From: Parabacteroides faecalis
Lineage (GTDB): Bacteria > Bacteroidota > Bacteroidia > Bacteroidales > Tannerellaceae
Assembly: GCF_022809355.1 (NCBI RefSeq)
Contig: NZ_JAKZMM010000042.1
Location: 1 to 35,058 of the forward strand
Direction: 5' to 3'
Length of the DNA stretch: 35,058 nucleotides
Numbering within the stretch: position 1 is the first letter of the stretch; each line of letters starts with the position of its first letter. Made by a program: the position numbers and the translations under genes. This document shows, in pieces, positions 1 to 35,058 of this stretch. The notes beneath the pieces are model-generated. The model did no database searches and was not told where the DNA came from. It was given only the letters and a program-made list of their open reading frames with translations.

Positions 1-113
1 AAAACGGACAATTTGAACTCAATACTGAATTTGCGATGACTGATTCCTTTCTTTCCCATTGCTTTCTCTTTTTTTGTTAAATGGGTGTAAAGTAAATCTG
101 TAGCATGACAATA

Positions 114-121
114 TATCTTTG
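114..121 (+). promoter_or_regulatory. Bacteroidetes-type -7 element (TATCTTTG)
   Basis: This is an exact match to the Bacteroidetes housekeeping -7 consensus TAnnTTTG. No clear TTTG -33 element lies about 19 bp upstream. It would start a transcript at about 128, which would end at the terminator at 216-247. Confidence 0.45.
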
Positions 122-127
122 TAGTGT

Positions 128-247
128 AGAAAAGGAAACATACTCTTATTTTTGTTTAAAGCAAAAATAAATGATTATATCAATCTTTTATTACACTATT
201 ATTAATATTATCGTTAAGCCCGGATGTTATATGCCGGGCTTTTTTAT
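128..247 (+). ncRNA. Candidate small RNA of about 120 nt
   Basis: A TATCTTTG promoter element lies just upstream. Within the stretch is a perfect 9-bp hairpin (arms 146-154 and 162-170, 7-nt loop), and it ends at a strong GC-rich intrinsic terminator. No convincing reading frame fits between promoter and terminator: an ORF opening at 171 runs straight through the terminator. The layout is that of a stand-alone small RNA. It could instead be the 3' end of a transcript from the left. No known family was recognised. Confidence 0.3.
216..247 (+). terminator. Intrinsic terminator
   Basis: Arms AAGCCCGG and CCGGGCTT flank a short loop and are followed by a run of six T. This is a canonical rho-independent terminator. 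It closes either the candidate small RNA or a gene off the left edge. Confidence 0.8.
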
Positions 248-492
248 TTATAAGAGATGTAGCTATGAAATACTCTTTCTTGAACTTTCCAACCAATGTT
301 TATGCGATATGTGTTTTAAAACTCCCGAGAATCGGGAATGATTCCAATTACTTTCGTTTTTAATATTCGTTACTTCTGTTTTGCCGGTGTAATAATGTTG
401 TATCTGGTATTATAAATACGGGTTTTTGTACAATAAAATGTGGATTTGGCGCATAAACCGGACATGGATAGGACAAAGTCATGAACTTTTTC

Positions 493-500
493 TATCTTTG
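493..500 (+). promoter_or_regulatory. Bacteroidetes -7 element for the secreted-protein gene
   Basis: TATCTTTG matches TAnnTTTG exactly and ends 48 nt before the ATG at 549, giving a leader of roughly 40 nt. The -33 region is not well conserved. Confidence 0.6.
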
Positions 501-548
501 CTAAGTTATTGATTAAAAAGGATCAGAATAAGAACAAATTAAAAACAT

Positions 549-3083
549 ATGAAGAAAAGATTTACATTGTTATCAACTGCTTTATTAATGGGAACTTCGC
601 TTTCGGTGTTTGCACAAGAGCAAGCTGGTTTGGTTGATAAGGCAGAATGGAAAGAAGGGAATTATTTCTATTTAAAGTCGGCTAATTCTTATTTGGCGTT
701 AGATGCAGAACGAACAGACTCTGTTCTTGTTAGAAATAGTGCAGGAGAAACAAAAGATGAAATAGATTTGGCTTTGTGGCAGATAAAGAAAGTAGAAACG
801 ACTGCTGGTGGCGATGTTTATCAATTCACGAACAAAGCTACAAAGGCCGTTTTATCATTCTCTACAAAAGCAAATGCAACTACGGTTTTGGATCCATCAG
901 GTGTTTCTCAATGGACATTTACTGGCGGTAAGATTGTTGGTTATTATGGTGACAGTAAAACGTTGGCCTTGTCTGTTTCGGATTCCAAGTTGACTTTAGC
1001 TTCAACTGCGAATAATAGTTTTACGGTAGAACTTCCTATTTCGAATTATCTGCTGAAAGCAAATGAATTAGGAGATGGTATTTCTACATTTATCCTAAAT
1101 ATGGGTGGCAATTATACCGGTGATATCTTTAAGGACAAGGAATTGGTTGCTACGAATTTAACGGGTGAGAATAAGGATTATATGTCTTTACAGATCAAAG
1201 GGGATGAATACTTTGATGATGGAAAAGCCAAATATTTAGGAGTTGATACACTTTATACAGAGATCTCGGGAGCTAAGAATGCCTTCGGGTTTAAGTTTGT
1301 TGCCGATTCTACATATAAAGGACCGGCAGGTGGTGGTACACATACGTGGGGAAATGAAGCGTTCCAGAAGTTTAAGTTTACGATTGACTTGAAGAACGAT
1401 TCTGTTGCCATGTTTGTTAAGCAAGCTCCATCATTGACTTCAGAGAATAAATATAGTGGAAATGATGTCCAAGTAGTCTATGCTACATTAGGAGATAACA
1501 AAGTACTGACGGTTAGTGAAACGAATCCTTTACAAGGTACAGCTCCGTTTATTACAACCCGCCGCGGAACTCCAGTTACATTGGCGAACGGCTCAGGTGT
1601 TTATTTCCTGAAGAATGTAGGAAAGACTGCTAATGCTGGTAAATATCTGTATGGAAATGAGGATAAAGATGAAAAATATGAATATGTTTCTGAAACTCCT
1701 TCCGTTTATAATCCAGACGGACAATGGTATGTAAAGGAAGAAAACGGTAAATATAGTATTGTAGATCGTTTGAAAGGTACAACTTATGCGTCTAACAGTG
1801 AAATCTTTGCTGTTAATGGTGTAAGTGGTGCTTATACGGTAGCAGGAAGAACTGATACACTTTCATTTGAATATCAGCCGAAGGTGGATTTGAAAGATAA
1901 ATATCTGGGTTCTCTTTATTTTACAGAGGCTGAATTGAAAGAAAAGGCGATCCAGTTAAATCTGCAGGCAGTTGATGGAGTTGTTGTTCCGATTTCGGTA
2001 TCAGATTCTGTTTTATTTGCTGATACTGAAGAAGATGCTAAAATCTTTGGTTTGGAAGTTAAAGAGAAAAGCGTTGTAGGTGGAGCCAAAGTTTTGGGTG
2101 ATACATTGTATGCTGTTTCTTACCATTTAAAAGACCAATTTGGTGATCGTTATTTGGTGAAAGACGAGGAATCCAAATCATTAATCGTATCAGCATATCA
2201 GCAGTCAATATTAGATGTAGTATTTGAGTCTACTAAATATGGTGATACTTATGAAATGAAGGTAGGAGATGAATATGTAACTTATAATACAAAATCAAAC
2301 TTGTTATTATTAGGAACTTCTGAGGAAGCCTTTAAATTCAAGGTCGATATCATTGACGCTCCGCAATATGAAACAGTAGAAAGTTCACATCTGCGTTTCG
2401 GGTCTAATGGCAAATACTTGACAATGAATCCACTTACTTTGTGGGCTGAGTTAAAGAACGAAGGTCAGGAAATTACAAAAGCGGATTATACTGCTGATAA
2501 CTTCTCATTCAAGATTGAAAAGGCAGATACGGTTATTCCGGGTAAACCTGTTTATTTGATCTCTACTTGTATGATTGGTGCAGATGATGAAACTTCGGAT
2601 GTTCGCTATTATCTGTCAGCTATTGATACAGTACAGCATGAGGGAAAGAATCGTTTAGGATTTATTCCTTCAAATGATACAATCCGAACATCCAAGAATA
2701 GTCCGGCTTACTTCTCTTTGAAGAAGAATGAAGACGGTAGTTTGTGGTTGGAAAATATCAATGTAAAGGGTGGTGCATTCGTTTCACAGATTGCCAATAC
2801 TTTGGTAATGTCGAATACGGGTATGAACTTCTCTGTAGAAAAGGCTTCTGCTCCAACAGCAAATGAAGAAATAGAAGCTCCTACATCTGTCGTTGTTGCT
2901 GGTGGTCATAATTCAGTAACTGTGATGAATGCTAAAGACAAGAAGATTGTCCTGACGGATATCTTAGGAAAGATTGTCGGTAACTATTTGGTAACAAGTG
3001 ATCGCTTTACCGTTCCGGCTTCTCGTGGCTTGCTGATTGTTGCTATCGAAGGAGAAGTTGCTCAAAAGGTAATTGTGAAATAA
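549..3083 (+). CDS. Large secreted protein with C-terminal DUF6383-like domain
   Basis: This 844-residue protein opens with a typical signal peptide: a basic N-terminus, a hydrophobic stretch and a likely cleavage site after SVFA at about residue 22. It should therefore be exported to the periplasm or cell surface. The body is rich in beta-type, threonine- and aspartate-rich sequence without catalytic motifs I recognise. The last 65 or so residues (SVVVAGGHNSVTV ... KVIVK) resemble the DUF6383 tail found on many large secreted Parabacteroides proteins. That tail is reminiscent of the sorting tails of type IX secretion cargo, but this link is an inference. The gene stands alone, with its own promoter element (493-500) and terminator (3114-3152). 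Its substrate or ligand is unknown; an adhesin, cell-envelope or glycan-binding role is possible. Confidence 0.75.
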   Translation: MKKRFTLLSTALLMGTSLSVFAQEQAGLVDKAEWKEGNYFYLKSANSYLALDAERTDSVLVRNSAGETKDEIDLALWQIKKVETTAGGDVYQFTNKATKAVLSFSTKANATTVLDPSGVSQWTFTGGKIVGYYGDSKTLALSVSDSKLTLASTANNSFTVELPISNYLLKANELGDGISTFILNMGGNYTGDIFKDKELVATNLTGENKDYMSLQIKGDEYFDDGKAKYLGVDTLYTEISGAKNAFGFKFVADSTYKGPAGGGTHTWGNEAFQKFKFTIDLKNDSVAMFVKQAPSLTSENKYSGNDVQVVYATLGDNKVLTVSETNPLQGTAPFITTRRGTPVTLANGSGVYFLKNVGKTANAGKYLYGNEDKDEKYEYVSETPSVYNPDGQWYVKEENGKYSIVDRLKGTTYASNSEIFAVNGVSGAYTVAGRTDTLSFEYQPKVDLKDKYLGSLYFTEAELKEKAIQLNLQAVDGVVVPISVSDSVLFADTEEDAKIFGLEVKEKSVVGGAKVLGDTLYAVSYHLKDQFGDRYLVKDEESKSLIVSAYQQSILDVVFESTKYGDTYEMKVGDEYVTYNTKSNLLLLGTSEEAFKFKVDIIDAPQYETVESSHLRFGSNGKYLTMNPLTLWAELKNEGQEITKADYTADNFSFKIEKADTVIPGKPVYLISTCMIGADDETSDVRYYLSAIDTVQHEGKNRLGFIPSNDTIRTSKNSPAYFSLKKNEDGSLWLENINVKGGAFVSQIANTLVMSNTGMNFSVEKASAPTANEEIEAPTSVVVAGGHNSVTVMNAKDKKIVLTDILGKIVGNYLVTSDRFTVPASRGLLIVAIEGEVAQKVIVK

Positions 3084-3113
3084 GGTTTATACATAAATCG
3101 TCATAGTAACAGG

Positions 3114-3152
3114 AAACGGTGTAAATCCATTACGGATTTATGCCGTTTTTTT
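3114..3152 (+). terminator. Intrinsic terminator of the secreted-protein gene
   Basis: A hairpin with arms AAACGGTGTAAATCC and GGATTTATGCCGTTT (one G-T pair or mismatch) is followed by a T-run. It lies 30 nt after the stop codon at 3083. Confidence 0.8.
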
Positions 3153-3175
3153 ATGATGTTTATTAAAGTTTTTGG

Positions 3176-3216
3176 TAAAATAAAAACGACCTTCCAGATA
3201 ATTCTGGAAAGTCGTT
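3176..3216 (-). terminator. Intrinsic terminator of relA
   Basis: Arms at 3185-3198 and 3203-3216 pair with one mismatch around a 4-nt loop. On the minus strand the hairpin is followed by a T-rich run. It begins 25 nt after the relA stop codon. Confidence 0.8.
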
Positions 3217-3240
3217 GAAATAGTTTGTATCTTATGTTGC

Positions 3241-5454
3241 TCAAGTATTGAGGCGTTCTACATTCTTTACACCTTTGACAGTCTTGAGTTTTTTAGTCAG
3301 TTGATTTAATGTCGTCGTATCTCTTACCTGAACGGTGAAGTTTCCCTGGAATAATCCATCGACGGAATCAATATGTAAAGAGCGTAAAGAGACATTAGTT
3401 TCCTTGCCGATGACAGAGGTGATGTTGGTAACAATGGCAATGTCGTCGCGACCCACTACGCGCAGAGTAACGATATATCCGTTGTCGCCTTTTCCACTCC
3501 ATTTGGCACGGATGATCCGATAGCCGAAACGGCTGAACATCTCCTGTGCATTTGGACAATCCATGCGGTGTATTTTAATACCTTGAGTAGAAACAAATCC
3601 AAACACTTCATCACCATAAATCGGATTGCAACATTTGGCCAGCTTGTATTCGATACCGGTCAGGTTTTTATCGATTACCAATACATCTTTGTTGGTTGCT
3701 ATCTCTTCCGCTTCGGTCGTAGTAACGAACTCTTCCGCGCTTCTGGCAACCAGATGTTCTTGCTGTTCGGTTTCTTTACGGATCAAATCCAAATACTCAT
3801 CGATAATGACATTCGGATCCAAACGCTCTTCGGCTATATCAACATAAAAGTCTGTTACGGTCTTGTATCCTTTCTTCTTGATATAACGCATGAGCGAAGC
3901 CTCTTCCATGTCGATCTTTCTGTTCTTGAAGCGCCGTTGCAACATCTCTTTGGCAAAATCGACCATCTTGGCCATTTCTTCCCGCAATGCCTGTTTGATT
4001 CGTACGCGGGCTTTTGAGGTAACGACGAAATTCAACCAGTCCCGTTTGGGCGATTGAGTCGGCGAAGTGACAATGGAAACCGTATCTCCATTGTTTAATT
4101 CATATTTGATAGGAACATTTTTCCCATTTACTTTGGCCGATACGCATTTACACCCCAGCTGAGAGTGGATAGCGAAGGCAAAGTCCAGCACGGTTGCGCC
4201 TTTAGCCAGTTTGATCAGTTCCCCGGTTGGAGTAAAGACATAGATTTCATCTTTATACAAATCCATCCGGAAATCTTTCATCAGATCCAGTGGATTGGAA
4301 TCTTTTGCTTCCAAAGCAGCCCGCACTGTATTCATGAATTCATCCAAGCCTTTTTCGGCCTTGACTCCTTTATAACGCCAGTGTGCCGCCAGACCCTTTT
4401 CTGCTATTTCATCCATTCGCTTGGTTCGGATCTGCACTTCTACCCATTTATTCTCCGGACCCATAACCGTAATATGCAGACTTTCGTATCCGTTCGATTT
4501 TGGAATGGAAATCCAGTCTTTTAATCGTTTGGGATTTGGCTGGTACATATCTGTTACAATCGAATATACCTGCCAACAATCGGAGCGTTCTTTTTCAAGA
4601 GGCGTATCCAAAACAACCCGGATGGCAAACAAATCATAGATATTCTCAAAGTCCACCTTTTGCTTTTTCAGCTTGTTGTTGATGGAATGAATAGATTTGG
4701 TACGTCCTTTGATCTCAAACTTAAACCCTGCCTGTTCCAGCTTTTCTTTCAGCGGAGCAATGAATCTGGCTATATAAGCGTCGCGCGAACGTTTTGTCTC
4801 ATTCAGCTTTTGCTTGATATAATCGAACTGTTTCCGGTCGATATACTTAAGAGACAAATCTTCCAACTCGCTTTTTATTTTATAAAGTCCCATTCGATGC
4901 GACAATGGGGCATATAGATAGGCTGCTTCTGTTGCCAGTCGGATACGGTCGTCTTCTGACAGTTTTTTCCCGAGTCGCATCATACAGAGGCGGTCGGCAA
5001 TCATGATGAGGATGACACGCACATCTTCGGCAAATGAGAGTAACAGATGGTGGAAATTCTCCGAATTGACAGCCGTATTTCGAGCGTATAAGTCGGAAGT
5101 ACGAAGCAAACGTTGAATCATGAGCGTGATGTCTTCCCCAAATAACTCTTTTACTTCCTCGTTGGTAATAACACCTTTGTAGACGGGACGGTAGAGTAAC
5201 AGTGCCAGTACAGATGTCCTTTTCAGACCTATTTCAGTCGTTGCGATCAGTGCCGTATCAATATTTCTGAGCAGGCCATTGATTCCGTTCTTGTCTCTTC
5301 CATAACATTCTTTGGCTACAACTTGCTTCATCAGGTTCTTCATCTTGGAAATATCGTCTTTTTCCAGGAACGAATACAGGTTACGTAGCAGTAATCTGTA
5401 TTTGGTGAAGAATTCTTTCTTTTCTTCTGGTGTAAAAAATGGTAATGTCTCCAT
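3241..5454 (-). CDS. relA: RelA/SpoT-family (p)ppGpp synthetase, hydrolase site degenerate
   Basis: This 737-residue protein has the full long RSH layout. The N-terminal HD region lies at about 20-200. The synthetase domain is at about 245-350, with GRTKS at 250-254, YDLFAIRV at 273-280, NGYESLH at 321-327 and EVQIRT at 339-344. The TGS domain is at about 402-462. A conserved Cys/His zinc-finger-like segment is at 605-635 (KCCNP, HRMDCP), and an ACT domain at about 660-735. It makes (p)ppGpp from GTP/GDP and ATP in the stringent response. The HD hydrolase signatures are lost: LLYRP replaces the usual LLHDVVED (86-90), ADRLCMMR replaces ADRLHNMR (153-160), and the upstream HP motif is missing. 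I therefore infer a synthetase-dominant enzyme, with the bifunctional SpoT-type RSH encoded elsewhere, as in other Bacteroides species that carry two. It is transcribed divergently from the DUF4301 gene. Confidence 0.92.
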   Translation of the reverse strand: METLPFFTPEEKKEFFTKYRLLLRNLYSFLEKDDISKMKNLMKQVVAKECYGRDKNGINGLLRNIDTALIATTEIGLKRTSVLALLLYRPVYKGVITNEEVKELFGEDITLMIQRLLRTSDLYARNTAVNSENFHHLLLSFAEDVRVILIMIADRLCMMRLGKKLSEDDRIRLATEAAYLYAPLSHRMGLYKIKSELEDLSLKYIDRKQFDYIKQKLNETKRSRDAYIARFIAPLKEKLEQAGFKFEIKGRTKSIHSINNKLKKQKVDFENIYDLFAIRVVLDTPLEKERSDCWQVYSIVTDMYQPNPKRLKDWISIPKSNGYESLHITVMGPENKWVEVQIRTKRMDEIAEKGLAAHWRYKGVKAEKGLDEFMNTVRAALEAKDSNPLDLMKDFRMDLYKDEIYVFTPTGELIKLAKGATVLDFAFAIHSQLGCKCVSAKVNGKNVPIKYELNNGDTVSIVTSPTQSPKRDWLNFVVTSKARVRIKQALREEMAKMVDFAKEMLQRRFKNRKIDMEEASLMRYIKKKGYKTVTDFYVDIAEERLDPNVIIDEYLDLIRKETEQQEHLVARSAEEFVTTTEAEEIATNKDVLVIDKNLTGIEYKLAKCCNPIYGDEVFGFVSTQGIKIHRMDCPNAQEMFSRFGYRIIRAKWSGKGDNGYIVTLRVVGRDDIAIVTNITSVIGKETNVSLRSLHIDSVDGLFQGNFTVQVRDTTTLNQLTKKLKTVKGVKNVERLNT

Positions 5455-5560
5455 AAGCTTTATGCTTTATTTTGCCCATTTGAGGACAAGTACGGTAAAA
5501 CGTGTTGTAAAAGTATCTTTTTATTTTGAAATATCTATGATATTATTGTCGGTATTTTTA

Positions 5561-5568
5561 TACATTTG
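5561..5568 (+). promoter_or_regulatory. Bacteroidetes -7 element for the DUF4301 gene
   Basis: TACATTTG matches TAnnTTTG and ends 48 nt before the ATG at 5617. The 162-bp gap between this gene and relA must also hold the divergent relA promoter, for which I see no exact match. Confidence 0.6.
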
Positions 5569-5616
5569 CGTACTAAGGATGAAGAAAAAATATTTTATTC
5601 ATAAAAATAGTGTACT

Positions 5617-7137
5617 ATGTTAAACGCGAAAGACTTGGAGCAATTATCTGAAAAAGGTATTTCACAAGAGAAAATTGAGGAACAGTTATCCTGTTTTGAG
5701 AAAGGGTTTCCTTTCCTGGAAATAGAGGCATCGGCTTCTGTTGAAAAAGGAATAAAGGTGATTCCGGCAGAATCTCAGCCGGCTTATATGGCTGCTTGGG
5801 ATGCTTATCTGACAAAGAACAAGCGTATTCTTAAGTTTGTCCCGGCGTCGGGTGCTGCCAGTCGTATGTTTAAGAATCTGTTTGGATTCCTTTCTGCCTA
5901 CTACGATGTTCCTACAACAGACTTTGAAAAGAAGTTTTTTGCCGATATTCGTAAATTCGCATTTTATAAAGCATTGAATCAGAAATGCCAGGAAAATACG
6001 GGAAAGGATATTCCGGCTTTAGTAGCCTTGGGTGAATATAAGAAAGTCGTTTCAAACTTATTGGAAAAGGTCGGCTTGAATTATGGTTCTTTGCCTAAAG
6101 GTTTGTTGTTGTTCCATACTTACCCTGAAACTTTCCGTACTGCAATGGAAGAACATTTGGCTGAAGGTGCCATGTATGCCAAGAACAATGCGGGTGAGGT
6201 AAATATTCACTTTACAGTTTCTCCGGAACATCAGGCTTTGTTTGAACAGTTGGTTGCAGAGAAGAAAGATGCTTATGAAGATAAATTCTCTGTGAAATAT
6301 GATATTTCATTCAGTGTTCAGAAGCCGAGTACGGATACAATTGCTGTCAATATGGATAATACTCCGTTCCGGGATAAAGATGGCAAGTTGTTGTTCCGTC
6401 CGGGTGGTCACGGTGCATTGATCGAAAACCTGAACGATGTAGATGCTGACGTTGTATTCATTAAGAACATTGATAATGTGGTTCCGGATAGTTTCAAATC
6501 AGCAACTATCATCTATAAGAAATTAATTGCAGGTGTTTTGGTCAGTCTGCAAGAGAAGATCTTCAAATATCTGGAATTGATTGATACCGGTAAATACACA
6601 CATGATCAGATTGAAGAAATGATTCATTTCCTGCAAAACGATTTGTGTACCCGGAAATCAGATATCAAGTTGATGGAAGATGCCGAATTGGTTCTTTACA
6701 TTAAGGATAAATTGAATCGTCCATTGCGTGTTTGTGGTATGGTGAAGAATGTAGGAGAACCAGGTGGTGGTCCGTTCTTAGCCGTTAATCCGGATGGTTC
6801 TGTTTCTTTACAAGTATTGGAAAGTTCACAGATTGACATGAATGATCCAGTCAAGAAAGCCTTGTTTGAGAAAGGAACTCACTTTAATCCTGTTGATCTG
6901 GTTTGTGCAATTAAGAATTACAAGGGCGAGAAGTTCAATTTGCCGGATTATGTAGATAAGAATACTGGTTTTATCTCTTATAAGAGTAAAGATGGTAAAG
7001 AATTGAAGGCTCTTGAGTTGCCAGGCCTTTGGAATGGTGCTATGAGCGACTGGAATACAGTCTTTGTAGAAGTTCCGATTGAAACATTTAATCCAGTGAA
7101 GACTGTAAACGATTTGCTTCGCCGTGAACATCAATAA
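5617..7137 (+). CDS. DUF4301 family protein, nucleotidyltransferase-like
   Basis: This 506-residue cytosolic protein has no signal peptide or membrane segment. It matches what I know of the DUF4301 family, including the conserved stretch FVPASGAASRMFK (74-86). That glycine-rich loop resembles the GGxGTRM...K nucleotide-binding loop of sugar-phosphate nucleotidyltransferases. A second stretch, RPGGHGAL (261-268) followed by VFIKNIDN (280-287), resembles the PGGHG...L and QIDN/VDN signatures of UDP-sugar pyrophosphorylases. I infer a nucleotidyltransferase fold, possibly acting on a sugar phosphate; the substrate is unknown. The family assignment is fairly sure, the activity is not. The gene has its own promoter, and a terminator-like structure separates it from nhaD. 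Confidence 0.8.
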   Translation: MLNAKDLEQLSEKGISQEKIEEQLSCFEKGFPFLEIEASASVEKGIKVIPAESQPAYMAAWDAYLTKNKRILKFVPASGAASRMFKNLFGFLSAYYDVPTTDFEKKFFADIRKFAFYKALNQKCQENTGKDIPALVALGEYKKVVSNLLEKVGLNYGSLPKGLLLFHTYPETFRTAMEEHLAEGAMYAKNNAGEVNIHFTVSPEHQALFEQLVAEKKDAYEDKFSVKYDISFSVQKPSTDTIAVNMDNTPFRDKDGKLLFRPGGHGALIENLNDVDADVVFIKNIDNVVPDSFKSATIIYKKLIAGVLVSLQEKIFKYLELIDTGKYTHDQIEEMIHFLQNDLCTRKSDIKLMEDAELVLYIKDKLNRPLRVCGMVKNVGEPGGGPFLAVNPDGSVSLQVLESSQIDMNDPVKKALFEKGTHFNPVDLVCAIKNYKGEKFNLPDYVDKNTGFISYKSKDGKELKALELPGLWNGAMSDWNTVFVEVPIETFNPVKTVNDLLRREHQ

Positions 7138-7145
7138 GACGCGTT

Positions 7146-7250
7146 GCTGAAAGCAGGTTTTCCGGATGGTTTGATCCGGAGATACATATACAGATCTGGA
7201 AGTTATGCAATCTATACATATTTGCATTTGCTTTCAGATCTGCATTTTTT
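7146..7250 (+). terminator. Terminator with a competing hairpin between DUF4301 and nhaD
   Basis: The terminator stem pairs 7191-7210 with 7221-7241 (CAGATCTG / CAGATCTG ends, one bulge) and is followed by TTTTTT at 7245-7250. Upstream is a perfect 7-bp hairpin (7161-7167 with 7174-7180). CTGAAAGCA at 7147-7155 is complementary to 7229-7237, inside the terminator's right arm, so two mutually exclusive folds are possible. It may simply end the DUF4301 transcript, or it may regulate read-through into nhaD. Confidence 0.6.
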
Positions 7251-7301
7251 GTGTGTAGTGAATGTTTTTATGAATTATAAAAGATAGAAAGAGAAGTATA
7301 G

Positions 7302-8747
7302 ATGTTGATATTGGTTGTAACAATTTTCATTGTCGGATATTTAATGATTGCATTTGAACATCCGATAAAGATAAACAAGGCAGCTTCAGCCTTGTTGACG
7401 GGAACGATTTTATGGATTTTGTATGTGATGAACGGTCCCGAATTTGATTCTTTGGTTTCCAGTGATGGATTTAAGGCTTTTGTTCAAGATCCACAAGTGG
7501 CTTCTTTGTCGTTGATGGAACAATGCCAGCAATATATCGTCAGTCATCAAATATTGGTAAGTATCGGTGAGATTTGTCAGACATTGATATTTCTGGTCGG
7601 TGCCATGATTATTGTGGAATTGATAGATGTGCATGGCGGTTTTGAGTTTATTACCAATCGGATCACAACGCGGAAGACCAAGCCTTTGTTGATTATGATT
7701 TCTATCCTGACATTCTTTATGTCGTCAGTATTGGATAATTTGACAACGTCTATCGTGATGATTATGCTTATTCGGAAGATCATAGCCGATCAGAAAACCC
7801 GTTGGTTCTTTGGTAGTATGATTGTGATAGCTGCAAATAGTGGTGGCGCTTGGTCTCCGATAGGCGATGTAACTACAATTATGCTGTGGGTCAAAGGAAA
7901 CATATCGACTGGTGAAACTATTCCGCATCTGATCCTTCCCAGTCTGGTGTCGATGTTTGTTCCGATGTTGTTAATGGCCAGACAGATGAAGGGTAGTGTT
8001 ACATCTCCTGAACAAACGACTCTTGCTTTAGAGAATGAAGGTCAAGCGAATAGTCCGGAAGAGTTTTTTGCCTTAGCGCATCGGGAACGTTTGTATATCT
8101 TTGTTTTGGGCATACTTTGTCTGTTGTTTGTACCGGTCTTTAAAATGGTGACTCATTTACCTCCTTTTATGGGTGTAATGGTAGGTGTTAGTATTTTGTG
8201 GTTCTTTACTGAGTTTATTTATGGTAAGAAAGAATCATTGGAGGAAGACCGCAAGTTGCGTGTATCGAAGGTCGTACATCGGATTGATGGTTCAACCCTT
8301 CTTTTCTTCTTAGGTATTTTATTGGCTGTTGAAGTACTGAGATATACAGGTATTTTAGGCGCTTTTGCTTCATGGTTGGATACTTCTGTCGGAAATGTCT
8401 TTATTGTAAATATGGTTATTGGTACGCTTTCGGCAGTAGTCGATAATGTTCCTTTGGTGGCAGGTGCGATTGGAATGTATCCGGTAATGACGGAAGAAGC
8501 CGTTGCAGTCAGTGCAGATCCGGTTTATTGGATGAACTTTATACAAGATGGAACTTTCTGGCAATTCCTGGCTTATTGTGCCGGTGTAGGAGGAAGTATG
8601 CTGATCATCGGTTCTGCAGCAGGTGTTGTAGTTATGGGTTTGGAACAAATTAGCTTTGGCTGGTATTTGAAGAAGATTACCGGAATGGCTTTCTTGGGTT
8701 ATTTAGCCGGAGCTTTGGTATATATTCTTCAATGTACGCTTATATAA
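7302..8747 (+). CDS. nhaD: NhaD-type Na+/H+ antiporter
   Basis: This 481-residue inner-membrane protein has about 12 hydrophobic segments and belongs to the NhaD branch of the ion-transporter superfamily. NhaD proteins exchange cytoplasmic Na+ for external H+ and protect against sodium and alkaline stress. Two related membrane re-entrant motifs carry the Asp-Asn pairs expected for ion binding: SSVLDNLTTS (D145-N146) and SAVVDNVPLV (D381-N382), one in each half of the inverted-repeat fold. A large glycine-rich segment near the end (GVGGSMLIIGSAAG) is also typical. The gene is followed after only 6 bp by the amino-sugar kinase gene, so it is probably the first gene of that operon. No clear TAnnTTTG promoter is visible upstream; read-through past the structure at 7146-7250 is possible. 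Confidence 0.9.
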   Translation: MLILVVTIFIVGYLMIAFEHPIKINKAASALLTGTILWILYVMNGPEFDSLVSSDGFKAFVQDPQVASLSLMEQCQQYIVSHQILVSIGEICQTLIFLVGAMIIVELIDVHGGFEFITNRITTRKTKPLLIMISILTFFMSSVLDNLTTSIVMIMLIRKIIADQKTRWFFGSMIVIAANSGGAWSPIGDVTTIMLWVKGNISTGETIPHLILPSLVSMFVPMLLMARQMKGSVTSPEQTTLALENEGQANSPEEFFALAHRERLYIFVLGILCLLFVPVFKMVTHLPPFMGVMVGVSILWFFTEFIYGKKESLEEDRKLRVSKVVHRIDGSTLLFFLGILLAVEVLRYTGILGAFASWLDTSVGNVFIVNMVIGTLSAVVDNVPLVAGAIGMYPVMTEEAVAVSADPVYWMNFIQDGTFWQFLAYCAGVGGSMLIIGSAAGVVVMGLEQISFGWYLKKITGMAFLGYLAGALVYILQCTLI

Positions 8748-8753
8748 CGGAAA

Positions 8754-9602
8754 ATGATTGCTATAGCAGATAGTGGTTCTACCAAGACAGAATGGTGCTT
8801 GGTCGAGAAAATAGGTCAGATTCATTCCCGGTGTTTTACGCCGGGAATGAATCCTTATTTCCAGTCGGAAGAACAAATGACAGCCATGATTCAGCAGGTT
8901 TTGTATCCGCAATGGACTGGATTGGTGATTGATGCCGTTTACTTCTATGGGGCAGGTTGTGCTTTTCCCGAGAAGAATGTTTTGGTAGAAAAAGCGATTC
9001 ATTCCTGTTGGTCTGTTCCGGTGGAAGTGAACAGTGATCTGATGGCAGCCGCTCATGCCTTGTGTGGAACCGACACAGGTATCGCTTGCATTTTGGGAAC
9101 AGGTTCCAATTCTTGTCTGTATGATGGGAAAGAGGTAAAAGAACAGATTTCTCCTTTGGGATTTATTTTAGGTGATGAAGGCAGTGGTGCCGTTTTGGGG
9201 AAACTGTTAATCGGAGATTGTTTGAAACGCCAATTGCCGGCTTCGCTATGTCAGGAATTTATGGAAACTTACCAACTGACGCCGGCTTCTATTTTGGAAC
9301 ATGTTTACAAGAAGCCTTTCCCGAATCGTTACCTGGCCAGCTTTGTTCCATTCTTGAAAGAGCATTTGGATGTAGAGTCGGTTTTCCAATTGGTTTATCG
9401 TAGTTTTGATGCCTTTATCCGGCGAAATGTAATGCAATATACGGGACATGACCGATATCCGGTTCATTTTGTAGGTTCGGTGGCTTTTTATTTTCAGTCG
9501 GTATTACGGCAAGTCCTCGAGAAATATGAGCTGACGCCGGGAAAGATAGAGAAGGCTCCTATGGACGGTCTGATTTTATATTATAATAAGGTAAGGAAAT
9601 GA
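8754..9602 (+). CDS. murK: BadF/BadG-type N-acetylglucosamine / N-acetylmuramate kinase
   Basis: This 282-residue protein of the BadF/BadG/BcrA/BcrD ATPase family uses ATP to phosphorylate an N-acetyl amino sugar at position 6. The ASKHA-fold signatures are clear: phosphate loop DSGSTKTEW (6-14), the catalytic segment NSDLMAAAHAL (93-103, catalytic Asp95), GTGSNS (115-120) and GDEGSG (140-145). Its stop overlaps the murQ start by 4 bp, so the two are translationally coupled. Related kinases of Clostridium (MurK) and the kinase encoded next to murQ in Tannerella act on MurNAc, and MurQ needs MurNAc-6-phosphate. I therefore favour a MurK-type role, but plain GlcNAc kinase (NagK) is equally compatible with the sequence. 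The gene symbol is provisional. Confidence 0.8.
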   Translation: MIAIADSGSTKTEWCLVEKIGQIHSRCFTPGMNPYFQSEEQMTAMIQQVLYPQWTGLVIDAVYFYGAGCAFPEKNVLVEKAIHSCWSVPVEVNSDLMAAAHALCGTDTGIACILGTGSNSCLYDGKEVKEQISPLGFILGDEGSGAVLGKLLIGDCLKRQLPASLCQEFMETYQLTPASILEHVYKKPFPNRYLASFVPFLKEHLDVESVFQLVYRSFDAFIRRNVMQYTGHDRYPVHFVGSVAFYFQSVLRQVLEKYELTPGKIEKAPMDGLILYYNKVRK

Positions 9603-10429
9603 GTTTTCAGAAAATAACGGAACAAGAATCGTTGTATCATGATTTGGAGAAGAAATCGGTACACGAACTATTGACGGAGATTAATCAGGAAGATCAGAAA
9701 GTGGCATTGGCTGTACAAAAGGTGATTCCACAGATCGAGAAATTGGTGACAGGTATTGTTGAGCGGATGAAGCAAGGTGGACGACTGTTTTATTTAGGTG
9801 CCGGGACAAGCGGACGATTGGGCGTTCTGGATGCTTCCGAAATTCCACCGACTTATGGAATGCCTAATACGTATGTGATCGGATTGATAGCCGGTGGTGA
9901 GAAGGCTTTGCGGAATCCGGTGGAAGCAGCTGAAGACGATGCGTTGAAAGGCTGGAAAGAATTGTGTGAACATCAGGTTTCTTCTCGGGATGTTGTGGTG
10001 GGCATTGCTGCTTCAGGCACGACGCCTTATGTGATCGGAGCTTTACATCTGGCGCGTCAGGAAGGGATTTTGACAGGCGCGATTGCCTGTAATCCGGATT
10101 CTCCGATAGCGGCTGAGGCTGATATAGCCATTGAACCGATTGTTGGTCCGGAGTATGTTACAGGTAGTACACGGATGAAAAGTGGAACGGCCCAGAAGAT
10201 GGTATTGAATATGATCAGTACGGCTACGATGATTCAATTGGGAAGAGTCAAGAACAACCGGATGGTGAATATGCAACTGACTAACCAAAAGCTGGTTGAT
10301 CGGGGAACGCGGATGATTATGGATGAGTTAGGTTTGGATTACGATACGGCGCATCATTTGTTGCAATTGCATGGTTCTGTTTGTGAAGCTGTTGATTCTT
10401 ATCATCGGGAGTGGCGTTTGAATCAGTGA
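9599..10429 (+). CDS. murQ: N-acetylmuramic acid 6-phosphate etherase
   Basis: MurQ cleaves the D-lactyl ether of MurNAc-6-phosphate to give GlcNAc-6-phosphate and lactate, an essential step in reusing peptidoglycan amino sugars. This 276-residue protein is a SIS-fold enzyme. Diagnostic motifs are GAGTSGRLGVLDASE (67-81, with the catalytic Glu81), the AAEDD segment at about 110-114, GIAASGTTPYVIGAL, and GPEYVTGSTRMKSGTAQK, the last being very highly conserved in MurQ. It is slightly shorter at the C-terminus than the E. coli enzyme of 298 residues. The start codon overlaps the kinase stop (ATGA), which supports the kinase-MurQ coupling. It acts in the cytosol. Confidence 0.95.
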   Translation: MSFQKITEQESLYHDLEKKSVHELLTEINQEDQKVALAVQKVIPQIEKLVTGIVERMKQGGRLFYLGAGTSGRLGVLDASEIPPTYGMPNTYVIGLIAGGEKALRNPVEAAEDDALKGWKELCEHQVSSRDVVVGIAASGTTPYVIGALHLARQEGILTGAIACNPDSPIAAEADIAIEPIVGPEYVTGSTRMKSGTAQKMVLNMISTATMIQLGRVKNNRMVNMQLTNQKLVDRGTRMIMDELGLDYDTAHHLLQLHGSVCEAVDSYHREWRLNQ

Positions 10430-10436
10430 TATTTTG

Positions 10437-10444
10437 TATATTTG
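10437..10444 (+). promoter_or_regulatory. -7 element that fixes the start of the next gene
   Basis: TATATTTG matches TAnnTTTG, with TTTG at 10417-10420 as a possible though slightly close -33 element. Because it lies downstream of an in-frame ATG at 10434, the true start of the next gene is more likely the ATG at 10464. Confidence 0.5.
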
Positions 10445-10463
10445 CGCGTTAAATCATAATGAA

Positions 10464-11111
10464 ATGAGTTTCTTATCAAAATTATTCAAGAAAAATACAC
10501 CGGAAACAACTGAAGAAACGACGAAAGGTTCTGTTGAAGAGTTCGTTTCACTGATCCGGGTTTACTATCAGGCTGTCATGGCCGTTAACTTGGGAGTGAC
10601 GAATCTGAATATGCTGGCTGATATGGCTTTATTCAAGCGTATGCTGAAGATTCCGACTCAGAATAATAAATTAGGTGTTGCTGAAAAGGCACGTGTCCGC
10701 AAAGTCCTGATGCAGGATTATGGATTAAACGAAACATTCTTCAAGGAAATAGATTCGTCGGTGAGGAGATGTTGTAAGACTCAGAACGATATCAAGACCT
10801 ATTTCTTTATGTTCCAGGGTTTCTGTAATGATTTGTTCAGTCTGTTGGGTAATCTGATGCAATGGAAGTTCCGTTTGGCGCTGTTGTTGAAGAAGATGCT
10901 TTACGCACAGACTGTAAAGACAGTGCATGAAATCATGACACGTTCGGAATGGAACGATGTCAGTGTGCAGAAAGCCGCCTGGAGTGTTCGTAAGTATGCT
11001 CAGTCTTTGGGCTATTCAGAACAATGGGTAACAGACTTTGTCTATAATGTGGTTCTTTTGGCTCGCGAAGATCAGAAGAAACAGGCAAAAGAAGGAAAGA
11101 AAGACGCATGA
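10464..11111 (+). CDS. Conserved all-helical protein of unknown function
   Basis: I do not recognise a named family for this 215-residue protein. It has a lysine-rich N-terminus (MSFLSKLFKKN), then predicted amphipathic helices throughout, no signal peptide and no clear transmembrane segment. The C-terminus is very lysine-rich. It is probably cytosolic. I chose the ATG at 10464 because the longer in-frame start at 10434 would place coding sequence over a good promoter element. The gene overlaps the next one by 4 bp (ATGA), so it is likely co-expressed with the glycosylase-like protein. Whether it also belongs to the nhaD-murQ transcript is unclear, as only 34 bp separate it from murQ. Confidence 0.7.
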   Translation: MSFLSKLFKKNTPETTEETTKGSVEEFVSLIRVYYQAVMAVNLGVTNLNMLADMALFKRMLKIPTQNNKLGVAEKARVRKVLMQDYGLNETFFKEIDSSVRRCCKTQNDIKTYFFMFQGFCNDLFSLLGNLMQWKFRLALLLKKMLYAQTVKTVHEIMTRSEWNDVSVQKAAWSVRKYAQSLGYSEQWVTDFVYNVVLLAREDQKKQAKEGKKDA

Positions 11112-11722
11112 AAGAAACCGTAGCCGAGAAGCATCCGCTGGGATTCTTTCTGCCGGAAAATACACAGTTGCTGATGTTGGGGAGTTTTCCTCCGCCTCAG
11201 CAACGTTGGTCCATGAATTTCTACTATCCGAATATACAAAACGATATGTGGAGAATTCTTGGACTTTTATTTTATGCGGACAAAGACTTCTTTTTGGAAG
11301 CGCCCCGGAAGTTCAGTGAAGAGAAGTGCAAGGCTTTTTGCCGGGAAAAAGGTTTGGGAATAGGCGATACCGGTGTAGAAGTGATCCGTCAGAAAGGAAA
11401 TGCTTCGGATAAGTTCCTTGAAATTGTCCGACCGATTGATTTGGAACAGGTATTGGGTCAGATTCCACAATGCCGGGCCATTGTGGTTACCGGACAAAAG
11501 GCAATGGATACGCTTTTGTCGGTCTTGTCGTTGTATGTTTCTGTCGAAGAACCGGCAGTCGGATCTTGCTCTTCTTTTGTTTGGCAAGGAAGAGATATGA
11601 AACTATTTCGTATGCCTTCTTCATCGCGGGCATATCCGAAGCCATTACCGGAAAAAGCGGCTATCTATCGGAAAATGTTTGAATTACTAGGTATGTTGCC
11701 TGCAGAGGAAAAAGAAAAATGA
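11108..11722 (+). CDS. Uracil-DNA glycosylase superfamily protein
   Basis: This 204-residue protein has the layout of the uracil-DNA-glycosylase-like superfamily. A first motif LMLGSFPPPQQRW near residues 22-34 corresponds to the water-activating loop. NDMWRILG follows, and a second motif MPSSSRAYPKP near residue 168 is in the place of the HPSP loop that grips DNA. Such proteins remove damaged or deaminated bases (uracil, hypoxanthine, or G:T-mismatched thymine). Which base this one removes cannot be read from the sequence. The usual catalytic Asp/Asn is not obvious in motif 1, so the activity is uncertain. It overlaps the preceding unknown gene by 4 bp, suggesting that gene may have a DNA-related role. 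Confidence 0.7.
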   Translation: MKETVAEKHPLGFFLPENTQLLMLGSFPPPQQRWSMNFYYPNIQNDMWRILGLLFYADKDFFLEAPRKFSEEKCKAFCREKGLGIGDTGVEVIRQKGNASDKFLEIVRPIDLEQVLGQIPQCRAIVVTGQKAMDTLLSVLSLYVSVEEPAVGSCSSFVWQGRDMKLFRMPSSSRAYPKPLPEKAAIYRKMFELLGMLPAEEKEK

Positions 11723-11751
11723 AATTTTCTGATAATTTTTTTGCCGAAACG

Positions 11752-11782
11752 CTTGTCAGTTTAAAATAAAGTCGTACCTTTG
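11752..11782 (+). promoter_or_regulatory. Promoter of tRNA-Pro (CTTG-N19-TACCTTTG)
   Basis: The -33 element CTTG (11752-11755) and -7 element TACCTTTG (11775-11782) are separated by 19 bp, the preferred Bacteroidetes spacing. Transcription would start near 11789, about 45 nt before the mature tRNA. Confidence 0.75.
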
Positions 11783-11832
11783 CAACCGTAATTGAGAACG
11801 GTACTACCGAAGCGATTACAAGACATAAAAAT

Positions 11833-11906
11833 CGGGATGTAGCACAGTTGGCTAGCGCGCCACGTTCGGGACGTGGAGGTCGGAAGTTCGAGTCTTCTCA
11901 TCCCGA
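11833..11906 (+). tRNA. tRNA-Pro(CGG)
   Basis: The 74-nt gene folds as a full cloverleaf. The acceptor stem pairs CGGGATG with CATCCCG, the anticodon stem pairs CCACG with CGTGG, and the loop TTCGGGA gives anticodon CGG. The T-loop TTCGAGT is present and the discriminator base is A. The CCA end is not encoded. It has its own promoter and a strong terminator. Confidence 0.93.
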
Positions 11907-11912
11907 CTATTA

Positions 11913-11958
11913 AAAGGCTAAATATCTACCAATTAGATATTTAGCCTTTAGTCTTTTT
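11913..11958 (+). terminator. Terminator of tRNA-Pro, possibly bidirectional
   Basis: A perfect 15-bp stem (11913-11927 with 11935-11949) with a 7-nt loop is followed by CTTTTT. Lying between tRNA-Pro (+) and the ECF operon (-), it could stop both transcripts. Confidence 0.75.
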
Positions 11959-11993
11959 ATCCGGTTTTGCTTTGCGCTGGTCATATCTTCTTT

Positions 11994-12398
11994 CTATTTT
12001 GCCTTTGTTTGATATGAGGAAAGATTTATGACGTCCTGGATGTTGCGGATAATACTGATGATGGCAAAGCTGATGATTCCGGCAATGAAAGCAAGAGAAA
12101 GCAAACGGCTGTTTTGTTCAAGGAATGAAAGTCCCTTGATTTCCGTTTCGAGTGAGAAGGTAAATGCCGTTTCCGGGAGCATGAGGATAAAGGCAAACAA
12201 GACACTGCTGCACAGAATTCCCAATACGAAGGCGACAATCACCAGATATTTATACCGGCGAATTTGTTTATCCTGTACTTGCTTGATGTATTCGACTGCA
12301 TCCAATCTTTGATTCAGCTTTTCCATGAAGCATTCGTTACTTTCAAGGCTGGGCTTGTAGTCTTGAAATATTTGTTCTAAAATATCTTCCTTTTTCAT
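11994..12398 (-). CDS. Two-TM membrane protein, putative anti-sigma partner
   Basis: This 134-residue protein has a charged, cytosolic N-terminal part of about 45 residues, then two hydrophobic segments at about 48-75 and 97-115, and a polar tail. It is the last gene of a three-gene operon. Its start overlaps the stop of the sigma-factor gene by 4 bp. Proteins with a short cytosolic domain plus membrane anchor directly after an ECF sigma gene often hold the sigma factor inactive, so an anti-sigma role is a reasonable inference from position. No sequence motif of a known anti-sigma family is visible. Confidence 0.65.
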   Translation of the reverse strand: MKKEDILEQIFQDYKPSLESNECFMEKLNQRLDAVEYIKQVQDKQIRRYKYLVIVAFVLGILCSSVLFAFILMLPETAFTFSLETEIKGLSFLEQNSRLLSLAFIAGIISFAIISIIRNIQDVINLSSYQTKAK

Positions 12399-12877
12399 TC
12401 CCTTTTGATTTTTAGTTTGAGTTGTTCTCTTCCGCGCGACAACTGTTTCTTTACGGCATCTACACTGACGTCAATGATGACACTGATTTCTTTGATAGAA
12501 TATCCTTTCAGGTAGTATAACAGAATCGATGTACGTTCTTTGGCAGGCAGACTGGCTATCGCTGCATATAAATCTTGATAGGCAAACGAACGGTCGGCTG
12601 CCAAAGATAAATCGGGAGTAGAGATGGCTTCGTCTAATGTATCCCAATCTCGTTGTACCTTTTTTCTGTCCAGAAAGGTATTGTGGGCAATCTTGTAAAG
12701 CCAGGCATTGAATTTCCCTTCATCCTGATAGTGACTTACAGACAGATATGCTTTTACCAAAGTTTCCTGAGCGATGTCATTGGCTTCTTCCCGGTTTCCA
12801 CAACAGAGAGCCAGCAGGAATCTTCTTAATGATTCCTGCTCACGGCTTACCAGTTTTATGAATTCTTCTCGGTTCAC
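12395..12877 (-). CDS. ECF-type RNA polymerase sigma factor
   Basis: This 160-residue protein has the two domains of an ECF sigma factor. Region 2 runs from about 15 to 80, with AQETLVKAYLSV and the DNA-melting segment FNAWLYKIAHNTFLDRK. Region 4 runs from about 105 to 155, with LPAKERTSILLYYLKGYSIKEISVIIDVSVDAVKKQLSRGRE, a clear helix-turn-helix that binds the -35 region (described by parts: LPAKERTSILLYY, GYSIKEIS, AVKKQLSRGRE). It directs RNA polymerase to a specific regulon, which cannot be identified here. It overlaps both neighbours by 4 bp, so all three are translated together. The flanking membrane proteins suggest it responds to an envelope signal. Confidence 0.92.
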   Translation of the reverse strand: MNREEFIKLVSREQESLRRFLLALCCGNREEANDIAQETLVKAYLSVSHYQDEGKFNAWLYKIAHNTFLDRKKVQRDWDTLDEAISTPDLSLAADRSFAYQDLYAAIASLPAKERTSILLYYLKGYSIKEISVIIDVSVDAVKKQLSRGREQLKLKIKRE

Positions 12878-13311
12878 TTTTGTTCTTTTTCCTCAGACTC
12901 CAATTCTTTTGCCAACATTCTTTTACTGATAAAATAAACGATCAGAAAGGATATGCCTATTCCTAATGAAAGTATACTTATGAAATAAATTTGATAGATA
13001 TCCTTTGGATCACTTCCTCCTTTATAATCTATCCAAAAACCAACACCTAAGAATGAAATTCCTATGGCTATGAATACACATGCGCAAAGGAGTTTTTCCA
13101 AAAGTTCTTTTTTAAGAGATTTTTTGGGTGGATTGAGTTGCTTGATGAATTCTTCAATATGCAAATTGGGATTTTTCTCCAATGCGGCTAAAATGATTTC
13201 GGTACGTTTGTTGGTGTCGTTGGTTTGTTTGCGCATGATTAACCATACGATCAGAACGGGCAGGACGACACAAATACCCAATGAGATAATAATACTTGTA
13301 TAAGCGATCAT
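12874..13311 (-). CDS. DUF6249-like membrane protein
   Basis: This 145-residue protein has a hydrophobic N-terminal segment (about 5-25), a charged cytosolic stretch containing NPNLHIEEFIKQLNPPKK, two further membrane segments (about 75-93 and 108-128) and a highly charged C-terminus. It resembles the DUF6249 proteins that accompany ECF sigma factors in Bacteroidetes. It is the first gene of the operon and its stop overlaps the sigma-factor start. It is likely a membrane component of the sigma system, but I cannot tell whether it senses, inhibits or is simply co-regulated. Confidence 0.7.
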   Translation of the reverse strand: MIAYTSIIISLGICVVLPVLIVWLIMRKQTNDTNKRTEIILAALEKNPNLHIEEFIKQLNPPKKSLKKELLEKLLCACVFIAIGISFLGVGFWIDYKGGSDPKDIYQIYFISILSLGIGISFLIVYFISKRMLAKELESEEKEQK

Positions 13312-13436
13312 AATGCATCTATTTTTTATTCGTTAAACATCTTGTTTTTGGAACTAGTTCATTTGTATAACGAATGTTGCAGGCGAAAGGTGACATGCTG
13401 TTCGTTTATTTTTTCCCTGAATCCTATTTGTTTTTA

Positions 13437-13528
13437 ATTTTTTGACAGATGTGCTAAAGCTTTTCCATAGTTGTGCTAAAGCTTTACGACTAATATGGAA
13501 AAGCTTTTTGACAGCTGTCAAAAATATA
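13437..13528. repeat. 22-bp-phased repeat array with a perfect palindrome
   Basis: Four consecutive 22-bp units begin at 13441. Units 1 and 2 share their last 13 bp (TGTGCTAAAGCTT) and unit 3 shares AAAGCTT. AAGCTT therefore recurs at 13457, 13479 and 13501, exactly 22 bp apart. Units 1 and 4 both begin TTTGACAG, 66 bp (three periods) apart. Unit 4 forms the perfect 20-bp palindrome 13505-13524. A 14-bp inverted repeat (AAAGCTTTTCCATA with its complement at 13494-13507) links units 1-3. The array lies in the gap between the ECF operon and the pseudouridine synthase gene. Confidence 0.75.
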
Positions 13529-13569
13529 AAATGTAGGCAATTTTATGCTCCGGGATAATGAGAATACGA

Positions 13570-15216
13570 TTATTTCTCCGTAGGATAAAAATCGGCCGGC
13601 TTTTCGATGTGGATCCGTTTCCTGGTAGTGGGATGATCAAACTCCAGGAGTTCGGCGTGTAAATATAGGCGGTCCGATTCTCGGCCGTAAAGTGTATCGC
13701 CTTCGATCGGGGCATTTAATCCGTCGGGATGTGCGGCATGAACGCGCAGTTGGTGCGTGCGTCCGGTATGCGGATAGAAGGCAATCCACGTTTGATGGGC
13801 ACTCCTTTGGAGCACTTCATACGTAGTGATGGCGGGTTTACCTAAGGTTTCATGGACGATTTGCCGCGGACGATCCAGTGGATCGGGGCAGATGGGCAGA
13901 GAAATACTTCCTTTATCAGAACTGAGGATGCCATCGAGCCGAGCGATGTATCGTTTGCGGATGGTCCGGTTCTTAAACTGTGCCTGCAGATGTTGGTGAA
14001 CTTCTTTTTTCTTGGCAATCAGCAACAGACCGGAAGTAGCCATATCCAGACGGTGAACTATCAGCGGACCGGTGGCTTCGGGATATTGCTTTCGTGCCCA
14101 GTCGTAAACAGAAAAGTTGGCTTCTTTCCCGGGAACCGACAACATGCCCGCCGGCTTGTTGACGACCAGCAGGTCATTGTCTTCATAAAGAATCTCCAAA
14201 GAAATATCGGATGCAACCGAGGTCTGGACCGATTGGAAGGTAACCGGCAGGCCGATCAGCATGTGTTTGAGGATCGGTTCGCATTTCCCTTTGCAGGCAG
14301 GGTAGAAGTAACCATGCCGGCGTATTTCTGTTTTTGGAGAATTGCCCCACCAGAATTCAGCCATCGCAATCGGACGAAGCTGATTCAAATAGGCATATTG
14401 CAGCAGTTTGGGTGCAGCACATTCGCCTGCTCCGGCGGGAGGAACTTGCTGGGCTGTCGGTGCAAAGATTTCACAAAGATCTTTTGTCTCTCCTCGGGCA
14501 TTTAACAGATTAAACTGGGCGAAAAGCCGGAGCTGAAGGGCTGCCGACCGTTTCTTCCGTTCTTGCTTCCGTTGCTGGATTTGCTTTTCATACTCCAGGA
14601 TACGCGTTTCCAGTTGGGTGAGTTCGGTTTTCCATTTTCGTTCCAGCCGTTTATATTCTGCCTTTTGGAACTGACTTTCTTGGATGAGCCGGGCATCTTC
14701 GTCGGCTGTCAGACCCGTTTCGCGGAGGCGTGCCCGCCGTTCTTTTTCTGTTTTCAAGAAGGTCTTGGCGGCTTGCAATACTTGAGAGGCAGCCGTCTGC
14801 TGTTGCTGCAGTTCCTCTTTCCACGACAAATAAGCCGGATTGTGTTGCATCGTTTCGAGTTCATGGTTGATGGCTGTAATCTGTTCTTCTTCGATCTTGA
14901 AGAATCCGTCGGGTTGCAGTAAGTCATAGACCGGCGGAACAAAGTAATCGTGGTTGTTGGAATGGGCCAAATTCCCGGAGAAAGCTGCTAAGAAACCGAT
15001 TTCTCCGGTGGGTTTCCGCACAACCAGCACACCAAACATTTTCCCTTTTTCCAGTTCTTCCCGCCAGTCGTCTCGTGTTTCCAGATAGGCTTGTACCTCT
15101 TTTGTCGCCAAAAGACAAAGCGGATGTGGGGTATAATGGAACGGATTAGTAAACGTTTCCGGCAGTTCGATACCGTCGGTCGGGGATTGAAAGGTGTGAA
15201 ATTTGCTTACAGACAT
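13570..15216 (-). CDS. RluA-family RNA pseudouridine synthase with long N-terminal region
   Basis: This 548-residue protein ends in a pseudouridine synthase domain. YEDNDLLVVNKPAG (344-357), the catalytic HRLDMATSG (388-396, Asp391) and GRTHQLRVH near the end are diagnostic for the RluA family, which isomerises uridines in rRNA or tRNA. The first 340 residues are unusual: a globular part, a highly charged coiled coil at about 135-225, then GECAAPKLLQYAYL (264-277) and ACKGKCEPILKHML (307-320). Cys266, Cys308 and Cys312 could bind a metal. Similar long RluA relatives occur in other Bacteroidetes. I chose the ATG at 15216 because a longer frame from 15276 runs through the promoter at 15243-15250; the ATG at 15228 is also possible. 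The target nucleotide is unknown. Confidence 0.85.
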   Translation of the reverse strand: MSVSKFHTFQSPTDGIELPETFTNPFHYTPHPLCLLATKEVQAYLETRDDWREELEKGKMFGVLVVRKPTGEIGFLAAFSGNLAHSNNHDYFVPPVYDLLQPDGFFKIEEEQITAINHELETMQHNPAYLSWKEELQQQQTAASQVLQAAKTFLKTEKERRARLRETGLTADEDARLIQESQFQKAEYKRLERKWKTELTQLETRILEYEKQIQQRKQERKKRSAALQLRLFAQFNLLNARGETKDLCEIFAPTAQQVPPAGAGECAAPKLLQYAYLNQLRPIAMAEFWWGNSPKTEIRRHGYFYPACKGKCEPILKHMLIGLPVTFQSVQTSVASDISLEILYEDNDLLVVNKPAGMLSVPGKEANFSVYDWARKQYPEATGPLIVHRLDMATSGLLLIAKKKEVHQHLQAQFKNRTIRKRYIARLDGILSSDKGSISLPICPDPLDRPRQIVHETLGKPAITTYEVLQRSAHQTWIAFYPHTGRTHQLRVHAAHPDGLNAPIEGDTLYGRESDRLYLHAELLEFDHPTTRKRIHIEKPADFYPTEK

Positions 15217-15242
15217 GATAGATCGCATTGAAAACAGCGCTA

Positions 15243-15250
15243 CAAAAGTA
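15243..15250 (-). promoter_or_regulatory. -7 element of the pseudouridine synthase gene
   Basis: On the minus strand this reads TACTTTTG, matching TAnnTTTG. It excludes the longest possible start of the gene and leaves a very short leader before 15228 or 15216. Confidence 0.5.
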
Positions 15251-15279
15251 ATCAACATCACGGGATATAAAGACATCAG

Positions 15280-15310
15280 CTTGGTGCTGTTAGATTTTTT
15301 TGTACATTTG
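15280..15310 (+). promoter_or_regulatory. Promoter of msrA (CTTG-N19-TACATTTG)
   Basis: CTTG at 15280-15283 and TACATTTG at 15303-15310 have the standard 19-bp spacing. The start codon is 24 nt further on, preceded by AAGGAGG (15323-15329), a full Shine-Dalgarno sequence that is unusual in this phylum. Confidence 0.7.
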
Positions 15311-15334
15311 GTCCGATAAAATAAGGAGGAAACG

Positions 15335-15820
15335 ATGAAACAAGAGACTGCAATATTTGCGTGCGGCTGCTTTTGGGGCGCACAATATCAGTTTGAACAT
15401 GCCAAAGGAGTTATTGATTCGGTAGTCGGTTATATGGGCGGAGATAAGGAACATCCTACTTATCAAGAAGTAAAAGCGCATACAACGGGTCATGCCGAAG
15501 TGACGAAGGTCGTGTTTGATGCCGACCAGACATCCTATGTTGATTTATGTAAGCTGTTCTTTGAGATTCATGATCCGGCGCAAACCGACGGACAAGGTCC
15601 GGACATTGGTCCGCAATATCGAAGTGAAATCTTTTATCTGAATGAAGAACAGAAGAAACAGGCCGAAGAAGTGATAGCCTTGCTCCGGTTGAAAGGCTAT
15701 GAAGTGAATACACGCCTTACACCGGCTTCAGCTTTCTGGGAAGGAGAGGAGTATCATCAGCATTATTATGACAAGACGGGTGGAGAACCTTATTGCCATA
15801 TCCGGACAAAGAAGTTCTGA
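15335..15820 (+). CDS. msrA: Peptide-methionine (S)-S-oxide reductase
   Basis: MsrA reduces the S-epimer of methionine sulfoxide in oxidised proteins, using thioredoxin. The signature GCFWG is at residues 11-15, with the catalytic Cys12 only 12 residues from the start. GYMGG, the HAEV segment and DPAQTDGQGPDIGPQYRSEIF follow as expected. A C-terminal Cys in GGEPYCHIR may act as a resolving cysteine. The length of 161 residues fits a stand-alone cytosolic MsrA without an MsrB fusion. It has a good promoter and a strong ribosome-binding site and is closed by the terminator at 15849-15900. Confidence 0.96.
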   Translation: MKQETAIFACGCFWGAQYQFEHAKGVIDSVVGYMGGDKEHPTYQEVKAHTTGHAEVTKVVFDADQTSYVDLCKLFFEIHDPAQTDGQGPDIGPQYRSEIFYLNEEQKKQAEEVIALLRLKGYEVNTRLTPASAFWEGEEYHQHYYDKTGGEPYCHIRTKKF

Positions 15821-15848
15821 GATACGGAAGATGTGGTACTAAAAATAA

Positions 15849-15900
15849 ATCCCCAAAGACTTCGTGCCTTTATTGGGTTTAACACGGAATCTTTGGGGAT
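15849..15900. terminator. Bidirectional terminator between msrA and the MATE gene
   Basis: Arms 15849-15866 (ATCCCCAAAGACTTCGTG) and 15883-15900 (CACGGAATCTTTGGGGAT) are complementary with one mismatch. The minus-strand side is followed by a T-rich run. The hairpin sits exactly between the convergent msrA and MATE genes. Confidence 0.8.
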
Positions 15901-15907
15901 CTTTATC

Positions 15908-17224
15908 TTAATCTGCCTTTGTCAATACATGGAAACGTCTCCACAAGCATAATCCCAATGTGGTGAGACTGATCGGGAAACCGAACCAGACACCCAATGC
16001 TCCTAAGTTGAGGATAAAACCACAGATATAACCGATCGGCAGAGCGAGTCCGAAGTGACAAACCAGCGCCATCTTGGCCATGTATTTGACATCAGTCAGT
16101 CCGCGCAAGGCATTGGCGAAAAGAATCTGCAAACCGTCTCCGAATTGATAGAGCATCATGGGCCAGCAGAAGAGAGCTACCAACTTTACGACTTCTTCTT
16201 CCGGAGTAAATAAATAACCGATACGTGTGCGGAACAGCAGTAAGAAAGCAATGAAAAGCAGGGCACAGGTATTGATAATCACAAATCCGGCCTGAGCCGC
16301 CTTGCGTATTTCCTGATTGTTCCGGCTTCCGTTGAAATTACTTACCCGAATGGATACAGCCGCTCCGATACCATAATAAAGCATAAAGCCTAACGTTGTA
16401 ATGACACCGCCTACCTGGTAAGCCGCCAGAGCCGTACTGCCAATCCATCCCATCATAATGACACTCAGACTGAAAGATCCGGTCTCTACGCCCATTTGGA
16501 AACCGACCGGCAAACCCAAGCGTACCAGATTTCGGATACTTTCCCGGTTAATGACGCTTTGTTTGAATCCTTTGACGTATTCCGCATATTTCTTTCTCCG
16601 GCAAAAGAGCCAGCAGAATGCGGCTAGCGTCAGGATACGGCTGAAAAGCGTTGATATACCGGCACCTGTCAATCCTAACTCCGGAAATCCGCCATGACCG
16701 TAAATGAGAAAGTAATTCCCGATAATATTAACTACATTCGCACTCAGCATGACATACATCGGTGTCAGCGTATCAGTCGTTCCGTCGCTGAATTGCTTGA
16801 ACGAATTGAACAGCATGGTGAAGACAACCGAGAAGAGTTGCAGAATATAATACGGAATGATATATGGATATAACTCTTTCGGTTGGTTGAGCCAGTCGAG
16901 GTTGAAGAGCAAAAACAGCATGCAAAGGCTTAACAGAATACCGACGATGAAGTTAATCGCCAGACTATTTTTCAGCGTAGCGCCTACTTCGGCGTATTGT
17001 TTTTGGGCAAACAGCCGACCGACAATGGGAGTCAGTCCGTAAGAAAAGCCCATTCCGAAGATGAAAGCCAGGTTGAAGAAGTTATTCACGAACGAAGCTG
17101 CCGCCAGTTCCTGCGTACTGTGGTGGCCCACCATGATATTGTCGGCAAAGCCTACAATAATAATGCCCAGCTGTCCCAGCATAATTGGGACACCCAGGCG
17201 TATAGTCTCTTTATAATGATTCAT
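15908..17224 (-). CDS. MATE family multidrug/toxin efflux transporter
   Basis: This 438-residue protein has about 12 membrane segments in the two-bundle MATE arrangement. Family features include RLGVPIMLGQLGIIIVGFADNIMVGH at the N-terminus (in parts: RLGVPIML, FADNIMVG) and GLPVGFQMGVETGSFS at the start of the second half. MATE proteins export cationic drugs or metabolites using Na+ or H+ gradients. The gene is the last of a three-gene operon, starting 9 bp after the second cyclophilin. The substrate cannot be predicted. Confidence 0.92.
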   Translation of the reverse strand: MNHYKETIRLGVPIMLGQLGIIIVGFADNIMVGHHSTQELAAASFVNNFFNLAFIFGMGFSYGLTPIVGRLFAQKQYAEVGATLKNSLAINFIVGILLSLCMLFLLFNLDWLNQPKELYPYIIPYYILQLFSVVFTMLFNSFKQFSDGTTDTLTPMYVMLSANVVNIIGNYFLIYGHGGFPELGLTGAGISTLFSRILTLAAFCWLFCRRKKYAEYVKGFKQSVINRESIRNLVRLGLPVGFQMGVETGSFSLSVIMMGWIGSTALAAYQVGGVITTLGFMLYYGIGAAVSIRVSNFNGSRNNQEIRKAAQAGFVIINTCALLFIAFLLLFRTRIGYLFTPEEEVVKLVALFCWPMMLYQFGDGLQILFANALRGLTDVKYMAKMALVCHFGLALPIGYICGFILNLGALGVWFGFPISLTTLGLCLWRRFHVLTKAD

Positions 17225-17233
17225 CAGACGGAA

Positions 17234-18001
17234 TTAACCGATTAGTTCAACGGATGTAATTACCACGTTCTCTGTCGGGCGGTCTTGTTTGTTTGTTTTT
17301 ACGTTTTGAATGGCTTCAACCACTTCAATTCCTTTTACCACTTCACCGTAAACGGTATATTGGTTATCCAGGAAAGGAACGCCGCCTTCCGTCTTGTAGA
17401 TTTCGCGCAATTCTTTCGGGAGTTTGGTTTCGTCTTTCCGCTTTTCGGCTTCCAGTTCTGTTTTTCCGATTAGCGTATCACGCAAGATAGCCAGTTCTTC
17501 CTTATTGCCGCTCCGGTAATATTCCATGATTTTCGGTTTGTTTTCAGCCTGCAAGCGGGCGAAGATAGATTGCTTCAGTCGGTTTTCTAACTGCTTTTCC
17601 ATCTGGTTCAATTCTGCTTCCGAATACTTTTTCCCGGTTACGATATAGAACTGTGAAGCCGATGAGGCACGTTCCGGATTCACTTCATCGCCAGTACGGG
17701 CAGCGCACAGAGCGCCTTTCTTATGGAAGTATTTCGGATAATTGAATTCTGCTGGAACCGTATAACCCAGATCACCGGCGCCTAAAGATTTGTTCATCGG
17801 CGCATCCTTCGAAGTTACATCACCGCCTTGGATCATAAAATCCTTGATGACGCGGTGAAACAACAATCCGTTATACGTACCGTCTTTTACCAGCTGGATA
17901 AAATTATCCCGGTGCTTGGGTGTTTCATTGTATAATTTCAACTGGATGTCACCCATCGAGGTGTGCATCAGCACTTGCGTTTCGTTCATTTGATTTTCCA
18001 T
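17234..18001 (-). CDS. Cyclophilin-type peptidyl-prolyl isomerase, cytosolic
   Basis: This 255-residue cyclophilin catalyses cis-trans isomerisation of prolyl bonds. Signatures include HRDNFIQLVKDGTYNGLLFHRVIKDFMIQGGD (in parts: HRDNFIQLV, GLLFHRVI, FMIQGGD), ASSASQFYIVTGK, and the C-terminal GEVVKGIEVVEAI. No signal peptide is present, in contrast to the upstream paralogue. An insertion of about 60 charged residues (from roughly 130 to 195) separates FYIVTGK from the final strands and makes it longer than a minimal cyclophilin. It lies 5 bp after its paralogue in the same operon. Confidence 0.92.
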   Translation of the reverse strand: MENQMNETQVLMHTSMGDIQLKLYNETPKHRDNFIQLVKDGTYNGLLFHRVIKDFMIQGGDVTSKDAPMNKSLGAGDLGYTVPAEFNYPKYFHKKGALCAARTGDEVNPERASSASQFYIVTGKKYSEAELNQMEKQLENRLKQSIFARLQAENKPKIMEYYRSGNKEELAILRDTLIGKTELEAEKRKDETKLPKELREIYKTEGGVPFLDNQYTVYGEVVKGIEVVEAIQNVKTNKQDRPTENVVITSVELIG

Positions 18002-18006
18002 TCTCT

Positions 18007-18693
18007 TTATTTCTCTACTATTTTCATTGATTTAATCTTTATATTCTTGAGCGGACGGTCTTCCGTATTGGTCTCAACCATCTGAATCTTGAATACCGTC
18101 TTCATGCCACTTACGACTTCTCCAAATACCGTGTATTTGTCGTCGAGGTCCGGACGTCCGCCTTCCAGCATATAAGCCTCGCGTTGTTCGGCTGTAAACT
18201 TCTTGTTCTGTTCCTTCTCCATCTTGTCCAGTTCCATCTCGGTAAAGAATTTCCCGGTCACGATGTAGAACTGCGAAGCCGACGAGGCCCGTTCCGGATT
18301 TACATCATCGCTTGTCCGGGCCGCACACAAAGCACCTGCCTTATGGAAATGCTTCGGATAAACAATCTCAGCTGGAACTGTATAATCCGGATCACCGTCA
18401 CCCAGATGTTTGTCTGCCGGCGCATCCTTCGAGTTAATATCGCCTGCCTGAATCATGAATTGCTTGATCACGCGGTGGAATAACAGGCCATTGTACAGGT
18501 TATCCTTCACATTCTTGATAAAATTATCCCGATGCAAAGGCGTATCGTTATACAATTTCACCTTGATCTTCCCCATGTCGGTGTCGATTTGCACCAGAAT
18601 TTCCTTCTCCTCCTGCGCCTTTGCCTCTGCGAAAGGAACAGACAAAGCCATCATGGCTATCAGCAAACTTGTCAATAGGCGTTTCATCATCAT
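18007..18693 (-). CDS. Cyclophilin-type peptidyl-prolyl isomerase, exported
   Basis: This 228-residue protein begins with a signal peptide (MMMKRLLTSLLIAMMALSVPFA, cleavage near AEAKA), so it is periplasmic. There it would help fold exported proteins. The cyclophilin domain is evident in HRDNFIKNVKDN, GLLFHRVIKQFMIQAGD, ASSASQFYIVTGK and the final GEVVSGMKTVFKI. It is closely similar to the next gene, pointing to a tandem duplication with later change in cellular location. The promoter is at 18732-18739. One of three ATG codons in a row (residues 1-3) is the start. Confidence 0.92.
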   Translation of the reverse strand: MMMKRLLTSLLIAMMALSVPFAEAKAQEEKEILVQIDTDMGKIKVKLYNDTPLHRDNFIKNVKDNLYNGLLFHRVIKQFMIQAGDINSKDAPADKHLGDGDPDYTVPAEIVYPKHFHKAGALCAARTSDDVNPERASSASQFYIVTGKFFTEMELDKMEKEQNKKFTAEQREAYMLEGGRPDLDDKYTVFGEVVSGMKTVFKIQMVETNTEDRPLKNIKIKSMKIVEK

Positions 18694-18731
18694 CTTCTTG
18701 AATTATTGATTAGTAATTTGAATTATGCGAA

Positions 18732-18739
18732 CAAAGGTA
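18732..18739 (-). promoter_or_regulatory. -7 element of the cyclophilin-MATE operon
   Basis: On the minus strand this reads TACCTTTG, matching TAnnTTTG, 38 nt before the first ATG. The -33 element is not recognisable. Confidence 0.6.
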
Positions 18740-18846
18740 CAAAATAAAAAGGAATGGCTCAGCGCTCTGCCTTGTTTTTGTGGTGGAGAAGTATTTCTGT
18801 CTTTGTGTTAATCTTATGACGTGGCATCAGAAAACGTGTTTTTCTT

Positions 18847-18877
18847 TTTGTCTTATTCATCATTAATCATATCTTTG
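18847..18877 (+). promoter_or_regulatory. Strong promoter of the restriction-modification operon
   Basis: TTTG (18847-18850), 19 bp, then TATCTTTG (18870-18877) is a perfect match to the Bacteroidetes consensus at the ideal spacing. The leader before the restriction gene would be under 20 nt. Confidence 0.8.
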
Positions 18878-18900
18878 CGCTTATAATAAAGAGTAATTAT

Positions 18901-19626
18901 ATGAGAGACTATCAGTTAGGCTTTATCTCTAATGAGAATATATTTAATCATGTGAAAGAAACGGTAGAGTTGTATCGTAATCACATTAATCTGAAAGAGT
19001 TTAATAAAAATATTATTGATCCTATCAAGTTGACTTTTGATTCAAAGGTATATGGAAAAAGCCTGGAAGAAATCATTGAATCAGAATGTATCCGCCAAAT
19101 AGACAAAACCAATACCAATCATATCGGGTATTTTCATCAGAATCTGTTTAAATATGCTGGTAATGGTTGGGAAGTTCCGACCACTGGATTCGACATTATT
19201 AATCCGCAACTGCATATCTTTGCAGAATTGAAAAACAAGCATAATACGATGAATAGTCGTGCCGCAGACAGTGTTTACCGCCACATGCAGGATAAAATCC
19301 TTCATGATGACCAAGCAGTGTGTATGTTGGTAGAAGTGATTGCCTCGAAGTCTCGTAATGAAAAGTGGCTTTATGATGGTTTGTCTCATGAAAAGATACG
19401 TCGTGTTTCTATCGATAAATTTTATAGTATCGTTTTTGGTGATGATGATGCTTTTTTCAAATTGTGTCGTGCATTACCTGATGTGTTGGATGATGTTATT
19501 GCTGAATTACAACGAGGTTCCATAGAAAATAGTGTTTATGAAGAACTTCATCAACTTTCTCCTGATACGTTCAAAAGTCTTTATTTGCTTGCGTTTAAAA
19601 CTTATGATGGATTCCAAAACTTTTGA
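18901..19626 (+). CDS. Eco47II-family type II restriction endonuclease
   Basis: This 241-residue protein resembles the Eco47II family of type II restriction enzymes, whose members cut GGNCC- or GGWCC-type sites. A PD-(D/E)xK nuclease core is visible: GFD (Asp98), then FAELKNK with Glu109 and Lys111, followed by HNTMNSRAADSVYRHMQ. It would cut unmodified incoming DNA. The methyltransferase gene starts 3 bp after its stop, so both share the promoter at 18847-18877. The exact recognition sequence is an inference from family membership. Confidence 0.85.
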   Translation: MRDYQLGFISNENIFNHVKETVELYRNHINLKEFNKNIIDPIKLTFDSKVYGKSLEEIIESECIRQIDKTNTNHIGYFHQNLFKYAGNGWEVPTTGFDIINPQLHIFAELKNKHNTMNSRAADSVYRHMQDKILHDDQAVCMLVEVIASKSRNEKWLYDGLSHEKIRRVSIDKFYSIVFGDDDAFFKLCRALPDVLDDVIAELQRGSIENSVYEELHQLSPDTFKSLYLLAFKTYDGFQNF

Positions 19627-19629
19627 TTT

Positions 19630-20859
19630 ATGCAAAAAATAATATCTGCCTCTAACTTTGCAGACATTATGGGGGTGTCTAAGGCCACTTTGCAGAAGTG
19701 GGAAACAAATGGTGCTTTCGTGCCTTCCATTGATCCTGCAGGAAGAAAGTTTTTTTATGTAGAAAAATTATTGGGTGTTCCGGAAATTAGCGATATGGTA
19801 CAATCTTCATGGGAAGAGGAAATGCAAGTGAATCCATTACGCTCTTATACGTCTATAGAATTGTTTGCAGGAGCAGGAGGGCTTGCTTTGGGACTGGAAA
19901 AGGCTGGTTTTTCTCATATCCTATTGAATGAGATAGATCATGATGCCTGTGTGACATTGCAATATAATCGTCCCGAATGGAGGGTTGTGGAGCAAGATGT
20001 CAGAACTATTTCTTTCAAACAATTCAATGGTAAAGTCGATTTCCTCTCCGGAGGTTTCCCTTGTCAGGCATTTTCTTATGCAGGCAAACAAGGAGGGTTC
20101 AATGATACGAGAGGAACTTTATTTTTTGAGTTGGCTCGTGCCGTAAAAGAAATACAACCCAAAGTGTTTATGGGCGAAAATGTTAAAGGGCTTGCCGCTC
20201 ACGATGGAGGACGTACATTGGAAACAATAAGAAACACAATTGCAGAATTAGGTTATACCTTGATAGAGCCTCGGGTTCTGAAAGCCATTTTCTATCAAGT
20301 GCCTCAGAAGCGAGAACGGTTGATTCTTGTCGCTATCCGGAATGATATTGCTGATAAAGTTCAATTCAAATGGCCGGATCCATATCATCGGATCATGACT
20401 TTGCGGGATGCTTTTTTCAAAGGTGAATTATATGATACTGATGTTCCTCCTTCCGAGGGGCAAACATATCCTCTTAAAAAACAAAAAGTGATGGAACTTG
20501 TACCGATGGGGGGATATTGGCGCGATTTGCCTCTTGATGTACAAAAAGAATATATGGGTGGTAGTTTTGAATTGGAAGGGGGGAAAACAGGAATGGCTCG
20601 AAGGCTTTCTTTGGACGAACCTAGTCTGACTTTGACTTGCGCACCAGCTCAAAAACAGACCGAGCGTTGTCACCCAACGGAAACTCGACCACTGACAGTG
20701 AGAGAATATGCTCGTATACAGACATTCCCGGATGAATGGAAATTTGCAGGAACACTTAGTTCGCAATATAAACAAATAGGGAACGCTGTTCCGGTCAATT
20801 TGGCGTATGCTGTTGGTCGTTCACTCATCCGACTTTTCAATGATATCGAAAGCCTTTAA
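19630..20859 (+). CDS. DNA cytosine-5 methyltransferase with N-terminal HTH
   Basis: This 409-residue enzyme transfers a methyl group from S-adenosylmethionine to cytosine C5, protecting the host from the partner nuclease. The motifs are in order: ELFAGAGGLALGLE (motif I, 77-90), GGFPCQAFSYAG (motif IV, 141-152, catalytic Cys145), ENV (motif VI, 183-185), QVPQKRER (motif VIII, 223-230), and QIGNAVPVNLA (motif X) near the C-terminus. The variable target-recognition region lies between VIII and IX. The first 50 residues are an extra domain, ISASNFADIMGVSKATLQKW..., which looks like a MerR/excisionase-type helix-turn-helix. In other systems such N-terminal domains let the methyltransferase regulate its own operon. 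Its 3' end overlaps the convergent vsr gene by 39 bp. Confidence 0.93.
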   Translation: MQKIISASNFADIMGVSKATLQKWETNGAFVPSIDPAGRKFFYVEKLLGVPEISDMVQSSWEEEMQVNPLRSYTSIELFAGAGGLALGLEKAGFSHILLNEIDHDACVTLQYNRPEWRVVEQDVRTISFKQFNGKVDFLSGGFPCQAFSYAGKQGGFNDTRGTLFFELARAVKEIQPKVFMGENVKGLAAHDGGRTLETIRNTIAELGYTLIEPRVLKAIFYQVPQKRERLILVAIRNDIADKVQFKWPDPYHRIMTLRDAFFKGELYDTDVPPSEGQTYPLKKQKVMELVPMGGYWRDLPLDVQKEYMGGSFELEGGKTGMARRLSLDEPSLTLTCAPAQKQTERCHPTETRPLTVREYARIQTFPDEWKFAGTLSSQYKQIGNAVPVNLAYAVGRSLIRLFNDIESL

Positions 20860-21363
20860 CTCCCCATACCCCGCTTCTCCCTCAGCTGCCAGGCTGGGGG
20901 AATTTTCTTCTATTCCATATGTTTTAAGTGGTTTGGGCTTGAAATGCTCCAGGTAAGTGTGGTTGATGTGGTACTCCATTTCTTGCAATGTCTGTTCGCG
21001 GACAGCAGGTTTCAACTGGCATTCCCAGATGGTCATCACCCGCCAACCCATTTTCTTCAGTTTCGCCTTGTCGCGTTCATCCCGTTGCTTGTTCCGTTCG
21101 ATTTTCTTCTTCCAAAAGTCCGTGTTGCTGTGTGGAATATGGCCATCCGCCTCGTGGCCGTGCCAAAAACAGCCATGGATGAAGATCACGATGCCGTATT
21201 TGCGTAATACAATGTCGGGCGTACCCGGCAACTTCTTCACATTCTTACGATAGCGGTAGCCCCGGTGGTACAAGTAGCGGCGGACGATAAGTTCCGGCTT
21301 CGTGTCCTTGCTTTTGATCCTCGCCATGACGGCCGAGCGTTTCTTCTTGTCCCAAATATCCAT
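20821..21363 (-). CDS. vsr: Very short patch repair endonuclease Vsr
   Basis: Vsr nicks next to T:G mismatches that arise when 5-methylcytosine deaminates, and is often encoded beside cytosine-5 methyltransferases as here. The 180-residue protein shows SKDTKPELIVRRYLYHRGYRYR, GTPDIVLRKYG with catalytic Asp50, and FIHGCFWHGH (61-70) with the catalytic and zinc-binding histidines. WRVMTIWEC follows. It is about 25 residues longer than E. coli Vsr (156). I set the start at 21363 (MDIWDKKKRS): the open frame runs on to 21717 through the tandem repeats, but a promoter element at 21382-21389 lies inside that extension. It is convergent with, and overlaps, the methyltransferase gene. Confidence 0.92.
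   Translation of the reverse strand: MDIWDKKKRSAVMARIKSKDTKPELIVRRYLYHRGYRYRKNVKKLPGTPDIVLRKYGIVIFIHGCFWHGHEADGHIPHSNTDFWKKKIERNKQRDERDKAKLKKMGWRVMTIWECQLKPAVREQTLQEMEYHINHTYLEHFKPKPLKTYGIEENSPSLAAEGEAGYGELKAFDIIEKSDE
20879..20906 (+). terminator. Terminator of the restriction-modification operon inside vsr
   Basis: CCCTCAGC (20879-20886) pairs with GCTGGGGG (20893-20900), 8 bp with one T-G pair and a 6-nt loop, followed by AATTTT. It lies 20 nt after the methyltransferase stop and within the coding sequence of the vsr C-terminal tail. Confidence 0.5.
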
Positions 21364-21381
21364 ACCTATGTGTCTTTGCTG

Positions 21382-21389
21382 CAAATTTA
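21382..21389 (-). promoter_or_regulatory. -7 element of vsr
   Basis: On the minus strand this reads TAAATTTG, matching TAnnTTTG, 18 nt before the vsr ATG at 21363. It decides against the longer, repeat-containing start. Confidence 0.55.
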
Positions 21390-21438
21390 CTAATTCGAAA
21401 GGAAAGCTTGAAGGAATTTTACAGAAGTAAAAACATAA

Positions 21439-21732
21439 TTCGTTGGACAGAATTTCATTTCCCAGATAAAGAAAATCAGATTCGTTGTACAGAATTTCAT
21501 TTCCTAGATCAAGGAAATCAGATTCGTTGGACAGAATTTCATTTCCTAGATCAAGGAAATCAGATTCGTTGTACAGAATTTCATTTCCCAGATAAAGAAA
21601 ATCAGATTCGTTAGACAGAATTTCATTTTCTAAATCGAGGAAATCAGATTCGTTGTACAGAATTTCATTTTCCAAATTAAGAAAATCAGATTCGTTGTAC
21701 AGAATTTCATTTTCCAAATCAAGAAAATCAAA
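21439..21732. repeat. Seven tandem 42-bp repeats, each two 21-bp hairpin half-units
   Basis: Seven copies begin at 21439, 21481, 21523, 21565, 21607, 21649 and 21691. Each starts TTCGTT and ends AATCAGA (the last AATCAAA). Offset by 4 bp, every unit reads as two half-units of 21 bp. The first pairs AGATTC with GAATTT around an 8-nt loop (GTTGTACA type), plus C. The second pairs ATTTCC with GGAAAT around an 8-nt loop, plus C. The second arm pair covaries: CC/GG in copies 2-3, TC/GA in copies 6-7, and TC/GG in copy 5. Because 42 is a multiple of 3, a frame stays open through the array on the minus strand; I do not regard it as coding. Confidence 0.9.
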
Positions 21733-21821
21733 TTCTGCCTAAATGGTTATATTTTTTTGAAAGATAGTTGATTATAGAGGGAAAATGTATATATTTATGG
21801 CGAACATATAATTTTAGTGTT

Positions 21822-22568
21822 ATGAGTGCAATTTTAAAACCTGAAGAATTTTATTTCCCAAAGCTCAACAACGCCGAATTTGCCTTTTTTGCCGGGCAAA
21901 TTTGCGCGTATGTGGAAGAGGGGACTGTCGAAGCCCTGCATGCGCCGGAAGAAACCTATCTGGCGTTCTATGGAAACTACAATAAGTTGGTGGAACTGGT
22001 CAACCAAAGCCGGATCGCCTCTGAAACGGCCCGGATCACGGAACTGGACAAGCAGGAAGATGATTTGCTGACGTATTTCTTCTCTACGATCAAGACGGGG
22101 GCCAATCATCCGAACCCGACGAAGCGGGAGGCGGCGCAAGCCCTGCAAAATGTGGTGAAACCGTATTTCGGCGTGCAGTCGTTGCCCCAACGGCAGCAGG
22201 TGCAGGCCGTCGATGGCTTGTTAATGGATTTGAAGAAGAGCGAAAACATCGCGCACATCACGGCGCTGGGAATGACGGAAGATTTGGTCTATTTCGAAGA
22301 GTTGAATGGCGAATACCGGGAGCTGATTGACAGCCGTGCCGCCAGCCAAATGGCTAATCCTGCCGAATCGGTCAAATCCATCCGCGAAGAAATGTATGTC
22401 CAGTATGACACGATCGTGACGACGATCTTTGCTTTCAGCATCGCTACGCCGTCTGATGTTCTTACGGCTTTCATTACCAAGGTGAACAAACTGATTGCCG
22501 ATACCAACCAGGCGTATAACCAGCGCATGGCGGAACGGTCGAAATCAACCGAAGAAAACAAGGCTTAA
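21822..22568 (+). CDS. DUF6261-like protein of unknown function
   Basis: This 248-residue, probably cytosolic protein is mostly helical and has no signal peptide or membrane segment. The pattern of a short N-terminal KLNNAEF motif, a central SETARITELDKQEDDLLTYF, NPTKREAAQALQNVVKPYF, and a C-terminal set of helices resembles DUF6261 proteins of Bacteroidetes. Their function is unknown. I chose the ATG at 21822 because the longer start at 21768 would lie over an AT-rich promoter-like stretch (TATATTTA at 21790-21797). The base composition is clearly more GC-rich than in the restriction operon. A strong terminator follows. Confidence 0.65.
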   Translation: MSAILKPEEFYFPKLNNAEFAFFAGQICAYVEEGTVEALHAPEETYLAFYGNYNKLVELVNQSRIASETARITELDKQEDDLLTYFFSTIKTGANHPNPTKREAAQALQNVVKPYFGVQSLPQRQQVQAVDGLLMDLKKSENIAHITALGMTEDLVYFEELNGEYRELIDSRAASQMANPAESVKSIREEMYVQYDTIVTTIFAFSIATPSDVLTAFITKVNKLIADTNQAYNQRMAERSKSTEENKA

Positions 22569-22578
22569 TGCCTCGATG

Positions 22579-22611
22579 CTCCCGGCTCGCAGACGTGCCG
22601 GGAGTTTTTTT
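22579..22611 (+). terminator. Intrinsic terminator
   Basis: CTCCCGGC and GCCGGGAG form a perfect 8-bp GC-rich stem, followed by seven T. It closes the DUF6261-like gene. Confidence 0.9.
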
Positions 22612-22660
22612 GTGCCGTGTATTCTCGGTCTTCTTTCCTTTAAAACCAGATAATTTTCCG

Positions 22661-22668
22661 TATCTTCG
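22661..22668 (+). promoter_or_regulatory. -7-like element of the riboflavin synthase gene
   Basis: TATCTTCG differs from TAnnTTTG at one position and lies 30 nt before the ATG, with TTTA about 18 bp upstream as a weak -33 element. I see no FMN riboswitch here. Confidence 0.4.
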
Positions 22669-22698
22669 CACATCGAAACTCTAAAAATCAAAATCAGT

Positions 22699-23301
22699 AT
22701 GTTTTCAGGCATTGTAGAAGAAGCTGCCAAGGTGGTGGCGGTAGAAAAAGATAAAGGGAACATCCATATAACGATGGAATGTTCGTTTGTGAATGAATTG
22801 AAGATCGACCAAAGCGTGGCGCACAATGGCGTGTGCCTGACTGTCGTTAAGAAGATCGACAAAACTTATACGGTAACGGCTATCCAGGAGACGCTGGATC
22901 GTTCTAATCTGGGACATCTGGTGCCGGGCAGCCTGGTAAATCTGGAACGGAGCATGCTGATGAACGGCCGCTTGGACGGACATATCGTTCAGGGGCACGT
23001 CGATCAAACCGCCGTTTGTACGAAGGTGGAAGAGGCCGACGGCAGCTGGTATTATACGTTCGAATATCAATTCGACCAGGCGATGGCACAGCAAGGCTAC
23101 GTGACGGTCGAAAAAGGTTCTGTCTGCGTGAACGGCGTCAGTCTGACGGTATGTAATTCTAAGGATAACAGCTTCCAGGTCGCGATCATTCCTTATACGC
23201 ACGACCATACGAACTTCTGCCAGATCGAGCAAGGCACTGTGGTGAACCTCGAATTTGATATCGTGGGGAAATATATCAGTAAGATGATGCAATATAAATA
23301 A
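22699..23301 (+). CDS. ribE: Riboflavin synthase, alpha subunit
   Basis: This enzyme converts two molecules of 6,7-dimethyl-8-ribityllumazine to riboflavin and a pyrimidine, the last step of vitamin B2 synthesis. The 200-residue protein has the two-fold lumazine-binding repeat. The N-terminal MFSGIVEE is diagnostic. NGVCLTV (43-49) and its counterpart NGVSLTV in the second half bind ligand, and MNGRLDGHIVQGHVD (88-102) starts the second domain. Other riboflavin genes are not adjacent. The nitroreductase-like flavoprotein gene 7 bp downstream is probably co-transcribed, which makes sense because it uses FMN. Confidence 0.96.
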   Translation: MFSGIVEEAAKVVAVEKDKGNIHITMECSFVNELKIDQSVAHNGVCLTVVKKIDKTYTVTAIQETLDRSNLGHLVPGSLVNLERSMLMNGRLDGHIVQGHVDQTAVCTKVEEADGSWYYTFEYQFDQAMAQQGYVTVEKGSVCVNGVSLTVCNSKDNSFQVAIIPYTHDHTNFCQIEQGTVVNLEFDIVGKYISKMMQYK

Positions 23302-23308
23302 TCCGGAG

Positions 23309-23857
23309 ATGACGAACTTCTTTGATTTAGCAGCCCGGCGGCAAAGCGACCGGGCTTTCGACCCGAACCGTCCGGTAGAGAAAGAAAAAATCCGGCGGAT
23401 CTTGGAGACCGTCCGCCTGGCGCCTTCGGCCTGCAATTCGCAGCCCTGGCATTTCATCGTGGTGGACGATCCGGAGACGAAGAATAAACTGGCGGATGCC
23501 GTGGCGAGCAAAATCCTGGGGATAAACCACTTCTCGAAGCAAGCATCGGTACATATCGTGGTGGTAGAAGAGAAACCGAACCTGAGCGCCGGTTTCGGAG
23601 CTTGGCTGAAGGATAAAAACTTCGCCCACATTGATGTTGGTGTTGCTGCCGCCCATCTTGTCCTGGCTGCCGAAGACGAAGGACTGGGCAGTTGTATCCT
23701 CGGTTGGTTTGACGAGGATAAAGTACGCAAACTGTTGGGAATACCTTCCGGCAAACGGGTGTTGCTGGATGTCGTGATCGGCTATTCAACGCAACCCGAC
23801 CGGAAAAAAGTACGGAAAGATTTGGAAAAGATCGCCAGCTGGAACCGCTACGAGTAA
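23309..23857 (+). CDS. Nitroreductase-family FMN oxidoreductase
   Basis: This 182-residue protein belongs to the nitroreductase flavoprotein family, which uses FMN and NAD(P)H. It has the N-terminal RRQSDRAF FMN-phosphate segment (10-17), APSACNSQPWHFIVVDDPE at about 38-56 and the central AAHLVLAAEDEGLGSCILGWFDEDKVRKLLGIP. Known activities in the family range from nitro-compound and quinone reduction to flavin metabolism, so no substrate can be given. It follows ribE after 7 bp. Confidence 0.9.
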   Translation: MTNFFDLAARRQSDRAFDPNRPVEKEKIRRILETVRLAPSACNSQPWHFIVVDDPETKNKLADAVASKILGINHFSKQASVHIVVVEEKPNLSAGFGAWLKDKNFAHIDVGVAAAHLVLAAEDEGLGSCILGWFDEDKVRKLLGIPSGKRVLLDVVIGYSTQPDRKKVRKDLEKIASWNRYE

Positions 23858-23881
23858 GTATTCCCCTAGTCCGATAATCAG

Positions 23882-24556
23882 ATGGAAATAGCAGTCAAGA
23901 AAAAAAGGCGGGGATTATTCTATTCCAAGGAAGAAGAACGGATAAACGCGATCTCGCACGCGGCGGGGATTGCGCTGGGGCTGATTGTCTGTATTTGTTT
24001 CCTGGCGTATTGTCACCAACACGGCGACGGCTGGGCCACGCTGGGTGTCTGGCTTTACTTCGTAGGCATGGGCGGTTCTTACCTGACTTCAACCCTTTAT
24101 CATACCTTGCGCCACCACAATCCGCTGAAGAAAAAGCTCCGGCAGTGGGATCATGCCGCAATCTATTGGCATATTGCCGGGAGCTATTCGCCCGTTACCC
24201 TCACGATCTTGCGTGAAGAAGGCGTATGGGGCTGGGGGCTGTTCGCCTTTGTATGGGCGTGTGCTCTTATCGGGACGATAGCCAGTTTCCGTAAAATGGA
24301 AGAGCATAGTCATGTGGAAACTCTCTGTTTCATCGTGATGGGATTGTCTATCCTCGTTGCTTTTCGCCCCTTGTTTGCCTTGGCCGAGGCCGCTTGCTAT
24401 TGGATTATCGCCGAGGGTGTATGTTATATCGCGGGTGCGGTGTTTTATTCCTTCCGCCATGTTCGTTATACTCATTCTGTTTTCCATTTCTTTGTATTGG
24501 CAGGATCGGCTTGTCATATTGTGGCCGTGTGGAAAGTCCTGGAGCTATGGTTGTGA
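23882..24556 (+). CDS. Hemolysin III / PAQR-like membrane protein
   Basis: This 224-residue protein has seven predicted membrane segments. It carries the PAQR family signatures: ERINAISHAAG near the N-terminus, SYLTSTLYHTLRHH, WDHAAIYWHIAGSYSPVTL and a C-terminal HSVFHFFVLAGSACH. The conserved Ser and His residues are those that bind zinc in this family. Bacterial members are named hemolysin III for a historical reason; a lipid-hydrolase or membrane-homeostasis role is more likely. It starts 25 bp after the nitroreductase gene and may share its transcript. Confidence 0.9.
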   Translation: MEIAVKKKRRGLFYSKEEERINAISHAAGIALGLIVCICFLAYCHQHGDGWATLGVWLYFVGMGGSYLTSTLYHTLRHHNPLKKKLRQWDHAAIYWHIAGSYSPVTLTILREEGVWGWGLFAFVWACALIGTIASFRKMEEHSHVETLCFIVMGLSILVAFRPLFALAEAACYWIIAEGVCYIAGAVFYSFRHVRYTHSVFHFFVLAGSACHIVAVWKVLELWL

Positions 24557-24619
24557 AGAATAAAAACTGCAGAAACAGCCGAAAAGCTATTCAATTTGTA
24601 GTTGTAAAGACAAACGAAG

Positions 24620-25225
24620 ATGTTATTACCTTATTTACAAGAGAACCGGATCGAAGCCGGTTGCGATGAGGCCGGACGAGGTTGTCTGGCAGGTGCCGTC
24701 TATGCGGCAGCTGTTATCTTGCCTCCTGATTTCAAGAATGAAATGTTGAATGATTCGAAGCAGCTGACCGAAAAACAGCGGTATGCCTTGCGGAGTGTGA
24801 TAGAAGAGTCTGCCTTGGCTTGGGCTGTTGGAATCGTTTCGCCGGAAGAGATAGATCAGATTAACATTCTGAATGCTTCCTTTTTGGCCATGCATCGTGC
24901 CATCGACCAGTTGAAGATTCGTCCGGAACATCTGTTGATCGACGGGAACCGCTTTAATCCTTATCCCAATATTCCGCATACAACCATCGTGAAAGGTGAC
25001 GGAAAGTACCTTTCGATTGCCGCCGCATCCATTTTGGCCAAAACATACCGTGATGATTATATGAATCAGTTACATCGGGAATATCCTGTCTATGATTGGG
25101 ATCATAACAAAGGATATCCGACAAAGAAACATCGGGCCGCCATTGCCGAGTACGGAATTTCGCCTTACCACCGGAAGAGTTATAATCTGTTGGGCAACGG
25201 CCAACTGACCTTGGATTTGTTTTAG
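24620..25225 (+). CDS. rnhB: Ribonuclease HII
   Basis: RNase HII cuts the RNA strand of RNA-DNA hybrids and removes single ribonucleotides from DNA. The 201-residue protein shows the type 2 active site: [11 protein letters not shown] (Asp16, Glu17), LLIDGN (Asp108) and KTYRDDYM (Asp145), with the conserved [14 protein letters not shown] segment near the C-terminus. Its length is typical of the family. It is convergent with the AmpG-like gene with only 15 bp between them and no clear terminator. Confidence 0.95.
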
Positions 25226-25240
25226 CCCGATTTCTTCTCG

Positions 25241-26494
25241 CTATTTATTGATTCGGATAAACGGAAGTACTAGAAACAGCGGGATACAGCAGAGCATCAC
25301 CCAAATGAAGAAGTGCTGGTAACCGATACATTCCTGAATCCATCCTGAAATCATGCCAGGCACCATCATGCCGAGTGCCATAAATCCGGTACTGATAGCA
25401 TAGTGGGATGTTTTATATTCTCCTTCGGCAAAAAGCATCAGATACATGGTATATCCGGTAAATCCGAATCCGTAACCAAACTGTTCGATGGCAACACAGG
25501 TGTTGATAATGGCGAAGTTGTCTGTTTGTACGTATGCCAAATAGAGATAAACTAGATTAGGAAGCGAGATGGCGAGAGCCATTGGCCAGATCCAACGTTT
25601 TAGGCCGTGTTTCGAAATGGCAATACCTCCGGCAATTCCTCCTAATAGCAGGGCAATGACACCGATGGTTCCATAGACAAATCCTACTTGACCAGTGCTT
25701 AATCCCAAACCACCTTTCTCAGGCTGATCCAGGAGGAACGGAGATGCCAGTTTAACCAATTGCGATTCACCCAAGCGGTATGTCAACATGAAGAGGAGAG
25801 CCGGTATAATTCCTTTCTTGGAAAAGAACGACGAAAAGGTCTGTACGAACTCTTTCCAGATACTATGAATGGTGACACCACTTCGCAGCTTGTCGGATGA
25901 AGGTTTCGGCAGGATGAATTTATGCCAAAGGGCAAGCGCGATGAAAATTCCTGCCATGACAAAGAAAACCAGGCTCCAGGCCATTGGGATATGACCGGTT
26001 GTTTTCTCTAACCAACCGGCCAGCATAACCAGCAAGCCTTGTCCGGTGATCATGGCAATGCGGTAACAGGTATTTCGGATGCCGATAAAGAACGCTTGTT
26101 GTTCTTCATTCAGTCCGAGCATATAAAACCCATCGGCTGCAATGTCGTGGGTAGCAGAGCAGAAAGCCATCACCCAAAAGAAGGCAAGCGTTGCCTGGAA
26201 GAAGAAATCTCCGGGCAAGACAAATGCGATTCCGGCCATTCCGCCACCGATCAGTACCTGCATGATCCAGATCCACCAGCGCTTTGTTTTGATCAGGTCC
26301 ACAAACGGACTCCAGAGAGGTTTAATTACCCAAGGGAAATATAACCAGCTTGTATAAAGAGCAATGTCCGTATTGGAAACATCGAGTCGTTTGTACATAA
26401 TGACGGATAACGTCATCACGGCTACATAAGGCAGACCTTCAGCGAAGTATAATGAAGGAATCCAATTCCAAGGAGATTTCTTTGTTGTCATCAT
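25241..26494 (-). CDS. AmpG-like major facilitator superfamily permease
   Basis: This 417-residue protein has about 12 membrane segments. It resembles the AmpG branch of the major facilitator superfamily, including the N-terminal SLYFAEGLPY, SWLYFPWVIKPLWSPFVD and the conserved SATHDIAADGFYML after segment 4. AmpG carries muropeptides (GlcNAc-anhydroMurNAc-peptides) from periplasm to cytosol for recycling. The same window holds the MurNAc/GlcNAc kinase and murQ about 16 kb away, so a role in cell-wall recycling is plausible, though they are not an operon. A sugar or other solute as substrate cannot be excluded. Its promoter lies within the end of the upstream amidase gene. Confidence 0.85.
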   Translation of the reverse strand: MMTTKKSPWNWIPSLYFAEGLPYVAVMTLSVIMYKRLDVSNTDIALYTSWLYFPWVIKPLWSPFVDLIKTKRWWIWIMQVLIGGGMAGIAFVLPGDFFFQATLAFFWVMAFCSATHDIAADGFYMLGLNEEQQAFFIGIRNTCYRIAMITGQGLLVMLAGWLEKTTGHIPMAWSLVFFVMAGIFIALALWHKFILPKPSSDKLRSGVTIHSIWKEFVQTFSSFFSKKGIIPALLFMLTYRLGESQLVKLASPFLLDQPEKGGLGLSTGQVGFVYGTIGVIALLLGGIAGGIAISKHGLKRWIWPMALAISLPNLVYLYLAYVQTDNFAIINTCVAIEQFGYGFGFTGYTMYLMLFAEGEYKTSHYAISTGFMALGMMVPGMISGWIQECIGYQHFFIWVMLCCIPLFLVLPFIRINK

Positions 26495-26525
26495 GTTTCA
26501 GGTATTAGTCTGGTTGGTATTTCAA

Positions 26526-27311
26526 TTACAAATTTATCTGAAATGAATCTTGATCGTTGGCTACTGGAAACTTCCTACGAAAAGAGGCCAGCTTGTCGGC
26601 AGATAAGGTACGGGTGAGTAAACACTGCTTACGGTTGTAAGCACATCCCATTCTTTCACCTTTGGGAGAGAACAGAACGGAACCACCGATGTAATTGAAT
26701 CCTTTTCCGTCTACACCAGTTCGGTTCACTCCACAAACATAAGTCTGGTTTTCGATTGCGCGGGCTTGGAGCAAAGGTTGCCACACCGAAGAACGTACTT
26801 CGGGCCAGTTGGCCATATAAATCAGCAGATCGTAGGCATGATCCTGATTTCGGCTCCAGACAGGAAAGCGCAGATCATAACAAATCTGCAGACAAATATT
26901 CCATCCCCGGTAAGAAATGATCGGACGTTTGCTTCCGGCTGTGTAGATCTTTGTTTCACCTGCCATGCTGAACAGATGACGTTTGTCATAGTAATAAGTC
27001 TGTCCATCCGGTGTAATGAAAAAGGCACGGTTATAATAATGACCATCTTCGCAAGCGATGAAACTTCCTGTGACAGCCATATCCAAAGATGACGCCCAAC
27101 ATTTAACGGTAGAAATGGTTTCCCCGTTTACATCTTCAGCCAGCGATTGGGCATTCATGGAAAAACCGGTCGTAAACATTTCCGGCAGTACCACTAAATC
27201 CGTTTTCCCTTTATTCCCTTTTAAGCGGGATTCGCAAGCTTGTAAATTCTTTTCCTTCTGTTCCCATTCGATGGGAAACTGCAGGAGGCTTATGCGCAAA
27301 TCATTTTCCAT
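26526..27311 (-). CDS. Carbon-nitrogen hydrolase, omega-amidase (YafV/Nit2-like)
   Basis: This 261-residue nitrilase-superfamily enzyme has the Glu-Lys-Cys triad in order: VLPEMFTTGF (Glu44), YDKRHLF (Lys109) and LQICYDLRFP (Cys143). The MFTTGFSMN segment and the RHLFSMAGE segment are typical of the omega-amidase/YafV group, which hydrolyses alpha-ketoglutaramate and alpha-ketosuccinamate as part of metabolite repair. It is cytosolic. A TATCTTTT element on the minus strand at 27321-27328 may be its promoter, leaving a leader of about 10 nt. Confidence 0.88.
   Translation of the reverse strand: MENDLRISLLQFPIEWEQKEKNLQACESRLKGNKGKTDLVVLPEMFTTGFSMNAQSLAEDVNGETISTVKCWASSLDMAVTGSFIACEDGHYYNRAFFITPDGQTYYYDKRHLFSMAGETKIYTAGSKRPIISYRGWNICLQICYDLRFPVWSRNQDHAYDLLIYMANWPEVRSSVWQPLLQARAIENQTYVCGVNRTGVDGKGFNYIGGSVLFSPKGERMGCAYNRKQCLLTRTLSADKLASFRRKFPVANDQDSFQINL
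26529..26536 (-). promoter_or_regulatory. -7 element of the AmpG-like gene, inside the upstream coding region
   Basis: On the minus strand this reads TAAATTTG, matching TAnnTTTG, 35 nt before the AmpG start and within the last codons of the amidase gene. Confidence 0.5.
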
Positions 27312-27402
27312 TTTCCTAATAAAAGATACGAGTTTCGTTTTCGGAATAAACGAGAATCAAAAGTAATTCTCACGAGTTTCGTTTTTCAACTTCGTTGGTT
27401 CT

Positions 27403-27447
27403 AAAAAACAAACCGGACGAGAACTAATCCAGTCCGGTTTGTTTTTT
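27403..27447. terminator. Strong symmetric terminator
   Basis: A perfect 16-bp inverted repeat (27403-27418 with 27432-27447) with a GC-rich centre, ACCGGAC/GTCCGGT, and an A-run and T-run on its two ends. It stops the acyltransferase transcript (minus strand). Confidence 0.85.
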
Positions 27448-27463
27448 ATGCTGGGATGATGGA

Positions 27464-28009
27464 CTAACCACCGAAACATTCCGGATGGCAAGCTGTAACC
27501 CCTTTGTATTTCTCGCGGATAGCAGCCAGATCCTGGTCGGCATTACCCGTTGGATAAAATATCTCTTTAATACCTACTTCCTTTTTCCCGTAATCCATGT
27601 ATCCTATTAATATGGGAACTTGTGCTTTAAGGGCGATGTAGTAAAATCCTTTTTTCCATTCATCAACCCGCTTTCGCGTTCCTTCAGGAGTAATGGCTAC
27701 CTGAAATCGGTCGTGTGTCTGAAACATTTCAACTACTTGGTCGGTTAGTGACGTCCGTTTGTCTCGATTAACCGGAATTCCTCCCATACTCTTAAAAATC
27801 AGATTTAAGGGGAAGAAAAACCAATCCTTCTTCATTAAGAAACCAGCTGTCAATCCAATAGATGTATAAAACAATTTCCCGATGACAAAATCCCAGTTGC
27901 TTGTATGTGGAGCTACACATATGACACATTTCGGGAGTTCTACACCATTGTGCGGTCCCAGTTTCCAGCCAAACCAGCGAAGAAGAGCTCTACAAATAAC
28001 TTGCATCAT
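27464..28009 (-). CDS. Acyltransferase of the PlsC (1-acyl-glycerol-3-phosphate) superfamily
   Basis: This 181-residue protein carries the acyltransferase motifs: HTSNWD (35-40, the catalytic HX4D), GGIPVNRDKR (76-85) and TPEGTRKR (107-114, substrate phosphate binding). It is shorter than typical PlsC enzymes and has only a weak N-terminal hydrophobic helix. It probably transfers a fatty acyl group to a lysolipid or other acceptor at the inner membrane; the acceptor is not known. It follows the 94-residue gene after 2 bp. Confidence 0.85.
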   Translation of the reverse strand: MMQVICRALLRWFGWKLGPHNGVELPKCVICVAPHTSNWDFVIGKLFYTSIGLTAGFLMKKDWFFFPLNLIFKSMGGIPVNRDKRTSLTDQVVEMFQTHDRFQVAITPEGTRKRVDEWKKGFYYIALKAQVPILIGYMDYGKKEVGIKEIFYPTGNADQDLAAIREKYKGVTACHPECFGG

Positions 28010-28011
28010 GC

Positions 28012-28296
28012 TTATTTGTTTAATTCGCCAATTTCAGTAGCAATGGCATCGATTTCCTTTTGCAGGTCTTCTCTAAGTTTTTTGTAATAAGCTTTTACCA
28101 GTTTTGCATTGTCCTTACCATCCGGTTTGCCGGCACGGCAGATAAAGTTATCTTGCATATCCAGAATCCGAGCCATGATAGAATCTGCAGCCTCAGGATT
28201 CGTACCCGGAAGATACAATTTACAAAACATTGCTTCTAGAAATAGATTACCAGCCGTATAGCCGATTTCTTTCTTTAAAATTCTTCTTTTAGCCAT
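28012..28296 (-). CDS. Conserved small helical protein of unknown function
   Basis: This 94-residue protein has a basic start (MAKRRILKKEIGY), a middle PGTNPEAADSIMARILDMQDNF and a charged helical C-terminus with many Lys and Glu. There is no signal peptide or membrane segment. I do not recognise the family. The gene leads the operon with the acyltransferase, with only 2 bp between them, and has a good promoter element. Confidence 0.7.
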   Translation of the reverse strand: MAKRRILKKEIGYTAGNLFLEAMFCKLYLPGTNPEAADSIMARILDMQDNFICRAGKPDGKDNAKLVKAYYKKLREDLQKEIDAIATEIGELNK

Positions 28297-28320
28297 AGTC
28301 GTTTTATTATTAGAATATCA

Positions 28321-28328
28321 CAAAGCTA
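28321..28328 (-). promoter_or_regulatory. -7 element of the small-protein/acyltransferase operon
   Basis: On the minus strand this reads TAGCTTTG, matching TAnnTTTG, 24 nt before the ATG at 28296. Confidence 0.6.
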
Positions 28329-28380
28329 CAAAATTTACAATTAAATATAAAAGCCTAATCCAAAAAAGCGTAAAAAAGAT

Positions 28381-28388
28381 TATCTTTG
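28381..28388 (+). promoter_or_regulatory. -7 element of the glycogen synthase gene
   Basis: TATCTTTG is an exact match, 35 nt before the ATG at 28424. It is divergent from the element at 28321-28328, so the two promoters lie within 70 bp. Confidence 0.65.
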
Positions 28389-28423
28389 CGCTCAGAAAAT
28401 CATACCATTAAAAGAACTACAGA

Positions 28424-30088
28424 ATGAACAATACAGAGACTACGCCAGAATATGTATTTGAAAGTAGTTGGGAAGTTTGTAATAAGGTTGGCGGAATCTA
28501 TACGGTTCTTTCGACTAAAGCGCATACTTTGCAACAGATGTTGAGTGATAAGATTATTTTTATCGGACCCGATATTTGGGATAAAACTCAACCATTGGAT
28601 TTTGTAGATGATCTTAATTTGTTTACCGACTGGAAGCAACATGCAGAATCTACGGAAGGTCTACGGGTGAAAATAGGGCGTTGGAATGTGCCAGGAATGC
28701 CTCCTGTCATTTTGGTTGATTTCAAGCCATTCTTCCCGGAAAAAGATGCGTTGTACTACATGATGTGGGAACATTTTCATGTCGATTCTATTCATGCATA
28801 CGGAGATTATGACGAATCTTGTATTTTTGCCTATGCGGTAGGAAAGGTCATAGAAAGCTTTTATCATTATTATAAATTGGAAAATAAACCGGTTGTCGCT
28901 CATTTTAATGAGTGGATGCTGGGAATGGGGGCTTTGTATGTAAAGAAACAATTGCCGAAAGTGGCGACAATTTTTACTACACACGCTACATCTATCGGTC
29001 GTTCCATTGCCGGAAACAACAAGGCGTTGTATGCCTATATGGACGGATATAACGGAGATCAGATGGCATATGAGCTGAATATGGAAGCCAAACATTCTAT
29101 AGAGAAACAGACAGCTCATCAGGTCGATTGTTTTACTACGGTAAGTGATATTACGGCTCGTGAGTGCGAACAGTTGCTGGATAAGAATCCGGATGTTGTA
29201 ACTCCCAATGGATTTGAACCGAACTTTGTACCTGAGGCTAGAGAATATGCCGTAAAGAGAGCTGAAGCCCGTAAAACGTTATTGAATATGGCCGAGAAGT
29301 TATTGGGATATCCGATAGATCCGGATGCATTACTGATTTCTACGAGTGGCCGTTATGAATACCGCAACAAAGGTATTGACGTATTTATTGAAGCCATGAA
29401 TCGGGTTCGTACCAGCGGACAGTTGCAACGTGAAACGATCGCCTTTATCATGGTTCCTGCATGGGTACGGGATGTACGTTCGGATTTGAAGAAAGCAATC
29501 GAAATGGATTATCCGAATAAAGAGCCTATGCAATGTCCTTTCATTACACATTGGTTAAATCAGATGCAGGATGACCGGGTAATGAATTACATAGGATATG
29601 CCGGCTTTACGAATGCAAAGGATGAAAAGCTGAAGATTATTTTTATTCCTTGCTACCTGGATGGGAAAGATGGTATTCTGAATAAGCCATATTATGATAT
29701 TCTGATCGGTATGGATGCAACGGTTTATCCTTCTTATTACGAACCATGGGGATATACTCCGTTGGAAAGTATTGCTTTTGGAATTCCTACTATTACTACG
29801 AATCTGGCTGGTTTCGGCTTATGGGCCCAGAAAGCTGGTGTATCCGGAAAGGATATAAAAGAAGGAGTTGTGGTGATAGACCGTACGGATTTCAATTATT
29901 TCGAGGTAGCAACAGAGATAACCAACCAGATCTTGGCCTTGGCAGATATGGAGGATGAAAAGTGGAAAAACATGATTAAAGATAATTGTTTCGCTTTGGC
30001 TCAAAAGGCAGAATGGACAAGATTCATTTCTTACTATAAGGAAGCTTTTTCAGTTGCGTTAACTCATGCGAAAGCAAGGAATTCTTGA
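28424..30088 (+). CDS. Glycogen synthase, GT3 (eukaryotic-type) family
   Basis: This 554-residue glycosyltransferase extends alpha-1,4-glucan chains. It resembles the GT3 glycogen synthases of animals and yeasts rather than the GT5 GlgA of most bacteria, as in other Bacteroides. Features include ESSWEVCNKVGGIYTVLSTKA at the N-terminus (in parts: SSWEVCNKVGG), HFNEWMLGMGALYVKK, FTTHATSIGRSIAGN, VTPNGFEPNF, and the donor-binding YEPWGYTPLES (439-449). GT3 enzymes use UDP-glucose; the bacterial GT5 enzymes use ADP-glucose. The glucan phosphorylase gene follows after about 100 bp with its own promoter, giving a synthesis-breakdown pair. No branching-enzyme gene lies nearby. Confidence 0.9.
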   Translation: MNNTETTPEYVFESSWEVCNKVGGIYTVLSTKAHTLQQMLSDKIIFIGPDIWDKTQPLDFVDDLNLFTDWKQHAESTEGLRVKIGRWNVPGMPPVILVDFKPFFPEKDALYYMMWEHFHVDSIHAYGDYDESCIFAYAVGKVIESFYHYYKLENKPVVAHFNEWMLGMGALYVKKQLPKVATIFTTHATSIGRSIAGNNKALYAYMDGYNGDQMAYELNMEAKHSIEKQTAHQVDCFTTVSDITARECEQLLDKNPDVVTPNGFEPNFVPEAREYAVKRAEARKTLLNMAEKLLGYPIDPDALLISTSGRYEYRNKGIDVFIEAMNRVRTSGQLQRETIAFIMVPAWVRDVRSDLKKAIEMDYPNKEPMQCPFITHWLNQMQDDRVMNYIGYAGFTNAKDEKLKIIFIPCYLDGKDGILNKPYYDILIGMDATVYPSYYEPWGYTPLESIAFGIPTITTNLAGFGLWAQKAGVSGKDIKEGVVVIDRTDFNYFEVATEITNQILALADMEDEKWKNMIKDNCFALAQKAEWTRFISYYKEAFSVALTHAKARNS

Positions 30089-30118
30089 AAACATTCAATT
30101 TCAATCAAATAAATTGCG

Positions 30119-30126
30119 TATCTTTG
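30119..30126 (+). promoter_or_regulatory. -7 element of the glucan phosphorylase gene
   Basis: TATCTTTG matches exactly and lies 65 nt before the ATG, suggesting that the phosphorylase can be expressed independently of glycogen synthase. Confidence 0.65.
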
Positions 30127-30191
30127 TCGCCGTTTGATAAATATATCAAAATAGAAATAAATAAAAGAAACATAAACTAAACTTCACGATA

Positions 30192-32753
30192 ATGAAAATC
30201 AAATCAAATGATCCTATTTGGAAGGATGTTTATTCTCAGTCTAAATTGCCCGCCTCTTTAGAAGGGTTGAAAGAAATGTCTACCAATCTTTGGTGGGTGT
30301 GGAATCATGAAGGAGCAAAGCTATTTGGAAAAATAGATCCTGCTCTGTGGAAGAAAACAGAAGGAAATCCTGTTCAATTATTGCAGAACCTATCTTTTCA
30401 GCGGACAGAAGAAATATTGGCTGATAAAGAATTGATGGCTGAAATCACAAAAGTTTATGCTGATTTCAAAGCTTATATGAATGTGAAGCCAGATCAAACC
30501 AAACCGTCTGTTGCTTATTTCAGCATGGAATATGGTTTGACGAATGTTTTGAAAATTTATTCAGGTGGTTTAGGTGTTTTAGCCGGTGACTATCTGAAAG
30601 AAGCAAGTGACAGTAATGTCGATATGTGTGCTGTTGGTTTCTTGTATCGTTATGGTTACTTTACACAAACCTTATCGATGGACGGCCAACAGATTGCTAA
30701 CTATGAAGCACAGAACTTTAATTCTCTTCCATTGGTTCAGGTTATGGAAGAAAATGGTGAACCGATGGTATTGGAAGTTCCTTATCCGGGACGTACGGTT
30801 TATGCACATATCTGGAAAGTTAGTGTAGGTCGTGTTCCTTTGTATTTAATGGATACGGATATACCGCAGAATAGTGAATGGGACCGTTCAATTACTCACC
30901 AATTGTATGGTGGTGATTGGGAAAACCGTATGAAACAGGAATATCTGTTGGGTATCGGTGGTATCATGATGCTGAACAAGCTGGGTATCAAGAAACAGAT
31001 TTATCATTGTAATGAAGGACATGCTGCTTTGATCAATGCACAGCGTTTGGTTGACTATATTCAGAAAGAAGGTTTGTCATTCAATCAGGCATTGGAAGTA
31101 GTTCGTGCATCTTCACTTTACACTGTACATACGCCGGTTCCTGCTGGACATGACTATTTTGATGAAGGTCTGTTTGGGCGTTATATGGGTGAATTCCCGA
31201 ACAAATTAGGAATTAGCTGGCAGGAATTCATTGACATGGGACGTGTGAACCCGGGTTCAAATGAAAAGTTCTGTATGAGTACTTTCGCATTGAATACTTG
31301 TCAGGAAGCTAATGGTGTAAGTTGGTTACACGGAAAGGTTTCTCAAAGAATGTTTGCTCCTATCTGGAAAGGTTATTTCCCCGATGAATTACATGTTGGA
31401 TATGTAACGAATGGTGTTCATATGCCTACTTGGGCCTCAACAGAATGGAAAGAGTTCTTCTATAAGAGATTCCATAAGAACTTCTATGCTGATCAGTCTA
31501 ATCAGAAGTATTGGGAAGCTATCCAGACAATGCCGGATGAGGAAATTTGGAATATCCGTCAGACATTGAAGAACAAGCTGATCAAATACATCAAGAATGA
31601 ATATAAGACTACTTGGTTGAAGAATCAGGGAGATCCTGCTAAGGTAGTTTCTATTTTGGAAAAGATCAATCCGAATGCTTTGTTGATTGGTTTCGGTCGT
31701 CGTTTTGCTACTTACAAGCGTGCACATTTGTTGTTCACAGACTTGGATCGTTTGGCTAAGATCGTCAACAACGAACAGTTCCCGATTCAGTTTGTATTTA
31801 CAGGAAAAGCTCACCCGGCTGATGGTGGTGGACAAGGATTAATCAAGCATATTATTGAGATTTCTCGTCGTCCTGAATTCCAAGGTAAAATCATTTTCCT
31901 TGAGAATTACGACATGCGCTTAGCACGTCACTTGATAGCTGGTGTGGATGTGTGGTTGAATACTCCGACTCGTCCGTTGGAAGCTTCAGGTACATCAGGT
32001 GAAAAAGCAGAAATGAATGGTGTATTGAACTTCTCTGTCTTAGACGGATGGTGGTATGAAGGTTATCGCGAAGGTGCTGGTTGGGCATTGACAGATAAGC
32101 GTACTTATGAAAACCAGCAGTATCAAGATCAGTTGGATGCCGCTACTATCTATCAGATGTTAGAATCAGAAATAATACCAACCTACTATGCTAAGAATAG
32201 TAAAGGTTATTCTCCTGAATGGATTCAATACATCAAGAATTCAATGTCTCAAATCGCTTACAATTATACAATGAAGCGTATGTTGGACGATTATATTGAT
32301 CGTTTCTATAAGAAGCTGGCTACTCGTTCAGCAGTCCTGGTGAAAGATAATTATGCTAAAGCCAAGGAAATTGCAGCATGGAAGGAAGAAGTTGCTGCTC
32401 ATTGGGATTGTTTTGAAGTAACTTCATTTACGAGTGATGCTGAATTTGCTGTTAACGGACCTGTTGTAGGTAAGGAAAGTACCTTCAGCCTGGTAATTGA
32501 TCGTCATGAGTTGTCTGGTATGTTAGGCGCTGAAGCAATCATTACTAAGGAAGATCCGGAAAAGCATCAGACGGTTATTATCGAGAAGAAAGAATTCGAG
32601 CTTAAGAAAGAGGAAGGTACAAATATGTACTTTGAATTGAAGATTACTCCGACAGAAGCAGGAAATCATAAGTTAGGTTTCCGTATCTTCCCGAAGAACC
32701 CGAACTTGCCTCACCGTATGGACTTCGCTTTTGTACGTTGGATTCAGTTATAA
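30192..32753 (+). CDS. glgP: Alpha-glucan phosphorylase (GT35)
   Basis: This enzyme removes glucose from alpha-1,4-glucans as glucose-1-phosphate, using pyridoxal phosphate. The 853-residue protein is of the shorter, divergent glucan-phosphorylase type, with an N-terminal DUF3417-like region ([16 protein letters not shown] at about 26-41). The catalytic part has [27 protein letters not shown] and [12 protein letters not shown]. The cofactor-binding [14 protein letters not shown] (597-610) holds Lys605. The last 150 residues are an additional beta-type domain. It is paired with the GT3 synthase for glycogen turnover. Confidence 0.93.
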
Positions 32754-32791
32754 TTGACGATATAAAGCGTAATTTCGTACTATAAATACAT

Positions 32792-32828
32792 AAAAAGAGT
32801 ACATCTTTTGGAAGGTGTACTCTTTTTT
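32792..32828 (+). terminator. Terminator of glgP
   Basis: AAAAGAGTACA and TGTACTCTTTT form an 11-bp stem, followed by a T-run. It lies about 40 nt after the stop codon at 32753. Confidence 0.85.
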
Positions 32829-32839
32829 GTATGATCTGA

Positions 32840-32870
32840 TTTGATAAAATCGGATATTTTATTATCTTTG
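32840..32870 (+). promoter_or_regulatory. Promoter of tRNA-Ala (TTTG-N19-TATCTTTG)
   Basis: TTTG (32840-32843), 19 bp, then TATCTTTG (32863-32870): a perfect consensus promoter. Confidence 0.8.
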
Positions 32871-32883
32871 CTTTGTCGGAAAA

Positions 32884-32957
32884 GGGGTATTAGCTCATCT
32901 GGCTAGAGCGTTAGACTGGCAGTCTAAAGGTGATCGGTTCGAGTCCGATATACTCCA
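32884..32957 (+). tRNA. tRNA-Ala(GGC)
   Basis: The 74-nt gene folds fully. The acceptor stem pairs GGGGTAT with ATACTCC and contains the G3-U70 pair that identifies alanine tRNAs. The anticodon stem pairs TTAGA with TCTAA, the loop CTGGCAG gives anticodon GGC, the T-arm is ATCGG/CCGAT, and the discriminator base is A. CCA is not encoded. It borders the phage-like region to its right, so it is a likely integration site. Confidence 0.92.
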
Positions 32958-32967
32958 CATTATATAT

Positions 32968-33058
32968 ATCATCTAATACTATCTAATATCATCTAAATAT
33001 TATAATCAATACAATACATTATTTTCATATCATCTAAATATTTTCTAGTATCATCTAA
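32968..33058. repeat. Short phased repeats (ATCATCTAA) beside tRNA-Ala
   Basis: ATCATCTAA or a close variant occurs at 32968, 32978 (ACTATCTAA), 32988, 33029 and 33050. The first three are spaced 10 bp apart and the others 41 and 21 bp, that is, close to whole helical turns. The run starts 11 bp after the tRNA. It may be a set of protein-binding sites, for example integrase arm-type sites. Confidence 0.6.
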
Positions 33059-33124
33059 CGATCGTAATAATAGTCCTCGTTTTATTGCTCGATTTATGAT
33101 TTAGTCCCTGTCTAAATAAATTCA

Positions 33125-33135
33125 TTCACGGTGAA
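33125..33135. promoter_or_regulatory. 11-bp palindrome
   Basis: TTCAC-G-GTGAA is a perfect palindrome about 50 bp upstream of the small gene's promoter. It may be a repressor site; nothing else supports this. Confidence 0.25.
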
Positions 33136-33178
33136 CGGATTATCCATATTAAATTTATCTATAAGCAATAGAATGACT

Positions 33179-33186
33179 TATTTTTG
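33179..33186 (+). promoter_or_regulatory. -7 element of the small orphan gene
   Basis: TATTTTTG matches TAnnTTTG and lies 20 nt before the ATG at 33207. The -33 region has TTTA rather than TTTG. Confidence 0.45.
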
Positions 33187-33206
33187 TTTGAACAAAAAAA
33201 TATAAT

Positions 33207-33383
33207 ATGAATATTGTAAAAATAACATTTAAAGTTGGGCAGAAAATATATGAGTTTGGCCCTACGGGAGAGTATGAAATATCAAATCTATCTGGAGAAG
33301 ATTTGATGAAGTTCAAAAAATATTTTGTAGAGAACTACAAAATGATTTTTGGAATCTCTGTTCCAACGGAGTGGATTATTTAA
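33207..33383 (+). CDS. Small orphan protein (58 residues)
   Basis: The frame encodes 58 residues, from MNIVKITFKVGQKIYEF to the C-terminal VPTEWII. The composition is balanced: alternating beta-type residues at the start, then a helical KFKKYFVENYK stretch, so it looks like a folded small protein rather than noise. It has its own promoter element 20 nt upstream and a strong hairpin terminator 2 bp after the stop, so it is a single-gene transcript. I do not recognise the family. It lies between tRNA-Ala and the lysis-type cassette, on the opposite strand to the latter, as phage accessory genes (morons) often do. Confidence 0.55.
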   Translation: MNIVKITFKVGQKIYEFGPTGEYEISNLSGEDLMKFKKYFVENYKMIFGISVPTEWII

Positions 33384-33385
33384 GG

Positions 33386-33421
33386 GATATGCGGTTGATA
33401 AAATCATCCGCATATCTTATT
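33386..33421 (+). terminator. Terminator of the small orphan gene
   Basis: GATATGCGG (33386-33394) pairs with CCGCATATC (33408-33416); the inner TGAT/ATCA extends the stem past one T-T mismatch. TTATTTAT follows. It may also act for the convergent phage cassette. Confidence 0.65.
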
Positions 33422-33459
33422 TATATACTATTTCAGTTATAGCAAGTAGATAAAATTCC

Positions 33460-33924
33460 TTACCACACTCTCCAATATCCTCCTACACCAACATAAGGAG
33501 ATAAACCATTCCGTCCGATTCCATAACCGGCTATCACACCGATCCCCCATCTGCGAGGTTTCTCCCGGATGATGATCTTTTCCGGATATACCCATACGCT
33601 ATCCAATGACGGCTTATAACCAGATACCCAAGCACGATAGTTTTCTGTTTGGTATTCCTTCTGCGATATGGGAACAGGAATATAAACTGTCTCGTGGATC
33701 GTATCGCCATCCAGGGTTATATAGACAGGGAACAGTTCTGGTATTTCTTGCACAACAGTCTCGATCACTGGATAAGGAATACTGTCGCGAAGTGTGTCAC
33801 GGAAGTGTGATGTATCAGCTGCAGACGTGAAGCCCCGTGTTCCCCGTCTCCCATAACCGTAACCAATTACAGAACATATTGCTGCTGTCAGCAATATGAT
33901 GAGTATAGCTTGCCAAGCTTTCAT
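33460..33924 (-). CDS. Membrane-anchored phage-type protein, possible spanin (DUF6808-like)
   Basis: This 154-residue protein has one N-terminal membrane segment (WQAILIILLTAAICSVIGYGYG, residues 4-25, in parts) and an otherwise periplasmic body with repeated Asp-Thr-Ile and Val-Pro-Ile stretches, ending in a glycine-rich GVIAGYGIGRNGLSPYVGVGGYW. The layout and position, directly after the muramidase-like gene with a 4-bp overlap, fit proteins such as DUF6808 seen in Bacteroides phage lysis regions. A spanin-like or envelope role is inferred from context only. Confidence 0.55.
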   Translation of the reverse strand: MKAWQAILIILLTAAICSVIGYGYGRRGTRGFTSAADTSHFRDTLRDSIPYPVIETVVQEIPELFPVYITLDGDTIHETVYIPVPISQKEYQTENYRAWVSGYKPSLDSVWVYPEKIIIREKPRRWGIGVIAGYGIGRNGLSPYVGVGGYWRVW

Positions 33925-34325
33925 AGCAATTCCCAGCCATCAATCACATCACACATATCCGCCTCCTGTCCGTTCTCGACCTTCGACATAGCGGCGACTA
34001 TTCGGATCATCATCTCCCTGTTATCTGTCCGGATTGGATCGTCAGCGGGGATTCCAGATCTATCCGACACGACAGATATATAATTTCCCGTATCATTCTC
34101 ATTTTCCGGAGCCCATCTACCGATCATCTGACGGATCGTGTTCAGCTTATAATTTACCTGATAATTGCGTAGGATCTTGAATATAGCCCGATAACCGTAA
34201 GCCATGCTCTCAAATTGCTTGAACTCCTTGTCTCGTGATGGAATAACCTCACCCTGGAACTTATCCCCGTTAATCCGAATATTACCCGGATTGTTATTTC
34301 GATAACCTCTTGGTTTATTTGCCAT
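33921..34325 (-). CDS. Phage muramidase / P5-like peptidoglycan-degrading protein
   Basis: This protein of about 134 residues begins MANKPRGYRNNNPGNIRIN. The conserved RNNNPGNIR followed by GYRAIFKILRNY, NTIRQMIGRWAPENENDT and YISVVS identifies a family annotated as phage structural protein P5-like or muramidase. It probably cuts cell-wall glycan during lysis or DNA entry. I chose the ATG at 34325; an alternative ATG at 34337 adds four residues and overlaps the upstream gene. Its stop overlaps the start of the next gene (ATGA). Confidence 0.75.
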   Translation of the reverse strand: MANKPRGYRNNNPGNIRINGDKFQGEVIPSRDKEFKQFESMAYGYRAIFKILRNYQVNYKLNTIRQMIGRWAPENENDTGNYISVVSDRSGIPADDPIRTDNREMMIRIVAAMSKVENGQEADMCDVIDGWELL

Positions 34326-34329
34326 AACC

Positions 34330-34935
34330 TTAACCATTTAACCTGTGATAAAAATCCAACTTGATATTCTCATAGACAGCCGACACGTTCGTGTACGCCC
34401 GGCCGTTATTGGCCCCGGACTCATTGTACAACTCACCCTCGACAACCTTGGCCACCCATTCCACCCATTCCGGGTTCGTGTACTCGGACAGCCGCTTACC
34501 CCTGTACCTATAGGAATCAAACCGGCTATTTCGGTCCTCATACATGTTCGTCAGCAATGTCCGGATCTTTTTGGCTGTCGCCTCCCTATCAGCGATATGG
34601 TTCTCTTCCCGAACCCTCTTGATCAATCTGCAGACCTTCTCCGTGGCCAGGTCAAAGTAGACACTGCTTGTATTTTTTATACGAAGCTGCGTTTCCGGAA
34701 TCAAACCTTCCGCAATATCAACCATAGTCTCGAGATTCCTATTTGCCTTCTCCTGTACATCTGTGATCTTCTCACCAAATTCAGTAAAAATACGTTCTGT
34801 CAGGTTCTTGTAAGACACCATATTCCACACTAATACCCCTATGGCGAATACGAGGAAAAAAGCCGCTATGACCACCAATATACCATACTCGCTAATGCCT
34901 TTCGCAACTTGTAATGCCGCTTCTGTCTGTTCCAT
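34330..34935 (-). CDS. Single-TM phage-type protein, holin-like position
   Basis: This 201-residue protein has one strongly hydrophobic segment (about 16-38, ILVVIAAFFLVFAIGVLVW) followed by a long charged helical region. It is the first gene of the cassette before the muramidase. Holins usually take this position, but at this length, with one membrane segment and a large soluble part, it is atypical of classic holins. It may be a holin-like membrane protein, a tail-associated or an injection protein. Function is not known. Confidence 0.5.
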   Translation of the reverse strand: MEQTEAALQVAKGISEYGILVVIAAFFLVFAIGVLVWNMVSYKNLTERIFTEFGEKITDVQEKANRNLETMVDIAEGLIPETQLRIKNTSSVYFDLATEKVCRLIKRVREENHIADREATAKKIRTLLTNMYEDRNSRFDSYRYRGKRLSEYTNPEWVEWVAKVVEGELYNESGANNGRAYTNVSAVYENIKLDFYHRLNG

Positions 34936-34942
34936 GCTTTCC

Positions 34943-34970
34943 TGATAAAGGGCGGCCTGTCACACCGCCC
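34943..34970 (-). terminator. GC-rich hairpin between the cassette and the gene to the right
   Basis: GGGCGG (34950-34955) and CCGCCC (34965-34970) form a 6-bp stem with a 9-nt loop. On the minus strand it is followed by only a weak T-rich stretch (TTTAT). It may be a terminator or partial attenuator between the right-hand gene and the lysis-type cassette. Confidence 0.45.
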
Positions 34971-34996
34971 AATTGATAACCTAAACTACCTAAAAC

Positions 34997-35058
34997 TTAA
35001 TCCAAATGAATTACTTCATCTTTCGGCTTGAATAATTCCCAAACAACCTTTACCAAGT
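34997..35058 (-). CDS. C-terminal end of a gene running off the right edge
   Basis: The frame reads ...LVKVVWELFKPKDEVIHLD and stops at 34997. It is open to the window edge, lies upstream of the cassette on the same strand and has plausible protein composition. The acidic, short C-terminus cannot be assigned to a family. Confidence 0.5.
   Translation of the reverse strand, partial: LVKVVWELFKPKDEVIHLD

Follow-up and report, generated by a model that had tools for sequence, protein, structure and literature searches.

The stretch analyzed here (the window, 35,058 nucleotides of Parabacteroides faecalis DNA) contains a tandem array of palindromic repeats between vsr and a divergent gene of the DUF6261 family, and the question that this locus raises is to which neighbor, if any, such an array belongs and at what level it acts. 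A first-pass annotation, made from the sequence alone, placed the array in the gap upstream of vsr; this location is right, and the array also lies upstream of the DUF6261 gene, which is the informative neighbor. The relevant features are the following.

21417–21432, no strand assigned: perfect small palindrome TTTTAC-AGAA-GTAAAA just outside the array (from the sequence; paired in the fold)
21436–21729, no strand assigned: register in which 14 half-units, alternately A-type and B-type, read as 6-8-6+1 inverted repeats (from the unit alignment)
21438–21735, no strand assigned: tandem array of a roughly self-complementary 42-bp unit with two inverted-repeat centers 21 bp apart (from TRF, unit alignment and symmetry)
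21790–21797, plus strand: candidate promoter -7-like element TATATTTA between the array and the DUF6261 gene (recognized by eye only)
21822–22568, plus strand: DUF6261 protein of 248 amino acids, predicted to be all-helical, pI 4.8 (PF19775 at 130.2 bits; AlphaFold2)

Structure of the array and its surroundings

To the left of the array are the genes for an Eco47II-type endonuclease, a C5 methylase and, on the minus strand, vsr (21363–20821). This segment (18901–21363), with vsr convergent and the ends overlapping by about 39 bases, is an ordinary restriction-repair island.

TRF reports the array with a period of 42, 7.1 copies, 90% matches and no indels, and the unit alignment yields seven exact 42-mers (21439–21732) with 9 variable columns out of 42, in full agreement with the seven exact copies given in the first-pass annotation. 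The division into 14 half-units of 6-nt arm, 8-nt loop, 6-nt arm and a C, proposed there as well, holds as a register: when read from 21436, each 21-bp half-unit is a 6-8-6 inverted repeat plus one base. As a set of hairpins it does not hold throughout, given that the outermost pair of hairpin A is lost in copy 1 (copies 2–7 of this hairpin contain a G-T pair) and that the best fold of 21415–21745 is one long branched hairpin, which is preferred over 14 separate hairpins because neighboring arms run into each other. The minimum free energy of this fold on the plus strand is -97.9, compared with a mean of -52.4 for 100 shuffles (z -10.6), and the minus strand yields z -10.3. The fifth pair of hairpin B reads C/A, C/G, C/G, C/A, T/G, T/A and T/A from copy 1 to copy 7; all four combinations are present (2, 2, 1 and 2 times), so that the two sides are uncoupled, and the covariation previously claimed for this pair, which omitted the C/A pairs of copies 1 and 4, does not stand. 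A simpler description is a 42-bp unit that approximately matches its own reverse complement around two centers spaced 21 bp apart; in the window unit, 13 of 21 pairs are complementary (z 2.6 against shuffled units). The palindrome at 21417–21432 is possibly a decayed edge unit of the array.

A sequence search found no second copy of the window array in its own genome and no clear relative among 59 other genomes (best E 1e-4). Two-copy 21-bp repeats are present elsewhere in the window (33020–33058 and 18201–18240), one of them 62 bp past tRNA-Ala and one within a cyclophilin-type gene; such short two-copy repeat families may be due to chance.

Linkage of the arrays to DUF6261 genes

The array is one member of a linked protein-plus-repeat pair, and the linkage to DUF6261 genes is firm, to the point of being virtually certain. 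In the genome that contains the window (G000), all 12 DUF6261 genes found are immediately preceded by a 41–42 bp tandem array, and the sequences of these arrays are mostly unrelated; the gene count is at least 12, given that the HMM search scored 12 of 21 candidates. By comparison, in a 400-kb sample of the same genome without DUF6261, an array accompanies 5 of 265 mechanically predicted genes (p 2e-17 for the difference from 12/12). Beyond this genome, TRF identifies upstream arrays at 70 of 89 DUF6261 loci of the same genus (Parabacteroides) and at 7 of 14 loci from other genera, compared with none in 103 downstream control stretches; a cruder control, the region 700–1400 bp past the start codon, contains arrays at 3 of 66 loci.

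At 26 of the 103 loci, no array is detected by TRF alone. An autocorrelation analysis over lags 25 to 59, which involves no TRF score threshold, places the best repeat lag at 41–43 in 96 of 101 upstream stretches (mostly from the same genus), compared with 9 of 100 downstream; the 96 include 23 of the 27 loci for which TRF gave no single-unit array. In a later set, with 16 of its 19 loci from other families of the order, a lag of 41–43 was found upstream at 15 loci and downstream at 3. Altogether, arrays beside DUF6261 genes were found in several families and classes of Bacteroidota. Second gene copies (L042, L060, L063, L065 and L067) were removed before counting, and two loci with too little upstream sequence were left out of the autocorrelation; also left out were L119, L120 and L126, which tblastn did not place (L120 and L126 nonetheless show 42-bp upstream arrays), and, from the later set, L375 (not placed by tblastn) and L280 (a fragment with a stop).

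The distance from the array end to the DUF6261 start codon ranges from 10 to 415 bp, with a median of 120 bp. The upstream neighbor is on the minus strand in 38 cases and on the plus strand in 35, with no neighbor in 3; because this split is nearly even, the array goes with DUF6261. Thus, vsr was rejected as the partner of the array, and a link to the restriction island is not supported: arrays track DUF6261 whatever the strand of the other neighbor.

Conservation of period and symmetry

The periods of the 76 single-unit arrays identified by TRF are 42 bp in 52 arrays, 41 bp in 21, 43 bp in 2 and 40 bp in 1, so that 73 of 76 fall at 41 or 42 bp. A length of 41–42 bp corresponds to four turns of B-DNA, and 21 bp to two turns. 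The sequence mostly differs from gene to gene, and close paralogs can share an array (e.g., L077 and L078).

For symmetry, stems and polarity, the near-duplicates L058, L064, L066, L078 and L129 were excluded, leaving 71 arrays for the symmetry count. The unit consensus contains on average 11.83 complementary pairs about the best center, compared with 9.70 ± 0.11 in shuffled units; individually, z is above 2 in 38 of the 71 arrays and below 0 in 9. By a stricter count, a unit contains 1.23 stems, compared with 0.68 ± 0.08 in shuffles, and in 16 of the 20 two-stem units the centers are 19.5 to 21.5 bp apart (40% in shuffles). Thus, the helical period and, on average, the symmetry are kept, and the sequence is not. 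Double changes in stems are paired in 9 cases and unpaired in 9, and because these numbers are equal, stem compensation inside the arrays is unsupported.

These results bear on the remaining parts of the first-pass annotation. The conserved pairing geometry and the step of two helical turns noted there are correct, with the evidence coming from other loci and not from the window array itself. The features named there as speaking against such an element, namely other copies without preserved arm pairing or a simple minisatellite unique to this strain, do not characterize the array class; yet the genome contains the sequence of the window array only once, and, taken singly, 33 of 71 arrays do not exceed shuffles at z 2. 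Among the three suggested readings, a binding array, a phase-variable spacer or a structured RNA, helical phasing favors an array that acts at the DNA level.

Tandem arrays with half of this period (21–22 bp), also palindromic, occur in the window's genome, apparently as three dispersed families, grouped by eye: L148:18235, L150:14585 and L153:10884; L151:13528, L157:12082, L158:2846 and L167:7608; and L161:18653, L162:19565 and L164:9092. DUF6261 was not found in the stretches that carry these arrays.

Dispersed and solo arrays

A search with the array of locus L104, from a Parabacteroides metagenome-assembled genome (G019), yields 18 matches at E below 1e-40, nine in G019 and nine in G026, of which two are cut by contig ends and three adjoin DUF6261. 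The 16 aligned copies occur in both orientations and have common edges about 270 bp apart; read by eye, they start with AAAACGT in 13 cases and end with ACGTTTT in 15. The family consists of discrete ~270-bp elements with terminal inverted repeats. Palindrome A appears in these elements as TTGCG/CGCAA, TTGTG/CACAA, TTTGGT/ACCAAA or TTTCC/GGAAA, and its middle pair is C-G 21 times, T-G 21, T-A 11, C-A 8 and G-C 9; given these counts, the C/T and G/A changes are hardly coupled. Arrays of two other loci also occur elsewhere: the L072 array, from the window's genome, has two further places where DUF6261 was not found, and the L127 array, from another class, has four other places, two of them at contig ends.

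In most cases, linked and solo arrays resemble each other only up to about the array edges, indicating that the DUF6261 gene is not carried along, and no solo copy that carries the gene was seen. The exceptions are L201, L202, L213 and L215, where similarity continues upstream, and L209 and L211, where it extends 60–80 bp towards the gene. The flanks of L209 and L211 were looked up and no clean empty site was found; the matching place in G019 lacks the L209 array and contains about 1.4 kb of other sequence instead. As a separate observation, the L104-family arrays of L198, L199, L202, L206, L215 and L218 follow mutually similar stretches that are the ends of upstream genes, as if array and upstream gene end formed one exchange unit.

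Samples of 400 kb contain 30 solo arrays of 41–42 bp period in G009, 6 in G000 and none in G011, where the HMM finds no DUF6261. Across 10 genomes, which are not independent, solo array density follows the DUF6261 count (rho 0.87, p 0.001, uncorrected for kinship), in samples of 100–400 kb with four of the five zeros coming from 100 kb each, and with gene counts from one protein query, which finds 9 genes in G000 and none in G013, where the HMM finds at least 12 and 1, respectively. G010 departs from the trend: it has 21 DUF6261 copies, yet its 100-kb sample contains only 2 solo arrays. The sample of G033, which comprised five contigs shorter than 1 kb, was left out. In G009, 13 of the 30 solo arrays match a linked array, and for 11 of the 13 the best match is a linked array of G009 itself (expected share 0.25, p 1e-5). 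No match to the 69 linked arrays compared, which did not include every linked array of these genomes, was found for 6 of 6 solo arrays in G000, 5 of 5 in G019, 2 of 2 in G010, 17 of 30 in G009 and 8 of 9 in G026.

The DUF6261 protein

The window protein matches PF19775 well above the Pfam gathering score (cut-off 27), and its AlphaFold2 model, with a pLDDT of 94.3, consists of helices only. PF19775 is its only Pfam match at E 1e-3, so that no Pfam nuclease or transposase domain was found, and searches of Pfam, NCBIfam and PADLOC give no match besides DUF6261. Eight members of the family were scanned as well, with only weak matches far under the cut-offs (e.g., an IS256-type transposase for L102, 21.1 bits against a cut-off of 150; the best PADLOC model for L108, E 0.002). 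A Foldseek comparison with PDB and BFVD reveals no match at E 0.001, and no relative of the L104-type protein was found in a viral collection. A literature search, with most subscription journals outside its scope, found no report of DUF6261 together with repeats; the family is mentioned in a paper on Streptococcus oralis. DUF6261 proteins are acidic (pI below 6 in 91 of 103), which is unexpected for a DNA binder and speaks in favor of a partner protein or of an indirect role.

A structural second look suggested an S23/Avd-like protein. The S23 (23S_rRNA_IVP) four-helix bundle (2rld, BT_0352) was compared; its family, PF05635, is unmatched by the window protein at E 1e-3, and the idea was rejected because 30 S23 loci lack any 40–43 bp array by TRF. 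Some S23/IVP genes are bracketed by short tandem repeats, seemingly inverted copies across the two sides (L171:1425–1469 and 1866–1903; L194:1416–1469 and 1848–1891; L176:586–1044 and 1727–1803).

Several DUF6261 paralogs have a common C-terminal stretch with 82–92% DNA identity (L104, L108 and L109, over the last ~342 bases; also L102, L103 and L110, and L258, L262 and L265), with little or no DNA match reported between the first parts of several such pairs. Judging by sequence, this pattern suggests domain exchange or gene conversion.

A possible mechanism

The best supported reading is that a DUF6261 gene and its phased palindrome array form a pair, in which the array works at the DNA level from a position upstream of the promoter, and that arrays can spread unaccompanied by the gene. 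In the mechanism that we propose, the palindromes would be double-stranded DNA sites for a dimeric protein; spaced by two helical turns along the same face of the DNA, they could allow a filament or cluster to assemble, and the array, just upstream of the promoter, would set DUF6261 expression. The DUF6261 protein, alone or with a DNA-binding partner, would in turn help to maintain or multiply its cognate arrays, by analogy with RAYT and REP/BIME; such an action is suggested by the linkage, by the dose relation and by the matches of G009 solo arrays to linked arrays of their own genome. Taken as a whole, this two-part mechanism, regulation through phased sites plus maintenance of the arrays, has a reasonable chance of being right, short of an even one. 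A bolder version is rather doubtful, namely that DUF6261 is the first known protein of a new repeat-keeping class, an acidic, helical non-transposase that makes or maintains chromosomal copies of its own array, with paralogs tied to their own repeats and a dozen or more pairs per genome.

Comparison with known systems and alternative explanations

The nearest known protein-repeat pairing is REP/BIME with RAYT. RAYT is an HUH/Y1 transposase whose gene is delimited by two inverted REPs; REP/BIME are alternating palindromes in regular arrays, and RAYT has been proposed to keep or multiply them, according to the available parts of these reports (PMC2817692, PMC3116915, PMC3733652). The DUF6261 pairs likewise combine alternating palindromes in regular arrays, a gene adjacent to the palindromes that belong to it, related copies at other places in the genome for some of the loci, and an abundance that follows the gene. 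Unlike RAYT, DUF6261 is predicted to be all-helical and has no HUH/Y1 transposase match, its array is upstream, and the period is fixed near four turns. As regards flanking of the RAYT type, period-42 arrays were found upstream and at none of the 103 downstream stretches, a count of tandem arrays by TRF. Cognate palindromes elsewhere in the genome were found for L104, L072, L127 and some loci of G009, and not for the window array. A further parallel is the F plasmid centromere sopC, which consists of tandem 43-bp repeats, each with an inverted repeat, bound by SopB. The period of about four turns, the single inverted repeat per unit and the position of the array beside the genes of its binding protein are shared features; in contrast, sopC is a single plasmid locus with a ParB-type protein, and no such domain was found in the window DUF6261.

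The arrays could be operators only, that is, phased sites for a regulator of DUF6261 expression, either a host factor or DUF6261 itself, with the solo arrays as further targets and nothing mobilized. The strict 41–42 bp period, the symmetry and the strand polarity that is not significant are compatible with this explanation, as is the promoter-like element that, by eye, follows the array in many loci (the Bacteroidota -7 consensus is TAnnTTTG). However, the dispersed L104 copies form complete elements of ~270 bp that have inverted-repeat ends and occur in either orientation, three of the six gaps with an array in the G000 sample are flanked by convergent genes, and some arrays reach to within 10–48 bp of the start codon, where a promoter would hardly fit in between. 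Furthermore, within one genome hardly any two loci have the same unit sequence (L077 and L078 do), so that almost every gene would need its own regulator. Operators alone appear unlikely, while remaining the most serious competitor of the two-part mechanism.

Alternatively, the array could be transcribed as a hairpin repeat RNA that is paired with DUF6261 in the manner of type III toxin-antitoxin systems. In these systems (e.g., ToxIN), short, locus-variable tandem repeats located just upstream of a protein gene act as RNA, and the toxin is an endoribonuclease. The DUF6261 arrays resemble this arrangement in being directly upstream of a protein gene and in varying between loci, and the window array folds far better than shuffles, but both of its strands fold equally well and it has no Rfam match at the gathering score. 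On the DUF6261 strand, G.T events outnumber A.C events, 83 to 62 (21 to 10 cells in the dispersed L104 family); counted by array, however, the excess is not significant (p 0.067; 0.051 and 0.129 in earlier counts), so that the strand polarity that an RNA should show amounts to no more than a tendency. Moreover, the DNA-helix period is kept, for which an RNA hairpin has no need; the promoter-like element is, by eye, downstream of the array in many loci; and the window protein, predicted to be all-helical, has no ToxN/AbiQ/CptN/TenpN-type match. Together, the helical period and the weak polarity point to DNA, and an RNA role is improbable.

The arrays could also belong to a repeat-bearing MITE that favors the 5' flank of DUF6261 and is moved by an unrelated transposase. 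Porphyromonas gingivalis, another species of the Bacteroidales, harbors the nearest known repeat, BrickBuilt. As described in the accessible part of the source, this MITE is a dispersed, intergenic minisatellite of tandem 23-nt units with inverted-repeat ends, present in 19 copies in ATCC 33277 and forming one sequence family with no BLASTn match beyond the species; a partner gene is not reported in that part (Klein et al. 2015, PMC4596501). The L104 family, with its MITE-like ends, similarly consists of dispersed intergenic tandem repeats within an element with inverted-repeat ends. In contrast to the BrickBuilt unit, the DUF6261 arrays have symmetric 41–42 bp units (42 in the window), are mostly locus-specific and occur in one copy per DUF6261 gene. 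That 96 of 101 loci share one period although their array sequences are mostly unrelated, and that this extends over several families and classes, is a regularity that disfavors repeated independent insertion, and the rarity of downstream arrays, in the cruder control too, also speaks against a hot spot, which we regard as a poor prospect, about on a par with the RNA. The DUF6261 arrays fit neither known family: their unit length sets them apart from BrickBuilt, and no HUH transposase of the RAYT kind accompanies them.

Finally, an ordinary slippage minisatellite or a coding repeat is very improbable: a single open frame of 98 codons does run on the minus strand from vsr, in its frame, through the array, but both the presence of the arrays and their period are conserved in different parts of the phylum, and the coding repeat was rejected because a period of 41, found in 21 of 76 arrays, is as real as 42, so that no reading frame is kept.

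Implications

Returning to the pair of DUF6261 and its phased palindrome array, a Pfam family without known function gains a close genomic partner, an array that is conserved in period and symmetry and not in sequence. The pairing makes possible a direct test of whether DUF6261, alone or with a partner, binds or multiplies its array. It also suggests an origin for part of the load of palindromic minisatellites in Parabacteroides and related genomes, and may represent a second, unrelated case of the protein-repeat pairing known from RAYT and REP.
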